In this document: piece after piece, positions 1 through 64,000 of the stretch
Layout of the letters: each line of letters begins with the position of its first letter
How positions within the stretch are numbered: the first letter of the stretch is position 1
Assembly: GCF_030160295.1 (NCBI RefSeq)
Contig: NZ_BSOB01000018.1
Coordinates: 446-64,445 of the forward strand
DNA from: Dyella acidisoli
Lineage (GTDB): Bacteria > Pseudomonadota > Gammaproteobacteria > Xanthomonadales > Rhodanobacteraceae
Direction: 5' to 3'
Length of the DNA: 64,000 nucleotides
The notes under the pieces: generated by a model
Databases searched by the model: none
What the model was told of the DNA's origin: nothing
The model's input: the letters and a program-made list of their open reading frames with translations, nothing else
Position numbers and translations under genes: made by a program

Positions 1-234
1 ACCGTTGCTGCTTAGCTGGCCCAGGCTGTTGTAGGTACGCAGCACGTTGAGCGGCAAACCGTCGAACAGCATCCCTTCGTCGGCGCTTTGCAGGACCAGG
101 TTGCCAGTGGCGGTGTTGACGTAGCTGCGCTGGCCGGCTTGGCCGAGCGAAGGCGAACCGCCTTGCGCGGTACCTAGCTGTGTCAACGACGTATTGCCCA
201 GGCCCAGACCGTTGCCCGTGATCACTGCGACCAT
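1..234 (-). CDS. N-terminus of a large RHS-like repeat protein (partial)
   Basis: The reading frame opens at an ATG (234-232) and stays open for 78 codons to the window edge, so only the N-terminus is seen. A GGGAG ribosome site lies 7 nt upstream. The peptide begins MVAVITGNGLGLGNTSLTQL and continues with YVNTATGNLVLQSADEGMLF and LRTYNSLGQ. That YVN-x-A-x-GNL-x-LQ...RTYNS pattern is, from memory, the head of very large RHS/YD-repeat proteins of Xanthomonadales, which often carry a variable C-terminal toxin. No signal peptide is evident. Family assignment rests on this short motif alone; the repeats themselves lie outside the window. Confidence 0.55.
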   Translation of the reverse strand, partial: MVAVITGNGLGLGNTSLTQLGTAQGGSPSLGQAGQRSYVNTATGNLVLQSADEGMLFDGLPLNVLRTYNSLGQLSSNG

Positions 235-328
235 TGTGGTGCTCCCAGGAGAAAAACCACGACCGCCACCGCGGCGATCGTTTTGCGGGAGTACTAATCT
301 GGGATTTGATGAAAAAGTTTAGGGCAAA

Positions 329-373
329 ATGCCATGACTTATGGCATAGATGCGTTTTTGTCCCAATAGGGAC
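329..373. other. Two small inverted repeats upstream of the RHS-like gene
   Basis: ATGCCAT-N5-ATGGCAT (329-347) is followed 12 nt later by GTCCC-N4-GGGAC (360-373). They lie about 100-140 bp upstream of the RHS-like start in an AT-richer stretch and could be operators or part of its promoter region. Apart from these and the possible peptide remnant at 425-580, I see nothing else in the 400 bp between the RHS-like gene and the hexosaminidase. Confidence 0.3.
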
Positions 374-424
374 ATGCCATTAAATTAATGACAAACAAAG
401 CCATCGCCATTGCTTTGGTCGAGC

Positions 425-580
425 TCATAACTTCAGATAAATTCGTCGCTTATACACGGCAAACGCAATAAGCCACCACAGAACTACGAAGGCGATGGCC
501 CATGCAAGCGATGCGATGCAAGCGGCAGCCAAGAGCGTGATCCAACTAGCGAATAGATGTTTATAGAGCGGCTCCTTACC
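425..580 (-). pseudogene. Possible remnant of a small membrane-protein gene
   Basis: One minus-strand frame encodes about 45 residues with a strongly hydrophobic run (ITLLAAACIASLAWAIAFVV, then LWWLIAFAV), a basic end (YKRRIYLKL) and a TGA stop at 427-425. No ATG, GTG or ribosome site opens this frame; a stop lies upstream. It could be the tail of a degraded integral membrane protein, or coincidence. It sits between the RHS-like gene and the hexosaminidase. Confidence 0.2.
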
Positions 581-639
581 AACCGAGTGCAGGCAGCATG
601 CCCTGCATCAGTTCAGAGCCAGCATAGGCGGCGATGTGT

Positions 640-2940
640 TCACTGACTGCTCTTGGCTGTGCTAGCAGGAACCAGCGAAATACTGTCGATGGCATACAAA
701 GGTCCATCGGTCGGTGCCGTGAATATCAGGCAAAGCGTGTGCTCACCATGCTGCGCAGTCAGTGCAGCGTTGAGTGCGAAACGCCTTGCACTGGATGCAG
801 GATTCGGCAGCGGCGCCTTCGCCAACACCGGGCCATCGCAGCGATCCTGATGCACGACGAACTCGCCATATGGCGTGCTATGCGGCCGTGACACCACCAG
901 TTTGATGTCGTGCGCAAGCGCGTAGTTGCGCTCCAGGCGCACTGCTTCGAGATGAATCGAGCGGATGCCATCGAGCGGTGCCGCCGGATACTGCTGGCAA
1001 GTATCGAAGACATTGACGGCATACACCGGCGTCATGCTGGTGGCATCTGGCATGGGTTGCACATGCAGGCGGAAATCGCTGCCCGCGCAGTTACTGAGTT
1101 CCATGCCCATCTTCGTCAGTAGATGAGTGCGATCGATCACTCGGGTACGCGTACCGGCAAGTACGCTGCCATCGCTTCCATAAGTTGCTGCCTTGATGGT
1201 CGAAGGCCATGTGACGTTGAAGGGCTTGATGTAGAGCGGTGCTTGTCGGTCTGGCGCACTGCCGTCCGTGGTGTAGTGGATCTCCCCATAACCAGCTTGA
1301 TTAGAAAGCGTTACTTCCGCTTTGCCGCTCTTCAATGCAGCGTTGGTGTCAAACTGGATGACAGGCGCAAACGCACTATCCGCGACATCGACGTTTTGCA
1401 TGGCGTAGCGTTGAAACTGTGCCGACAGGCGCGCGAGAAAATCTTTCCAGTCGAGCGAAGATGTGGGCGACCACACGATTTCGCTGAATGCATCCAGGCG
1501 TGGGAAAGCTGCGCGCTGGACGTGTCGCATACTCGGCATGTGCTCGGTCCACGCGTTTGCCTGGGCACCCAACACGTGCGCTGCTTGTGCGGCGTTCAAC
1601 ACGGAGGGCACGGGGTTGAAGCGATAGACGTTTTCCAGGCTGCGCACCGGATCGCGGCCAGCCGTTTCGTCGGGCAAATTGCTTTGCAAGCTATCGAGGT
1701 ATAAATCGGGCGCGGGCGACATCACCACGTCGTGACCCAGCTTCGCTGCCTTGATCGCACCGTCGGTGCCGCGCCAGGACATCACCGTGGCGTCGGCCGG
1801 CACGCCGCCGTCGAGGATTTCATCCCAGCCGATCAGGCGACGACCATGCGCCGCAAGATAGCTGCCGATGCGGCCGATAAACCAACCTTGCAGCGCATCT
1901 TCATCTTTCAAATGCAGCGCGTGGAGCTTTGCCTGGATGGCGGGCGAAGCCTTCCATTGATCCTTGATGGCCTCGTCGCCGCCAACGTGGATGTAATGCG
2001 ACGGGAACAGCGCCATTACTTCATCGAGTACGTTGTCGATGAACTGGAAAGTCGCATCGTCAACGTTATAGAGATAGGGATTCACGCCCCAATCGACCGA
2101 TACCGGCGGACGCTTGCCGGTTACGCCGATCTGAGGATAGGAAGCGACGGCGGCCTGCGCGTGGCCGGGCATGTCGATTTCCGGCACCACCGTGATATGG
2201 CGCGCAGCGGCATACGCCACGACGTCACGAATCTGATCCTGCGTGTAGAAGCCGCCATAGCGTTGCGGCTCACCATCGTGTCCCGCGTCCGGCGGTGTGC
2301 GCCAAGCGCCGATGCGCGTGAGTTCCGGATAACGCTTGATCTCGATGCGCCAACCCTGATCGTCGGTAAGATGCCAATGCAGCACGTTGAGCTTGTGCTG
2401 GGCCATCTGATCCAACAGCTTCTTCACATCCTCGGCTGATTGGAAGTGGCGGGCGGAATCCAGCATTACGCCACGCCAGGCGAAGCGCGGTGAATCGCTG
2501 ATGTGCAGGGCCGGGATATTCACTTCGCCATGCTTCGAATTCGGCGTCAGTAGTTGGAACAGTGTAACTGCGCCGTAGAAGAGGCCAGCGTCATCGCTTG
2601 CTTCGATGCGAATACCTTGCGGAGTGACGTCGATCGTGTAGCTCTCGGCGTGCGAAGCGGCACTTTTAGAATTGTGCTGGAAGACGATGCCACGGTTTTC
2701 GCCCGTCGTTTCCACCACATTGAGATGCAGTCCGCGCGTGTGCTCGACCAAATCGGCGAGATACTGTGCTGAGCTGCGCGCTGCCGCATCGTTTGCAGGG
2801 ATGAGGATGGGCGTACCGTCGTCTACCTTGAACGAACCGCTGTTCTGTTGAAGCTCCTCGGGCCGGGGTATGAGCGACACGGGAGCAGCCTGAGCCAGGC
2901 AACAGATGGTTAAGCAAAGAAGCAGAACGGCAGTTCGCAT
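640..2940 (-). CDS. Beta-N-acetylhexosaminidase, GH20, exported
   Basis: Cleaves terminal beta-linked GlcNAc from chitooligosaccharides in the periplasm. The chosen ATG (2940) starts MRTAVLLLCLTICCLAQA, a clean signal peptide, with AGGA 7 nt upstream; an earlier in-frame ATG at 2994 would only add a polar stretch. The 766-residue product has a GH20 N-terminal domain (about 20-150), the TIM-barrel domain (about 155-490) with the catalytic pair in HVGGDEA (Asp322-Glu323, from which the acetamido-assisted mechanism of the family is expected), and a C-terminal chitobiase-type beta-sandwich (IHYTTDGSAP). It is the last of three co-oriented genes after the TonB receptor and GH9 enzyme. Confidence 0.93.
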   Translation of the reverse strand: MRTAVLLLCLTICCLAQAAPVSLIPRPEELQQNSGSFKVDDGTPILIPANDAAARSSAQYLADLVEHTRGLHLNVVETTGENRGIVFQHNSKSAASHAESYTIDVTPQGIRIEASDDAGLFYGAVTLFQLLTPNSKHGEVNIPALHISDSPRFAWRGVMLDSARHFQSAEDVKKLLDQMAQHKLNVLHWHLTDDQGWRIEIKRYPELTRIGAWRTPPDAGHDGEPQRYGGFYTQDQIRDVVAYAAARHITVVPEIDMPGHAQAAVASYPQIGVTGKRPPVSVDWGVNPYLYNVDDATFQFIDNVLDEVMALFPSHYIHVGGDEAIKDQWKASPAIQAKLHALHLKDEDALQGWFIGRIGSYLAAHGRRLIGWDEILDGGVPADATVMSWRGTDGAIKAAKLGHDVVMSPAPDLYLDSLQSNLPDETAGRDPVRSLENVYRFNPVPSVLNAAQAAHVLGAQANAWTEHMPSMRHVQRAAFPRLDAFSEIVWSPTSSLDWKDFLARLSAQFQRYAMQNVDVADSAFAPVIQFDTNAALKSGKAEVTLSNQAGYGEIHYTTDGSAPDRQAPLYIKPFNVTWPSTIKAATYGSDGSVLAGTRTRVIDRTHLLTKMGMELSNCAGSDFRLHVQPMPDATSMTPVYAVNVFDTCQQYPAAPLDGIRSIHLEAVRLERNYALAHDIKLVVSRPHSTPYGEFVVHQDRCDGPVLAKAPLPNPASSARRFALNAALTAQHGEHTLCLIFTAPTDGPLYAIDSISLVPASTAKSSQ

Positions 2941-3023
2941 ACGTTTTCCTACTGATCTATTAAGGCTTCTATTTCCAGAAACATCGGCGCCCATTCTGGT
3001 TCGGCAATGCGCATCCGTTCTTT

Positions 3024-3106
3024 GCCGTCATTCCCGCGAAAGCGGGAATCCATCTTCGCTTTTGCATCAGAGGGAAGTGGATTCCCGCTTTCGCGGGAAT
3101 GACGGC
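3024..3106. repeat. ATTCCCGC/GCGGGAAT inverted-repeat element, copy 1
   Basis: Two perfect 29-bp inverted arms (3024-3052 and 3078-3106) of the form GCCGTCATTCCCGCGAAAGC and onward, separated by 25 bp. Each arm itself contains the smaller palindrome CCCGCGAAAGCGGG. Related copies occur at 23132, 25778 and 28908. All four lie between genes or at a gene start, as expected of REP/MITE-like elements; here the element separates the GH9 and GH20 genes. Confidence 0.9.
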
Positions 3107-3159
3107 CTTAAGAGTTGAGCATACCGAACGCGAATGTGGATACCCACGCCTTATGCAAA

Positions 3160-4995
3160 TTAGTCATGCGGCAAGCTCACTGCATACAGATACCACGCAT
3201 CATGTGGCAGCCATTGCTCGGTCCAGCGCCAGTCATCGTCACGACCGGTCTGCGCATAGCCCAGGTTGAAGGCAATACCGTCTTCGTCATCGAGCCCTGC
3301 TGTGATGCCGTTGGTGATGGCACCCGGCGCACTGGTGTACTCGTAGGAATGAAAGAACATATATGGCGCGTTGCGCTGGCCGCTGCCCATCAGCATGCTG
3401 GTGTTGTATGGGTTGCGACCAAGGATCCAGTGCAACTGGCTCCAGGCGTAATTTTCAAGCTTGGCATGAAATGCTGGATCGTCGGAGAACAGCGGCGCAG
3501 CCATGCGCGCAGCTGCGGCTAACGAAGCGATGCGCGCATTTTCACCCTGCCACCAGGGTGCTGCTTCCGTGTCATGCGGAAAGAAGAAAGCAGTGCGCAC
3601 CGTGCCGTTGCCCATGCGTACGAGTTGTCGCGCATAGCCGAACGGGTTGTTGACTTGATCGGTGGCCTGCAATTCGTAGCTCAGTGAACGACGCACGGCA
3701 TCACGCACTTCCTGCTGCCGTGATGGCGCGGCGATCAGGTCGTATTCCAGCAAGGCCACGACTGGCAGACCGGCATCGGAGGGATGGAAGAACGGACGCG
3801 TATCTGCATCGGCGCGCCAGTAATCCCTTTGCCCGTCGTGTGTGATCAGGCGCGCCATCAAACTCTGCGCACGATGGTCGGCCGCTTGGCGCCAGGCTTC
3901 GTCATGCGTGGCGCGGTATAGCTCAGTTGCTGCAAGCAGCGCGCAGTAGTCGTCGATGATGTTTTCTACGCCGTCGTTCAGCAGCTCTTTGTTGTGTGCG
4001 TCCAGAAAGCGATATGCCGTCTCGGCAGCGTGCAAATAATCTTGGCGAGTGAAATCGCCATCGATGTTCATGCTGCTGGCAAGCGCCAGTGCGGCGATCG
4101 CCATGCCGCCGCCCGCACGAAAGCTGGACTCGTAAGCATGCGGTCCATGTGGAGGTTGCTCTACTTGCGATCCCACATCGCTCGCACTGCGCTTGATCTG
4201 CGTGCGCCAATTGGGATCGCCGATACGGCGATCTTGCGCCAGCTTGTCCTTACCCGGTGCGTCAATCGATTCGTAGAAGGAACCGTCGGGCCGCTTGTCG
4301 CGCACCAGGAAATCCGCGCCGAACAAACCCTCATCGAGCAAGCGACGCAGGTACTGCCGAAAATTGGGGTCGTGCCGTGCGTCGAGTTGCTGGTAGCTGC
4401 GCAGCAGACTCCATACCACTAGCGGCACCTGTTGCGTGTTGAAGTAGGACGTGAGGTTCTGGTGCGACAGATGGATGCCGTAGTCTCCGGTGGCGTCATA
4501 CCAACCACCGTGAATATCCAACGTGCCCGGCCGGCCATCCGGGTACGGTAGATGGCGATCCGCCTTGTCCATCTCGCCGCTGGCGCGTTGGCCTTTGAAG
4601 TAATAGATGACGTTGGAGAGCGTGTTGCGCTCCAGTACGTCGTCTTGCACCTGGAATTCGTCGGAGCGTACACAGGTGCCGTGATCCTTCAACTCAAGGA
4701 CATAGCGACCTGGTGTTTTTACCGATGAGAAATCGGCTCGCCAATACTGCTGACTGCCCCATTTGCTCACGGGGCCTGTATCTTGCAGCGTGCCCGAATA
4801 CACGGGCTTGCCGCTACTGGCGTCGATCACCTGGAAATCGCGCAGCGATTGCCCGGTGTCGGCCGAAACGATTGCCTGCTTGGCGGCTTGTCGCTCGTAG
4901 CCGACCTGGTCAACCAGGATGGTTGGCGCCGCTGCCCATCCCTGCAATACATAGAAACCCAGGCACGCGACAACCCATTGCGCGACAGACTTCAT
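3160..4995 (-). CDS. GH9 glycoside hydrolase (cellulase-fold; possibly exo-glucosaminidase)
   Basis: 611 residues with a signal peptide (MKSVAQWVVACLGFYVLQGW), an Ig-like CelD_N domain (about 25-110) and a GH9 (alpha/alpha)6 barrel. The nucleophile-water motif reads GGWYDATGDYG rather than the DAGD of endoglucanases, followed by LSHQNLTSYFNTQQVP; the acid Glu is in WRWTEQWLPHDAW near the C-terminus. The DA-x-GD form resembles the GH9 proteins of Vibrio chitin-catabolic operons, a branch that includes exo-beta-glucosaminidases. With GH20 and nag neighbours, a chitosan/chitobiose-type substrate is more likely than cellulose; this is inference. AGGAG lies 8 nt before the ATG. Confidence 0.85.
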   Translation of the reverse strand: MKSVAQWVVACLGFYVLQGWAAAPTILVDQVGYERQAAKQAIVSADTGQSLRDFQVIDASSGKPVYSGTLQDTGPVSKWGSQQYWRADFSSVKTPGRYVLELKDHGTCVRSDEFQVQDDVLERNTLSNVIYYFKGQRASGEMDKADRHLPYPDGRPGTLDIHGGWYDATGDYGIHLSHQNLTSYFNTQQVPLVVWSLLRSYQQLDARHDPNFRQYLRRLLDEGLFGADFLVRDKRPDGSFYESIDAPGKDKLAQDRRIGDPNWRTQIKRSASDVGSQVEQPPHGPHAYESSFRAGGGMAIAALALASSMNIDGDFTRQDYLHAAETAYRFLDAHNKELLNDGVENIIDDYCALLAATELYRATHDEAWRQAADHRAQSLMARLITHDGQRDYWRADADTRPFFHPSDAGLPVVALLEYDLIAAPSRQQEVRDAVRRSLSYELQATDQVNNPFGYARQLVRMGNGTVRTAFFFPHDTEAAPWWQGENARIASLAAAARMAAPLFSDDPAFHAKLENYAWSQLHWILGRNPYNTSMLMGSGQRNAPYMFFHSYEYTSAPGAITNGITAGLDDEDGIAFNLGYAQTGRDDDWRWTEQWLPHDAWYLYAVSLPHD

Positions 4996-5070
4996 CCGCC
5001 AACTCCTAGTGTGGCATCTCGCAACACCTATACAACGGTGTTGCGAGCAGTCTTTGCCATCGACTTCCCC

Positions 5071-5104
5071 AAAAAAATGGACCTGGCAAACCTTCGCCAG
5101 GTCC
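5071..5104 (-). terminator. Rho-independent terminator after the TonB receptor
   Basis: A perfect 9-bp stem GGACCTGGC / GCCAGGTCC with an 8-nt loop, followed on the minus strand by A and seven T. It starts 33 nt after the receptor stop codon and precedes the GH9 gene, so it should end or attenuate receptor transcription before the hydrolases. Confidence 0.88.
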
Positions 5105-5136
5105 TTGGCGGGGAAGAAGAAAGGTGGTGCGTTACA

Positions 5137-7932
5137 TCAGAGCTTGAAGTGTGCTTCGAGCATGAATTCCCGACCGCTCGCGTACTCGTTGAGGAGTTCC
5201 GCACTGGTCTGCCCGAGGTACTGCCTATACGTTGAGTTCAGAAGATTCAGCATGTCAAACGACACGGAGAAGTGCTTGTTGAAGGCATACGCCGCAGAAG
5301 CATCCAGCTCCTTGTAGCTGGCGGTATAAGAGTCCGGCGCACCGGCCACATAGCCACCGGCCAGATACTTGCTGCGGTAGTTGTAGGAGAGGCTTGCGCT
5401 GTACGGGCCAAGCTCAAAATACGGCGCCAACGTATATGAGTTCCTGGAGTTGTAAGGCAGGTCGCCACCCGAGGCAGTGCGTGCATTGGAGTACGTGTAG
5501 TTGGCACGGACGCCAAAGCCGCTATCGCCAAATGCCTGTTGATAGGTGATCGCGCCGCCCCTGACCTTCGCCCGGCCGCCATTGATGGGAGCCGACACAC
5601 TGTATGTACACATGCCCGACGTGGTGCACGACCCGTTGTTGACCAACATCTGACCGATCGGCCCCGGATAGAACGTGCCCCACGAGCCGTTCTCGCGCTG
5701 TTCGAACGACGACGCGTTGACGACGTAGTTCAGCACGTTCTTGTAGAAGGCGGATACCGCAACGAGCGAGTGCGGATTGAAGTACCACTCGGCGGAGAGA
5801 TCCGCATTGAGCGAACGGTAAGGCTTCAGATTCGGATTGCCGCCGGTGGCGGTGAGCGTGGTGTCGTTGGCTTCGAAGTAGGGCGCCAACTGATTGTAGG
5901 GTGCGTAGGCAATGGTTTCCGACGCTGCGCCGCGCAGGATGATATCTGGCGTCAGGTTGTACGCGATATTGAATGCGGGCAACCAGTTGTTATGCGTGGA
6001 GGTCTGGCCGACGTAGCCGGTCCCCGGCCCGAAATTGCAATCCCACGAAACATTGCCGTCTGCACCCGGCGTCAGGCAACTGCTCGGAATGTAATAGCCA
6101 TACGAGGTGACCTTGGTCCGCACCCAGCGCACACCGATATTGCCGTGCAAATTATCGTTACCGAAATTCACCTGACCATAGACGGCAGTGTTCTGCTGCT
6201 GCACGTTGAAGGTGTTGTCCCAGTAATCCACCGGGTCGTTCGCCACGAGCGGGCCGTTGTTGAGCACAGCGTTGTAGATGCAGGTGTAGCCACAGGTCTG
6301 AACGTGCTGGACCGAGCTACCCGTCAAGCCGATCGATGAGGCACCCTGCAGGTTGGTAAGACCGCCATAGCCAATCTGGTTCAGCGTCATATTGGGCACG
6401 CCGCGGTAGATCAACAGACTCTGGCTTTCCCAGTGCGAGGCATAACGGGCACCCACTTGCAGCTCGTTGAAGAAGCCGTCGAAATCCTTGCTGAAATCAA
6501 GTTGACCGTATTCGTCGCGCGCCTTGTACAGCTTGTAGCCGATGTTGCCGCCAAAGTCGTTATCGGCCCAGTAGTTTGGATTGTTGGCCGTGGAAGCATC
6601 CGTATACGTAAAGCCGTTCGGTATGCTCCAGTTGAAGCCGCCACCGTAGAACAGTTCCTTGAAGGCCTGGCTGATGTGATTTTCGGACGTGCTTACGCCA
6701 ACCTGTCCACCGAGACGCCAGCCATCCCCATAGTAGTTCGCACGCAGGTCGATACCCTTGGTGCGGATGAATGAATGACGCGCATCGTTGTCCTGGAAGC
6801 TCTCGGCGGTACTCGTGCAACTGGTCGCCTGATAGCACGGTGTACCCACCTGAGTACCGGACGTGACAATGCCATTGGGGCCGGCCGTCAGATGCGAGAT
6901 GCCCGCGAAGTTGAAGCCGGCAATCGGGTACAGCGAGGTATTGAGGTTGTTCAGGCTGTCATTCATGTACATCAAGCTGAGCGTGCTGTCGAAATGCTCG
7001 TTCGGCTTGTACTGCAGATTGACCAGGATGCTGTTGCGCTTCTCGATCTGCTGGAAGTTGGCGGAGTTGATTTCCGTCGGCATCTGATCGGAGCCCTTGA
7101 GCTGACCAGACGCGACCTCAGCCGCAATGGCGGGATTCACCGCAGCAATGGCCGACACCGGCGTGTAGCTGAAAATTTCCTGGCCCTGGCGCGAGGTGTC
7201 CTGCTCATAGTGCTGCGCGGAGACATCGACGCCGAAGGTCTTGGCATCGTTGTGCCAGCTATAGAACACCGAACCGTTCGGACGGTTCTTGTCGGTCATG
7301 TCGTTGTAGTTCGTGCCGAACGAACCGCTAAGCGTGTTGGCCGGCACATCGAGCGGCTGCACCGTGTGCATGAACACCGAGCCACCAAGACTGCCTTCCG
7401 GCAGACGCGCTTCGGGGCTTTTGTAAACTTCCAGCTTGCCCAGGATTTCCGCCGGCAGCAGCGAATAGTTGAAGCCGCGGTTCGGGCTGTCGCCATACAA
7501 CCACAGAGCTTGCGCGACCGGGTGTCCGTCGAGGTAAGACAGGTTCAAGCTCGGATCGATGCCATCAATGCTCACGCGCTGGGTCGCGGCAAGAGAATGG
7601 TCGAGCGTGACGCCGGGCACTTCCTCCAGCGCTTCAGCCACGTTGGTGGCGGGGAACTTGCCGATGTCTGTTGCGGTAATCGCATCGACGATGGCGTCGG
7701 CATTGCGCTTGGTATCCATCGATGCCTGCAAGCTGGCGCGGATACCGGTGACGGTAACGGTCGCCAGCTGTTTGACATTAGCCTTCCTGGCTTGCTCTGC
7801 TGATTGCTGCTCAGTCGTCTGCGACGTCTGCGTAGTGGTTTGTTGACTCGTATCCTGTGCATGTAACGCACCGGACAGACAACATAGGCCGGCGATAATG
7901 CTCGCGGCAAGCAGGGTCTTGCGCTGTGACAT
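5137..7932 (-). CDS. TonB-dependent outer-membrane receptor (chitooligosaccharide/GlcNAc locus)
   Basis: 931 residues: signal peptide (MSQRKTLLAASIIAGLCCLS), plug domain (about 55-190, VTVTGIRASL...NVAEALEEVPGV), then a 22-strand barrel ending in FKL. It should import oligosaccharides across the outer membrane using TonB energy. The plug start VTGIRASLQASMDTKRNA is typical of the carbohydrate-locus receptors of Xanthomonadales. GGAGG lies 6 nt before the ATG. It is the first gene of the leftward GlcNAc block. The substrate is inferred from the GH20, GH9 and nag genes around it, not from the receptor itself. Confidence 0.92.
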   Translation of the reverse strand: MSQRKTLLAASIIAGLCCLSGALHAQDTSQQTTTQTSQTTEQQSAEQARKANVKQLATVTVTGIRASLQASMDTKRNADAIVDAITATDIGKFPATNVAEALEEVPGVTLDHSLAATQRVSIDGIDPSLNLSYLDGHPVAQALWLYGDSPNRGFNYSLLPAEILGKLEVYKSPEARLPEGSLGGSVFMHTVQPLDVPANTLSGSFGTNYNDMTDKNRPNGSVFYSWHNDAKTFGVDVSAQHYEQDTSRQGQEIFSYTPVSAIAAVNPAIAAEVASGQLKGSDQMPTEINSANFQQIEKRNSILVNLQYKPNEHFDSTLSLMYMNDSLNNLNTSLYPIAGFNFAGISHLTAGPNGIVTSGTQVGTPCYQATSCTSTAESFQDNDARHSFIRTKGIDLRANYYGDGWRLGGQVGVSTSENHISQAFKELFYGGGFNWSIPNGFTYTDASTANNPNYWADNDFGGNIGYKLYKARDEYGQLDFSKDFDGFFNELQVGARYASHWESQSLLIYRGVPNMTLNQIGYGGLTNLQGASSIGLTGSSVQHVQTCGYTCIYNAVLNNGPLVANDPVDYWDNTFNVQQQNTAVYGQVNFGNDNLHGNIGVRWVRTKVTSYGYYIPSSCLTPGADGNVSWDCNFGPGTGYVGQTSTHNNWLPAFNIAYNLTPDIILRGAASETIAYAPYNQLAPYFEANDTTLTATGGNPNLKPYRSLNADLSAEWYFNPHSLVAVSAFYKNVLNYVVNASSFEQRENGSWGTFYPGPIGQMLVNNGSCTTSGMCTYSVSAPINGGRAKVRGGAITYQQAFGDSGFGVRANYTYSNARTASGGDLPYNSRNSYTLAPYFELGPYSASLSYNYRSKYLAGGYVAGAPDSYTASYKELDASAAYAFNKHFSVSFDMLNLLNSTYRQYLGQTSAELLNEYASGREFMLEAHFKL

Positions 7933-8065
7933 GACTTCCTCCCCTCAGAGGCGTTTTTTCAGCACGGAAAATGTTCGCGGCATGTCCGTACTGCGTGGCG
8001 TTATGGGCTTGCGCCCGGTTCGTTTCTAAACTTCCTCTACCCTTTACATCGCTGCAGCACGCGCA

Positions 8066-9097
8066 TCAGTGCGCGTGCTGACCATCTAGATACAAGCCAG
8101 CGGCGCCGATGACGCCGAGCTGGCCGTGCTCCATCAGTCGTACAGGTACCTGTTGCAGAAAAGGGCGCATCACGCCCTTGTTGAAAAAGCGCTCGGCAAA
8201 CGTGCTCGACAACAGCAGATCGCGGATCTGCGGCAGAATGCCGCCGGCCAGATACACACCGCCGCGCGCGCCATACAGCAGCACGAGATCGCCAACAAAG
8301 CTGCCGAGCAATCCGCAGAACACATTCAAGGCTTCGATCGCCGCTGCATCGGTGCGCTCCACCGCGCTGCGCGTTACATCGGCCGGCAACTGCAGATTTG
8401 GCTTTGCACCACGCAAATCGCAGATTGCGTTGTACAGATTGAGCAAGCCCGGGCCGGACAGCGCATGCTCGTAAGACACGTAAGCGCGCTCGCGTGCAAG
8501 CCAGCGCAGAATGTCGATTTCCAGTTCGTTGCCAGGCGCAAGCGACACTTGTCCTGCTTCCGTCGCCAATACGGTGGCATGCGGCTTACCAGGTAGCAGC
8601 ACAGCCGAACCGAGACCCGTGCCCGGTCCCATCACCAACACCGGACCTGGCGCTTGCGGCGCACTGGTTTCGATCACCGCCACGGTGTCGGCCTGGGTCA
8701 TGAACTGGGTGGCGTAGGCGACCGCTTCGAAATCGTTGATCACCGCCAGGCTGGATATGCCCAAGCTCTCGCGGATGTCGCGAATGGAGACCGGCCACGG
8801 CAAGTTGTCATTGACGATCGAATCGCCCAGCACGTAACCGGCGCTGGCCACGGCACAACTTTCCACGTGTGTGCCGGCGTTGAGCTGGCCGACGAAATCT
8901 TTCAGAACAGCAGTGAGGCTGGGCCATTCGGCGCAGGCATAGCGGCGATATTCCAGCACCGTGACGGGGCGGCGACCATCCGGACGCGGACTGACCAGCC
9001 CGATGCGCGCATGCGTACCGCCTACATCGGCTGCCAGAAATGCCAGCTCCGGCGATGGTGCCGATTGCGCCTTGCCATGTACGACAGCCTGAGCCAC
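8066..9097 (-). CDS. glk: Glucokinase-family sugar kinase of the GlcNAc locus
   Basis: 343 residues of the Glk (PF02685) family, phosphorylating a hexose with ATP in the cytoplasm. Visible motifs are the phosphate-1 loop AADVGGTHARIGLV near the N-terminus, GPGTGLGSAVL, EAGQVSLAP and SGPGLLNLY. The start is GTG (9097-9095), with a GGGAGGGG ribosome site very close by. Since it lies between the receptor and a NagP-type carrier and a NagQ-like box lies 92 bp upstream, it may phosphorylate imported GlcNAc (a NagK role) rather than, or as well as, glucose; that substrate is inference. Confidence 0.85.
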   Translation of the reverse strand: MAQAVVHGKAQSAPSPELAFLAADVGGTHARIGLVSPRPDGRRPVTVLEYRRYACAEWPSLTAVLKDFVGQLNAGTHVESCAVASAGYVLGDSIVNDNLPWPVSIRDIRESLGISSLAVINDFEAVAYATQFMTQADTVAVIETSAPQAPGPVLVMGPGTGLGSAVLLPGKPHATVLATEAGQVSLAPGNELEIDILRWLARERAYVSYEHALSGPGLLNLYNAICDLRGAKPNLQLPADVTRSAVERTDAAAIEALNVFCGLLGSFVGDLVLLYGARGGVYLAGGILPQIRDLLLSSTFAERFFNKGVMRPFLQQVPVRLMEHGQLGVIGAAGLYLDGQHAH

Positions 9098-9188
9098 GCC
9101 CCCTCCCTCACATTTTTTGTCGTGCCCGCCCTACCGAAGTTGCCGGCTTACCCGTCTAGGCACGTCTTGATGTCGGAGTCTGGTCAGG

Positions 9189-9206
9189 AATGACAACGCT
9201 GTCAAC
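9189..9206. promoter_or_regulatory. NagQ-like operator box 1
   Basis: AATGACAACGCTGTCAAC is a near-palindrome centred on CG, as bound by LacI-family repressors. It matches, as I recall it, the Xanthomonas NagQ box AATGACARCGYTGTCATT at all but one or two positions. It lies 92 bp upstream of the kinase and 304 bp upstream of nagP, so it could serve both directions. Confidence 0.7.
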
Positions 9207-9318
9207 AGGTCGCAACACATGCCGTACATCGACTTGTGCCGCACCGCGAAACGGCTGTCTGCATGGTTACAGATGAAATTTTTTAATTCTTTGACAAGCA
9301 ATGCTTTTTTGACCAATG

Positions 9319-9340
9319 ATCTAGGTCGAATGGCCTAGAT
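9319..9340. promoter_or_regulatory. Inverted repeat in the kinase/nagP intergenic region
   Basis: ATCTAGG-N8-CCTAGAT, perfect 7-bp arms, between the two NagQ-like boxes. It may be a second regulator's site. The 412-bp gap between the kinase and nagP holds this, the two boxes and a TTGACA hexamer at 9291; no further gene is seen. Confidence 0.35.
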
Positions 9341-9421
9341 TTCGTGCTGCTGCGATGCATCACGCATGAAGGCCAGAGAGGAGCAAATGACGCACGTTGT
9401 CGGCGTCGCGGAAAGCCTCCG

Positions 9422-9439
9422 ATTGACAACGTTGTGCCT
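9422..9439. promoter_or_regulatory. NagQ-like operator box 2
   Basis: ATTGACAACGTTGTGCCT contains the perfect 10-bp palindrome ACAACGTTGT and resembles box 1. It ends 70 bp before the chosen nagP start, which argues that the longer upstream reading frame of nagP is not translated. Confidence 0.65.
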
Positions 9440-9509
9440 TGAGGACAATAAAGGTCGGTACGGTGATGTCGGTTGCCGACATCGGGTTCAGCCACGGGGA
9501 AATTGCTAC

Positions 9510-10793
9510 ATGTCGTCCACCACATACACTGCCGACGCACGCACGTCGACCTTGCTGCCGATGATGATCATCGGCGTGCTGTTCTTCATCATGGGATTTT
9601 TCACCTGGCTCAACGGGCCACTGATCTCGTTCGTCAAGGTGGCTTTTACGCTGGACGACATCAACGCTTTCTTGGTGCCTTTTGCGTTCTACGTGTCCTA
9701 CTTCGTACTCGCGTTGCCCGCGGGTGCAGTACTCAAGCGCACGGGTATGAAAAAGGGCATGGCGCTGGGCCTTTTCATCATGGCGATTGGCGCGGCGTTG
9801 TTCGGAGAATTCGTGCGCATTCGCATCTATCCGGGTGCACTGACGGGCTTGTTCCTGATCGGCGCAGGTCTGTCGTTGCTGCAGACGGCGTCCAATCCCT
9901 ACATCAGCATTCTTGGTCCGATCGACAGCGCCGCACAGCGTATTGCACTGATGGGCATCTGCAACAAGGTGGCCGGTGCATTGGCGCCGCTGGCATTCGG
10001 TGCGCTGGTGATGACGGGCATCGATACGTTTCTGGGCCAGGTGACCAACATGGCCGAAGGCCCGGCACGCGAAGGCCTGCTCAATGAATTTGCCGCGCGT
10101 GTGTTCTGGCCGTACATGAGCTTGGCCGGATTGCTGGTGGTGCTGGCGATCTGGATCCTGCTTTCCTCGCTACCGGAAATCAAACCGTCCGGTGCCAACA
10201 GCGAACGCTCGATCGGACACAGCAAGGGCGGCATTTTCAGCTTTCCTCATTTGTGGCTGGGCGTGCTTTGTCTGTTCCTCTACGTTGGCGTGGAAGTGAT
10301 GGCGGGCGACGCCATCAACACCTACGGCCAGGGCTTTGGTCTGCCGCTGCAAGTGACCTCGCACTTCACCACTTACACCATGGCGGCCATGCTGGCCGGC
10401 TACCTCTTCGGCTCCGTACTGACTCCGCGCGTCATCTCGCAGCAGAGCTATCTGGCTGTATCCGCGGTGCTCGGCGTGGTGTTCGCTATCGGCGCCTACG
10501 TCACGCACGGCTACGTATCGGTAGCCTTCGTCGCCGCACTGGGCTTTGCCAACGCCATGATGTGGCCGGCCATCTTCCCACTGGCGATTAAAGGCTTGGG
10601 CAGCCATACCGAGCTGGGCTCTGCGGTGCTGATCATGGGCATCGTAGGCGGGGCACTGCTGCCGCAGGCTTTCGTACACCTGAAGCAGCACATCGATTTC
10701 CAGCTCGCCTTCGTGATTGTCATCGTGCCGTGCTATCTCTACATCCTGTACTACGGGATGCGTGGCCATAACGTGGGCACGCACGCCGGCTAA
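9510..10793 (+). CDS. nagP: Sugar MFS transporter, NagP/FucP type
   Basis: 427 residues, about 12 membrane segments, of the FHS/FucP sugar:H+ symporter family; expected to carry GlcNAc across the inner membrane. The first helix (LLPMMIIGVLFFIMGFFTWL) and the conserved FFTWLNGPLI, followed later by LLQTASNPYI, mark the family. The ATG at 9510 has GGGGA 9 nt upstream; the frame is open from 9366 but that part overlaps an operator box and codes a polar leader. It heads the rightward block before the LacI regulator, nagB-II and nagA. Fucose or glucose/galactose specificity is possible from sequence alone; context favours GlcNAc. Confidence 0.85.
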   Translation: MSSTTYTADARTSTLLPMMIIGVLFFIMGFFTWLNGPLISFVKVAFTLDDINAFLVPFAFYVSYFVLALPAGAVLKRTGMKKGMALGLFIMAIGAALFGEFVRIRIYPGALTGLFLIGAGLSLLQTASNPYISILGPIDSAAQRIALMGICNKVAGALAPLAFGALVMTGIDTFLGQVTNMAEGPAREGLLNEFAARVFWPYMSLAGLLVVLAIWILLSSLPEIKPSGANSERSIGHSKGGIFSFPHLWLGVLCLFLYVGVEVMAGDAINTYGQGFGLPLQVTSHFTTYTMAAMLAGYLFGSVLTPRVISQQSYLAVSAVLGVVFAIGAYVTHGYVSVAFVAALGFANAMMWPAIFPLAIKGLGSHTELGSAVLIMGIVGGALLPQAFVHLKQHIDFQLAFVIVIVPCYLYILYYGMRGHNVGTHAG

Positions 10794-10899
10794 GGCAGCT
10801 TCGTGAAGTCAGGCATCGCACGCTTCATCTCCATTACACCCCGACATCGGGCGGGTCATTGGGCTACGATGCCCACCCGATACCCGGGAGGATCTCTCG

Positions 10900-11925
10900 T
10901 TGCACAGTCCCACCATCAAGGACGTAGCCAAGCACGCCGGCGTTTCGTTGAAGACGGTTTCCCGCGTCATCAACCACGAGGCGGCGGTACGGCCCGAAAC
11001 CCGCGAAAAGGTGGAACGGGCGATCGAGCAGCTCGGCTATCGTCCGGACCCTTCCGCGCGCAGCCTGCGCAGCAGTTCCCATGCGTATGCGATCGGCCTG
11101 GTTTACGACAATCCGAACGCGCACTACGTGATCGACATGCAGAACGGCGTGCTGTCGGCCTGTCGCGAACGTGGCTTCGGCCTGCAGATCTACCCGTGCG
11201 ATTCCACTGCGCCAGGCTTGGCGGAAGAACTGGTTTCGCTGGTGCAGCGCGCACGCTTGGCGGGTTTGATTCTGGCGCCGCCGATGTCGGAACAATCGGC
11301 GCTGCTCGCCACACTGAAAGCGCACGACGTGGATTTCGTGCGCATCATCGCTGCCCGCGAGGATCCCAAGGACGGGATGCCCTGCGTGTACGTGGACGAC
11401 CACGACGCGGCCTATGCGATCACCGAGCATTTGATCCAGCTCGGGCATACACGTATCGGCTTCCTGTGGGGCGAGCCGCATCACCGCTCCAGCCCGGAGC
11501 GTTACCAAGGCTATGCGGACGCGTTGAAGGATTACGGTATTCCACTCAACCGCAAGCTGATTCTTCCCGGCCGTTACGCGTTCGACGATGGTTTTCGCGG
11601 TGCGCGCAAGCTGCTTGCCTTGAAGGAACCGCCCACCGCAATCTTCGGTTGCAACGACGAGATTGCCGCAGGTGTGCTGGCCGCAGCACGTTCCGCGGGT
11701 TTGGATGTGCCGTGGGATCTTTCCATCGCGGGGTTCGAGGACAGTCCGTTCTCCAAGCAGGCATGGCCAGCATTGACCACCGCGCGGCAATCGACCAGCG
11801 AAATTGGCAGGCATGCAGCGCTGCATCTGATCAGCGGCTTGCAGCAGGATGCCGATCTGCCCAACGAAGGCTTTATGCCGGAACTGGTGGTGCGTGGATC
11901 GACGGCGCCGCCGCGGCAGACCTGA
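10900..11925 (+). CDS. nagQ: LacI-family regulator of the GlcNAc locus (NagQ-like)
   Basis: 341 residues. The N-terminal helix-turn-helix reads TIKDVAKHAGVSLKTVSRVI, followed by the hinge RPDPSARSLRS and a periplasmic-binding-protein-like effector domain (about 60-330). Start is TTG at 10900 with a strong GGGAGGA 7 nt upstream; no ATG fits. It probably represses the locus through the ACAACGYTGT sites until GlcNAc or a derivative binds. The assignment to NagQ is by position and by those sites. It follows nagP by about 100 bp and is separated from nagB-II by repeat elements. Confidence 0.85.
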   Translation: MHSPTIKDVAKHAGVSLKTVSRVINHEAAVRPETREKVERAIEQLGYRPDPSARSLRSSSHAYAIGLVYDNPNAHYVIDMQNGVLSACRERGFGLQIYPCDSTAPGLAEELVSLVQRARLAGLILAPPMSEQSALLATLKAHDVDFVRIIAAREDPKDGMPCVYVDDHDAAYAITEHLIQLGHTRIGFLWGEPHHRSSPERYQGYADALKDYGIPLNRKLILPGRYAFDDGFRGARKLLALKEPPTAIFGCNDEIAAGVLAAARSAGLDVPWDLSIAGFEDSPFSKQAWPALTTARQSTSEIGRHAALHLISGLQQDADLPNEGFMPELVVRGSTAPPRQT

Positions 11926-11950
11926 CGATTACACACTCGACGAGAGTGCC

Positions 11951-12121
11951 CCCTCTCCCCTTCGGGGAGAGGGCTGGGGTGAGGGGCCGCACTAGCCAAG
12001 TTCTCACCTCATTCTCGAAAAACTTTTTTATCCATCTCCGACGCCATTGCCTGCAATACGGCGAGGTTCGCCCCTCACCCCAACCCTCTCCCCCATCCTT
12101 AATCAAAGATGGGGGAGAGGG
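11951..12121. repeat. CCCTCTCCCC hairpin repeats between the regulator and nagB-II
   Basis: Two hairpins, CCCTCTCCCC-TTC-GGGGAGAGGG (11951-11973) and a 14-bp stem CCCTCTCCCCCATC / GATGGGGGAGAGGG (12084-12121), flanked inside by the inverted pair TGGGGTGAGGGG / CCCCTCACCCCA (11975-11986 and 12071-12082). Together they form a 170-bp nested inverted repeat. A partial copy with the same CCTTAATCAAAGATGGGG core lies at 19258. This looks like a dispersed non-autonomous element, which may also attenuate transcription. Confidence 0.8.
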
Positions 12122-12159
12122 AGCAGCGTATCCCGCGTCTTGTCTTTTCCGGAGCCTCC

Positions 12160-13194
12160 ATGAAATCCGCTCGTGACACCCTGATGTACAACGAGGCGCA
12201 GGAAAGCGCCGCTGCTGTCGAACGACAGCTTGCGCAAAACGCATCGATCCTGAAAGCGCTCGGTGAACGCCTGCGCGCCAATCCGCCGCGCTTCATCGTG
12301 ACGTGTGCACGTGGCAGTTCCGATCATGCCGCGGCGTATGCGAAGTATGTGTTCGAAACGCGACTCGGCTTGGTGACTGCATCGGCGTCGCCATCCATTT
12401 CCTCCATCTACGATGCGAACTTGAAGCTGGATGGCGCATTGTTCGTGGCGATTTCGCAATCTGGCAAAAGCCCCGATCTGTTGCGCAGCGCGGAAGCCGC
12501 AAAACAAGCCGGCGCCTACGTGCTCGCCTTGGTAAACGTGGAGGATTCACCGCTCGCAGCGCTGGCCGACACAGTGATCCCGCTGCGCGCTGGCCCCGAG
12601 CAAAGCGTTGCCGCTACCAAGAGCTATCTCGCCACGCTTGCCGCCGTACTGCAGTTGACGGCGCATTGGTCCAACGACGCGGCATTGCACGCCGCCATCG
12701 CACGCCTGCCCGACGATTTGCGTCGCGGCTGGGAAGGTGACTGGACCCCGCTGGAACAAGGCTTGGTCAATGTGCACAACCTGTTCGTGGTCGGCCGCGG
12801 CTATGGTTTCGGCGCAGCGCTGGAAGCAGCGCTCAAACTCAAGGAAACCTGTGGCCTGCACGCGGAAGCGTTCAGCGCAGCGGAAGTAAAACACGGCCCG
12901 ATGGCGCTGGTGGGTGAAGGCTTTCCGGTGCTGTTCCTCGCACAGGACGATGGCACGCTGGAAAACACCTTGGCCGTCGCCAATGAATTTCGTTCGCGCG
13001 GCGCACGCGTGTGGGTGGCCGCACCCGGTGCACAAGGTGCCGATGCGCTGCCACTGCCCAGCGGCATCGATGCCATCGTGACGCCGCTGCTCGCCGTGCA
13101 AAGCTTCTATCGCGCTGCGAGCGCATTGTCGCTTGCACGTGGCTACGACCCGGATGTACCGCCGCATCTGCGCAAGGTCACGGAGACCGTGTGA
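12160..13194 (+). CDS. nagB-II: Glucosamine-6-phosphate deaminase, SIS-domain type (NagB-II)
   Basis: 344 residues made of two SIS domains, like the isomerase half of GlmS but without the glutaminase domain. It should convert GlcN-6-P to fructose-6-P and ammonia in the cytoplasm. Motifs: TCARGSSDHAA and SQSGKSPDL in the first SIS domain; GRGYGFGAALEAALKLKETC and SAAEVKHGP in the second; the C-terminus is PPHLRKVTETV as in GlmS. Start ATG 12160 with GGAG 6 nt upstream; the frame is open further up but through the repeat. Its stop overlaps the nagA start (ATGA), so the two are translationally coupled. Confidence 0.92.
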   Translation: MKSARDTLMYNEAQESAAAVERQLAQNASILKALGERLRANPPRFIVTCARGSSDHAAAYAKYVFETRLGLVTASASPSISSIYDANLKLDGALFVAISQSGKSPDLLRSAEAAKQAGAYVLALVNVEDSPLAALADTVIPLRAGPEQSVAATKSYLATLAAVLQLTAHWSNDAALHAAIARLPDDLRRGWEGDWTPLEQGLVNVHNLFVVGRGYGFGAALEAALKLKETCGLHAEAFSAAEVKHGPMALVGEGFPVLFLAQDDGTLENTLAVANEFRSRGARVWVAAPGAQGADALPLPSGIDAIVTPLLAVQSFYRAASALSLARGYDPDVPPHLRKVTETV

Positions 13195-14357
13195 TGCCCC
13201 CGAATCCGATCATTGCCCTCGTCAACGGTCGCGTGCTTGGCGATCACGGTCCGCGCGAGGGCTTGGCCGTATTAGTGCGTGGCAAGCGTATCGTCGCCAT
13301 CGTCGCGCATGACGATGCACGCGTCGCCGAGGCACAGAAGCACGATCTGCATGGTCATCTATTGCTCCCAGGCTTCATCGATGTGCAAGTGAACGGCGGC
13401 GGCGGCCTGCTGTTCAACGATTCGCCCACGGTGGAAACGCTGCGTGGCATCGCCGAAGCGCATCGCAAGTACGGCACCACCGGCATGCTGCCCACGCTCA
13501 TCACCGACACGGCCGAGAAAATGCGCGCCGCGCTGCAAGCGGTGGACGATGCGATCGAGCAACGCATTCCGGGCATTCTCGGCATCCACGTGGAAGGCCC
13601 TTTTCTTGCCAATGCACGCAAGGGCATTCACAACGCCGATCTGTTTCGCCTACCCGACGACGACGACATCGAAGCACTGATCGCACCGCATAAAGGTCCG
13701 GTGATGCTGACGCTCGCGCCGGACCAGGTGCCGTTACCGGTGATTGCACGTCTCGCCGGCGCAGGTGTTGTCGTCGTTGCCGGACACACCGCTGCCGACT
13801 ACGCCACCACGCACGCCGCGCTCGATGCAGGCGTGCGCGGCTTCACTCATCTCTATAACGCCATGACACCACTCGCCAGCCGCGATCCAGGCGTGGTGGG
13901 CGCAGCGCTGGATGATCCAGATAGCTGGTGCGGCCTGATCGTGGACGGCCATCACGTGCATCCGGCTACCCTGCGCGTGGCGATCGCCGCCAAGCCGCGC
14001 GGTAAGTGCGTACTGGTCACTGACGCGATGCCGCCGGTCGGCAGCGATCGTCCGGAATACGTGCTCAACGGCCAGACCATCGTGATGCGCGACGGCATCT
14101 GCCAAAGCGAAGCTGGCGTGCTGGCCGGCTCCGGCCTCGACATGGCCGGCGCCGTACGCAATTCCGTGCAGATGCTCGGGCTGCCGTTGGCGGAGGCATC
14201 GCGGATGGCCAGTAGCTATCCCGCAGCGTGGATCGGGCTGGATCGCACGCATGGGCGCATCGCTGCAGGCTATCAGGCGGATTTTGCCGTAATGGATGAT
14301 GCGCTGGTGGTGCGTGAGACGTGGATGGGTGGAGTGGCTTATCCAGCCGCCGCATAG
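13194..14357 (+). CDS. nagA: N-acetylglucosamine-6-phosphate deacetylase
   Basis: 387 residues of the amidohydrolase fold; removes acetate from GlcNAc-6-P, feeding NagB-II. Visible: DVQVNGGGG, GTTGMLPTLITD, the metal Glu in HVEGPFL, AGHTAADY and THLYNAMT (metal His residues) and the catalytic Asp in LVTDAMPPVG. The ATG at 13194 overlaps the stop of nagB-II by 1 nt; the frame extends upstream but inside nagB-II. Together the pair completes the route from GlcNAc-6-P to fructose-6-P. Confidence 0.95.
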   Translation: MPPNPIIALVNGRVLGDHGPREGLAVLVRGKRIVAIVAHDDARVAEAQKHDLHGHLLLPGFIDVQVNGGGGLLFNDSPTVETLRGIAEAHRKYGTTGMLPTLITDTAEKMRAALQAVDDAIEQRIPGILGIHVEGPFLANARKGIHNADLFRLPDDDDIEALIAPHKGPVMLTLAPDQVPLPVIARLAGAGVVVVAGHTAADYATTHAALDAGVRGFTHLYNAMTPLASRDPGVVGAALDDPDSWCGLIVDGHHVHPATLRVAIAAKPRGKCVLVTDAMPPVGSDRPEYVLNGQTIVMRDGICQSEAGVLAGSGLDMAGAVRNSVQMLGLPLAEASRMASSYPAAWIGLDRTHGRIAAGYQADFAVMDDALVVRETWMGGVAYPAAA

Positions 14358-14365
14358 ACTGAAAT

Positions 14366-14444
14366 CGTAGGTTGGGTTAGTGCAGCGTAACCCAACATGT
14401 TCCATGCGGTATTGTTGGGTTACGCTGCGCTAACCCAACCTACG
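14366..14444. repeat. GTAGGTTGGGTTAG inverted repeat
   Basis: Two 32-bp arms (14366-14397 and 14413-14444) beginning CGTAGGTTGGGTTAG, identical but for one base, around a 15-bp centre. Intergenic elements of this TTGGGTTA...TAACCCAA type are dispersed in many bacterial genomes. It lies just after nagA and could form a hairpin in the transcript. Confidence 0.9.
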
Positions 14445-14487
14445 GGTTGTCGGTTCATCCAAACGGCTTGAACGCGAGAACATCTTC

Positions 14488-14826
14488 ATGCATCACATCG
14501 ACCACGCCACTCAACACGCTGTACAGCGCTTTCTCGCGCTGATCGCGCCTCGCTATGCGATGGAGGGCGCGATCCTCTATGGCAGCCGCGCACGTGGTAC
14601 CCACCAGCCTGATAGCGATGCCGACGTGGCGATCTTGCTTCGTGGAGAGCATCAACGCTTCGTGGCCACGAAACTGGCAATGGCCGATACGGCGTTCGAT
14701 GTCCTACTTGAAACAGGCATCAACATCTCGCCGTTGCCTGTCTGGTTAGACGAATGGGAGCATCCTGAGGATTTCTCCAACCCCGAGCTGCTTCGGAATA
14801 TCGCCAAAGAAGGTGTTCGTTTGTGA
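14488..14826 (+). CDS. MNT-domain nucleotidyltransferase (antitoxin-like)
   Basis: 112 residues of the minimal nucleotidyltransferase (polymerase-beta) fold. The catalytic pattern GS-x10-DxD is complete (Gly32-Ser33, Asp44, Asp46; GSRARGTHQPDSDAD). In known MNT/HEPN modules this protein neutralises the HEPN partner, in characterised cases by attaching AMP to it. Its stop overlaps the GTG start of the HEPN gene. The module is a typical mobile accessory cassette placed behind a dispersed repeat. Confidence 0.87.
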   Translation: MHHIDHATQHAVQRFLALIAPRYAMEGAILYGSRARGTHQPDSDADVAILLRGEHQRFVATKLAMADTAFDVLLETGINISPLPVWLDEWEHPEDFSNPELLRNIAKEGVRL

Positions 14827-15245
14827 GCCGTGCCCTGGCACCGACAAGCTTGATGACCAAAGCGAACAGGGCTTGCGAGTCGGCCCGCCTGTTATGTGAA
14901 GCAGGAGACGCAGAGGGCGCCTGTAATCGCGCTTACTATGCGATGTTCGATGCGGCTCGCGCCGCCTTACTGGCCTCGGGCGCACCCGTGCGCTCAGATA
15001 TCGGTAAAACGCACGGAGGGCTGATATCCGCCTTCAGCGAGCATCTCGTCAAGACTAGCCGGGTATCCAAAGACATAGGGCGACTATTAAAGCGCGCGGA
15101 GGAAATTCGCTTGGTAGCGGATTACACCGGGGATCTGATCGAGCTAACTGACGCTATTGAACTGGTCGATCAAGCCGAAATCTTCGTTCGCGAAATGCGC
15201 AAGATTTTCGTGGAAAAACAATCCAACGAAGCTCAGCGCAAATAG
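14823..15245 (+). CDS. HEPN-domain protein (toxin-like partner of the MNT protein)
   Basis: 140 residues, helical HEPN fold (PF05168-like). Start is GTG at 14823, overlapping the previous stop (GTGA). The helix-2 motif reads NRAYYAMFDAARAAL, where many relatives have YYAMFHAARALL; hence the Arg-x6-His ribonuclease-type motif is Arg36-x6-Asp43 here. Activity as an RNase toxin is therefore uncertain; it may be a regulatory or degenerate partner. No other candidate catalytic His cluster is obvious apart from KTHGGLISAFSEHLV in the middle of the protein. Confidence 0.8.
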   Translation: MSRALAPTSLMTKANRACESARLLCEAGDAEGACNRAYYAMFDAARAALLASGAPVRSDIGKTHGGLISAFSEHLVKTSRVSKDIGRLLKRAEEIRLVADYTGDLIELTDAIELVDQAEIFVREMRKIFVEKQSNEAQRK

Positions 15246-15337
15246 ACGCCGTCTACATGTACAGGATGTTAGGGTTTGCACCTCAACCTACAAAGCATTC
15301 CGACGGTCTCATAGAGGCTGTGCACACGACAAGCTTG

Positions 15338-17050
15338 CTACTGGTACACGCGCAACCGGTTGAAGACCCATCCGTAATACGATTTGACCAGGCTCTTGTC
15401 TGCACAATCCGCATACATACCGTTGCACCGCTCCCGCAACGATGTCAGGGCCGAAAAATACGAATCCATCGGCAATCCAGCAGCCTTCAGCACCATTCCC
15501 GGCAGATGCGCGATATCAAGCATGGGATAGGTCGGCAAGGCCGCGCCGGGAACATTGCTCTTGATCATGTAGTAGGTGAGGTAGTCCTGATACGGCACCA
15601 GTGCAGGCGGCAGCTTGCGCGGCAACGTGCGCATCAGATCATCGAAGGAAGGCTGATGGTCGCCGAAGTGCACCAGCACAGTGGGTTGCTCGCGATCGAG
15701 GAAATCGTGTTCCAGGCCTTTCATCGCCACGTCCGAATCATGCAGGCGCTGCAGGTAGGTATCGAAGTTCAACGCGGTGGCCGGCGGCAGCCCCTGCAGC
15801 AGGTTCTGGAACTGCTTGGGCAAGGTCGACATCGGATCGTTGTGCGGACCATGCTGATTGATGGTGAGGACCATCAGGAAGATCGGCTGACCCGGCTTCT
15901 TCAGCTTGTCGTAGACGCGCTTGGCGGCGTCGAACATCTGAGCATCCGTTTCATCCCAGTCGTCCAGGCCAAGCTCGCCGGCGCCGAAGAAATGATCGAT
16001 GCCGTAGGCTTTGTAAGCATCGCGGCCGTTGAGGAATTCGCCGTGCGTGGGATACACCGCCACGGTCGTATAGCCCAATTTTTTCAGCTGCAGCGGTAGC
16101 GAATTGCGCACATGCGGCGCCAGTACATACGGTGCGTACATGCCGCCGGGGCCGAAGATATCCTGCGGCATGCCGGTAAGTGCGGCGAACTCGCTCACCC
16201 AAGTGCCGCCGCCGAAAGTATGCACGCGCATCACGCCTGTGCCGCGTGTGCGTTCGTCCGGCTTGAACATCGCCAGCTGGCATTCGGGCACCGTGCAATG
16301 CTCAAACGGAGCCGGATCGAAGGTGCTTTCTTCCAGCACCTGCACGATGTCGGGATAGTGGCTGGGATCGACGTTTGAAGGCAGTTCGGTGGCGGTTGCC
16401 TGCCAGTCACGCGCGGCTGTCGCGTCATCCGAAGCCGCAGGCACGTGCACGCTGGAATCGCGCAGATTCACGAAGAAATTGGTGAGATCCGCATCGTCGG
16501 ACATCTTCTCCCATGCACCGCGCGCATGCACTTGCTCGAACGGTCCGGCAGGAAGCAGGCAGATCCAGAACACCAGCGCGCATAACGCAATGCCTCCGAT
16601 ACGCAGCAAGGTTCGCGGCAGCTTGCGCCAGTGCAAAAACAGCTGCCGGTCGCAATACCACGCCAGCCACAACACGATGGGCACAGCGATGCCTACGCAA
16701 AGGCCCACGCTGTAGATGTCCGGATAGCGCCGCAGCGTTTCGAACAGACTAGAGCGCACGTAATACACAAAATCCGCCGGCATCAGCGGCGATTCCAGGT
16801 ATTGCTCCTTCAGCACCGTGATGGCGCGCAGCAGCAGGAACAAGCCGCTGCTGAACACCAGCGCGAAGGCCATGCGCGTGAACACGAACAACGCAATGCC
16901 GAACACGCTCAGCATCAGCGTGAGCACAAACAGGCGCTGCTCCAGCAAGGGCTCCTGCCATGCGGTGAACCACACGCAGATGGCAAAGAACGCCAAGGCG
17001 CAGACCGCAGTCACGCGGCTTCGCTGGGCGCGAAACAGAATCAACGGCAT
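15338..17050 (-). CDS. LTA-synthase-like membrane phosphotransferase, sulfatase fold
   Basis: 570 residues: about five N-terminal membrane helices (1-190), then a periplasmic alkaline-phosphatase/sulfatase domain (about 235-540). The likely Thr nucleophile is in HTFGGGTWVSEFAALTG; metal ligands are visible in VLEEST, HGEFLNGRDAY and VHFGDHQP. Relatives transfer phosphoglycerol or phosphoethanolamine to envelope glycans; in a Gram-negative, osmoregulated glucans or lipid A/polysaccharide are possible acceptors. GGGGAAAG stands 7 nt before the ATG. It is divergent from the cpdB-like gene and stands alone. The precise acceptor cannot be told from sequence. Confidence 0.8.
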   Translation of the reverse strand: MPLILFRAQRSRVTAVCALAFFAICVWFTAWQEPLLEQRLFVLTLMLSVFGIALFVFTRMAFALVFSSGLFLLLRAITVLKEQYLESPLMPADFVYYVRSSLFETLRRYPDIYSVGLCVGIAVPIVLWLAWYCDRQLFLHWRKLPRTLLRIGGIALCALVFWICLLPAGPFEQVHARGAWEKMSDDADLTNFFVNLRDSSVHVPAASDDATAARDWQATATELPSNVDPSHYPDIVQVLEESTFDPAPFEHCTVPECQLAMFKPDERTRGTGVMRVHTFGGGTWVSEFAALTGMPQDIFGPGGMYAPYVLAPHVRNSLPLQLKKLGYTTVAVYPTHGEFLNGRDAYKAYGIDHFFGAGELGLDDWDETDAQMFDAAKRVYDKLKKPGQPIFLMVLTINQHGPHNDPMSTLPKQFQNLLQGLPPATALNFDTYLQRLHDSDVAMKGLEHDFLDREQPTVLVHFGDHQPSFDDLMRTLPRKLPPALVPYQDYLTYYMIKSNVPGAALPTYPMLDIAHLPGMVLKAAGLPMDSYFSALTSLRERCNGMYADCADKSLVKSYYGWVFNRLRVYQ

Positions 17051-17216
17051 GGGTGGCTTTCCCCTTATGGTCGCGCCGGTGGGGACGGCGCGTTGTCCTG
17101 GTTGTCAAAATACCGTCATTTTAGGTGGCTTTCGGTACCGGAGCATGTGCCTGGCCAGGCGCGGGCTGTCACCCATATCTGCTAGGTTCATGCATTTACC
17201 GTTGCCGAACCTCCCC

Positions 17217-19247
17217 ATGGCCCACCGCTCCTACCTGCCCGCCCTCGCCGCCGCCCTGTTTCTTGCCGGCTGCGCAAGCCAACCGCATCCGGCGGAACAG
17301 CCTCGCACCCAGCCACTGCCGGACGGCCTGCGTGCCGACGTGGCCGTGCTGGAAACCACCGACCTGCATTCCAACATCCTCAGCTACGACTACTACAAGC
17401 AGAAAGCCGACCCGACGCTGGGCTTCGAGCGCACCGTCACCCTGATCCGCAAGGCGCGCGAGCAATTCACCAACAGCCTGCTGTTCGATGCCGGCGACAC
17501 CATCCAGGGCAGCGTGCTGGCCGATTATCAGGCCCAGGTACACAAGGTGGATTGCAGCGAAGAGCTGGCGATCTACAAGGCGATGGATGCCGTGGGCTAT
17601 GACGGCGGCACACTCGGCAACCACGAATTCAACTACGGCTTGCCCTTTCTCTCGCAAGTAACCGGCACGCCGATGAACGTGGACGGTGGCGCCGCACAAC
17701 GCTGCGCCGGTCCGCACTATCCGCTGGTGCTGGCAAACGTGTACAGCACGCGCGACGGCAAACCGATCGTCCAGCCGTGGACGGTCGTGACGCGCCAGAT
17801 GGCTGCGTTCACGCCCGATGGCAGCAAGATCAGTGTGCCGCTGAAGATCGCCATCATCGGCTTCACACCACCACCGATCATGCAGTGGGACAAGCAACAT
17901 CTCGAAGGCAAGGTCACCGTCACCGGCGTGGTGGAAGCGGCGCAGAAATATCTGCCGGAGATCCAGGCCCAGCATCCGGATCTGGTCATCGCGATTCTGC
18001 ACGGTGGCATGAACACATCGCCGTATACCCCGGATATGGAAAATGGCGGCTGGCACCTCGCTGGCGTGCCCGGCATCGACGTGCTGCTGATGGGCCACGA
18101 GCACACGGATTTCCCCGGCCCGCGTTTCGAGCACATGCAGGACGTGGATGACGAACACGGTTTTGTGCGCGGCGTGCCGGCGGTGATGGGCGGCTTCTTC
18201 GGCAAGGATCTCGGCGTGATCCGGCTTGCGCTGGTGCGCCAGCAAAATCATTGGGCGATCGACAAGAACAAAACCTTCAGCCAGGTGTGGCCGATCTGTC
18301 CGCCGATGCTGATCAAGGGCAAGCCTACCGTTACGCCTTCGAACTGTGTGCCGGCCGATCCACAGGTTTCGCTGGTGGTGGGCAAAGTGCAGCAATCGGC
18401 GATTGATTACGTAAACACGCCGATCGGCCAAAACACCGTGCGCATGAGCAGCTATTTCGCCGACGAGGGTGACATGAGTGCACTCGCGCCAGTGAATGCG
18501 GCGCAGATCGATGACGCGAAGCGTGAACTCCTTACCTCACACCCCGAATTGGCGAACACACCGGTGCTTGCGGCAGCTGCCGCGTTCCGCAACGGTTTCG
18601 GCGGTTCGGACGATTACACCGATGTGCAAGCAGGCCCGCTCACGTTGCGCAATGCTGCAGACCTTTACTTCTATCCGAACACGTTGTCGGCGGTGAAGAT
18701 CGACAGCGCAACGCTCAAGGCGTGGCTGGAAAAATCCGCCGAGCGCTTCAATCGCATCGATCCGAATGCAGACGGCGAGCAGCAGCTGATCAACGCGAAA
18801 TATCCGGGCTTCAATTTCGATCAGATCCAAGGCGGCATCAGCTATCTCATCGATGTTTCCAAGCCGGTTGGACAGCGCATCGAAAAGCTGCGCTATCAGG
18901 GCAAGCCGGTGCAACCATCACAGACGTTCGTGGTAGTGACGAACAACTATCGCGCCAGCGGCGGCGGACGTTTTCCAGGATTGGATGGCAGCAACATCGT
19001 GCTGGCTTCGCCAGATGGTACGCGTGAGATTCTTGCGGACTGGCTGAAGGCGCATCCGACGCTTAGCGCCGATGATTTGCCGCGTGCCTCTTGGCATTTT
19101 GCACGGCTGAAGACGCGCGGGGCAGTGGTGTTTACGTCCGCGAGCGACAAGCAGGCCGTGGCGGAAGCGGATGGATTGCGCGATGTTCGCCAGCTTCGTG
19201 ACAACGGCGATGGGACGGCCGTTTACGCAATCGATCTCTCGCATTAG
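17217..19247 (+). CDS. cpdB: CpdB-like 2',3'-cyclic-nucleotide phosphodiesterase/3'-nucleotidase lipoprotein
   Basis: 676 residues. A lipoprotein signal (AALFLAGC) is followed by a metallophosphatase domain (about 40-330) with TTDLHSN, FDAGDTIQG, LGNHEFNYG, ILHGGMN and MGHEHTD metal-site motifs, then a 5'-nucleotidase C-terminal domain (about 370-600, GGSDDYTDV and RASGGGRFPG). It salvages nucleotides in the periplasm. E. coli CpdB is soluble, whereas this one appears lipid-anchored. Two starts are possible, 17190 and 17217; neither has a strong ribosome site, and both leave the signal intact. Confidence 0.85.
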   Translation: MAHRSYLPALAAALFLAGCASQPHPAEQPRTQPLPDGLRADVAVLETTDLHSNILSYDYYKQKADPTLGFERTVTLIRKAREQFTNSLLFDAGDTIQGSVLADYQAQVHKVDCSEELAIYKAMDAVGYDGGTLGNHEFNYGLPFLSQVTGTPMNVDGGAAQRCAGPHYPLVLANVYSTRDGKPIVQPWTVVTRQMAAFTPDGSKISVPLKIAIIGFTPPPIMQWDKQHLEGKVTVTGVVEAAQKYLPEIQAQHPDLVIAILHGGMNTSPYTPDMENGGWHLAGVPGIDVLLMGHEHTDFPGPRFEHMQDVDDEHGFVRGVPAVMGGFFGKDLGVIRLALVRQQNHWAIDKNKTFSQVWPICPPMLIKGKPTVTPSNCVPADPQVSLVVGKVQQSAIDYVNTPIGQNTVRMSSYFADEGDMSALAPVNAAQIDDAKRELLTSHPELANTPVLAAAAAFRNGFGGSDDYTDVQAGPLTLRNAADLYFYPNTLSAVKIDSATLKAWLEKSAERFNRIDPNADGEQQLINAKYPGFNFDQIQGGISYLIDVSKPVGQRIEKLRYQGKPVQPSQTFVVVTNNYRASGGGRFPGLDGSNIVLASPDGTREILADWLKAHPTLSADDLPRASWHFARLKTRGAVVFTSASDKQAVAEADGLRDVRQLRDNGDGTAVYAIDLSH

Positions 19248-19257
19248 TCGCTTTACT

Positions 19258-19295
19258 CCCTCTCCCATCCTTAATCAAAGATGGGGGGAGAGGGG
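19258..19295. repeat. CCCTCTCCCATC/GATGGGG hairpin, partial copy of the 12084 element
   Basis: CCCTCTCCCATC, the loop CTTAATCAAA and GATGGGGGGAGAGGG repeat the element at 12084-12121 almost exactly. It lies 10 nt after the cpdB-like stop, so it may also act as its transcript end. Confidence 0.75.
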
Positions 19296-19377
19296 ACTAC
19301 ATCGCGTGGGGCGATGACACAGTTTCTCCTGAAACTTTTCCCACTTGACCTCATGCAATAGTTTCATTAGGCAACAG

Positions 19378-19407
19378 TTGACAGCCGCTGCAGCGCACAA
19401 CTATTGT
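19378..19407 (+). promoter_or_regulatory. Probable sigma-70 promoter of the threonine operon
   Basis: A perfect -35 hexamer TTGACA (19378-19383) is followed after 18 nt by TATTGT (19402-19407). Initiation would be expected near 19414, immediately before the leader ATG at 19415, which implies a leaderless leader-peptide transcript. A weaker TTGACC at 19345 could give a longer RNA. Confidence 0.45.
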
Positions 19408-19414
19408 CGAGCCC

Positions 19415-19567
19415 ATGTCGCACGCATCCACGCCAGCACGCATCGAATTCGCACCGGTCATTACCGGTCGTATTGGCGCTGCAGCGACAACAATTATCGC
19501 CACGATTATTACCTCCACTACCGGAACCGGAACGACTGGGTCTGGGGTGGTGTCTGTGCGCGAATAG
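19415..19567 (+). CDS. thrL: Threonine operon leader peptide
   Basis: A 50-residue open frame with 11 Thr and 7 Ile. The core from residue 25 on reads TTIIATIITSTTGTGTT: nine Thr and four Ile in 17 residues. Such Thr/Ile clusters are the hallmark of thr attenuators, where scarcity of charged tRNA-Thr or tRNA-Ile stalls the ribosome. It stands directly before homoserine dehydrogenase, thrB and thrC. No Shine-Dalgarno is visible before its ATG, consistent with a leaderless start. Confidence 0.9.
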   Translation: MSHASTPARIEFAPVITGRIGAAATTIIATIITSTTGTGTTGSGVVSVRE

Positions 19568-19585
19568 TCTTCACACGCAAACGGT

Positions 19586-19605
19586 CCCGCCCTCGACGAG
19601 GCGGG
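19586..19605 (+). promoter_or_regulatory. Leader hairpin 1 of the thr operon
   Basis: CCCGC / GCGGG enclosing CTC-GAC-GAG with one bulged C, 18 nt after the leader stop. No T-run follows, so it is not a standard terminator. Its 3' arm (GAGGC) could alternatively pair with GCCTC in the next hairpin. Confidence 0.5.
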
Positions 19606-19635
19606 CCGGCACTCCCGAACCGCCAGCGAGTAAGG

Positions 19636-19652
19636 GGCCTCTACCGGAGGCC
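19636..19652 (+). promoter_or_regulatory. Hairpin sequestering the homoserine dehydrogenase ribosome site
   Basis: GGCCTC-TACCG-GAGGCC forms a perfect 6-bp stem that buries GGAGG, the ribosome site 5-6 nt before the ATG at 19656. This suggests translational rather than, or in addition to, transcriptional attenuation. Confidence 0.65.
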
Positions 19653-19655
19653 GTC

Positions 19656-20798
19656 ATGGAAAGCTGTGCATCACTCATCGCCGAACATCCCCATCGTCTG
19701 CCTCCCCTGCAGGCCGCCGTTTCACGACGACGAACGCTCGCTGTCGGCCTCATCGGTCCGGGCCGGGTCGGCAGTGTGCTGTTGGCGCAATTGCGTGCTG
19801 CGCAGGAACGTCTGCTGCGCGAAGCAGGATTGGAATTAAAACTCTGCGGCGTGGCCGCCAGTCGCCGCATGTGGCTGGATTGCGACGATCCGGAACTCAA
19901 TGCGCAGCATGACGCCCAGACGTGGCGCCCTACCGATCTTGATCAATTCGCCGCGCACGTTCGTGCCGATGGCACGCGCCACGCCATGCTGATCGACTGC
20001 AGCGCGAACGATATGGTGGCTTCGCAGTATCCCTACTGGCTCGCCTCCGGTGTGCACGTGGTAACGCCGAACAAACTCGCCAGCAGCGGCCCGCTTTCGC
20101 GCTGGCAATCGATTCGCGCAGCAAGCCAGCATGGTGGCCGTTTCCGTTACGAAGCCACGGTCTGCGCCGGCCTTCCGGTGGTGCAGACACTGCGCGATCT
20201 CCTCGACACGGGCGATCAACTGCTTTCGGTGGAAGGCATGTTCTCCGGCACGCTCGCCTGGCTGTGCTGCCATTACGATGGCAAACGTCCCTTCTCCGCA
20301 CTGGTGCGCGAAGCGCATGCGCTGGGTTATACGGAACCCGATCCGCGCGACGATCTTTCCGGGATGGACGTGGCGCGCAAGCTGGTGATCCTCGCGCGCG
20401 AAGCCGGCTGGCCGATGTCCTTGCATGATGTGACGGTAGAAAGCCTGGTGCCGCCCGAACTAGCCGAGGTGCCACTGGAGGAATTCATGGCGCGGCTGGA
20501 CGAAATGGACGCGCCGATGGCTGCGCGCATTGCCGAGGCTCATGCCGGTCAGGGCGTGCTGCGCCATGTCGCCAGCCTCGACCGCAACGGCCGCGCGCAG
20601 GTCGGTTTGCAGGTGCTGCCAGGCACTCACCCGTTCGCGCACACGCGGCTTACGGATAACATCGTGCAATTCCGCACACAGCGTTACCGCGATAATCCGC
20701 TGCTGGTGCAAGGTCCTGGGGCCGGTCCGGAAGTCACGGCGGCCGGGATTTTTGCCGATCTGCTGCGCATTGCCGAATCGCTGGAGGTGCGCGCATGA
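19656..20798 (+). CDS. hom: Homoserine dehydrogenase (ThrA C-terminal domain type, no aspartokinase)
   Basis: 380 residues. Reduces aspartate semialdehyde to homoserine. It aligns by eye with the dehydrogenase half of E. coli ThrA: nucleotide-binding [32 protein letters not shown]-type site as [10 protein letters not shown], the hallmark [20 protein letters not shown] and [18 protein letters not shown]. The aspartokinase and ACT domains are absent; upstream lies only the leader region. Start ATG 19656 follows GGAGG; the frame runs further up but overlaps the leader. ATGA overlap with thrB. Confidence 0.92.
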
Positions 20799-21784
20799 AC
20801 GCTCCTTTTGCCGTGAAACCCGCCATGCCCGTGCAACGTCTGCAAGCTGCCTCCGCTACCGCCTTTGCCAGCGTCGGCAACGTAGGCGTGGGGTTCGACA
20901 TCCTTGGGCATTGCATCGCCGGTGCAGGCGACCGCGCCGATGTGCGCCGGATCGATGCGCCGGTCGTACGCATTGCGAGCATCGACGGCTGCGTGGAAGT
21001 GCTTCCCACCGACGCTGCGCAGAACACGGCAGGCGCCGCACTCATGGCGTTGCGCAAAGCGCTCGGCCTGCAACACGGCTTCGAGATTTCGCTGCACAAA
21101 GGCATCGCGCTGGGCTCGGGCATGGGTGGTTCAGCCGCTTCGTGCGTGGCTGCGCTGGTCGCGGCAAACGCGCTGCTGGAACGGCCGCTGTCGCGCGAAT
21201 CGCTGTATGGCTTTGCGGTAGAAGGTGAAGCGGTTGCCAGCGGCGGACGCCATGGCGATAACGTAGGCCCCATGTTGCTGGGTGGCCTGGTGCTCGCTAC
21301 GCGTGATCGCCTGGTACGCCTTCCCGTGCCGGCAAGCTGGCACTGTGCACTGGTGCATCCGCACGTGGTGTTGGAAACGCGCAAGGCGCGCGCGGCGCTG
21401 GCCGGCGATTACGCGCTTGGCGAATTCGTGGCGCAGTCGGCCAATCTTGCACTGGTGCTGGCGGGTTGTTTCAACGGCGATGCGGAGCTGGTGCGCGAGG
21501 GTTTGAACGACGTGTTGGTTGAACCGCGCCGTGCACCGCTGGTACCGAATTTTTCGCGCGTAAAACAGGCGGCGATGGATCACAAGGCGCTGGGTGCCAG
21601 CATTTCAGGCGCTGGGCCAAGCGTGTTCGGCTGGTTCGAACATCGCGCTGGAGCCGAAGCTGCCGCCGAAGCCATGCGGCACGCATTTGCAGAAGTTGGG
21701 CTGGATAGCGATACCTTCGTTTCGCCGGTCGACGGACCCGCCGCAACGCTTGTTCCTTCGACCGACGCAGGTGCGAACGCATGA
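20795..21784 (+). CDS. thrB: Homoserine kinase
   Basis: 329 residues of the GHMP kinase family; phosphorylates homoserine with ATP. Visible: [18 protein letters not shown] near the N-terminus, the phosphate-binding loop [19 protein letters not shown], and the C-terminal [13 protein letters not shown]. The ATG overlaps the stop of the dehydrogenase gene, and its own stop overlaps thrC, giving a tightly coupled three-gene operon. The usual length for the family is about 310 residues. Confidence 0.96.
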
Positions 21785-23118
21785 GTGCAAGCTTGCATTA
21801 TCTGAGCACGCGCGGCACCAGCCCGGTTGCCACACTAAGCGAAGCCATCGCTGCGGGTCTTGCCCCAGATGGTGGCCTGTACGTGCCGGATCATCTTCCG
21901 AAGCTTAGCGTCGGCGATTTCAAACCGGACGGCAGCCTTGACGAAACGGCCTCGATGCTGCTTGCGCCTTTCTTCGCCGGTGATGCACTGGAAGCCGAAT
22001 TGCCCGCAATCTGCGCGGAGGCGCTTACGTTTCCAACGCCGTTGCGGGCGCTGCCGCAGCATCCGAAAACGTCAGTGCTCGAACTCTTTCATGGGCCAAC
22101 AGCGGCGTTCAAAGATGTCGGCGCACGCTTTCTAGCAGCTTGTCTGCGCCGCCTGCGTGGCGATAGCGCCGCACCACTGACCATCCTGGTGGCGACCTCT
22201 GGCGACACGGGCGCAGCCGTCGGCGCTGCGTTCCATCATCAACCTGGCGTCGAGGTGGTGATCCTTTATCCGGATGGTCGCGTGTCACCGCGACAAGCGC
22301 ATCAGCTGGGCTGTTTCGGCGACAACGTGCAGGCACTACGCGTACAAGGTCGTTTTGACGACTGTCAGCGCATGGTGAAAGCCGCGTTGAACGACACGGC
22401 CCTGCAAGCCCAATCACCTCTTTCTTCCGCCAACAGCATCAGCCTTGGCCGCCTGCTGCCGCAAATGAGCTACTACGCGCACGCTGCAGTGGCGTGGTGG
22501 CATGCGCATCATGAGCCGCTTAACCTGATCGTCCCCACCGGCAACCTCGGCAATGCACTAGCGGCGGCGTGGGTGCGAGCGATGGGTCTGCCGCTTGGAA
22601 AAATCCGCCTTGCGTGCAATGCCAACGCCACGTTGCCGGATTTCTTTGCTGGAAGCGACTACGCACCGCGTGAAGCGGTAGCGACGTTAGCCAATGCTAT
22701 GGATGTGGGTGCTCCCAGCAATTTCGAGCGTCTGCGTTGGACGTTCCCGCAAGCAGATGTGTTGCGCGAGCAACTGCAAGCGCAGAGCGTGGACGATCGA
22801 ACGATCTCCGACACCATCGCCTTGCACGCACGCGAGCACAGTGAAGTGTTCTGCCCGCACACAGCCACGGCAATCCATGTGTTGGATCAGTTGCGTGCCG
22901 CGGGTGATAGCTCACCGTGGGCCGTGGTTGCTACGGCGCATCCCGCGAAGTTCGAGAGTGTGGTTGAGCCGTTGATCGGCAAGTCCGTGGAAGTGCCACC
23001 CGCATTGGCAGCCATGTTGCAACGGCCGGCTTCTGCAGAGCCGATGGTGGCTAGAGACGAAGCATTACGCGAATGGCTATTGGAAGAAGCCGCGCGGCAC
23101 GTAGATGCCGCCCCCTGA
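21781..23118 (+). CDS. thrC: Threonine synthase
   Basis: 445 residues, PLP-dependent fold-type II enzyme converting O-phosphohomoserine to threonine. The PLP Lys is in [27 protein letters not shown] binds the phosphate and [12 protein letters not shown] the cofactor. The N-terminal STRG...[15 protein letters not shown] is typical of the short bacterial branch. Last gene of the operon; a dispersed inverted repeat follows 13 nt after the stop. Confidence 0.96.
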
Positions 23119-23131
23119 AGTCATCCTCACA

Positions 23132-23216
23132 GCCGTCATTCCCGCGAAAGCGGGAATCCATTTTGCCATGGTGCAAAAAAGCAGAGATGGATTCCCGCTT
23201 TCGCGGGAATGACGGC
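23132..23216. repeat. ATTCCCGC/GCGGGAAT inverted-repeat element, copy 2
   Basis: Same 29-bp inverted arms as copy 1 (23132-23160 and 23188-23216), with a different centre. It lies between the convergent thrC and GH1 genes and may serve as a bidirectional transcript barrier. Confidence 0.9.
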
Positions 23217-23232
23217 TATGAGGAACTATCGA

Positions 23233-24585
23233 CTAACTGCCAAGCGCCTCACCATTCGTCTCAATCACCTTCGCATAAAACTTCGCCGACGCCTTCGGCG
23301 TCCGCTTCAAGCTCGCGTAATCCACGTGATACAAACCGAAGCGTTTGGCAAAACCCAGTGACCATTCCAGGTTGTCCAGCAGCGACCACGCGTAATAGCC
23401 CTTGAGATTCACGCCCGCCTCGATGCACTGATGCAGCGCGCGCAGATGTTTACGCAAATAGGCGATACGCAGCGGATCTTCCACCACATTGCCCTCTGCC
23501 ACCGGCGGATCATAGAAGGCCGCTCCATTCTCGGTGATGTACAGCGGCAGATCGCCATAACGATCCTTGAACCACATCAAGGTGTCCACCAGCCCCTGCT
23601 CGTAGACCTCCCAATCGGTTTCGGTGTGCGTGGCGTTCGCCTGGCGCACGCGTGTGGCATGGCAGGGATAGCCGTCATCATCATGCTTCACCACCGAACG
23701 GGTGTAATAGTTGATGCCAACGAAATCCACGGGTTGCTTGGTGAGCTGGAAATCCTCGGCCGGGAAATCGGGCCATGCATCGCCGAAAATCTCCTTCAGT
23801 TCCGGCGGATAGGAGCCGAGCAAGGCGGGATTGGCGAACTGCTCGTTCATATAAGCGTGCGCACGGCGCGCGGCGGCAACGTCTGCGCGACTCTGCGAAG
23901 CCGGATACTTCGGTTCGATATTGAACACCACGCCGATCTGATGACGACCCATCGCGCGATAGACCTGGATGGCCGCACCGCTTGCCCGCATCAGGTTGTG
24001 CGCCACGATCGGCGCCTCGTATTTGCTGCGATGCCCCGGCGCAAGCGCGCCATGCAGGTAACCGCCATCGGTGACCACCCACGGTTCGTTGATGGTGGAC
24101 CAGCGCTTCACCCGATCATCCAGCGCATCGAACATCACCTGCGCATACTCGGCGAACCAATGTGCGACATCGCGGTTCAACCAGCCGCCGCGATCATCGA
24201 GCGCAGCGGGCAAGTCCCAATGAAACAGCGTGGCGTTAGGCTCGATGCCGTTCGCAAGCAGTTCGTCGACCAGGCGCGAATAGAAATCCAGGCCTTTCTG
24301 ATTCACGCGGCCGGTGCCCTCCGGCAACACGCGCGCCCAGGCAATACTGAAGCGGTAGCTCTGCAAACCCAATGCGCGCATCAGTTGCACGTCGTCCTTG
24401 TAGCGACGGTAATGATCACAAGCCACATCGCCATGATCACCGTTTGCCATCATGCCGGGCGTGTGCGCGAAGCGCTGCCAGATGCTGGGGCCCGCGCCAT
24501 CGGCCAACGGCGAACCTTCGATCTGGTAAGCCGAGGTGGCAGCGCCCCACACGAAACCGACCGGGAAGCGATAGCTACGGGTCAT
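23233..24585 (-). CDS. Beta-glucosidase, GH1
   Basis: 450 residues. TIM-barrel GH1 enzyme with both catalytic Glu motifs intact: TINEPWV (acid/base) and YITENGAAF (nucleophile); the N-terminus FPVGFVWGAATSAYQIEG is the family signature. No signal peptide, so cytoplasmic, splitting imported beta-gluco-oligosaccharides to glucose. The ATG at 24585 has GGAGAG 9 nt upstream; an earlier ATG at 24609 would place that ribosome site inside the gene. Divergent from the ABC ATPase, with a shared 89-bp promoter region. Confidence 0.95.
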   Translation of the reverse strand: MTRSYRFPVGFVWGAATSAYQIEGSPLADGAGPSIWQRFAHTPGMMANGDHGDVACDHYRRYKDDVQLMRALGLQSYRFSIAWARVLPEGTGRVNQKGLDFYSRLVDELLANGIEPNATLFHWDLPAALDDRGGWLNRDVAHWFAEYAQVMFDALDDRVKRWSTINEPWVVTDGGYLHGALAPGHRSKYEAPIVAHNLMRASGAAIQVYRAMGRHQIGVVFNIEPKYPASQSRADVAAARRAHAYMNEQFANPALLGSYPPELKEIFGDAWPDFPAEDFQLTKQPVDFVGINYYTRSVVKHDDDGYPCHATRVRQANATHTETDWEVYEQGLVDTLMWFKDRYGDLPLYITENGAAFYDPPVAEGNVVEDPLRIAYLRKHLRALHQCIEAGVNLKGYYAWSLLDNLEWSLGFAKRFGLYHVDYASLKRTPKASAKFYAKVIETNGEALGS

Positions 24586-24620
24586 GATGCGAAACTCTCC
24601 ATGCCGCAATGCGGCTTGAT

Positions 24621-24632
24621 GTAACCGATTAC
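24621..24632. promoter_or_regulatory. LacI-type operator candidate between GH1 and ABC ATPase
   Basis: GTAACCGATTAC is a CG-centred near-palindrome of the GTAA..CG..TTAC type used by LacI repressors. It is in the divergent promoter region, where one bound repressor could control both genes. The LacI gene at 34745 carries a related GTAAACGTTTTC at 34802. A 13-bp palindrome GCCGCAATGCGGC lies beside it (24603-24615). Confidence 0.45.
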
Positions 24633-24674
24633 GCGGTGAGAATAACCCATTGCTACGGAACGGACTGCATTTCG

Positions 24675-25766
24675 ATGGCGACAGTTAGTCTTGAGCAGGT
24701 GCGCAAGGTCTATCCCAACGGCCATGTCGGCGTCGAGGAGGCGAGTTTCACCATCAAGGACGGCGAGCTGCTGGTGCTGGTTGGTCCTTCTGGCTGTGGC
24801 AAGACCACTCTGCTCAGGATGATTGCCGGCCTGGAATCGATTTCCTCCGGCACGCTGCGCATCGGTGAGCGTGTGGTCAACGACGTTGCGCCCAAGGATC
24901 GGGATATCGCGATGGTGTTCCAGAATTACGCGCTGTATCCACACATGACGGTGGCGGAAAACCTTGGTTTCGGCCTGCATTTGCGCGGCAAACGCAAGGA
25001 GGAGATCGACCGCCGCGTGCGCGAAGCTGCGCGCGTGCTCGAACTGGAGCAACGCCTGGATGCAAGGCCGGCTGCGTTGTCCGGTGGCCAACGTCAGCGC
25101 GTAGCGCTGGGTCGTGCGCTGGTACGCGAACCGAAGGTGTTTCTGCTCGACGAACCGCTCTCCAATCTGGATGCCAAGCTGCGCCTTACGATGCGCGTGG
25201 AGATCGCGCGGCTGCATCGGCAACTCGGCACCACCACCGTCTACGTCACGCACGATCAGGTGGAAGCGATGACGCTCGGGGAGCGCATCGTGGTGCTCGA
25301 TGGCGGCAGGATTCAGCAGATCGATACGCCGATGAATTTGTATGCGCGGCCCGCCAATCTGTTCGTTGCCGCTTTTTTGGGTTCGCCGGCCATGAATCTG
25401 CTGCGTGGGCGGCTGCATCGGGAAAATGGCTGGCAGTTGATGCTGCCGAACGCCACGCTGCCACTCAGCTTGTTCCCCGGCCAAGGCGCGACCCTCGAAA
25501 CATGGAACGAATGCGAGATCGTGCTGGGTGTGCGCCCGGAAGATCTGCAACCGGCTGCGCCGCACGCTGCGGCGCTGGAAGCGCAGGTGGAGGTCATTGA
25601 GCCGGTTGGCAACGAGGTGTTTCTCAATCTGCGCTTCGGCGATCAGCGCATCGTTTCGCGCGTACCGCCGCAGCAGATGCCTGCGCCGAGCAGTTCGCTG
25701 CATCTGGGCTTTCATCCGGAGCGTTTGCATTTCTTCGATGCAGAAAGCGGCGCGCGCATTGAGTAA
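24675..25766 (+). CDS. Sugar ABC transporter ATP-binding protein (MalK/UgpC type)
   Basis: 363 residues. Walker A GPSGCGKTT, signature LSGGQRQRVALGRAL, Walker B VFLLDEP with D-loop SNLDAK, then a C-terminal TOBE/OB regulatory domain (about 240-363). It powers the two permeases encoded on the other strand at 25892-27588. ATG 24675 begins MATVSLEQVRKVYPNG, the usual start of the family; the frame is open 22 codons further up but without a ribosome site. It is unusual that the ATPase is split from its permeases by strand and pairs divergently with GH1. Confidence 0.93.
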   Translation: MATVSLEQVRKVYPNGHVGVEEASFTIKDGELLVLVGPSGCGKTTLLRMIAGLESISSGTLRIGERVVNDVAPKDRDIAMVFQNYALYPHMTVAENLGFGLHLRGKRKEEIDRRVREAARVLELEQRLDARPAALSGGQRQRVALGRALVREPKVFLLDEPLSNLDAKLRLTMRVEIARLHRQLGTTTVYVTHDQVEAMTLGERIVVLDGGRIQQIDTPMNLYARPANLFVAAFLGSPAMNLLRGRLHRENGWQLMLPNATLPLSLFPGQGATLETWNECEIVLGVRPEDLQPAAPHAAALEAQVEVIEPVGNEVFLNLRFGDQRIVSRVPPQQMPAPSSSLHLGFHPERLHFFDAESGARIE

Positions 25767-25777
25767 CACCATGATGT

Positions 25778-25857
25778 CGTCATTCCCGCGAAAGCGGGCA
25801 CGCGGGGAGAGCACATGGATGTGCTCTGCTCGCGTGCCCGCTTTCGCGGGAATGACG
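25778..25857. repeat. ATTCCCGC inverted-repeat element, variant copy 3
   Basis: Arms CGTCATTCCCGCGAAAGCGG and onward in inverted pair (25778-25804 and 25831-25857), but the inner part reads GGCACGCG instead of GGAATCCA, and the centre holds its own palindrome GAGCACAT-GG-ATGTGCTC. A compensated change in both arms indicates selection for or conversion of the hairpin. It lies between convergent genes. Confidence 0.87.
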
Positions 25858-25891
25858 GCTATGCCGGGGGTGAATGGCATCATCGCAAGCA

Positions 25892-26713
25892 TCACCCTTT
25901 CACACTGCCTAACAGCAAACCTTCCAGGTAATACCGCTGCAACGCCAGAAACAGCACCAATACCGGCGCCACGGTGATCATCGAGCCGGCCATCATCAGC
26001 TCCGCATCCGTCGCGTGTTCGCGCGCCAGCGACGCCAAGCCCAGCGGCAAGGTGTAATGCTCCTGCCCGGTCAGCACGATCAACGGCCACATGAAGTCGT
26101 TCCACGCGAGCAGAAACGTATAGATCGCCAGCGTTACCATGATCGGCTTGAGCAACGGCAGCACGATGCGCACGAAGATGCGCAACTCGCCTGCGCCATC
26201 GATACGCGCTGCCTCAAGCAACTCATCAGGAATGCTGCGCGCATACTGGCGAACCAGGAAGATGCCGAATGCACTGGCCATCGCCGGCACGATCACGCCG
26301 CCATAATTGTTCACCAGGCCCACGGGCTTGAGCATCAAAAACAAAGGCAGCATCGCCACCTGCGCAGGAATGGCCAGCATCCCGACCACGGCCCTGAACA
26401 AGGCATCGCGCCCGGCAAAGCGCAATTTGGCGAAGGCATAGCCAGCCATCAGATTCAGTGCGAGCGACAACACCGTAATCGCCGTGGATACCAGCAGGCT
26501 GTTGAGCAGATAGCGCCCCATGCCTGCGCGCACAAACAATTCCTGATAGTTGTGTAGCGTCGCATGCGCCGGCAGCAACGGTGGCGGCAATGCACCCGCC
26601 TCACCCGGCTGCATCAGCGATACGGACAGCATCCACAGCATGGGAAATAGCGCGACGAAGGTACCGCCGATCAGCAAGCCGTTGATCAAAGCCTTGGCGA
26701 TGCGCGGATTCAT
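25892..26713 (-). CDS. Sugar ABC transporter permease (MalG type)
   Basis: 273 residues, six membrane helices, with the binding-protein-dependent loop EAARIDGAGELRIFVRIVLP that docks the ATPase. It forms the channel with the permease encoded just upstream. The ATG at 26713 overlaps that gene's stop (ATGA); the frame is open further up but inside that gene. Last of the co-oriented binding protein/permease/permease set. Confidence 0.93.
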   Translation of the reverse strand: MNPRIAKALINGLLIGGTFVALFPMLWMLSVSLMQPGEAGALPPPLLPAHATLHNYQELFVRAGMGRYLLNSLLVSTAITVLSLALNLMAGYAFAKLRFAGRDALFRAVVGMLAIPAQVAMLPLFLMLKPVGLVNNYGGVIVPAMASAFGIFLVRQYARSIPDELLEAARIDGAGELRIFVRIVLPLLKPIMVTLAIYTFLLAWNDFMWPLIVLTGQEHYTLPLGLASLAREHATDAELMMAGSMITVAPVLVLFLALQRYYLEGLLLGSVKG

Positions 26714-27588
26714 GCTTCGGCTTCCTTGCGACCAAGCCGCAACATGCATGCCGTGACGACGAACATGATCAGGAACAGCAGGAAGGCAATGGCGGAAGCG
26801 GAACCGAGGTTCCACCATTTGAAGCCTTCGTTGTACATCAGATACAGCACGCTGACCGTGCTTTGCAGCGGGCCGCCCTCGGTAATCACGTACGGCTCGG
26901 CGAACAATTGGAAGTAACCGGAAACGGTAAGAATGCCCACCATCCACAGCGTCGGCGCGAGCATCGGCAAGGTGATGTGGCGAAACTGCCGCCAGGTGGA
27001 CGCACCATCGATCCGCGCCGCTTCATAAAGCTCAGCTGGAATGGCCTGCAAGCCCGCCAACAGGATGATCATGTTGTAGCCGAAGTTCTTCCACACCGCG
27101 AACAGGATGATCGCGGGCATCGCCCAATGTGGATCGCCCAGCCAATCGACGGGATGAAGGCCGATCCAGCCCAACGCGTAATTCACCAACCCGTACTTGG
27201 TGTTGAACAGGTAACGCCAGACCACCGCCACCGCGACCACCGTGGTGACCACTGGCGCAAACAACGCAGTACGGAAGAATGGTTTGCAACGCGCAAGCGG
27301 AGAATGGAGTAGCAGCGCAGCGCACAGCGAAATTACCATCGACAGCGGTACACCCACTGCAACGAAATACACGGTATGCCCGAGCGCCGACCAGAACAAC
27401 GGACGGTGCAGCAACGTCCAGTAGTTGCCGAGTGCGACAAAGCGCAGATTATGGATATCGGCCAGCGCGTAGAGATCGTAATCAGTGAGGCTCAACACGA
27501 ATGCGCCGATCACCGGCAACAGGAAAAACACCCCTAGCACGATCGCGGCTGGCGCGAGAAACAACCATGCGGAGCGCTGGGCACTCAT
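26710..27588 (-). CDS. Sugar ABC transporter permease (MalF type)
   Basis: 292 residues, six membrane helices (first AWLFLAPAAIVLGVFFLLPV) and the EAA loop YEAARIDGASTWRQFRHITLP. Inner-membrane partner of the MalG-type permease. Start overlaps the binding-protein stop (ATGA) and its stop overlaps the next start, so binding protein and both permeases are translationally coupled. Confidence 0.94.
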   Translation of the reverse strand: MSAQRSAWLFLAPAAIVLGVFFLLPVIGAFVLSLTDYDLYALADIHNLRFVALGNYWTLLHRPLFWSALGHTVYFVAVGVPLSMVISLCAALLLHSPLARCKPFFRTALFAPVVTTVVAVAVVWRYLFNTKYGLVNYALGWIGLHPVDWLGDPHWAMPAIILFAVWKNFGYNMIILLAGLQAIPAELYEAARIDGASTWRQFRHITLPMLAPTLWMVGILTVSGYFQLFAEPYVITEGGPLQSTVSVLYLMYNEGFKWWNLGSASAIAFLLFLIMFVVTACMLRLGRKEAEA

Positions 27589-28937
27589 GGCGGCGCACTC
27601 GACGTGTGTTGCGCTCGATCCAGCATCCAGCGCCGCTTTTCCAGAATGCGGTCGGCACGCCGATCGATTTCGGCCGCAGCCTGATCGATGCTGAGATCAC
27701 CCGCGACGGCTTGTGCGGCGACGAGTTGCATTTCGTTAGCGATCTGCTCCCATTCCGGCACCGGCGGTGTGGGCTTTACGTGTTCCAACTGTTCACGGAA
27801 CGCCTGCGCCTTGATATCGCTGCGCAAGCTGCCTTCGTTCCACGAGCTGCGCCGCGGTGGCATGTCGCCCAGCAGATCGTAGAAGCGGCTCTGCACTTCG
27901 GGACGCGAGAGGTATTCAATCAGCTTCCACGCCGCATCCTTGTTTTTGGCCTTGCGGAAGATCACCAGACTGGAACCGCCGGCAACCGCTGCGCCCGGAC
28001 CATCCGACCCTGGCAGCAACGCCGTGTTCCATGTGCTCTCTGCCGAGGATGGCAGACGTTTACGAAATTCGCCGATGTTCCATGGGCCGGAGAAGTAGAA
28101 ACTGTACACGCCGCGGCCGAATTCGACCCACGGATTGCCAGCTTCGACGTTGGTGATGGGCGGCGCTTGATGCAGGCGAAACGTATCGACGTAGAACATC
28201 AGCGCGCGCTTGAAACCCGCGCTTTCGAAGTTGCCATAGCGGCCGCCATCGCGCAGCAGCGGGTCGGGTTGCTGCAGCGCCAGCGACATCAGCTGCTCGT
28301 ATTCATTGGTAGGCAGCAGGATGCCGTATTGGCCGCGCTCAGGATGACTCAATGCGGCGAGCATGCGCCGCCAATCGTTCCAATCGCGCGGCGGCGCATT
28401 GAAGCCTGCCGCTTTCAACAAATCGCTGCGATAGAACAGCAGGCGCGTGTCGACGTACCACGGTATGCCATAGAGCGCACCATCGTAGACATTGGTAGAC
28501 CAGATGCTGGGAAAGTAGTCGTCTGGATGGATGGTCTTTGAGTTGGCGACGCGCGTCTGCAACGGCTCCAAGGCACCAAGTGCAACTAACTCCGGCAACC
28601 ACGTGTTGCCGAGTTGGGTCATGTCAGGTGTGGAGTCACCAGCGAAGGCTGTGAGTAGCTTCTGATGCGCGGCGCTGAGCGGCAGTTGCTGTAGCGATAC
28701 GTGGATGTCGGGGTTTTCGCGTTCGAATTCCGGCAGCAGTTGGGTGATGGCTTCGCCTTCGCGGCCGATGGTCCAGAAGGTAAGGGTGCGGGGATCGGAA
28801 TTTTGTGCACATGCAACCAGACACACATAGACCAGCATTACAGCAATGATTTGCCAAAATGCGGACCGCGCCCTTCCCCCTTCTCTGAGATAGTTGATCT
28901 CCTTGGGGCCGTCATTCCCGCGAAAGCGGGAATCCAT
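27585..28937 (-). CDS. Sugar-binding lipoprotein of the ABC importer (start uncertain)
   Basis: Family-1 extracellular solute-binding protein: TLTFWTIGREGEAITQLLPE, PDIHVSLQQLP, GIPWYVDTRLLFYRSDLL and NVEAGNPWVEFGRG match the family. A lipobox LVAC follows the hydrophobic run IIAVMLVYVCLVAC. The start is awkward: the only convincing ATG giving a basic n-region is at 28937, inside repeat copy 4, which would add MDSRFRGNDG to the N-terminus (450 residues); the ATG at 28838 leaves just ten residues before the lipid Cys. A non-ATG start is possible. The mature protein binds the imported glycan in the periplasm. Confidence 0.85.
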   Translation of the reverse strand: MDSRFRGNDGPKEINYLREGGRARSAFWQIIAVMLVYVCLVACAQNSDPRTLTFWTIGREGEAITQLLPEFERENPDIHVSLQQLPLSAAHQKLLTAFAGDSTPDMTQLGNTWLPELVALGALEPLQTRVANSKTIHPDDYFPSIWSTNVYDGALYGIPWYVDTRLLFYRSDLLKAAGFNAPPRDWNDWRRMLAALSHPERGQYGILLPTNEYEQLMSLALQQPDPLLRDGGRYGNFESAGFKRALMFYVDTFRLHQAPPITNVEAGNPWVEFGRGVYSFYFSGPWNIGEFRKRLPSSAESTWNTALLPGSDGPGAAVAGGSSLVIFRKAKNKDAAWKLIEYLSRPEVQSRFYDLLGDMPPRRSSWNEGSLRSDIKAQAFREQLEHVKPTPPVPEWEQIANEMQLVAAQAVAGDLSIDQAAAEIDRRADRILEKRRWMLDRAQHTSSAPP

Positions 28938-28989
28938 CTTCGCCTCTGCATCAGGGCGAATGGATTCCCGCTTTCGCGGGAATGACGGC
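28908..28989. repeat. ATTCCCGC/GCGGGAAT inverted-repeat element, copy 4
   Basis: Arms identical to copies 1 and 2 (28908-28936 and 28961-28989). Unlike those it sits at the 5' end of a gene, in frame with the binding-protein open frame, and may supply its start codon. Confidence 0.9.
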
Positions 28990-29062
28990 GGGGCAAAATG
29001 GATCTTCATGGAAAGATGTAGATACCCATGCCTCTGGATAGAAGAAGTACGCGGAAAGGCGG

Positions 29063-30526
29063 TCACCTAGTTGTGTGTTCCAGCCACCCTCCCGAGAATC
29101 CTGCACGCTGAAGCCCCTTCCGGATATACGGATTCCTGCGCATCACGTTCCACACAAAATCACTACGCCAGTTTTCGATCATCAACACGATCGGCCCCTG
29201 ATCGATGCCGATCTGCAACGTATCGAACCAGCCTTTTCCGCGTACCACCCTACCCTCTTTGGGTGAAGCATCCGTATCCAAGCTAGGATTGAACGCATCG
29301 ACGAAACCGTAGCGATCGTAAACATCGTCCCCGTAACGATCTTTCATCGCTTGCAACGCCGGCACCACGACGTCCGGTGCGAAAGCGATGGAGCCGCCCG
29401 CTGCAGTGGGCGCGATGGTGCCGTCGTCGGAAACATAGTCCAGGCCGGCACCACGCGCGGTGTAACCATCGAACTTGTGCTCCTTACCATCGGGAAGGCG
29501 CAAGGTGATGTCGCCAGGACCATTGCACGCCGTGAGTCCCCACACGTTCGCGTCATAGCCCTTCCAGTGGCCGGGATTGGCGACCGCATACGCACGCTGC
29601 GCGTAGACGGCGCGGCGGCCGTTCTCGAAGTAGTCCAGTCCGTGTTCGCGACTCCACGCGTCGCGAATACCACGGAAGTCCACCCACGCTTCACTGTATT
29701 GATGGCCGAACAACGGTGCAAAGTTGAGAAAGGTCTGTCCGTAGAAGCTGCCCCATTGCGCGGGATAGCTGCTCGTCCATGCCGGCCAGGCTTTATCGGA
29801 AACCGTATGCGTCGGCGAACCCAAGGCGAGGATGTAGACCAGCATGCCCTCGTCATAGCCTTTCCAATCCGCATCGATGAACTTGCCGCCCGGCGTCCAG
29901 CCCATGCTGATCAGCGGTGCGCGCGGCTGCATCCAGGTCCAGTCGACGCGTCGATAGATGTCATCTGCTAGCTTGCGGATTTCCTTTTCCTTCGACGTAT
30001 CACGGTCGTAATAGCTCTGCGCGAACAGCACTCCACCTAGCAATAGCGTGGTGTCGACGCTAGACAGCTCAATCGAGCGCTCGAAGCGCTTACCGGTCTG
30101 CATGTCCAGGAAGTGGTAAAAGAAACCGTGATAGCCAGAGGCATTATCTTCGCTGTCGTTTTGCGGGGCATTGGCAAAGAAGCGCAACGTGACCAGCGTG
30201 CGATCGACCGCTTGCGCACGCGTAATGTAGCCACGCTCCGCACCAATGCCGTAAGCCGTGAGGCCGAAACCTACCGAAGCAATGCTTGAGAACGAAGGAC
30301 CCGGATAGTGATCGGGTATCAAGCCGGTGGCAGGATTGGCGCTATCCCAGAACCACTGGAACGTGCGTCGCTCCAGATCCTCCACCATAACCTGCTGCGG
30401 TTTGGAAAAGCTCTCGAAGCTGTGCGCGGCCGTACGCGTCCACGCCAGCTGCGTCGCGCCACTGCAGAACACTAGGGCGGCAAGCAGCGCTTTCAGTGCG
30501 ACAACTCGAAGAAGTCGGGAGGTCAT
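29063..30526 (-). CDS. Glucoamylase-like (GH144-type) exported glycosidase
   Basis: 487 residues. Signal peptide (ALKALLAALVFCSGATQLAW), then a single (alpha/alpha)6 domain of the PF10091/COG5368 glucoamylase-like family, recognised from TFQWFWDSANPATGLIPDHY, SVGFGLTAYGIGAERGYI, GMLVYILALGSPTH, WGLTACNGPGD and the end VLMIENWRSDFVWNVMRRNP. Characterised members are endo-beta-1,2-glucanases of GH144. With GH1, a TonB receptor and an ABC importer beside it, periplasmic cleavage of beta-1,2-glucan to sophorose-type oligosaccharides is my inference. The genome name glucoamylase would mislead about the linkage. Confidence 0.85.
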   Translation of the reverse strand: MTSRLLRVVALKALLAALVFCSGATQLAWTRTAAHSFESFSKPQQVMVEDLERRTFQWFWDSANPATGLIPDHYPGPSFSSIASVGFGLTAYGIGAERGYITRAQAVDRTLVTLRFFANAPQNDSEDNASGYHGFFYHFLDMQTGKRFERSIELSSVDTTLLLGGVLFAQSYYDRDTSKEKEIRKLADDIYRRVDWTWMQPRAPLISMGWTPGGKFIDADWKGYDEGMLVYILALGSPTHTVSDKAWPAWTSSYPAQWGSFYGQTFLNFAPLFGHQYSEAWVDFRGIRDAWSREHGLDYFENGRRAVYAQRAYAVANPGHWKGYDANVWGLTACNGPGDITLRLPDGKEHKFDGYTARGAGLDYVSDDGTIAPTAAGGSIAFAPDVVVPALQAMKDRYGDDVYDRYGFVDAFNPSLDTDASPKEGRVVRGKGWFDTLQIGIDQGPIVLMIENWRSDFVWNVMRRNPYIRKGLQRAGFSGGWLEHTTR

Positions 30527-30564
30527 GCGTGGGGACTTTACTCAAGAACATAGGAAAAGGCTCG

Positions 30565-30627
30565 CGAATTCCGGTACGTCGAGGGGACGCGTACCGGAAT
30601 TCGAGAGCACTCCCTTTCCATAGGGAG
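30565..30627 (-). terminator. Two hairpins after the second TonB receptor
   Basis: Immediately after the receptor stop (30637) lies CTCCCT-N6-AGGGAG (30610-30627), then a 13-14 bp stem GAATTCCGGTACG / CGTACCGGAATTC with an 11-nt loop (30565-30603). On the minus strand only a short T4 run follows, so read-through into the GH144-like gene is likely partial. The stem may also protect receptor mRNA. Confidence 0.6.
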
Positions 30628-30636
30628 CAAGCGTCA

Positions 30637-33600
30637 TCAGAACTTCACGCCCAGCGTCAGCTTCACTTCGCGCGGCGTGCCATAGATGTTACCGGTGGGG
30701 TCATACGACACCAGAACCTTGTTCAACACACTGTTCTGGCCGGGGTTGTAGATGTAATCGCTATAGTTGTTCCAGTTGAACGCGTTGAGCAGATCGAAAC
30801 GCACGTATCCACTTACGTTCTGATAGATCTTGAAGTTCTTGGTGATCTGGAAATCGATCGAGCGATAGCCAAAGATCGGACCACTCAGGAAGCGTGAACC
30901 TGAAGGTGTGTAGGAATACGGGAGGCAACCACTGCCGAGACTACCGTTGCCCGGAGCCGGCGCACCATAGCAAGCGAGATTGATGCCCGGAATAGGCGTG
31001 GCCAACGTGAGCTTGTAACCAAACAGAAGTCCCCATGGCGCATCGTTCGAACCGGAAACCACTAAGCGATGCTTGGCCACGGCTGAAGTAAGGTAGGGAT
31101 AATCTTGAATGGTGGCTTCGTCGAACGCGTATTGATCGGTCACATCCTGGTTGTCGTTGTTCTGCTTCGCCTTCGTGTATGTGTAGGCGATGTTGATGCC
31201 CCAGCCCGATTCCGGCGTGTAGGGTTTCTGCGCCGAGATCAGCACCTGCTGCGTCTTCTGCGTCAGGCCATTGTTGGCGATGATCAGATTGCCAAAGCCC
31301 GGAATACTCTGGCTCCACGGCTGGCCGCCACCCTGCCAGAAAGCCCCGTTGGGCCAGCGGTTGCCAAGGGTGAACACCACACCCTGGAAACGATTGACCT
31401 GCGCCCACGTCACATCGGTGATCCAGTCACCGAGCTGGTTGCGCATGCCAATGCTGACCTGATCGGAGTACGGCGTTTTCAGATGATTGTTCATCAGGTC
31501 CACTTCGCGGCCCGCAGTGGTGCCGGTCAGCAGTCCCTGCAGCACACCGATACCGCTCAGATAAGCCGGATTCCACGGAATGCAATTCGGGCTCGGCGTG
31601 CACGAGTGGTATTGGTTGGGGAACGTGATGGTCGCTTCGGCCAATGCCAGCTTGGTTTGTTCCAGCTGCAGGATCTCGTAGATGGTGCGGTCATAGGAAC
31701 GACCGACGCCACCGTGGATCACATGCTGCTGATCACCGTTGATGTCATACGAGAAACCAAAGCGTGGCTGGAATTCATTCTTCTGCGCGTGACGATTGTG
31801 CCCGTTGCTGATGTAGTCGTTGACGTTCACTCCGCCCAATGCCAGCGATTGCGCATAAGTCACGCCTGGCGCTGCGTTCGGATTCTGCGAATACAGCGCA
31901 TTGACCACCGATTGCGGCGTGACGAAATTGAGGTACGACGGTGTTTCTTCGTAATCCCAGCGAACACCCAAGTTCAACGTGAGATGCTGATCCACCGTCC
32001 AATCGTCCTGGATATACGCACCGAACTGTTTGTCATTGGTTCTTACGATCGGGCTGGTGCCAGGTAGCGCAATCGGAAACAGCACCTGATATGGCTCTGA
32101 TAGCGTGCCCGTGGGCGTGACGTCATACGTGAACTGCGGATTGAACTCACCCGCGTCCTGCGCGATGAGCTGAATCAGCTTGTACTTGGCGCCCATTTTG
32201 ATGACGTGATCGCCATGCCATTCAAGATCATTGAACGTCAAGTCATCCTGAATCGCTGGACCTTTCTGGCCCTTGTCCTGCGTGCCGCGCGGGTCGGCCG
32301 CACCCACAGTCAGGATCGATGTGTTTTGGTCGTTATAAGGCGTATACGTGGAACCGTTGCCGATGTTGATGGCACTCGGCTTGAAGAACGCGTTCTCATA
32401 GGTGAGCTGCAGGCGGTTGAACCATGCATCTGCACTGTGATCCCAACGGATATCGAAGCGGCGATCGTAGTTGATTTGATTGAGCGCCGAGGACGCTGCC
32501 ACACCGGTACCGGTCCCGGTGATGGCGGTTTCATGGCGGTACTTGCCACTTACTTCGATGCGATCACGATTAGTCGGCTCGTAGTCGAACTTTAGGAAGT
32601 ACAAATTTTCCTTGAACGGTAAGCCAGACGGTCCGAGTTGGGCCAACGCGCTGGCCGGCAATTGCGAAATCAATTGCTGAGAGGCCGCACCTGGCACAAC
32701 CGTGATAGGTGTGTCGTATTCCTTGCCCTCGTAGGCAAGGAAGAAATGCGCCTTGTCCTTGATAATCGGTCCACCGAATGAGAAACCGTATTCCTTATCG
32801 TGTGAAGGTGTCTTCTCCCCAGTAGCGGTTTCCGACGGTGTCATTGAGCGCATGCGCGTATCGGTCCAGTCGCCGAACACTTCCCCGTGGTATTCATTGG
32901 TACCGGACTTGGTTTCGGCGATCACCGCAGCGCTGGAAATCTGGTCGTACTCGGCCTTGTAGTTAGAGGTGACAACTTTGTACTCGCCGATCGCCAACTG
33001 CGGAAACGGGTTGCCTTGGGTGTTGTTCTGCCCGGTAATGCCACCGTTCTCCACGTAGTTCTTCTGGCCAATACCGTCGATGTAGACATTAATGCCGGAT
33101 GGCGCCTGACCGCCGGATTGCAGGCTGGTGTTGCCGTTCTGCTGCACAGTAAACACCATGCCGGGCACGGTGTCGGCGAACTCAAGGAAGTTACGCGTGA
33201 TCTGCGGAACCGTCGCGATGTCACGCTGCGACACGAGGGTGCCGACTTCGGAAGTGGTCATCTCCGGCAAGGTGGTAGCACTGACCGTGACCGGACCGAG
33301 ATTTTGCGCGTTAACGGCAGGTGCTGCTGCAGCTAGATTGAGCGTGGAGGTGGATGCCACCGTCAACGTTACCGTGTGCTCAGTGCCCGTACCTGCGTCA
33401 ACTTGATAGGTGCCGGGCGGCAAGCTCACCAGCGCGTAGCTGCCATCCTTGCCGGATGTAGTGACGCGCGTGTATCCCGTGGCAACGTTTCGGGCAGTAA
33501 CCGTGACATTGGGGGCAGCCGTACCGCGCAAGTTCGCATCGGAGCTCTGCGCGAAGGAGATCATCGGCAAAGCTGCAGTGGCGGTGATCGATGCGGCAAT

Positions 33601-33645
33601 CCATCGCGCCAGCATGAGCTTCCGGACATTCGATACGGCTTTCAT
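30637..33645 (-). CDS. Oar-like TonB-dependent receptor with CarboxypepD_reg domain
   Basis: 1002 residues: signal peptide (KLMLARWIAASITATAALPM), an N-terminal carboxypeptidase-regulatory-like beta-sandwich (about 30-110, TVTARNVATGYTRVTTSGKD), plug domain (about 120-250) and outer-membrane barrel ending in KLTLGVKF. It should bring glycan into the periplasm. The ATG at 33645 has GGGGAG 6 nt upstream; the frame reads 44 codons further up through the intergenic region and the end of the LacI gene. Only 35 bp separate it from the LacI stop, so regulator and receptor may be co-transcribed. Confidence 0.92.
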   Translation of the reverse strand: MKAVSNVRKLMLARWIAASITATAALPMISFAQSSDANLRGTAAPNVTVTARNVATGYTRVTTSGKDGSYALVSLPPGTYQVDAGTGTEHTVTLTVASTSTLNLAAAAPAVNAQNLGPVTVSATTLPEMTTSEVGTLVSQRDIATVPQITRNFLEFADTVPGMVFTVQQNGNTSLQSGGQAPSGINVYIDGIGQKNYVENGGITGQNNTQGNPFPQLAIGEYKVVTSNYKAEYDQISSAAVIAETKSGTNEYHGEVFGDWTDTRMRSMTPSETATGEKTPSHDKEYGFSFGGPIIKDKAHFFLAYEGKEYDTPITVVPGAASQQLISQLPASALAQLGPSGLPFKENLYFLKFDYEPTNRDRIEVSGKYRHETAITGTGTGVAASSALNQINYDRRFDIRWDHSADAWFNRLQLTYENAFFKPSAINIGNGSTYTPYNDQNTSILTVGAADPRGTQDKGQKGPAIQDDLTFNDLEWHGDHVIKMGAKYKLIQLIAQDAGEFNPQFTYDVTPTGTLSEPYQVLFPIALPGTSPIVRTNDKQFGAYIQDDWTVDQHLTLNLGVRWDYEETPSYLNFVTPQSVVNALYSQNPNAAPGVTYAQSLALGGVNVNDYISNGHNRHAQKNEFQPRFGFSYDINGDQQHVIHGGVGRSYDRTIYEILQLEQTKLALAEATITFPNQYHSCTPSPNCIPWNPAYLSGIGVLQGLLTGTTAGREVDLMNNHLKTPYSDQVSIGMRNQLGDWITDVTWAQVNRFQGVVFTLGNRWPNGAFWQGGGQPWSQSIPGFGNLIIANNGLTQKTQQVLISAQKPYTPESGWGINIAYTYTKAKQNNDNQDVTDQYAFDEATIQDYPYLTSAVAKHRLVVSGSNDAPWGLLFGYKLTLATPIPGINLACYGAPAPGNGSLGSGCLPYSYTPSGSRFLSGPIFGYRSIDFQITKNFKIYQNVSGYVRFDLLNAFNWNNYSDYIYNPGQNSVLNKVLVSYDPTGNIYGTPREVKLTLGVKF

Positions 33646-33680
33646 TGTTTCTCCCCTCCCCGAGCGATGTGCGGGTGTCG

Positions 33681-34745
33681 TTATGTGGGTGATGGTCGTG
33701 GCGACCTGCGGGGCTTGTTCGGTGCGGCAACCGAGCCCTTCTTTGCACCGCAGGATTCGCGGATGACGATGTCGCATCCCAGCGTTTCGACCGATGCTGG
33801 CGTGCTATCGGCCGGGTTCAGCAAAGCCGCAAGACGGTCCAATGCAATGCGTCCCAGATCCGCGATACGCACTTGCACCGTGCTCAGTGGCGGCGTGATG
33901 TAGCGCGCGATCAGAATGTCGTCGAAGCCAGCTAGCGCGATGTCGCCGGGAACATCGATACCGGCTTCCTTGAAGGCGTACAGGCAGCCGATCGCCATCA
34001 TGTCGTTGGCGGCGAATACGGCTTGCGGGCGCGGTTTTTTGGCCAACAGTTCACGCCCTGCGCGATAGCCCGATTCCTCGGTGAAGTTGCCATCGACGAT
34101 GGTGAGCGGCATGCCCGGCGCATGCTTGGTCATGGCGGCGCGATAACCTTTCTCGCGCTGCTGTGCGTCGAAGTTGGTCTTCGGGCCGCTAATGAAAGCG
34201 ACCTGCTGGTGTCCCGTTTCAATCAAGTGCTGCACCATGGCGATGGCGCCGGCACGGTTGTCGATGTTCAACACCGGGTAGCGCGCGCTTTTCACTGGGC
34301 TGTTCAGCAGCACCGCCGACAGTTTTTCGGGGAGGTTTTCTTCCAGAAAGGCTGCGTCGACGTATTCGGAAAGGATCAGCATGCCGTCCACGCGTCCACG
34401 CATGGCGCGCACCGCGGCGGCGGCATCGGCCACGCCGTCGTGCGAGCTGGAAACCAACAAGTGCAATCCGCGTGCGCGGGCGGCGAGGTCGATGCCGCGA
34501 ATCAGTTCCGAGAAGAATTCGCCATACAGATCCGGCAGCACCGCGCCAATGGTGTGCGTGCGACCGGTGATCAAACTACGCGCTGCGTTGTCCGGGATGT
34601 AATTGAGGCGATTGGCCACTTCGCGCACGATTTTCTGCGTTTCGGGCGTGACGCCGCCCAGGCCATTGAGCACACGCGATACCGAGGCGACCGAGACCTT
34701 TGCCTCGCGCGCAACGTCCTTGATGGTTGCGTTTTTGGTCGTCAT
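33681..34745 (-). CDS. LacI-family regulator of the second glycan locus
   Basis: 354 residues. Helix-turn-helix TIKDVAREAKVSVASVSRVL, hinge PDNAARSLITGRTHTIG, then the effector domain. The C-terminal tail is extended and very basic (RRSPRPSP). ATG 34745 has AGGAC 8 nt upstream. It probably represses the receptor, hydrolase and importer genes in the absence of the cognate sugar and, through the site at 34802, itself. Confidence 0.9.
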   Translation of the reverse strand: MTTKNATIKDVAREAKVSVASVSRVLNGLGGVTPETQKIVREVANRLNYIPDNAARSLITGRTHTIGAVLPDLYGEFFSELIRGIDLAARARGLHLLVSSSHDGVADAAAAVRAMRGRVDGMLILSEYVDAAFLEENLPEKLSAVLLNSPVKSARYPVLNIDNRAGAIAMVQHLIETGHQQVAFISGPKTNFDAQQREKGYRAAMTKHAPGMPLTIVDGNFTEESGYRAGRELLAKKPRPQAVFAANDMMAIGCLYAFKEAGIDVPGDIALAGFDDILIARYITPPLSTVQVRIADLGRIALDRLAALLNPADSTPASVETLGCDIVIRESCGAKKGSVAAPNKPRRSPRPSPT

Positions 34746-34801
34746 CGAAAGCGTCCTTTTGGTTGGATGAATGGCCTTACATCCTAAAGGCTGGCGCAAA
34801 C

Positions 34802-34813
34802 GTAAACGTTTTC
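34802..34813. promoter_or_regulatory. LacI-type operator upstream of the LacI gene
   Basis: GTAAACGTTTTC contains the perfect core AAACGTTT, the classic CG-centred LacI operator form, 57 bp before the regulator start. Suggests autoregulation and co-control of the receptor downstream. In the rest of the 445-bp gap to 35190 I see only the GC hairpins at 35099-35153. Confidence 0.6.
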
Positions 34814-35098
34814 ATGGCAGCTTGTAAAGGCGCTGCTGCGGCCATTTGCGTTGCAGCGCAAAAACCAGAAGGGGTGGTCAACTCACACAAATACGCGCGC
34901 TTCGCGCCGTGCCGCTTTCGCAAAGGCGCAAGTCTTCACGCGGCGACGCAGCATCAAATGGTCATCGAAGGCGCCCTTAGCGGGCGAATGTGCGTGAAGG
35001 GTATGTGTTGTAGAGGTGTTGCGTGCGCGAAAGGCGTTGCAACGTTGCGCTTACCGCATCATTTGAGTTCATCGCGAGGTTGCTTCACCCCACCCCAC

Positions 35099-35153
35099 CT
35101 CCTCCTGCTTGCAGGAGGAGAAGAGAAAGTACGCCCCCTACTGCACGTAGGGG
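35099..35153. repeat. Paired GC-rich hairpins
   Basis: CTCCTCCTGC-TT-GCAGGAGGAG (35099-35120) is followed by CCCCTAC-N5-GTAGGGG (35135-35153). They lie 38 bp beyond the stop of the isochorismatase-fold gene and may end its transcript, although no T-run follows; alternatively they are a dispersed repeat like the CCCTCTCCCC elements. Confidence 0.6.
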
Positions 35154-35190
35154 AGGAGGTTGATCTGGCGCGCTGATATTTCCCCAACAA

Positions 35191-35760
35191 TCAGCCCAAC
35201 ATCTCCAACACCTGCGCCGTAGCGCGCACACGTCCCAGTCTTGGAAAGATGTTCTCGATTGCGAAGGCATGATGTTCGCTGCTCGTCGCGCTCATTGCAT
35301 CCTCGGCGAAGACGATGCCGAACCCGAGTTCCCACGCATTGCGCGCAGTGGATTCCACACCGATGTTGGTGGCGATGCCGCCAAGCACGATATGCTCGAT
35401 GCCGCGGCGACGCAATTGCAACTCCAGCTCGGTACCGTAGAACGCACCCCACTGCCGCTTGATCACGCGGATGTCGCTGTCGATCGCGCCGAGTTCGTCG
35501 GCGAAATCCCACCAGTCAGCCGATGTTGGCTTGGCGGGCGGCGGCCGATCGACCGGCTGGCGCAGAGCGTCGCCACCATCGGCAGACCAGCCCACGCGCA
35601 CCAGCACTACGGGCGAGCCCAGTTCATGAAAACGCCGAACCAGCGCGCCGGCCTTTTCCAACACTTCGGCAGCAGTGTGGGGGCCGCCCGCGAACGGTAG
35701 GATACCCTTCTGCAAATCGATGAGAACGAGCGCCGTGCGGCGCGAATCAAGCTTGTCCAC
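35191..35760 (-). CDS. Isochorismatase-fold hydrolase lacking the catalytic Cys
   Basis: 189 residues of the cysteine-hydrolase superfamily (E. coli YecD-like). Asp15 (LVLIDLQKG) and Lys101 ([12 protein letters not shown]) of the usual Asp-Lys-Cys triad are present, but the Cys position is Gly134 in [16 protein letters not shown]; the codon is GGT. The enzyme therefore cannot use the standard thiol mechanism and its reaction is unknown. The chosen GTG (35760) has GGAG 6 nt upstream; a TTG at 35772 is the alternative. Divergent from a TetR gene whose likely operator overlaps its promoter. Confidence 0.85.
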
Positions 35761-35778
35761 GAGATGCTCCAATTGAGA

Positions 35779-35800
35779 AAAGTGAGGATATCCTCACTTT
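35779..35800. promoter_or_regulatory. TetR operator 1, perfect 22-bp palindrome
   Basis: A perfect palindrome with core GTGAGGATATCCTCAC and flanking AAA/TTT, in the short gap between the divergent hydrolase and tetR genes. TetR-family genes commonly bind such sites in their own divergent promoter. Confidence 0.85.
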
Positions 35801-35808
35801 GGAGTTTA

Positions 35809-35822
35809 TGAGGATGTCCTCA
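35809..35822. promoter_or_regulatory. TetR operator 2, overlapping the tetR start
   Basis: TGAGGATGTCCTCA has the same half-sites as operator 1 (TGAGGA / TCCTCA), centre to centre 26 bp away, and covers the tetR start codon. Two sites allow cooperative binding and strong autorepression. Confidence 0.75.
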
Positions 35823-36425
35823 CAAAATTCAACCGGCGTGCGCCGCAAACCCCAACGCCAGCGCGGTCACGAGCGCGTGGCCACGCTGCTGGAAGCAGCC
35901 GGTGCATGCTTCGTCGAGAAAGGTTATGAGGGTGCGACGATGACCGAGGTGGCAGCACGCGCTGGCGCGTCGATCGGGTCGCTGTACCAGTTCTTTCCCA
36001 CCAAGGAAGCGCTGGCGCGCGCACTGCTGCAGCAGTACGCGGAAGCAGTCTACGCGGAACTTGGGAAATTCGCGGAACCGTCGGTGCAATGGACCGTCGA
36101 GGAATGGGCCGAGCGGCTGTGCGGGTTCCTGATCAACTTCCGCAAACGCCACCCTGCATTCGTGCCGCTGGTGGAATCCATGCCGAAACCGGCCGCCGAT
36201 GGCTTGAACATTCGCCGCCGCTTGCGGGCCGAACTGCAGGCGTTGCTGGCACGCCGTGCACCGCATCGTTCGGAAGAAGAAACCTATGCAGCCGCCGTCG
36301 TCGTGCAGCAAATGATGAAAGGCGCGGCAGCGATCCAGGCGGAACCGGCTATGCCGGGCCGCCAAGTCGCACTACTGGAAATGCAAAACGCCATGCAGTC
36401 GTATCTGCATGGCGTTTTCGGCTGA
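35814..36425 (+). CDS. TetR-family transcriptional regulator
   Basis: 203 residues. N-terminal helix-turn-helix domain (about 18-65): RVATLLEAAGACFVEKGYEG, then MTEVAARAGASIGSLYQFFPTKEALARAL. The C-terminal ligand domain resembles the TetR_C_41-like group and is not diagnostic. Three starts are possible (TTG 35799, ATG 35808, ATG 35814); the last has GGAG at 9 nt and is preferred. It likely represses itself and the divergent hydrolase gene. Confidence 0.9.
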   Translation: MSSQNSTGVRRKPQRQRGHERVATLLEAAGACFVEKGYEGATMTEVAARAGASIGSLYQFFPTKEALARALLQQYAEAVYAELGKFAEPSVQWTVEEWAERLCGFLINFRKRHPAFVPLVESMPKPAADGLNIRRRLRAELQALLARRAPHRSEEETYAAAVVVQQMMKGAAAIQAEPAMPGRQVALLEMQNAMQSYLHGVFG

Positions 36426-36433
36426 AAATTCGC

Positions 36434-36865
36434 TTAGCCGCCCTTCGCGGGATAAGTCTGGAATCCGCCACCTTGTTGTGCCGGCGCTTGCTGCATCGGC
36501 TGCGTACCCGGATTTTGCGCGGGTGGCGGTGTGGACGAACCCGGCTGGCGCGCGCCGCACACATAAGCTTCCCAGGGCTGCGAACCGTCCACCGGATCGC
36601 CCAGCGGCTTGATGGTGTCTGCATGCATGCCCAAAGCGCTATTGCGCGCCTGCACCTGCAGCTCGTCACGCACTTTGATGTTGTTGCGATCGAACGGACC
36701 AACGCGGCTCATCACCGACACCGTGATCTTGCCCAGATCGCGGCAACCGGTAACCTCGCCGCTCCACACGGTACGGACGTTGCTCGAACCCGGATCCGGG
36801 TTGATGCCCCAGGTGCAGCCGCCAAGCAACGTAAGAGGTGCGAGCAGCAGCAGAGTCTTGCGCAT
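36434..36865 (-). CDS. Small lipoprotein, DUF4156-like
   Basis: 143 residues. Lipoprotein signal MRKTLLLLAPLTLLGGC, then a small domain with VTGCRDLGKITVSV and DRNNIKVRDELQVQARNSAL, which resembles DUF4156 lipoproteins, and a Pro/Gln-rich tail (PPPAQNPGTQPMQQAPAQQG). GGAG lies 7 nt before the ATG. Function unknown; convergent with tetR. Confidence 0.75.
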   Translation of the reverse strand: MRKTLLLLAPLTLLGGCTWGINPDPGSSNVRTVWSGEVTGCRDLGKITVSVMSRVGPFDRNNIKVRDELQVQARNSALGMHADTIKPLGDPVDGSQPWEAYVCGARQPGSSTPPPAQNPGTQPMQQAPAQQGGGFQTYPAKGG

Positions 36866-36972
36866 ATGTAGCTCCATCAAAGCGAGAAAGGTGAAAGCTT
36901 CCGCATAGCATCGTAGCGCGTCGCTGTTGCCGATCGCAGAACGCCCGCTTAGCGCAGCGCCGTTCGAACGCT

Positions 36973-37015
36973 CCGCGGACACTGTCCGGTGCGGAGTGTC
37001 CGGTGTCCGCGGACA
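36973..37015. promoter_or_regulatory. Clustered TGTCC/GGACA palindromes (candidate enhancer)
   Basis: GGACA-C-TGTCC (36977-36987), CGGA-N3-TCCG (36992-37002) and the perfect 12-bp TGTCCGCGGACA (37004-37015) sit in series, and CCGCGGACAC / GTGTCCGCGG make a larger inverted repeat (36973-37012). The last centre is about 73 bp upstream of the -24 element of a sigma-54 promoter, the normal spacing for activator (bEBP) enhancer sites. Confidence 0.75.
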
Positions 37016-37081
37016 GTCGAGTGCACCCTAACGTACCGACACAAACCCTTTTAGATCAAAGTATTGCAGATGCAAACAGGG

Positions 37082-37098
37082 CTGGCACAGGGATTGCT
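37082..37098 (+). promoter_or_regulatory. Sigma-54 promoter
   Basis: CTGGCAC-N5-TTGCT: the invariant GG (37084-37085) and GC (37096-37097) are exactly 10 nt apart, matching the -24/-12 consensus TGGCAC-N5-TTGC. Initiation is expected near 37108, about 43 nt before the first small gene. A hairpin GAGG...CCTC followed by TTTT at 37110-37129 lies in the 5' leader and may attenuate. Confidence 0.82.
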
Positions 37099-37150
37099 GA
37101 GTTAAGGGTGAGGGCCTTCGGCCTCTTTTGCTCGAATCGGAGATACGGAC

Positions 37151-37357
37151 ATGAAATTCGAAACAGTGATCCTGCGTGGTTTGTTCGTGGCGTGCACGGT
37201 GGTTTGCGGCTTGATCCTGGCGGCCATGGTTACCAGCAAGCCGGCGCCGACGCATCTGGCATTCGCCAGCTCCATCGCCGCTCTGCTGACCTCGGCGCCA
37301 TCGTCCTGCGTGGTGCCCATCGTCGACAACATGATCTGCGTGCGCGCTGCGGGCTGA
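37151..37357 (+). CDS. Small exported/membrane protein A, MKFET paralogue
   Basis: 68 residues, begins MKFETVILRGLFVACTVVCG and has one hydrophobic segment (about 8-27) ending AMVTSKPAP. The remainder is short and contains two Cys (SSCVVP and NMICVRAAG). GGAG lies 10-13 nt before the ATG. It shares the pattern MKFET-LRGLF-AC-VCGL-L-AMVT-KPA with the next gene. I do not recognise the family. Expression should depend on sigma-54 and the upstream activator sites; a role in membrane or cell-surface physiology is only a guess. Confidence 0.75.
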   Translation: MKFETVILRGLFVACTVVCGLILAAMVTSKPAPTHLAFASSIAALLTSAPSSCVVPIVDNMICVRAAG

Positions 37358-37386
37358 TCCCATCCCCAACTTAAGGAAATACCGTC

Positions 37387-37560
37387 ATGAAATTCGAGAC
37401 TCTCTTCCTTCGCGGCTTGTTCGGCGCTTGCGTGCTGGTTTGCGGACTCACATTGCTGGCGATGGTGACTGCCAAACCTGCTTCTGCCGTGTCGGCCACC
37501 AGCCACACTATCGCGGTCGTCTCGGCAAACACGACGAGCCACGCAGGGACGGCCGGCTAA
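37387..37560 (+). CDS. Small exported/membrane protein B, MKFET paralogue
   Basis: 57 residues: MKFETLFLRGLFGACVLVCG, hydrophobic to about residue 27, then AMVTAKPASAVSATS, which could be a signal-peptidase site, and a Ser/Thr-rich tail. AAGGAAA stands 10 nt before the ATG. It lies 29 nt after protein A and evidently arose by tandem duplication; the N-terminal half is conserved and the C-terminal half is not. Same sigma-54 transcript. Function unknown. Confidence 0.75.
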   Translation: MKFETLFLRGLFGACVLVCGLTLLAMVTAKPASAVSATSHTIAVVSANTTSHAGTAG

Positions 37561-37599
37561 GCACAGTGCATCGCACCCGATCCATCCGATAATGGCGGC

Positions 37600-38070
37600 A
37601 TGCTGCATGTCATTCTCTTCCGTCCCGAAATCCCGCCCAACACCGGCAACGTGATCCGGCTGTGCGCCAACACTGGCGCCGCATTGCACCTGATCCGCCC
37701 CTTGGGCTTCGAACTTGACGATACGCGTCTACGCCGCGCCGGACTGGACTATCACGAATACGCACGCGTCACCGTGCACGACGATCTCGATGCCTGCCTC
37801 ACAGCACTCGATCATCCGCGTGTTTTCGCGTTTTCTACGCGCGGACGCACCTGGCACGTGGACGCGCACTTCAAGCACGGTGATGCACTTCTGTTCGGCT
37901 GCGAAACAGCTGGCTTACCCGACGCCGTATTGTCCGCACTGCCTGCCGAACAACGGCTACGGCTACCGATGCGTGCAGACAGCCGCAGCTTGAACCTGTC
38001 CAACAGCGTGGCGGTGGCCGTGTACGAAGCGTGGCGGCAGCTCGGCTTTCCGGGCGCCGTCGAGCTTTGA
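37600..38070 (+). CDS. trmL: tRNA (cytidine(34)-2'-O)-methyltransferase
   Basis: 156 residues, SPOUT (knotted) methyltransferase of the TrmL/YibK type that methylates the wobble base of tRNA-Leu with SAM. Motif 1 [18 protein letters not shown], then [11 protein letters not shown] and the knot region [15 protein letters not shown]. Length equals E. coli TrmL. It begins a co-oriented stretch of housekeeping genes. Confidence 0.96.
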
Positions 38071-38108
38071 GGCGGCAGGCCCGGCGCGCGGCCGGCTACA
38101 ATTCCGGA

Positions 38109-38759
38109 ATGACTGCCTCCGCTGCTCCGAACCTGCTCCCCCGGCCATTGCGCAAACTGGCCGGCCGCGCACTGGAAACTGCGCTCAATCACGCGCTTTC
38201 GCTCGATCCGGAAAGCCAAGCCAAGCTCATTGCGCTCGACGGACGCAGCGTGCAACTGCATTTGCAAGGCATGGACATGGCCTTGGCGGTGACGGTCGAG
38301 GGTCAGCGCCTGAAGGTCGGGCCCGCCGCAGAAAGCAGTGATCTCCGGGTGGCCGCCACGCCGGGCAGCTTGCTGTCGATGTTGTTCCGTCGCCACAACG
38401 AAAACCTTGCTCCCGGCAAGGTGGAGATTGCCGGCGACGCGGAATTGGCACGGCGCCTGGAAAAACTCGCCAGCGGCTTCGCACCGGATTTTGAGGAAGC
38501 CTTCGCCCGTACCTTCGGCGACGTAATCGGCGTGCCGCTGGCCAAGGCAGTTCGCGAAGGTTTGGCGCACGCGCGCGAAACCGCTTCGCATCTCACCCAG
38601 GACGGCGCGGCCTGGTTGCGCGACGAAACAGGCATCGCCGTAGCGCCGGGCGAAGTGGAAAGCTTTCTCGATGATGTCGACGCCTTGCGCGAACGCACCG
38701 AACGACTGGAAGCACGCCTTGCACGGCTGGAACGCCTGCAGCGGGGAGCGCGCCCGTGA
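38109..38759 (+). CDS. ubiJ: Ubiquinone biosynthesis accessory factor UbiJ
   Basis: 216 residues with an SCP2-like lipid-binding domain (about 15-125, [33 protein letters not shown]) and a C-terminal coiled coil ([17 protein letters not shown]). UbiJ binds ubiquinone intermediates in the soluble Ubi complex. Its stop overlaps the GTG start of ubiB (GTGA), as in the ubiE-J-B operon of E. coli, but ubiE is not adjacent here. Confidence 0.92.
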
Positions 38760-40402
38760 CGTCGTGGAAAGTGATACCTGGTTTGCTGCGTGTCGCCATC
38801 GTCCTGTTGCGCTATCGGCTCGATGAGCTGGTGGATGCCACGCATCTGTTCCGTCCGCTCAAATTCGTGCGCCCTTTGCTGGGACGGCCGGTGGTGGACG
38901 TGCGCCCGCTCTTGCGCGGCGCACGCATTCGTCTGGCGTTGAACGAACTCGGACCGATCTTCGTCAAGGCCGGGCAGATTCTGTCGACACGCCGCGACCT
39001 GGTGCCCGCCGATATTGCCGACGAACTGGCGCTGTTGCAGGACCAGGTGCCACCGTTCCCCGGCGATGAAGCGCGCGCCATCATCGAGCGCGAATTGAAA
39101 CTTCCGGTGGAGAAGTTGTACGCCAGCTTCGATCCCGTGCCGCTCGCCTCCGCGTCGATCTCGCAGGTGCATGCCGCGACGCTGCACGACGGCCGCGCGG
39201 TGGTCGTGAAGGTGCTGCGTCCACGCATCAATGAGCGCATCGCGCGCGACGTCAGCTTGCTGCATTCGCTGGGTGAGATGGCGCAACGCTGGCATCCGAA
39301 CGCGGACAAGATTCGTCCACTCGACGCGGTGGCCGAAGTCGAGAAAATGCTGGAGAACGAACTCGATTTGCAGCGCGAAGGCGCCAACGCCAGCCTGCTG
39401 CGTCGTAACTTCATCAGCGGTGTTGACCTGTATGTACCCGAGGTGCATTGGGAACTCACCACCGCAGGCGTGCTCACGCTGGAGCGCGTCAACGGCCTTT
39501 CCAGCGACGATATCGCCGCCATCGATGCGGCCGGCATCGATCGCAAGCAGCTTGCGGCCAAAGGTGTGCGCCTGTTCTATGAGCAGGTATTCCGTGACAA
39601 TTTCTTTCACGCCGATGCGCACCCCGGCAATATCTGGGTGGACGCGACGCGCGCCCACGAGCCGCGCTTCATTGCGCTGGATTTCGGCATCATGGGGTCG
39701 CTGCCGGAAGCCGACCAATATTGGCTGGCGCAGAACTTTATCGCCTTGTTCGAACGCGACTATGCGCGCATTGCCAAGCTGCACGTAGACGCGGGCTGGA
39801 TGCCATCCAGTGTGCGACTGGACGAACTGGAAGCTGCTGTGCGTACCGTATGCGAGCCGTATTTCACGCGTCCGCTGTCGCAGATCTCACTGGCCGAATT
39901 GGTGGTGAAGCTGTTCCAGACTGCGCGCCGCTTCGAGCTCACCCTGCAGCCACAGTTGATCCTGCTGCAGAAAACCCTGCTCAACATCGAAGGCGTGGGC
40001 CGATTGCTCGATCCGGACATCGACATCTGGGCGGTGGCCCACCCGGTGCTCAAGCGCATCCTGCGCGAACGCTACAGCCCATTGCGCACGCTGCGCGAAG
40101 TCCGCAAGCGCATCCCGGAGTGGTTCCACAACGCGCCGCAATGGCCGGACCTGGTGCGCGATGCCATGCGCCAGGTTGCCGCCGGCGAGCAAAAGCTGCT
40201 GCATGATGCAGATCATCTTTTGCATCAACGCAAACTGGTCCGGCGCATGCTGGAGGTGGCTGGCAGCTTATTGCTAGGCACGACGCTGATTGTCTGCGCC
40301 ACGGTGATGTGGACGTTCGGACATCACCAAAATCCATGGGTGCCGTTGGGCATGGGTGCAGGCGGGCTGCTTTCGTTTGTGAATGGATGGATGCGGCGGT
40401 AA
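38756..40402 (+). CDS. ubiB: Ubiquinone biosynthesis ATPase/kinase-like protein UbiB
   Basis: 548 residues. Atypical protein-kinase-like (ABC1/ADCK) fold: KxGQ motif [42 protein letters not shown] and the DFG-like ALDFGIMG. Two C-terminal membrane helices ([16 protein letters not shown] and [16 protein letters not shown]). It supports ubiquinone synthesis by ATP hydrolysis at the membrane. Start GTG inside the ubiJ stop. Confidence 0.95.
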
Positions 40403-40430
40403 CGCTTTTTCGATTCACCTCTTTCCATCC

Positions 40431-41159
40431 ATGCTCGACATCCTCTACCAAGACGACGCCTTCATCGCGGTCAACAAACCTGCGGGCCTCGCCGTGCATC
40501 GCTCGAAGATGGTGGGCAATGCCGATACCTTCCTGATCGACGTGCTGCGCGAACAAGTCGGCGGCACGCTGTATCTGGCGCATCGCCTGGATCGCGCCAC
40601 CAGCGGCGTACTGCTGATCGCCCGGTCGACGGAAATCGCCGCTGTATTCGGCGAGCAGTTCATGGGCCGCGATGTGCACAAGCAGTACCTCACGGTCGTG
40701 CGCGGTTGGCCGGAACCGGCCGAAGGCGTCGTCGATTACCCGTTGCCGGGTTCGCGCGAGACGGGTCCTCGTCGCGAAGCACAGACTGCGTATCGCCGAT
40801 TGGAGACGGTGGAGGTACCCATCACGCTGGGGCGCTATCCACAGCAACGGTATGCCTTGGTGCTGGCGGAGCCGAAGACCGGTCGCTTCCGGCAGATCCG
40901 CAAGCATATGGCGCACATCCATCATCCCGTGATCGGTGATTGCCAGCATGGCCGCAGCGATCACAACCGTCTCTACAAGCAGTATTTCAGCTGTTATCGC
41001 ATGCTGTTGCATGCCTGGCGCCTGAGCTTCCGGCATCCGGTCGACAGCCGGCCGATGATGCTGGAGGCACCGCTCGATGCGGCTTACAAGGCGTTGTTGG
41101 AGCGCTTCGGCTGGTCGTTACCCAACGATGAAACGATAAGCGTCATGCCGACCGGCTAA
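40431..41159 (+). CDS. truC: tRNA pseudouridine(65) synthase
   Basis: 242 residues, RluA-type fold without an S4 domain. Catalytic Asp in AHRLDRATSGVLL; LDILYQDDAFIAVNKPAGLAVH at the N-terminus; substrate segment KTGRFRQIRKHMAHIHHPVIG. Length and HRS after the first motif fit TruC, which modifies U65 of tRNA. Start chosen at ATG 40431, where the conserved domain begins. Confidence 0.9.
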   Translation: MLDILYQDDAFIAVNKPAGLAVHRSKMVGNADTFLIDVLREQVGGTLYLAHRLDRATSGVLLIARSTEIAAVFGEQFMGRDVHKQYLTVVRGWPEPAEGVVDYPLPGSRETGPRREAQTAYRRLETVEVPITLGRYPQQRYALVLAEPKTGRFRQIRKHMAHIHHPVIGDCQHGRSDHNRLYKQYFSCYRMLLHAWRLSFRHPVDSRPMMLEAPLDAAYKALLERFGWSLPNDETISVMPTG

Positions 41160-41169
41160 ACTTGACGGC

Positions 41170-41592
41170 ATGTTGCCCGTAAGCCGAACCATCAACCTGC
41201 CGGAATCCGAACTGACCGAGCGCTTTCTACGCGCAGACGGTCCCGGTGGCCAGCATGTCAATCGCACCGAAAGCGCGGTGGAATTGCGCTTCGACGTGCT
41301 GCACTCGCCTTCCCTGCCGGACGATGTGCGGGCACGCTTGCTTGCACGCAGCGACCGACGCATGACGGACGAAGGCGTGCTGGTGATCCAGGCGCGCCGC
41401 TTTCGCGATCAGGGGCGCAACCGCGAAGATGCGCGGGAGCGCCTGGTGGAAATCCTGCGCAGCGCCCTGGTCGCACCGAAGAAGCGCATCGCGACCAAGC
41501 CGACCCGCGCCTCAAAGTTGCGTCGCCTGGAAGGCAAGCAGCAGCGAGCCAAGGTCAAACAAAACCGTTCGCGTTCCTGGAGCCATGAGTGA
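41170..41592 (+). CDS. arfB: Alternative ribosome-rescue factor, peptidyl-tRNA hydrolase ArfB
   Basis: 140 residues. The release-factor GGQ motif is in RADGPGGQHVNRTESAVELR and the basic C-terminal tail (RLEGKQQRAKVKQNRSRSW) is the part that enters the empty mRNA channel of stalled ribosomes. Same size as E. coli YaeJ. It lies 10 bp after truC and overlaps the next gene by 4 nt. Confidence 0.96.
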   Translation: MLPVSRTINLPESELTERFLRADGPGGQHVNRTESAVELRFDVLHSPSLPDDVRARLLARSDRRMTDEGVLVIQARRFRDQGRNREDARERLVEILRSALVAPKKRIATKPTRASKLRRLEGKQQRAKVKQNRSRSWSHE

Positions 41593-42188
41593 GCGAATTT
41601 CTCCTGCCGGCAGTACCGCCGCAAGCTCCGCGGATCAACAGCCGCTTCTGGCCCTGGCTCATGCGCACCCTGCTTCGGCTTTCCGGATGGCGCCTGCTTG
41701 GGCAGTTTCCCGACCAACCTAAGCTGATACTGATCGGTGCTCCGCACTCCTCCTATTGGGATGGCGTGTGGGGGCTGATGATCAAGATCGCGCTGGGCAT
41801 CAACATCAACATCATGATCAAACGCGAAGTGCTGGATGGTCCGCTTGGCGTGATCCTGCGTCCGATCGGCATGATTCCGATCAACCGCAAGGCGGCATTG
41901 AACGTGGTGGGCCAGATGGTGGAACGCTTCAATGAGCGCGAGCAGATGTGGTTGGGCATCACGCCCGAAGGCACACGCAAGCACGTCAAACATTGGAAAT
42001 CCGGTTTTCTACGTATCGCGCACGAAGCGAACGTGCCGATCCTGCCCATCTTCATCGACTATCCCAGCAAGAGCTTCACGCTCGGTCCGCTGGTTTGTGC
42101 CACGGATGATCACGATGCGGACATGGCCGCGATTCGCACGCTGTTCCGTCCGTATCGCGGAAAGCATCGCAATACCGAAGCATCCTAA
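41589..42188 (+). CDS. PlsC-like acyltransferase
   Basis: 199 residues. The HxxxxD catalytic motif is APHSSYWDG and the substrate motif is TPEGTRK. No clear signal; a hydrophobic segment near 70-80. This short branch is annotated as 1-acyl-glycerol-3-phosphate acyltransferase family, but the acceptor is not certain. ATG overlaps the arfB stop. Confidence 0.85.
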   Translation: MSEFLLPAVPPQAPRINSRFWPWLMRTLLRLSGWRLLGQFPDQPKLILIGAPHSSYWDGVWGLMIKIALGININIMIKREVLDGPLGVILRPIGMIPINRKAALNVVGQMVERFNEREQMWLGITPEGTRKHVKHWKSGFLRIAHEANVPILPIFIDYPSKSFTLGPLVCATDDHDADMAAIRTLFRPYRGKHRNTEAS

Positions 42189-42200
42189 GAAGGGGATAAG

Positions 42201-42836
42201 GTGGAAACGTTCGGCATCCAGCATTACGAAGCATTTCTACTCGCCAGCATCGCGCTCAACCTCACACCGGGGCTGGATACGTTCTACATCCTCACGCGCA
42301 GCGGGCGCGAAGGGCATGGCGTAGGCATGGCGGCAGCGCTCGGCATCAATGCGGGTTGCATCGTGCATACGCTTGCTGCGGTGCTCGGCATTTCAGCCAT
42401 CCTGATGACCTCGGCACTGGCGTTTAGCGTGTTGAAGTACCTGGGTGCGGCCTACCTGGTGTGGATCGGCTTGCGCATGGTGTTCTCACGCGCAACCACC
42501 CGACCACCCACGGAAACGCTCGGGAAAGGCTTTGCCGCAGCCTTTCGGCAAGGCATGCTGACTAACGTGCTCAATCCCAAGGTTGCGTTGTTCTTCCTGG
42601 CCTTTCTGCCGCAATTCGTTTCCATGCATGCAGCGCATCCACAAATTGGCTTGATGCTGCTGGGCTTGAGCTTCATCGGCACCGGCCTGACGTGGTCGAC
42701 CGTGCTCGCCTTGATGGGTGGCCGCATTCATCGGTTGCTGACAACTCGCCCGCAGTTTGGTCAGTGGATGGATCGGCTGTGTGGAACGGTGCTGGTGGCG
42801 TTTGGTGTAAAGCTGGCACTGCAACAACGCAGCTGA
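42201..42836 (+). CDS. LysE/RhtB-family amino-acid exporter
   Basis: 211 residues with about six membrane segments; N-terminal ALNLTPGLDTFYILTRSGREG and the conserved FRQGMLTNVLNPKVALFFLAFLPQF define RhtB-type exporters of homoserine/threonine and related amino acids. GTG start with AGGGG 5-6 nt upstream. Convergent with the LysR gene, 16 bp apart. Confidence 0.92.
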   Translation: METFGIQHYEAFLLASIALNLTPGLDTFYILTRSGREGHGVGMAAALGINAGCIVHTLAAVLGISAILMTSALAFSVLKYLGAAYLVWIGLRMVFSRATTRPPTETLGKGFAAAFRQGMLTNVLNPKVALFFLAFLPQFVSMHAAHPQIGLMLLGLSFIGTGLTWSTVLALMGGRIHRLLTTRPQFGQWMDRLCGTVLVAFGVKLALQQRS

Positions 42837-42852
42837 TGGTTTGCGCGCAAAA

Positions 42853-43872
42853 TCACCTTTCGGAGTGACCGGGTTCGTCGTAGTCGCGGTGCGTCAGCAG
42901 TCCCGGCCGAATCAGATCGATGAACGCCTGCGCTTCCCTACTGAGGAATTTCCCTTTGCGCATCACCACGCCATAACTTCGCTGTGGAAAGTACTGGCGC
43001 ATATTGCGCACAGCCAAACGCTGACGATCTGACTCGGTGATGCATATGCCGGTGACGATGGATATACCTAAGCCCATCGCCACGTATTCCTTGATAACGT
43101 CCCAGCCACCAACTTCGATCGCGACGTGATAGGGCACTTGCCGTTGCTGAAACACCAGATCCACCATGCGGTAGGTGGAGAGGCGTTGCGGCGGCAGGAT
43201 CAAGCCGTAGGGCGAGAGGTCATCCAGCAGCACGCTTTCCTTGCGCGCCAGCGGATGATCAAGCGGCGTAATCAACATCGGGTCGTAGTGATAGACCGGC
43301 GCCCACGCAATGTCGTTGGGCACGTCGAGCATGGAGCCCACGGCAAAATCCGCTTCGTCCGCGCGCAATAGTGACAAACCGTCCTTGCCAGTGACGTTAG
43401 CCAATTGCAGTTGCACGTCTGGAAAGCGCTCGCGGTATTGCCGAACCAGATGGGGCAGCAGGTATTGGATGGTGGAAGTACCCGCCGCCACGGTCAGCTT
43501 GCCCGCCTGCAGACCTTTCACCTTGGCCTGAAACTGGCGATCGAGGTTCTCCCACCCTTCCACCAATGGGCGCGCCAGTTCGTACAACGCTTCGCCGGCA
43601 TCGGTCAGGTTGATGCGCCGTCGGCTGCGATGAAGCAGTTCCGCCCCCAGCTCACGCTCGAGCGCCTGCAACTGCAGGCTGACGGACGGCTGGGACAGGT
43701 ATAGCGCCTCGGCCGCACGACTAAGCGTGCCCAGTTTCACTGTGGTGACGAAGGCGCGTATCTGCTTGAGCCGGCTGCCTTTGTAGTAGTAGCGCCCGGT
43801 GTCTGCCGCAGGTGCTGTGGTGCGCTTTCGCGCAGCTCGTTTTGGTGTCGCTGGCGGTAGCTTTTTTGTCAT
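42853..43872 (-). CDS. LysR-family regulator divergent from the glyoxylate shunt
   Basis: 339 residues. A basic N-terminal extension (KRAARKRTTAP, about 28 residues) precedes the winged helix RLKQIRAFVTTVKLGTLSRAAEALYLSQPSVSLQLQALERE. The CysB-like effector domain spans about 120-330. Placement back-to-back with aceB and the palindrome in the gap suggest it controls aceBA; the inducer is not evident. Confidence 0.9.
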   Translation of the reverse strand: MTKKLPPATPKRAARKRTTAPAADTGRYYYKGSRLKQIRAFVTTVKLGTLSRAAEALYLSQPSVSLQLQALERELGAELLHRSRRRINLTDAGEALYELARPLVEGWENLDRQFQAKVKGLQAGKLTVAAGTSTIQYLLPHLVRQYRERFPDVQLQLANVTGKDGLSLLRADEADFAVGSMLDVPNDIAWAPVYHYDPMLITPLDHPLARKESVLLDDLSPYGLILPPQRLSTYRMVDLVFQQRQVPYHVAIEVGGWDVIKEYVAMGLGISIVTGICITESDRQRLAVRNMRQYFPQRSYGVVMRKGKFLSREAQAFIDLIRPGLLTHRDYDEPGHSER

Positions 43873-43910
43873 GTTCTGGCCTCAAACGCCCCCTTGGATG
43901 ACAATCGGTT

Positions 43911-43932
43911 CAATACTTTAGAGTATGTATTG
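43911..43932. promoter_or_regulatory. Nested palindrome in the LysR/aceB gap
   Basis: CAATAC-N10-GTATTG enclosing ATACT-TTAG-AGTAT. AT-rich dyads of this kind, with T-N11-A symmetry, are typical LysR-regulator sites. It lies 39 bp upstream of the LysR start and about 100 bp upstream of aceB in an AT-rich 160-bp gap. Confidence 0.6.
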
Positions 43933-44032
43933 TTTTTTTTAATATCAAAAATTGAAACATTTGCTTTGTCAAATATAGCTTGCTGGCCTAGCTTTTCCAC
44001 CGGACCCCAAGATCCCAAGGTGGAGCAACCCA

Positions 44033-45628
44033 ATGGCAGTACCCAGCGAAAAACTCGTCAGCCGGCCCATCCAGGTTCATGCAAATACCGCCGGCCATGC
44101 GGACGTCCTCACCCCTGAAGCCCTGGCTTTCCTTGGCCGCCTGCATCGGTTCGCCGAACCGCGGCGCCAGCAGCTACTGAAGGTCCGACGTGAACGCCAG
44201 GCCCGCTATGACGCGGGGGTGTTGCCGGATTTCCGGCCCGATACCCAGGCGATCCGCGAGAGCGATTGGACAGTGGCGCCCATTCCGGTGCCGCTGCTGG
44301 ACCGCCGCGTGGAAATCACTGGCCCGGTCGAACGGAAGATGATCATCAACGCGCTTAATTCCGGCGCGAAGGTCTTCATGGCGGATTTCGAAGATTCCTC
44401 CGCGCCGAGCTTCGCCAACCAGCTCGACGGCCAGATCAACTTGCGCGATGCCGTAAACGGCCGGCTGGAATACCGCTCACCTGAGGGCAAGAACTATCGC
44501 GTGGGTGCCAACCCTGCCCAGCTGGTGGTACGTCCACGTGGCTGGCATCTGCCGGAACGGCACATCACGGTGGACGGCGAAACGATCGCCGGCGCGCTGG
44601 TCGACTTCGGCCTGTTTGCCTTCCACAACGCTCACGCGCTGCATGCCCAGGACCGTGGCCCGTATTTCTACTTGCCCAAGCTCGAAGCCATGGAAGAAGC
44701 CGCGCTGTGGAATGAGGTGATGGCGCTGGCGGAGGACGAGCTCGATCTGCCGTACGGCACGATGAAAGCCACCGTGCTGATCGAAACGCTGCCGGCAGTG
44801 TTTCAGATGCACGAGATCCTGCATGCGCTTCGGGATCGTGCGGTGGGCCTCAACTGCGGCCGCTGGGATTACATCTTTTCCTACCTCAAGACCTTCCGAG
44901 GCCATCGCGATCGCCTGTTGCCCGACCGCGGCCAGGTGGTGATGACCGTGCCGTTCCTCAAGACGTATTCGGAACTGCTGATCCAGACGTGCCATCGTCG
45001 CGGCGCATTCGCCATGGGCGGCATGGCTGCGCAGATTCCGATCAAGAACGACGACGCAGCGAACGACCAGGCGATGGCCAAAGTGCGCGCCGACAAGTTG
45101 CGCGAAGTGCAGGCCGGTCATGACGGCACGTGGGTGGCACATCCTGCGCTGGTGCAGGTAGCGCTGGACATCTTCGACCAGCACATGCCGACACCCAACC
45201 AGCTGCACGTCAAACGCGAAGATGTGCACGCCGACCGCGACACGCTGATTGCACCCTGCAGCGGCACCATCACGCGTGCCGGTTTTGACAACAACGTGGA
45301 AGTTGCGTTGCGTTACACCGCGGCATGGCTGGAGGGCTTGGGTTGTGTGCCGATCCACAACCTGATGGAAGATGCGGCGACTGCAGAAATCGCACGTGCG
45401 CAGTTGTGGCAGTGGCTGCATCACGGCCAACTGGAATTTACCGACCATGCGCCGATCGATTTCGCACTGTTCGATCACGCACTCGCCACTCATGCGCATC
45501 GCTTGCAGGAAAGCACTCTCCCCGGCGCGCGGCGCGCGGCCGATGCCGCGCAGTTGCTAGCCGAACTGACGCACGCCGACGAGCTTGGCAACTTCCTCAC
45601 CCTTCCCGCCTACGAACAGCTCGCCTGA
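44033..45628 (+). CDS. aceB: Malate synthase A
   Basis: 531 residues. Condenses glyoxylate with acetyl-CoA to malate, second step of the glyoxylate shunt. Recognised by [67 protein letters not shown] and [19 protein letters not shown] lies 8 nt before the ATG. It is followed by aceA after 37 bp, forming an operon. Confidence 0.97.
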
Positions 45629-45665
45629 TTGCGCGCTGTCGAAGAAAACTTACGGAGCACATGTC

Positions 45666-46961
45666 ATGAAAACCCATTTGCCGACCGCCGAACAGATTGC
45701 GCTGGATTGGAAGAACAACCCACGTTGGACAGGTATCCAGCGCACCTACACCGCGGAAGACGTCGCCCGTTTGCGCGGCACGGTAGCCGTCGAACATTCT
45801 CTTGCACGGCGTGGCGCGGAACGTTTGTGGAAATCGCTGCACAAGGAGCCGTTCGTCAATGCACTTGGTGCATTGACGGGCAACCAGGCGATGCAGCAAG
45901 TGAAAGCCGGCCTGCAGGCGATCTACCTAAGCGGCTGGCAAGTTGCTGCCGACGCTAACGTCGCAGGCGAGATGTATCCGGATCAGTCGTTGTATCCGGC
46001 CAACTCGGTACCGTTGGTGGTGAAGCGCATCAACAACACGCTACTGCGCGCCGATCAATTGCATCACGCGGAAGGCAAAGATGACACCGACTGGATGGTA
46101 CCGATCGTCGCCGATGCAGAAGCAGGCTTCGGAGGCGTGCTCAACGCCTTTGAACTGATGAAGGCGATGATTGAAGCAGGTGCGGCCGGCGTGCACTTCG
46201 AGGATCAACTCGCTTCGGTGAAAAAGTGTGGCCATATGGGCGGCAAAGTACTGGTGCCTACGCGCGAAGCCGTCGAGAAGTTGAATGCTGCACGCCTGGC
46301 TGCTGACGTGGCCGGCGTGCCGACGATCCTGGTTGCGCGTACCGATGCGGATGCAGCGGATTTGCTCACATCCGACATCGACGAGAACGACACACCGTTT
46401 ACTACCGGCGAGCGCACCGTCGAAGGTTTCTATCGTGTACGTCCGGGGATCGAACAAGCCATCAGCCGGGGCCTAGCCTATGCACCGCATGCCGACTTGG
46501 TGTGGTGTGAAACCAGCAAGCCGAATCTGGAACAGGCGCGCCAGTTCGCTGAAGCGATCCACGCAAAATTCCCGGGCAAACTGCTTGCCTATAACTGCTC
46601 GCCAAGCTTCAATTGGAAGCGCAACCTGGATGACACCACGATCGCGAAATTCCAGCGCGAACTTGGTGCGATGGGTTACAAGTTCCAGTTCATCACGCTC
46701 GCCGGCTTCCACAGCTTGAACTACAGCATGTTCGAACTTGCACATGGCTACGCACGTCGACAGATGAGTGCGTTCGTGGAATTGCAGGAGAAAGAGTTTG
46801 CTGCTGCGGATCTAGGGTTTACGGCTGTGAAGCATCAGCGCGAAGTGGGTACCGGCTATTTCGATGCAGTGACGCAGGCCATCCAGCAAGGTAAGTCGTC
46901 GACGACGGCGCTGAAGGGATCGACGGAAGAAGAGCAGTTTCATCAGGCATCGGCGGCGTAA
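45666..46961 (+). CDS. aceA: Isocitrate lyase
   Basis: 431 residues. Splits isocitrate to succinate and glyoxylate. Active-site Cys in [22 protein letters not shown]-type segment as [10 protein letters not shown]; Mg site [25 protein letters not shown] 45666 follows GGAGCACATGTC; the frame is open upstream inside aceB. The carboxy tail is short compared with the catalase-clade enzymes. Confidence 0.97.
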
Positions 46962-46972
46962 GCTTCTGCATA

Positions 46973-46998
46973 CCCTCCTCTGTGTTCAGGGGAGGGTT
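46973..46998 (+). terminator. Hairpin after aceA
   Basis: ACCCTCCTCTG-TGTT-CAGGGGAGGGT, 11-bp stem with one mismatch, 12 nt after the aceA stop. Only TT follows, so it is at best a weak intrinsic terminator or an mRNA-stabilising structure. Confidence 0.55.
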
Positions 46999-47087
46999 GA
47001 TGCGGGATGTTGAAGTTTGTCGCGTACGCTGGCGATGAGCGTTTGCGTCCCGCCTGCGTAAAAATGCGCAGTGCCCGGCAAGACGAA

Positions 47088-48605
47088 TTAATCGGATAGC
47101 AAAGACAACCGTCGATACTGCAGCGCTTCGGCCAAATGCTGACGATCTAGCGCTGCCGCGCCGTTATCCAGATCAGCAATCGTACGCGCCACACGTAGCG
47201 TTCGATGATAGGCACGGGCTGACAAACCAAGCCGTTCCAGCGCCGCATCGAACCATTTGCGTTCCGCCGGCCCCAATGCGCAATCGCGTTCCAGTTCGCG
47301 ATTGCTGATTTCCGCGTTCGGCCGACCGGCACGCGCAAGCGCATGCTGACGCGCGCGCATAACGCGTTTGCGCACCGTGGCGGAATCCTCGGCATAAGCG
47401 CTGCGCTGCGTACTCAATTCACTCAACGGCACGGCAGGTACTTCCACGCATAGATCGATGCGATCGAGCAGCGGGCCGGAAATGCGCGAACGATAGCGTT
47501 GCACTTGATCGGGCGTGCAGCGGCAGCGCTGACGCGTGTCGCCAGCGTAACCGCAAGGGCACGGATTCATGGCTCCCACGAACTGGAACTGCGCAGGGAA
47601 TCGAAGTTGGCGCGCTGCGCGTGAAATCAGAATGCTTCCAGACTCCAACGGTTCGCGCAGCACTTCCAGTACGTGGCGGCTGAATTCCGGCAGTTCGTCG
47701 AGGAACAGTACACCGTTGTGTGCGAGCGAGATTTCACCGGGTCGTGGCTGCGAACCGCCACCCACCAGCGCCACCGCCGAGGCCGTGTGATGCGGTGCCC
47801 GAAACGGGCGTCGGCGCCAATGCGTGAGATCCACGTTCTGACCGGCGACCGAGAGCACAGCACAGGTTTCAAGCGCCTCGGATTCACTCATCGGCGGCAA
47901 GATGCCGGGCAAACGCTCAGCCAGCATGGTCTTGCCGGTGCCTGGCGGGCCCATCAGCAGCAGGTGGTGGCCGCCGACGGCAGTGATCTCCAGAGCACGC
48001 CGAGCCTGTAGCTGGCCGCGTACGTCGATGAGGTCTGGGCCTACATCGTTGTCGGAGGTCAGCGTCAGCGTTGCGGCGGGCTGCAGCAGTTCCTGAGAGC
48101 CACGCAGCCAGCCGCACACGTCGGAAAGCGTGTCGGCGACGCGTACATCCACTTCGGGAATCAACGCGGCTTCATCGGCATTCGCACGCGGCACCACCAC
48201 TCGACGGCCCCGTGCTCGCGCGCGCAACAGAGCCGGCAACACACCGGAAACCGGGCGCAATTGGCCGGAGAGGGCTAACTCGCCCAGGAACTCGCAATCG
48301 TCGAGCTTTTCACGGGGAACCTGATTGCCAGCAGCCAGAATGCCGAGCGCAATCGCCAGATCGAAACGGCCGCCGTCCTTCGGCAGCTCCGCGGGAGCGA
48401 GGTTTACTGTCACCCGACGGTTGGGATATTCGAACGCGGCGCTCTGAATGGCCACGCGCACGCGGTCACGCGCCTCGCGTACCGCCGCTTCGGGTAAGCC
48501 GACAATATGGGTGCCTGGCAATCCGCCGGAAAGATGTACTTCCACCATCACCTGCGGCGCGGCCACTCCCTCCTGCGCACGACTTAGCGTGACAGCCAAA
48601 CTCAT
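47088..48605 (-). CDS. comM: ComM/YifB-family AAA+ helicase-like protein
   Basis: 505 residues. N-terminal LonC-like domain (about 1-170), AAA+ Mg-chelatase domain with Walker A GPPGTGKTM and Walker B GVLFLDELPEF, a Zn-like Cys cluster NPCPCGYAGDTRQRCRC, and a C-terminal Mg_chelatase_C domain (REL-GLSARAYHR). In competent gammaproteobacteria ComM promotes branch migration during natural transformation. Downstream of ubiK on the same strand but separated by a strong terminator. Confidence 0.95.
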   Translation of the reverse strand: MSLAVTLSRAQEGVAAPQVMVEVHLSGGLPGTHIVGLPEAAVREARDRVRVAIQSAAFEYPNRRVTVNLAPAELPKDGGRFDLAIALGILAAGNQVPREKLDDCEFLGELALSGQLRPVSGVLPALLRARARGRRVVVPRANADEAALIPEVDVRVADTLSDVCGWLRGSQELLQPAATLTLTSDNDVGPDLIDVRGQLQARRALEITAVGGHHLLLMGPPGTGKTMLAERLPGILPPMSESEALETCAVLSVAGQNVDLTHWRRRPFRAPHHTASAVALVGGGSQPRPGEISLAHNGVLFLDELPEFSRHVLEVLREPLESGSILISRAARQLRFPAQFQFVGAMNPCPCGYAGDTRQRCRCTPDQVQRYRSRISGPLLDRIDLCVEVPAVPLSELSTQRSAYAEDSATVRKRVMRARQHALARAGRPNAEISNRELERDCALGPAERKWFDAALERLGLSARAYHRTLRVARTIADLDNGAAALDRQHLAEALQYRRLSLLSD

Positions 48606-48683
48606 GGGATGCGGCGACTGGCCATGCGTGTGGAGTCGCTGGTTGGTCGATCCATCGAGCGACTCCGTGGTATCTGGGCGGGT

Positions 48684-48735
48684 AAAAACGGCCGCCCCCG
48701 ATTCCTTGGGGTGATGGTGACGAATCGGGGACGGC
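48684..48735 (-). terminator. Rho-independent terminator of ubiK
   Basis: CCCCGATTC / GAATCGGGG (48696-48704 and 48722-48730) extended by GCCG / CGGC with one mismatch; on the minus strand the stem is followed by TTTTT (48688-48684). It lies 14 nt beyond the ubiK stop. Confidence 0.82.
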
Positions 48736-48748
48736 TACCGGAACTGAA

Positions 48749-49006
48749 CTAGGTCCCTGGAGGCGACATGGCGGCTTCCAGCTCCGCCACACGCGTTTCG
48801 AGTTCCTCGACCCGGGCGCGGGTACGCGCCAATACTTGGGTCTGAACGTCGAATTCCTCTCGGGTAACTAGCTCGAGATGGCGCAGTCCCTGCGCCAGGA
48901 TATCGCGAAAATTGGCGCGCAAATCCGTGTGCGCGTCTACCATCCCTGGCGGAACCAACGAAGCAAGTCGAAGGGCAATTTGATCGATATCCTGCCTGCC
49001 CGTCAT
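48749..49006 (-). CDS. ubiK: Ubiquinone biosynthesis accessory factor UbiK
   Basis: 85 residues; a soluble, coiled-coil protein (REEFDVQTQVLARTRARVEE) preceded by an amphipathic N-terminal helix (DIDQIALRLASLVPPG). UbiK assists the aerobic ubiquinone complex together with UbiJ, which is also in this window. ATG 49006 has GAGGTG 6 nt upstream; the frame is open 25 codons upstream without a ribosome site. Confidence 0.92.
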   Translation of the reverse strand: MTGRQDIDQIALRLASLVPPGMVDAHTDLRANFRDILAQGLRHLELVTREEFDVQTQVLARTRARVEELETRVAELEAAMSPPGT

Positions 49007-49041
49007 GGTAGGCACCTCGAACTCGTCGGGGGAAAGTTTAA

Positions 49042-49533
<492 letters not shown>

Positions 49534-50079
49534 TCAAGCCTGGTCCGGAATCCCCGGCCGACTCCTTACGATGCGCTGGTGATGGATCAGCAACCCGGCG
49601 TAATAGCAGATGTAGTACCCCACGAATAAGCCGAACATGGCCAGGGTCAGCGGACTCTGGCCGATCTCGGGGCCGTGGACGGGTGGCGTTGCGCCGGTCG
49701 GGTCTTGCAGCTGGGGCGAGAGCATAGCGAAGCGCCATACCAACCGCGCCAGCAGCAAAGCGGTGATGATGGCACCCATATAGGGATTGGGCACATAGCA
49801 GTCGCCCTTCACCGGATCCAACTCGAAGCGGCTGAGACGAAGCCCAAGAAGACCCAGCGCCACCCCGGCGATCACGCCGCCGGCAAGTCCCTCCATCAGC
49901 CGTATGTCGTGCACCGCGACGCTGGCAATGAGGCTGCCAATCACCGCAAAGATCACGATGCGCGCCATCATCTTGTTGCGTCGGATCGGCTGCAGACCGA
50001 ACTGGGTGCGCACACGCCGCCATACGATGAAGATGATCACCGGAATCAAAGCCAGCGGCATGGTGAAATGAGGAGTCAT
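49534..50079 (-). CDS. CcdC/DUF1453-like membrane protein
   Basis: 181 residues with about five membrane helices. RFELDPVKGDCYVPNPYMGAIITALLLARLVWR and the paired helices resemble the DUF1453 (CcdC) family, whose role is unclear. Convergent with the PII gene with zero spacing between stop codons. Confidence 0.7.
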   Translation of the reverse strand: MTPHFTMPLALIPVIIFIVWRRVRTQFGLQPIRRNKMMARIVIFAVIGSLIASVAVHDIRLMEGLAGGVIAGVALGLLGLRLSRFELDPVKGDCYVPNPYMGAIITALLLARLVWRFAMLSPQLQDPTGATPPVHGPEIGQSPLTLAMFGLFVGYYICYYAGLLIHHQRIVRSRPGIPDQA

Positions 50080-50126
50080 GGAATCTGCCCGCGCAGGAAA
50101 GTCCCGAGCAGATTAACAGCGCTTTT

Positions 50127-50153
50127 CATGACAGGCGATTGACGCCTGTCATG
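50127..50153. other. Perfect 11-bp hairpin after gpmA
   Basis: CATGACAGGCG-ATTGA-CGCCTGTCATG. It is 19 nt past the gpmA stop, but on the minus strand it is followed by AAAA rather than T, so it is not a standard intrinsic terminator. It lies at the 5' side of the CcdC-like gene and could be an operator or mRNA-stabilising stem. Confidence 0.6.
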
Positions 50154-50172
50154 CGTTTCCTGCGCAGGCGTC

Positions 50173-50916
50173 TTATTTGGCCTTGCCCTGATTGGCCACG
50201 GCCGCCATCTTGGCCGCGATCGCATCCGCATCGCCCAGGTAATAGTGGCGCAGCGGAGTGAGTTGGTCGTCGAATTCGTAGACCAACGGCACACCGTTAG
50301 GGATGTTCAATTCGACGATCTCCTCGTCGGAGATATTGTCCAGATACTTCACCAGCGCGCGGATCGAATTGCCGTGCGCCACAAGCAGCACGCGCTGGCC
50401 ACTGCGGATCGCCGGGGCCAGCACCTCGTTCCAATAGGGCATCACGCGGTCCACGGTGTCCTTCAGGCACTCGGTGTCAGGGATCAGCTTGGGATCGAGT
50501 CCGGTGTAGCGCGGGTCTTTCAACGAGGGATTTTCGGCGCGCGGCAATGGCGGCGGCGGAATGTCATAGCTGCGACGCCAGACCTTTACCTGGTCCTCGC
50601 CGTACTTGGCCGCGGTTTCGGCCTTGTTGAGGCCGGTGAGGCCACCGTAATGTCGCTCGTTGAGGCGCCAATCGGTGAGCACCGGGATCCACATGAGGTC
50701 CATCGCATCCTGCACATGCCACAGCGTACGCACCGCGCGCTTGAGCACCGAGGTGTGTGCCACGTCGAAGTGATAACCGGCCTGCACCAGCAATTCGCCC
50801 GATTCGCGCGCCTCGGCGACGCCTTGCTCGGTGATGTCGACGTCGGCCCAACCGCTGAAGCGGTTTTCGAGGTTCCATTGAGACTGGCCGTGGCGGATCA
50901 AGACGAGTTTATGCAT
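50173..50916 (-). CDS. gpmA: 2,3-bisphosphoglycerate-dependent phosphoglycerate mutase
   Basis: 247 residues. Phosphohistidine motif [38 protein letters not shown] and the second catalytic His in [16 protein letters not shown]. Interconverts 3- and 2-phosphoglycerate in glycolysis. Ends in a basic KGKAK tail. Confidence 0.97.
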
Positions 50917-51064
50917 GGGTTTCGATTCAAATGAAGCGGGGCAAGTAGGGAATGGTGAAGGCGGTGCGTAGCCGCGTCAATTCCTGGCCCGTGTCGGAAG
51001 TCACGCTAAACCCTACTGGAACCGGGGGCATCCTATGCCAGTCTCATCCTTAGGAGTTTTCGAC

Positions 51065-51706
51065 ATGCGCTTCGTCACGCTGGCTCTGGCCCTGGTTCTG
51101 CCCCTTACGGCAGCGGCCCAGGATATCGACAAGATCAACGGCTCCATTTCCGTCAATGCCGGCGAGCATGCCGGAAACGTCCATAGCGTCAACGGCGCCG
51201 TGAACATCAACGATGGCGCCATCGTGCAAGACGCAAGCACCGTGAATGGTGCTGTGCGTGTCGGCGCCAAGGTCCAGGCCAACAGCCTGCATACGGTTAA
51301 CGGCGCCATCGAGATTGGCCAAAGCAGCCAGGTACGCGGCGATGTCAGCAATACGAACGGAGGCATCTCGCTGAACGCGGGTGCTCAAGTAAATGGCAGC
51401 CTTGCCAACGTCAACGGCTCCATCCGCTTGGATCATGCGCACCTGAGCGGCGGTATCGAGACGACGAGCGGCGACATCACCATCGGCGAAGGCTCGCAAG
51501 TGGACGGCAGCATCCTTGTCCACGAGCAACATGGTTGGAACATGTCCAGCCGCCCACCGCGCGTTGTCATCGGTCCCCATGCGATCGTCCATGGCACGCT
51601 GGAGTTTCAACGCGAAGTCGTGCTTCAGGTCAGCGACAGTGCGCAGATCGGACAAGTGAAAGGCGCCACGCCGATGCGCTTCAGTGGTTCGCAACCATTG
51701 GAATAA
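51065..51706 (+). CDS. Exported VNG-repeat (beta-solenoid-like) protein
   Basis: 213 residues. Signal peptide MRFVTLALALVLPLTAAAQ, then about seven imperfect repeats of roughly 18-20 residues around the core x-(V/I)NG-(A/S)-(V/I) (KINGSISVN, SVNGAVNIN, TVNGAVRVG, TVNGAIEIG, NTNGGISLN, NVNGSIRLD, TTSGDITIG). The period and Gly/Val pattern suggest a short right-handed beta-solenoid, akin to bactofilin or DUF4097-type folds. No catalytic motif seen. ATG 51065 is preceded by AGGAG about 10 nt upstream. Function unknown; a periplasmic or surface structural role is a guess. Confidence 0.8.
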   Translation: MRFVTLALALVLPLTAAAQDIDKINGSISVNAGEHAGNVHSVNGAVNINDGAIVQDASTVNGAVRVGAKVQANSLHTVNGAIEIGQSSQVRGDVSNTNGGISLNAGAQVNGSLANVNGSIRLDHAHLSGGIETTSGDITIGEGSQVDGSILVHEQHGWNMSSRPPRVVIGPHAIVHGTLEFQREVVLQVSDSAQIGQVKGATPMRFSGSQPLE

Positions 51707-52681
<975 letters not shown>

Positions 52682-52754
52682 TCAAATGAACGCCAGCTAC
52701 CACGACCCTGGAAACCATCTAGGCAAGCCCCTGCCCGCTGGCTAGGCTCGTGGC

Positions 52755-53960
52755 ATGCGTGCGACAACCTTTCCACTTGCGGTAACGGCCTATACCGCCA
52801 CCTCCGCACTGGGGCTAGGCCTGGACGCCCACCTCGATGCGCTCTGCCAACAACGCAGTGGACTGCGTGCCAACGACTTCAGCGACGCGCCGCTGCCGTG
52901 TTGGATCGGGCGTGTCCAAGGCTTGGAAGATGCCCCACTACCGACGACTTATACCGAATGGGAGTGCCGCAACAACCGTCTGGCCTGGCTGGGTTTGAAC
53001 CAGGATGATTTCCTGGCAAAAGTGCACAGGGCTCGTGACCGTTACGGCGCAGCGCGCCTGGCACTGTTGCTGGGCACATCGACTGCGAGCATTGCGGCAA
53101 CCGAAGAAGGTTATCGGCGTCTGGAAGGTGAGCGACTCCCTGCGGACTTGCATCGCAAGGTCATCCACACGCCTCATTCGCTGACTGCGTTCGTGACCAC
53201 TGCGCTGGCTATCGGCGGCCCTTGCCTCACCATCTCCACGGCCTGCTCTTCCAGCGCCAAAGTATTTGCCAGTGCGGAGCGACTCATCCGTTTAGGCGTA
53301 GTTGATGCTGCCATCGTGGGCGGCGTGGATTCGCTGTGCGCTAGCACGCTGTTCGGCTTCAACTCCCTCGAACTGGTGTCGCCCGAGCCTTGCCGCCCAT
53401 TCGACGCGTCACGACGCGGCATCTCTATCGGAGAAGCTGCAGGCTTTGCGCTGCTCGAACGGATTGAGGCGCATCCGGACGCACCACTGCGCTTTCTAGG
53501 CTGTGGCGAATCGAGTGATGCGCATCACATGTCTACGCCGGATCCGGAAGGCATAGGTGCTGAACTCGCCTTGCGTAACATGTTCGAGCATGCGGGCATC
53601 GATGTTTCGCAAGTGGATTACATCAATCTGCATGGCACGGCGAGCCAGAAAAACGATGCCATGGAGGCTGCCCTGGTAGCACGCCTGTTTCCAAACAATA
53701 CCCGTGTGAGTTCCACCAAAGGACTCACCGGCCACACCTTAGGTGCGGCGGGCATCTTGGAGGCCGCCATCTCGCTGCTGGCGCTGCGCGAAGGTTTCGT
53801 GCCCGGCAATGCCAGTACCGTGCAACCTGATCCGCTGTGCACCACGCATTTTGCATGGCATAACGAAACGCGACCGATGCGCGTAGCACTCAGTCATTCG
53901 TTCGGTTTCGGCGGCAACAATGCCTGCCTCGCTTTTGCACGTAAGGACATGAGTGCGTGA
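52755..53960 (+). CDS. Beta-ketoacyl-ACP synthase of the pigment cluster
   Basis: 401 residues, FabF-like condensing enzyme. Full Cys-His-His triad: Cys164 in ISTACSSS, His in NLHGTAS and His in LTGHTLGAAG; glycine-rich SFGFGGNNACL at the end. In aryl-polyene pathways this subunit extends the chain with malonyl-ACP units. Overlaps the next gene (GTGA), which encodes its inactive partner. Confidence 0.92.
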   Translation: MRATTFPLAVTAYTATSALGLGLDAHLDALCQQRSGLRANDFSDAPLPCWIGRVQGLEDAPLPTTYTEWECRNNRLAWLGLNQDDFLAKVHRARDRYGAARLALLLGTSTASIAATEEGYRRLEGERLPADLHRKVIHTPHSLTAFVTTALAIGGPCLTISTACSSSAKVFASAERLIRLGVVDAAIVGGVDSLCASTLFGFNSLELVSPEPCRPFDASRRGISIGEAAGFALLERIEAHPDAPLRFLGCGESSDAHHMSTPDPEGIGAELALRNMFEHAGIDVSQVDYINLHGTASQKNDAMEAALVARLFPNNTRVSSTKGLTGHTLGAAGILEAAISLLALREGFVPGNASTVQPDPLCTTHFAWHNETRPMRVALSHSFGFGGNNACLAFARKDMSA

Positions 53961-54745
53961 ATGCCTTGAATATTCAAGTAGAAGGCATCGGCCTGTGGTC
54001 GCCGCAACTGGCGAATTTTGACTCGCTGCGACGCTTGCTTGCTGGTGAGGCATACATGGCGCCAAGGGCGCGCCCTGAAGCATCGGCGCTGTCACCCAAT
54101 GAACGGAGGCGCGCGCCGGAGAGCGTTCTGATCGCGATCGAAGCTGCTTCGCAAGCCGTGGCTATGAGTGGACTCGCCGTCGCCAGCCTGGCATGTGTAT
54201 TTGCCTCGGCCTATGGCGATCTAGCCACCACCGACTACATGTGCCGCGTACTGGCGTACGCGCCCACTGAGCTTTCACCCACGCGCTTCCACAATTCCGT
54301 GCATAACGCCGCGGCAGGCTACTGGACCATCGCCGGCGATTGTCGTGCATCTTCCAGTGCGGTGTGTGCAGGCGATGCAAGTTTTGGCGCGGGCTTGCTG
54401 GAGGCAGCCGTGCTTGCGTGTGCTGACCACCGACCCGTGTTGCTGGTATCGAGCGATACAGCTGGTATCGGGCCGCTGGGCGAGTTGATCGAATGCACGC
54501 AGGCGTTCGGCTGCGCGTTAGTCATTTCTCCAAACATCGATACCGGCAAACGGTTGCGTCTTGCGACCACGACATCCGCGCCTCGTCACCTACCATTGCC
54601 TGCGGAGTGCACAGCACGGATGCGCGACAATCCTTCTGCGGCATGCCTGCCATTGCTGGCCATGCTGGCGAAGGGTGAAGGCGAATGTGTGCTGGCAGCG
54701 TCGGAGCAACTTGGATTGCAATTGCAGATGGAGGTTGCTGCGTGA
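53957..54745 (+). CDS. Ketosynthase-like chain-length factor
   Basis: 262 residues, shorter than a full ketosynthase; N-terminal ketoacyl-synthase fold (PF13723-like) with SAVCAGDASFGAGLLEAAV where the active Cys loop would be, and no His pair. Such CLF-like partners pair with the active synthase in aryl-polyene and type II polyketide systems. GTG start inside the preceding stop. Confidence 0.85.
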   Translation: MNALNIQVEGIGLWSPQLANFDSLRRLLAGEAYMAPRARPEASALSPNERRRAPESVLIAIEAASQAVAMSGLAVASLACVFASAYGDLATTDYMCRVLAYAPTELSPTRFHNSVHNAAAGYWTIAGDCRASSSAVCAGDASFGAGLLEAAVLACADHRPVLLVSSDTAGIGPLGELIECTQAFGCALVISPNIDTGKRLRLATTTSAPRHLPLPAECTARMRDNPSAACLPLLAMLAKGEGECVLAASEQLGLQLQMEVAA

Positions 54746-55506
54746 GCAGTGCGTTACGTTGGTGTGTATTGATCCCTTGCCTCAACGAGGAAAAGGCCAT
54801 CGCCTCGGTGGTGAAGTCGGCGCTGCGTCTTCACGCGCCAGTAATCGTCATCGACGATGGCTCCGACGATCGCACGCCAGAACTCGTCAGCGCATTGCCC
54901 GTAACGCTGTTGCGTCACGATCAACGCCAAGGAAAGGGCGAAGCTTTGCGCACGGGTTTTCGCGAAGCGCTGCGACAAGGTTTCGATGCAGTGGTCACAA
55001 TGGACGGCGATGGCCAACATTTGGCGGAGGACATTCCGCGCCTAGTCGACGTAGGCAAGCGCTTCCCAGACCACATCGTGATCGGCGCGCGCCTGCTGCA
55101 GCGCGAACAGCAGCCCAGTGTACGTCGTCGCGCCAACGCCTTCGCGGACTGGGGCATTTCCTGGGCTTGCGCGCAACCGGTTGCCGATACACAGAGTGGC
55201 CAACGCTGGTACCCACGTAGCGCGCTCGACTTGGTGGAACTGGATGCGCAGAACTTCGTATTCGAGGCGGCTGTATTGATCGCGGCCTCGCGCGAGAAAG
55301 GTCTCGGCATTGTCTCGGTACCGATCGCCTCGCGTTACGAAGGATCATTCCGCCTGAGCCATTTCAGTCCGGTGCGCGATTTCATGCGCATCACTATGTA
55401 CACCATTGGGCGAGTATTCCATTACGGCAAGATCTGGGCGAGCTACAGCCGCTCTCGTGCTGCCCCACTGGTTGTAGACGACACCTATTCGAATCGCGCA
55501 GCGTGA
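54742..55506 (+). CDS. Family-2 glycosyltransferase of the pigment cluster
   Basis: 254 residues, GT-A fold: VLIPCLNEEKAIASVV, IVIDDGSDDRT and the metal site TMDGDGQH. No membrane helix, so a cytoplasmic or peripheral enzyme. It may attach a sugar or lipid-carrier group to the polyene or its carrier. GTG at 54742 (VSSALRW) overlaps the previous stop; the ATG-opened longer frame reads through the gene before. Confidence 0.88.
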   Translation: MSSALRWCVLIPCLNEEKAIASVVKSALRLHAPVIVIDDGSDDRTPELVSALPVTLLRHDQRQGKGEALRTGFREALRQGFDAVVTMDGDGQHLAEDIPRLVDVGKRFPDHIVIGARLLQREQQPSVRRRANAFADWGISWACAQPVADTQSGQRWYPRSALDLVELDAQNFVFEAAVLIAASREKGLGIVSVPIASRYEGSFRLSHFSPVRDFMRITMYTIGRVFHYGKIWASYSRSRAAPLVVDDTYSNRAA

Positions 55507-55549
55507 TTGCAGATTCGGTATCTCCCTTGATTAGGGGATAGGATCAGAT

Positions 55550-55972
55550 TCATTCCACGACGTACATCACGGCAACGCGGCCAGACGCCAACGCTTGCCC
55601 TTGCTGCTCAACCTTGAACCTATATTGCGCACCGCGATCGTCGACATGGATGCGTTCCGCGTAGACGTCCAAATGTCCTTTCCTTAGATCGACGTATTCG
55701 ACGGCCAGTTGTACATCGCGCAAGCTCACCAGCCTTCCCCCACGCGCGTCGGCCTCGCCCAGCAATGCCGCATGCACAGCGAGAGACTGAGCGCCGTATT
55801 CAGCGAGATGCACCGCGTGCAGACCGACGGGACTTCGCAGCGGATGGCTATCAGGAACATCCCGCGCGCCGATCGCATGGATGGCTGTTTCGTTCCAATC
55901 GACAACCGCATCGATCAGCGCCATCGCTTCGGCATGGGGAATCAGCGCAGCCCAGCTTTGCCGCGTGAGCAT
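55550..55972 (-). CDS. Hotdog-fold dehydratase/thioesterase-like protein (ApeP-like)
   Basis: 140 residues. MALIDAVVDWNETAIHAIGA, the central helix GLHAVHLAEYGAQSLAVHAAL and LRDVQLAVEYVDL resemble the ApeP/3-hydroxyacyl-ACP dehydratase proteins of aryl-polyene clusters. It presumably dehydrates the hydroxyacyl intermediates. First of the leftward-facing half, close to the acyltransferase gene (2 bp). Confidence 0.8.
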   Translation of the reverse strand: MLTRQSWAALIPHAEAMALIDAVVDWNETAIHAIGARDVPDSHPLRSPVGLHAVHLAEYGAQSLAVHAALLGEADARGGRLVSLRDVQLAVEYVDLRKGHLDVYAERIHVDDRGAQYRFKVEQQGQALASGRVAVMYVVE

Positions 55973-55974
55973 GC

Positions 55975-56922
55975 TTACGCCTCGTGGAAGGTGCGGGTAC
56001 CGGTGATCGCTCGCGGTTGTGCGCCTTCCTGCTGCCAGAAGTCGTAGAAATTGAACCAGTTGTACGGTTCGAGGCGCGCGTAATGTTCCAGGCGCTGCGC
56101 GTAGCGGCGCAGCACGTCGTCGAGGGCTTGCTGACGAGCCTCACGCGGAATATCCACGCGTTCCATGAACAGCTCGAAGCTCAACGCATAGCGACGTCCG
56201 CCACGATAGAGGCCAAAGCACAATATCACCGGCACCTGCAGCATGCTGGCCAATAGCCAGGGCCCGGTGGGAAAGGGTGCCGGCTCGCCCAGAAAATCAA
56301 CGCGACGCAACGTTTCATGGGCACGTCCTCGGTCGGCCAGCAAGGCTGCCATGCCACCCGCGCGGCAGGTTTCCGCAACGGCCAGCGTAATCGCAGCGCC
56401 ACCTTGCGAAACGTCGATGACCGCCTCACCGACTTCAGGAGCAAGCGCTTCCAATAGCTCAGTCATAGCGGGGGTCTTCTGCTTGTCCAGCAGAACGCGC
56501 AATGGCACATCAGGACAACGTGCGGCTAGCGTACGCAACACCTCGAAACTGCCTTGATGCGAGCCAACCAGCAGCACACCGTGTCCTTGCGCAAGGTATT
56601 GCTGAAGCTGCTCAATGCCATTCACCTCGATCTCGAAATCGCGCTCGCCGTGTGCAAGCAGGTAGATGCGATCGAGCTGGGTCACTGCGAAATAGTGAAT
56701 GTGCTTGAACACCTGCCAGAGGCTCGCGCGTCGGCCAAACAAGCGTGTGAGGTAATCGCGCGAAGCACGCCGCTCAGCTCCGCGGCGCAGGAAGTAATAG
56801 ACGCTGATGAGATACAGGAAGCGGTGCATGAAGCCGTAGCCAAAGCGCAGCGAAGCAGCGACCAGCACGCCGAGCCAGAAACGATTGCCGCCTTCACGCT
56901 GATTCTGCCAATGCCCGCTCAC
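55975..56922 (-). CDS. LpxL-like acyltransferase of the pigment cluster
   Basis: 315 residues, LpxL/HtrB-type lysophospholipid acyltransferase fold with an N-terminal hydrophobic segment. HxxxxE-type motif in LLVGSHQGSFEVLRTL; LADRGRAHETLRRVDFLG follows. In xanthomonadin/aryl-polyene loci an enzyme of this kind transfers the polyene acyl group to a lipid. Overlaps the next dehydratase gene by 4 nt. Confidence 0.9.
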   Translation of the reverse strand: MSGHWQNQREGGNRFWLGVLVAASLRFGYGFMHRFLYLISVYYFLRRGAERRASRDYLTRLFGRRASLWQVFKHIHYFAVTQLDRIYLLAHGERDFEIEVNGIEQLQQYLAQGHGVLLVGSHQGSFEVLRTLAARCPDVPLRVLLDKQKTPAMTELLEALAPEVGEAVIDVSQGGAAITLAVAETCRAGGMAALLADRGRAHETLRRVDFLGEPAPFPTGPWLLASMLQVPVILCFGLYRGGRRYALSFELFMERVDIPREARQQALDDVLRRYAQRLEHYARLEPYNWFNFYDFWQQEGAQPRAITGTRTFHEA

Positions 56923-57245
56923 GCTTCACCCTCGATCACACCACGCGCCAACACCTTTCCATTGCGACGCAATTCAAAACGGACTTGTCCGGAGCGATCC
57001 ATCAACTCCAGTTCGGCGACTTCCTCTGGATGCAAGGGCGCCAGAAACTTCGCCTCGCGCAGGCGCGCAAGACGCTGATTGCGCCAATCACGCAAAGCTT
57101 GTGCTACTCGCTCCAGCACAAGCACGCCCGGCACGAGTGGATGGCCAGGAAAATGCCCGGGAAGACAGGGATGATCCTGTGATACGCGGTACACCGTGCG
57201 GTAGCTGTTATCGCTCGAAGTACTCAGGTCCACGTGTACAAGCAC
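56919..57245 (-). CDS. FabZ-like dehydratase (ApeI-like)
   Basis: 108 residues, hotdog fold. The FabZ-type signature is HPCLPGHFPGHPLVPGVLVLE with the catalytic His; shorter than FabZ. It should act with the other dehydratase to introduce the polyene double bonds. Start is GTG 57245 with a poor ribosome site; a second GTG at 57233 is possible. Confidence 0.85.
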   Translation of the reverse strand: MLVHVDLSTSSDNSYRTVYRVSQDHPCLPGHFPGHPLVPGVLVLERVAQALRDWRNQRLARLREAKFLAPLHPEEVAELELMDRSGQVRFELRRNGKVLARGVIEGEA

Positions 57246-57302
57246 CGAAAAGAAACCGTGCTGATAATGCCCCTTTAAGCTGTCAGCCGGCTTAATGTAG
57301 GC

Positions 57303-57572
57303 TCAAGCTGTACGCTCGCGTTCAATATGTTCGGAAAGCGCGCGCAAGCTGCTGAAGATATGCTGGTTGTCCGGATGATCTGACCGCAGCTGCATGCCGT
57401 AGCGTTTGGAAACAGCCAGGGCGATTTCCAGGGCATCGATCGAATCCAGGCCCAGGTCACCGCCGAATAGCGGCGCTTCGGGATCAATGTCGGCGGGTTT
57501 GACCGTTTCGAGATTGAGCGCGTCCACGATCAGGGTGGCCAGTTCGCGTTGGGCTGCGGTCTGCGTGGACAT
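57303..57572 (-). CDS. Acyl carrier protein of the pigment cluster
   Basis: 89 residues. The phosphopantetheine site is Ser44 in GGDLGLDSIDALEIALA. Carries the growing polyene chain. ATG 57572 begins MSTQTAAQREL; the frame is open further up but crosses into the opposite chorismatase promoter. A single ACP is seen here; many aryl-polyene loci have two. Confidence 0.93.
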   Translation of the reverse strand: MSTQTAAQRELATLIVDALNLETVKPADIDPEAPLFGGDLGLDSIDALEIALAVSKRYGMQLRSDHPDNQHIFSSLRALSEHIERERTA

Positions 57573-57673
57573 GCGTGGGTTCAGTGCTCCGGCTACACGG
57601 CCAGCCCCTCGGAGGCTGGGTGGCCGGCCAGTGTAACATAGGGGTCTTTCGTCCCCGGTTGCTGTTTCCAAGC

Positions 57674-58666
57674 ATGGTTCAGGCAAGCGAAAACCTGCAG
57701 GCCAAGCCCGACCTGCCGCGCACCCTCAGTGTGGCCTATCGCATGTCGCCTCCAACGATGGCACTGGCCGAAGCCGGCACATTGGCCGTATTCGGCTTCG
57801 ACGCAGGCATTCCCTTCAGCGAGGATCCGCGCTGGCTGCGCGTTCCATTGGAATGCTTCGATGCGCCAGCACCGCTGGAAGTGTGGCACGTCGATGCCAC
57901 GGTAACCTGCGGCCGTCATGACAATGTGCGTTGGTCCGCCGGCGGCGGCTGGTTGTTTGCAGCGATCGAATTGGACGAGCGTGAAACCACAGGCATCGAA
58001 GGTGCCGCTCGCAACGCCTATGATGAGTTGTGTCGCTTCATGCGAACACGCGATGAGCGTTGCGTGCTGCGCATCTGGAACTACATTGCCGACATCAATC
58101 TTGGTGAAGGTGATGCCGAACGCTATAAGCAATTCTGCGACGGGCGTGCGTCCGGACTCGGCGATTTCTTCGCAGAGGGTTTTCCGGCCGCCACGGCTAT
58201 CGGCCATCACGATAGCGAACCGGTGTTGCAGATCTATCTGCTTGCCTGTGTGGATGAGGGAATCGCGGTTGAAAATCCGCGCCAGATGAGTGCATGGCGT
58301 TATCCACGCCAATACGGTCGTACATCGCCGGGATTTGCGCGCGGCATGCTGATGCCCGCACGCGATGCATTGGCGATTTCCGGTACGGCAGCCGTCATTG
58401 GTCACGCATCAGCGCACGAAGACGATCTGGAAGCGCAGCTCAACGAAACCTTGGTCAATCTGGAAGCATTGCTTGCTGCCGCTGACATGCCTGAGGGTTT
58501 CGACGCGCATTCGCCGCTAAAAGGCTATGTTCGGCACGCATCCGATGCGGCTCGCGTACGGGCGCTATTACAGCAGCGCTTGCCAGGGGTACCTGTGCTT
58601 TTGACGCATGGCGATATATGCCGTCACGAGTTGTTGGTGGAACTCGATGGATGGCGTTTCAGGTGA
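57674..58666 (+). CDS. xanB2: Chorismatase, hydroxybenzoate synthase (XanB2-like)
   Basis: 330 residues of the chorismatase (FkbO/Hyg5/XanB2) family. In Xanthomonas XanB2 makes 3- and 4-hydroxybenzoate from chorismate for xanthomonadin and ubiquinone. Sequence support: AYRMSPPTMALAEAGTLAVFGF, VRWSAGGGWLFAAIELDE, RIWNYIADINLGEGDAERYKQFCDGRA, WRYPRQYGRTSPGFARGML and the C-terminal VLLTHGDICRHELLVELDG. No ubiC-like chorismate lyase is in the window. ATG 57674 divergent from the ACP gene. Confidence 0.92.
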   Translation: MVQASENLQAKPDLPRTLSVAYRMSPPTMALAEAGTLAVFGFDAGIPFSEDPRWLRVPLECFDAPAPLEVWHVDATVTCGRHDNVRWSAGGGWLFAAIELDERETTGIEGAARNAYDELCRFMRTRDERCVLRIWNYIADINLGEGDAERYKQFCDGRASGLGDFFAEGFPAATAIGHHDSEPVLQIYLLACVDEGIAVENPRQMSAWRYPRQYGRTSPGFARGMLMPARDALAISGTAAVIGHASAHEDDLEAQLNETLVNLEALLAAADMPEGFDAHSPLKGYVRHASDAARVRALLQQRLPGVPVLLTHGDICRHELLVELDGWRFR

Positions 58667-58718
58667 TCGCACGATGATCGAACGTCCGGTAAGCAAGAAC
58701 GACTCTTAAGTTCGTCTC

Positions 58719-60089
58719 TCACTTCTGCTTTTCGGGACGTTTCCACCCATGCAGCGTGGCTTGCCGGCCACGCGCTATGGTGAGCTCTCCTGCCGGCGCA
58801 TCTTTCGTGATGACCGAGCCGGCGCCAATGGTCGCTTGCGCCCCCACTGTCACGGGCGCAACCAACGCACTGTTGGAACCGATGAACGCACCATCTTCGA
58901 TGGTCGTGACGAATTTGTTGATGCCGTCGTAATTGCAGGTGATGGTGCCCGCGCCGACATTGACGTGGCGACCGATCACCGTGTCGCCGAGATACGTCAG
59001 ATGATTGGCCTTGCTGCCTTCTCCGATGCGCGCCTTCTTGGTTTCTACGAAGTTACCGACGTGCGCACCCGCCGCAAGCTCAGTCCCCGGACGCATCCGC
59101 GCAAAAGGTCCGATCAGGCAAGGACCGTGCGTAACAACGCCTTCCAGATCGCAATGCGCATGCACAACCGTGCCCGCGGCGAGCTGCACGTCCTTCAGGC
59201 GTGAGAACGGGCCGATGCGTACGTCGTCACCGAGTTGCACGTCGCCCTCCAGAATCACGTCAATGTCGATCTCTACGTCTCGCGCCGCCTTCACTGTGCC
59301 ACGCACTTCCACGCGCCTGGGATCGACCACGCGCACGCCTTCCACCATCAGCGCAGATACGGCGCGCTGACGATATGCGTCTTCCAGTTCGGTAAGTTGT
59401 GCTGGCGTGTTGGCGCCAGCCGCTTCCATGGCATCGTCGCATTCGATGCACTGCGCCGCACGACCTTCTGCGGCAGCCATCTCGAAGATATCGGTAAGGT
59501 AATACTCACCTTGCGCGTTGTTGCGGCCAAGTTGGCCAATCCAGCCTCTAAGAGAAGCTGCGTCAGCGGCAACGATGCCGGTGTTGATCAGGTTGACGGC
59601 GCGTTGCGTGTCGTCTGCATCCTTTTCTTCGATCACCGCACGCACGAAACCATTGTCATCACGCACCACACGGCCATAGCCGTATGGATTGGCGACACGA
59701 GTCGCCAGCATGGACAAGCTGCTTTCGGCTTGCACGAGACGCTGCAAGGTTTCTGCGCGTGTTAGCGGCACGTCGCCATAAAGCACCAACACCCTCGCAT
59801 CATTTGGCACATTTCGGAGGGCCTCTCCGACCGCATGGCCAGTGCCGAGCTGCTCAGCCTGCAAAGTCCAATGCAGGTCCGATTGCCCGTCGAACGCAGC
59901 CAGCACTTGATCACCGCAAAAACCGTAAACGACATGTATGGCATCGGCCTGCAAGGCACGCGCTGTAGTCAGCACATGCGCCAGCAATGGATGACCCGCC
60001 AATGGCATCAGCACCTTGGCCTTTTTGGACTTCATGCGTTTGCCTTCGCCGGCAGCGAGGACGATGACGTGCAAGGAAGGCTGGCTCAT
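58719..60089 (-). CDS. glmU: Bifunctional UDP-GlcNAc pyrophosphorylase/GlcN-1-P acetyltransferase
   Basis: 456 residues. N-terminal uridyltransferase domain (about 1-228, [25 protein letters not shown]) and C-terminal left-handed beta-helix (about 252-456, [22 protein letters not shown]). Makes UDP-GlcNAc for peptidoglycan and LPS, and so takes material from the GlcNAc-6-P pathway encoded in this window. Separated from atpC by a strong terminator. Confidence 0.97.
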
Positions 60090-60183
60090 AAGGGGTCGAG
60101 TCCTTGATGTCGTTCGGGCGCTAAGGATACCTGCTCACCTGCGCTCACTTTGGGGCGGCTTGCTGTCAAAGCGATGTGCAAAC

Positions 60184-60212
60184 AAAAACGCCGGCATAGT
60201 GCCGGCGTTTTT
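60184..60212 (-). terminator. Terminator of the ATP synthase operon
   Basis: AAAAACGCCGGCA-TAG-TGCCGGCGTTTTT, 13-bp perfect stem flanked by A and T runs, so it works in both directions. It lies 19 nt after the atpC stop. Confidence 0.93.
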
Positions 60213-60230
60213 CCTGAATCGAAGACGTAC

Positions 60231-60653
60231 TCAGTGCTTGAGGTTCTTGCGCAAACGTTCCAACGCCTGCAACTGGGCCAGCGCCTGCGCCAGCTTGGCC
60301 TGCGCCTCAGCCACGTCGACCGTACCGGTGCGGTTGGCCAGTGCGTCTTCGGCCTCCTGCTTGGCACGCTTGGCGGCCGCTTCATCCAGGTCTGCCGCGC
60401 GCGCGGCGGTATCCGCCAGGATGGTGACCACCTGCGGCTGTACTTCCAGAATGCCGCCGGAAACGTAGAACTGCTGGCGCTCGCCACCTTCCAGCACCAC
60501 GTCGATGTGGCCGGGCTTGAGGCGGGTAATCAGCGGGGCATGGCGGGGCGTGATGCCCAGCTCACCCAACTCGCCGGTGGCGACCACCATCACCGCATCG
60601 CCATGAAAGATCTCGGCTTCGGCACTGACGATGTCGCAACGAATGGTGCTCAT
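60231..60653 (-). CDS. atpC: ATP synthase epsilon subunit
   Basis: 140 residues. N-terminal beta-sandwich ([39 protein letters not shown]) and C-terminal helical hairpin ([20 protein letters not shown]). Last gene of the atp operon; inhibits and couples F1 rotation. Preceded by GAGAG at the start. Confidence 0.97.
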
Positions 60654-60751
60654 AACTCTCTCGCTTCGTCCGATGGGTCGGACGGAAAGGATTTATCGGC
60701 TTCCCTGGAACCTGCCTGCTCGCACGCGACAGGTTCCGTCAGATGCCTGGA

Positions 60752-62206
<1,455 letters not shown>

Positions 62207-62261
62207 TTAAGGTCTGTTTTACTGCCAAAGCGCCGCCTGGGCGTCGCTCTTAGTGAAGAGT

Positions 62262-62309
62262 GCGGCCATGGAAGGCCGCTTTTTGATCTTCGCGATCATG
62301 GATGATCGC
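62262..62309 (+). other. Hairpins in the atpG-atpD gap
   Basis: GCGGCC-N6-GGCCGC followed by TTTTT on the plus strand (62262-62284) looks like a rightward intrinsic terminator, and GCGATCAT-GG-ATGATCGC (62292-62309) is a palindrome. In the atp (minus) sense these would be 5'-leader structures of atpD. They may set subunit stoichiometry or block antisense transcription. Confidence 0.5.
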
Positions 62310-62311
62310 AC

Positions 62312-63211
62312 TCATACAGCCGCTGCGCCGCCTACGATTTCGGAAATTTCCTGCGTAATCGCAGCCTGGCGCGCCTTGTTGTAGCTCAGCGTCAGCTCGG
62401 CGATGACCTTACTGGCGTTATCGGACGCGGACTTCATTGCCACCATGCGGGCCGCATGTTCACTGGCGAGGTTTTCCAGCACCGCCTGATACGCCACCGA
62501 CTCGACATAACGGCCGAGCACGTGCTCGAGCACTGCAGCTGCGTCGGGTTCGTAGATGTAATCCCAGTCGTGCGACTGCTCCAGCGCTACACCGGCAATG
62601 TGCTGCGCTTCCAGTTCCGCAGCAACCGTCGGCAATGGCAGCAATGCATCAACCGACGGTTTCTGCGTCATGGTGTTGACGAAGTCGTTATAAGCGAGGA
62701 AGACACGGTCCAGCTTGCCTTCCGTGTATGCATCCAGCACGACCTTGATCACGCCGATCAAGTGCTCGACTTTCGGACGCTCGCCCAGATGGGTGGCGCT
62801 GCCGATCAGGTTCACGCCCTTGATGCGGCGGAAGAACTGCACGGCCTTCTGGCCGATCGCGACCACATCAACCTGAACACCCTTGTCCTGCCACTCGCGG
62901 ATAGCAGGCAGCAGGCGGCGGAACAGGTTGGAGTTGAGGCCGCCGCAAAGGCCGCGGTCGGTGGTCACAACCACATACGCTACGCGAGCGACGTCAGCAC
63001 GCTCGACCAGGAACGGATGCTTCAATTCCGTGCTGGCCTGCGCGACGTGCGCAATCACCTTGCGCATGGCACGCGCGTAGGGACGCGAGGCCTTCATCAG
63101 GTCTTGCGCTTTGCGAATCTTGGAGGCCGAGACCATTTCGAGCGCGCGCGTCACTTTGCGCATGTTCTGCGTGCTCTTGATCTTGGTTTTAATTTCGCGT
63201 CCGCTTGCCAC
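62312..63211 (-). CDS. atpG: ATP synthase gamma subunit
   Basis: 299 residues. Central shaft: N-terminal [32 protein letters not shown] and C-terminal [42 protein letters not shown] start at 63211 with GAGG 5 nt upstream. Confidence 0.97.
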
Positions 63212-63306
63212 GTTTGCCTCAACCTGTGGGGTCTATGCCGATTCGGCCGGATGGCCGACGTGCGGGGCAGTCATCCACAACGGACGACTGCACACCCTTT
63301 CATTGC

Positions 63307-64000
63307 TTACCAACTACCCGTCTTCTTGAACTCGTCGAGACCGGACTTGAAGGTGGCCTCGATGTCGTTGTTCCAATCACCAGTGGCGACGATCTTCTTC
63401 ATCAGCTCGCCATGGTTCTGGTGGAAGAAGGCATGCAAACCCTTCTCGAACGCCAGCACCTTGTTCACCGCCAGATCGTCCAGATAGCCCTTTTCAGCGG
63501 CGTACACGGACAGAGCCAGCTCAGCGATGGAAAGCGGGGCGTACTGCTTCTGCTTCATCAGCTCGGTGACGCGCTGACCGCGATCGAGCTGGGCGCGAGT
63601 GGCCGGATCGAGGTCCGACGCGAACTGCGCGAACGCAGCCAGTTCGCGGTACTGCGCCAGCGCCAGCTTCACGCCGCCGGACAGCTTCTTCACGATCTTG
63701 GTCTGCGCTGCACCACCCACGCGCGACACCGAGATACCGGCGTTAACGGCCGGACGGATACCCGCGTTGAACAGGTCGGTTTCCAGGAAGATCTGGCCGT
63801 CGGTGATCGAGATCACGTTGGTCGGCACGAACGCGGACACGTCACCGGCCTGCGTTTCGATGATCGGCAGTGCGGTGAGCGAACCGGTCTTGCCTTTCAC
63901 TTCGCCGTTGGTGAACTTCTCGACGTATTCCTCCGACACGCGTGCGGCGCGCTCGAGCAGACGCGAGTGCAGATAGAACACGTCACCCGGATATGCTTCG
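63307..64000 (-). CDS. atpA: ATP synthase alpha subunit (C-terminal part)
   Basis: 231 residues visible; the gene continues past the right edge. [55 protein letters not shown] and [19 protein letters not shown] are alpha-subunit signatures. Gene order alpha-gamma-beta-epsilon is that of the standard atp operon. Confidence 0.98.

What the first reader, a model, noticed from the sequence alone, without database searches (positions are those of the whole stretch)
36973..37560. Sigma-54-controlled tandem pair of uncharacterised small MKFET proteins
A consensus -24/-12 promoter (CTGGCAC-N5-TTGCT, GG and GC exactly 10 nt apart) lies about 70 bp downstream of a cluster of TGTCC/GGACA palindromes, the usual arrangement for a bEBP enhancer. 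It drives two paralogous ORFs of 68 and 57 residues whose N-terminal halves match (MKFET..LRGLF.AC..VCGL) while the C-terminal halves diverge. I know no family for them. Small duplicated hydrophobic proteins with a dedicated sigma-54 activator suggest a stress, surface or signalling system. A hairpin with TTTT in the 5' leader adds a possible second control step.
Basis: partly seen in the sequence, partly recalled or inferred. Interest (0 to 1): 0.72.

Follow-up and report, generated by a model that had tools for sequence, protein, structure and literature searches.

The report
Tiny membrane proteins of exporter regulon
Soil bacteria related to Dyella carry several tiny one-helix membrane proteins, each set behind an almost identical sigma-54 switch that also sits in front of a large peptide-exporter gene cluster, which suggests that the tiny proteins are helper parts of an envelope-defence response.

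Summary
The window (Dyella-type Rhodanobacteraceae) has a -24/-12 promoter (37083-37097) 67 bp after the palindrome TGTCCGCGGACA (37004-37015), then two paralogous one-helix small-protein genes.

The genome holds five such genes at four loci; three encode only 28 residues, the bare helix. Of 60 further regions fetched, 55 hold such an ORF by script, and all 55 carry the same enhancer-promoter unit (shuffled control 3 of 2200).

58 precede MFP/ABC/FtsX (MacA/MacB-type) exporter genes, 48 the small proteins, 5 hydrolase- or peptidase-like genes.

In the own genome the exporter cluster (MFP, ABC, 12 permeases) ends in a response-regulator bEBP and a histidine kinase. That bEBP is the likely activator: shared with the exporter and on another contig, not dedicated.

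The leader hairpin is not generally conserved.

The helix has one conserved face, so it probably docks on a membrane partner. Exporter accessory subunit is my first choice, MgrB-like kinase feedback second; both are inferred. The window's two proteins match no Pfam or NCBIfam model above its cut-off.

The parts
36977..36987 (.). Upstream half-sites GGACACTGTCC of the enhancer cluster
   Evidence: Sequence. A TGTCCGGACA-like element (2 mismatches or fewer) lies in the 60 nt upstream of the main palindrome in 83 of 115 small-protein units
36997..37001 (.). Additional half-site TGTCC
   Evidence: Sequence
37004..37015 (.). Main enhancer palindrome TGTCCGCGGACA (putative bEBP site)
37054..37066 (+). 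IHF-like site GATCAAAGTATTG between enhancer and promoter (one mismatch)
   Evidence: such sites in 44 of 116 small-protein units (shuffled 48 of 1160) and 36 of 49 MFP units (shuffled 14 of 490)
37083..37097 (+). Sigma-54 promoter core TGGCACAGGGATTGC
   Evidence: GG-N10-GC
37110..37129 (+). Leader hairpin with TTTT; not generally conserved, probably no essential part
37151..37357 (+). Small one-helix membrane protein, 68 aa, with two tail cysteines
37387..37560 (+). Paralogous small one-helix membrane protein, 57 aa, without tail cysteines
37600..38070 (+). SpoU-family methylase gene (trmL-like), 40 bp downstream on the same strand; syntenic neighbour, perhaps co-transcribed
   Evidence: Pfam PF00588; present in 28 of 29 homologous loci

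Best explanation
A lineage-specific family of tiny single-helix inner-membrane proteins belongs to a sigma-54 envelope-defence regulon. Shown by sequence: the proteins are multi-copy, codon-constrained ORFs; each one that was looked at with a recognised ORF lies behind a TGTCC palindrome, about 67 bp and a -24/-12 promoter, often with an IHF-like site between; the same unit precedes MFP/ABC/FtsX exporter operons and a few hydrolase or peptidase genes. Inferred, strong (about 0.85): the activator is the response-regulator bEBP at the end of the exporter cluster (own genome G000:C10:266061-267419), switched on by the neighbouring histidine kinase when the envelope meets a peptide-like stress. 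Inferred, weaker (about 0.4): the induced small proteins insert N-in and use the conserved helix face (E4, L8, L11, C15, C19, M26) to dock on the MacB-type exporter permeases as accessory or modulatory subunits, as AcrZ does for the AcrAB pump; longer members add a periplasmic tail with a Cys pair.
For: Unit specificity. Regulon content: of 118 DNA-only hits the script gave 50 MFP, 1 ABC, 7 FtsX, 43 small proteins, 17 unclassified; on reading, the 17 are 5 small-protein-like, 5 hydrolase- or peptidase-like, 1 MFP-like, 6 others or unreadable. Own cluster: MFP, ABC, 12 permeases, S33-like hydrolase, YkuD-like protein, bEBP, HK on one strand, with one palindrome and one strict promoter match, at its head. 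bEBP orthologues in 139 of 147 family genomes; in 24 further-tested genomes (15 family, 9 Roseateles group) all have bEBP and MFP. Co-occurrence: 81 of 82 genomes with the small proteins have the DNA pattern (searches compared by eye). Coding constraint: pN/pS 0.29-0.48; E4 100%, L8 98%, C19 97%, M26 98%. Period of conservation about 98 degrees per residue, permutation p 0.0044. Model: one confident helix, residues 2-28. Small proteins go with enlarged clusters: site- or MFP-to-bEBP distance over 10 kb in 40 of 43 genomes with them, 5 of 28 without (not corrected for ancestry).
Against: No transcript, binding or protein data. The bEBP assignment rests on linkage and shared sites. Exporter and bEBP occur without the small proteins in whole clades (Roseateles group 0 of 9; 33 family genomes with the pattern but no small protein), so the proteins are not essential to the exporter. 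The link with enlarged clusters is confounded by ancestry; 5 exceptions without small proteins are all of genus g42, and G003, G077 and G172 have small proteins with a distance under 10 kb. No call shows a docking partner. Palindrome C6:45243 in the own genome has no recognised promoter, and another bEBP gene (C6:10708-12051) lies 33 kb from it.
Confidence: 0.5

Rival explanations
1. Feedback regulators: the small proteins dock on the transmembrane helices of the histidine kinase and damp it, or link it to periplasmic redox state, as MgrB does for PhoQ.
For: They share the regulon of the presumed kinase. Single helix. Two tail cysteines in 54 of 56 long members; MgrB needs periplasmic C28 and C39 (PMC8404706, passages). 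The kinase has a loop of only about 25 residues between two predicted helices.
Against: The 27-28-residue members have no tail and only 2 of 41 members of 45-60 residues have any tail Cys. Several copies per genome are more than a feedback loop needs. bEBP (and so presumably the kinase) occurs widely without them.
Confidence: 0.25
2. Direct membrane effectors: made in bulk under stress, they act on the lipid membrane or on respiration (as proposed for other stress-induced tiny membrane proteins), without a specific partner.
For: Bare 28-residue helix, several near-identical copies per genome, strong inducible-type promoters. A listing-level parallel is YohP (PMC12719787, abstract start seen).
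Against: One strongly conserved helix face with an invariant E4 and nearly invariant L8, C19, M26 points to a specific partner.
Confidence: 0.17
3. Exported peptides: the small proteins, or their tails, are substrates (signals or bacteriocins) of the co-regulated exporter.
For: Co-regulation with an MFP/ABC exporter; the MFP shows weak similarity to DarC of darobactin export, far under the cut-off.
Against: The 27-28-residue members end with the helix and leave no tail to export; no maturation genes were seen beside the window locus (ORF list only).
Confidence: 0.08

Closest known systems
Sigma-54 control of ABC-type antimicrobial-peptide permeases (COG0577), predicted in PLoS One 2025, PMC12316311
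   Same: FtsX/MacB-type permeases under sigma-54 in Gammaproteobacteria (passages seen)
   Different: The passages seen name no small proteins, enhancer sequence or activator of this system; 'Rhodanobacter' and 'Lysobacter' do not occur in its text
MgrB, 47-residue inhibitor of PhoQ (PMC8404706, passages)
   Same: Tiny single-helix membrane protein within a two-component regulon, two periplasmic cysteines (in the long members)
   Different: No family match; sigma-54 promoter; multi-copy; short members lack the cysteines; partner unknown
AcrZ, small membrane protein that modulates AcrAB-TolC (remark in PMC5985334; details recalled)
   Same: Small membrane protein that goes with an exporter
   Different: Different exporter class; no association shown here
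BceAB/BceRS-type modules and MacAB (PMC5985334, passages)
   Same: MacB-class transporter genetically coupled to a two-component system, peptide defence
   Different: Here a sigma-54 activator, one ATPase gene with 12 permease genes, plus scattered tiny-protein genes

Membership tests
Sigma-54 enhancer-dependent promoter | -24 GG and -12 GC ten bases apart | tested here: met
   TGGCACAGGGATTGC at 37083-37097
Sigma-54 enhancer-dependent promoter | Conserved upstream activator site at a fixed distance | tested here: met
   Palindrome 67 bp upstream; gap 67 in 89 of 116 small-protein units
Sigma-54 enhancer-dependent promoter | Cognate AAA+ activator with a GAFTGA-type loop | tested here: inconclusive
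   The candidate bEBP reads GAYTGA (sequence; motif recalled); that it acts here is inferred from linkage
Sigma-54 enhancer-dependent promoter | Transcription lost without RpoN | not testable with these tools
   Experiment needed; the rpoN gene itself was not searched for
MgrB family | Sequence membership | tested here: not met
   No Pfam or NCBIfam family above cut-off for the two window proteins
MgrB family | Conserved periplasmic Cys pair | tested here: inconclusive
   54 of 56 long members have two tail cysteines; 2 of 41 middle-length members have any; 27-28-residue members have no tail
MgrB family | Inhibits the sensor kinase of its own regulon | not testable with these tools
   Experiment needed
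AcrZ-like exporter accessory protein | Physical association with the exporter | not testable with these tools
   Only co-regulation and co-occurrence with enlarged permease clusters
MacA/MacB-type exporter (co-regulated cluster) | MFP, separate ABC ATPase and MacB_PCD/FtsX-type permeases | tested here: met
   MFP over the TIGR01730 cut-off; first 300 residues of one permease over the PF12704 cut-off; gene order; the ATPase and the other permeases were named by sequence resemblance only
Type I toxin (hydrophobic peptide with antisense RNA) | Antisense RNA repressor | not tested
   No search for an antisense promoter was made

The most novel reading that the evidence does not exclude
A bacterial lineage has built a set of stand-alone 27-28-residue helix genes, each with its own sigma-54 enhancer-promoter unit, that serve as interchangeable transmembrane subunits tuning one MFP/ABC engine shared by up to a dozen different FtsX-type permeases: a combinatorial, induced-subunit design for peptide defence.
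Probability: 0.2. Interest if true: 0.85.

Novelty: new variant of a known kind. Interest (0 to 1): 0.64.

Why it matters
It defines a testable regulon (site, spacing, likely activator, targets) in an environmental bacterial lineage, and a small-protein family whose two window members match no Pfam or NCBIfam model above its cut-off. Members of 27-28 residues may escape annotation; the rigid promoter unit makes them findable from DNA alone. If the helix docks on the exporter or the kinase, it offers an experimentally simple case of small-protein control of peptide defence.

Tried and rejected
Rejected: a dedicated neighbouring activator (none seen beside the locus in the ORF list; the best candidate is elsewhere and shared). 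The leader hairpin as a family-wide control element (6 of 31 leaders have a stem of similar energy). Lipoprotein or signal-peptide reading: the 27-28-residue members end with the helix. Another of the five strong bEBPs of the genome as activator: by reading the ORFs nearby, the others sit beside flagellin-like genes (C25), an amyloid-like operon (C6), an NtrB-like kinase (C8), or on C17, where there is no palindrome. This rests on neighbourhood only, and C6 does carry a palindrome 33 kb from its bEBP.

Tried without result: counting MacB_PCD permeases per genome; many counts saturate at 19 scored candidates, so they were not used. Paper searches for the sites, the family or such a regulon. One search found three papers holding one of the two strings; titles and abstract starts are on unrelated subjects and I did not open them. 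In the listings of the others I saw nothing on these proteins, but I opened only PMC8404706, PMC12316311 and PMC5985334, by passages. The library holds only open-licence papers. The AlphaFold model gave one confident helix and a tail of low confidence, so no fold search was run. PHROGs and PADLOC were not searched.

Caveats on counts. The 81-of-82 and 33 figures compare the tables by eye; one search allows a gap of 50-80, and for G061 the DNA hit (gap 56) lies elsewhere than its small-protein hit, so at canonical spacing the count may be lower. The 60 fetched regions came from hits of the list without a locus, with operon neighbours mostly left out, plus L271 (same place as L021) and weak hits. 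One search uses 71 genomes whose coordinates were visible, mixes site and gene coordinates, takes the DNA unit within 30 kb of the bEBP as head of the cluster without checking each (for G077 it precedes an FtsX gene near a contig end), and is not corrected for ancestry. pN and pS are uncorrected, include paralogues and use up to 1500 sampled pairs per class. Shuffles are simple letter or position shuffles.

Full report
What is in the window. Reading 36961-37560 confirms the elements of the finding: half-sites GGACACTGTCC (36977-36987) and TGTCC (36997-37001), the palindrome TGTCCGCGGACA (37004-37015), 67 bp later a -24/-12 core TGGCACAGGGATTGC (37083-37097), and ORFs of 68 and 57 codons (37151-37357, 37387-37560). 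Between enhancer and promoter lies GATCAAAGTATTG (37054-37066), one mismatch from the IHF consensus (consensus recalled; scored). Downstream is a SpoU-family methylase gene, present in 28 of 29 homologous loci, so the locus is syntenic.

A family, not a pair. A protein search of 61 genomes gave matches at E up to 1 in 48, chance-level ones included. The own genome holds five members: the window pair and three 28-codon ORFs on contig 10. With a 28-residue profile, 82 of 147 family genomes and 18 of 26 genera have it; of 321 genomes drawn from the class only the window's own does; 0 of 9 Roseateles-group genomes do. Among 132 distinct ORFs behind promoter units 35 have 27-28 residues, 41 have 45-60 and 56 have 62-73. 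The window's genus is therefore Dyella-type Rhodanobacteraceae (inferred).

The promoter unit is a rule. Of the 29 best relatives' loci 27 have the unit by script, and L021 and L029 have it with one variant element. I fetched 60 further regions. 55 hold a family ORF by script and all 55 have palindrome and promoter: 49 by script, 6 by reading; one of them, L271, repeats L021. L240 and L267 have the unit too, with ORFs missed by the filter. L268-L270, weak non-family hits, have no palindrome. Controls gave 3 of 2200 shuffles and 1 of 396 other genomic stretches. Over 201 distinct units the gap is 67 in 89 of 116 small-protein units and 66 in 36 of 49 MFP units. IHF-like sites with at most one mismatch are in 36 of 49 MFP units (shuffled 14 of 490), mostly at one offset, and in 44 of 116 small-protein units (shuffled 48 of 1160), mostly at another.

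What else the unit controls. First genes: 50 MFP, 1 ABC, 7 FtsX, 43 small proteins, 17 unclassified. Reading the 17: 5 small-protein-like (L097, L115, L135, L138, L179), 1 MFP-like (L106), 5 hydrolase- or peptidase-like (L095 S33, L149 S10, L152 DUF885 by Pfam; L173 and L184 by resemblance), 1 DUF4440 (L103), 1 unassigned (L171), 3 with under 140 nt left (L157, L196, L206), 1 unclear (L203).

The likely activator. In the own genome the palindrome-bearing promoter at C10:287455 heads a one-strand run: MFP, ABC, 12 permeases, S33-like hydrolase, YkuD-like protein, response-regulator bEBP, histidine kinase. The 25 kb hold one palindrome and one strict promoter match, both at its head. Orthologues of the bEBP are in 139 of 147 family genomes. 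In 24 selected genomes (15 family, 9 Roseateles group) all have bEBP and MFP, within 7 kb of each other except in three g9 genomes where they lie far apart or on different contigs. In most of the 15 family genomes, chosen because they lacked the pattern or were distant, the MFP promoter region still shows TGTCC half-sites, and the bEBP's C-terminal helix (recognition helix, recalled) is nearly unchanged. The script found no promoter in L310 and L313.

What the small proteins look like. Codon position 3 varies most; pN/pS is 0.29, 0.48 and 0.42 in the three length classes. E4, L8, F12, C19 and M26 are 96-100% conserved. Conservation has a period of about 98 degrees per residue (permutation p 0.0044), which puts residues 4, 8, 11, 15, 18, 19, 22 and 26 on one face. 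AlphaFold gives one confident helix, 2-28, and a tail of low confidence. 54 of 56 long members have two tail cysteines 6-13 residues apart, mostly C-x8-C or C-x9-C. This points to docking on a protein partner in the membrane.

Which partner. For the exporter: co-regulation, and co-occurrence with enlarged clusters (distance to the bEBP over 10 kb in 40 of 43 genomes with the small proteins, 5 of 28 without, not corrected for ancestry). For the kinase: shared regulon, its short loop and the Cys pair recall MgrB (PMC8404706, passages). Against both: exporter and bEBP live without them in whole clades, and no interaction was tested. I put exporter accessory at about 0.4, kinase feedback 0.25, direct membrane action 0.17, exported peptide 0.08.

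Known or new. Sigma-54 control of antimicrobial-peptide ABC permeases was predicted in 2025 (PMC12316311, passages). The passages I saw do not mention the small proteins, the enhancer sequence or this activator, and the paper searches named in Tried and rejected listed nothing on them. The two window proteins fit no Pfam or NCBIfam family. I rate it a new variant of a known kind.

Noticed in passing
own genome G000:C6:45243-45254 (L049): A perfect TGTCCGCGGACA palindrome about 150 bp upstream of a protein-L-isoaspartate methyltransferase-like gene and a TolC-like gene, without a recognised sigma-54 promoter. A TolC-type channel would fit the exporter.
   Followed up: partly
own genome G000:C10:264493-287395 (L210, L211): One MFP and one ABC ATPase gene followed by 12 FtsX/MacB-type permease genes in alternating pairs: an unusual many-permease cluster.
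   Followed up: partly
own genome G000:C6:5241-12051 (L044): A sigma-54-like promoter, amyloid-like secreted proteins, a peptidase-like protein and a bEBP close together; by eye a Fap-like functional-amyloid operon.
   Followed up: no
window 36434-36859 (-): Lipoprotein-like gene with a DUF4156 domain, divergent from the enhancer; found in 15 of 29 homologous loci, so possibly also served by it.
   Followed up: partly
L109, L113: A record labelled Candidatus Eremiobacteraeota carries Dyella-type units; one of its contigs has the length of G008:C206, which is placed in the window's genus, so the label is probably wrong.
   Followed up: partly
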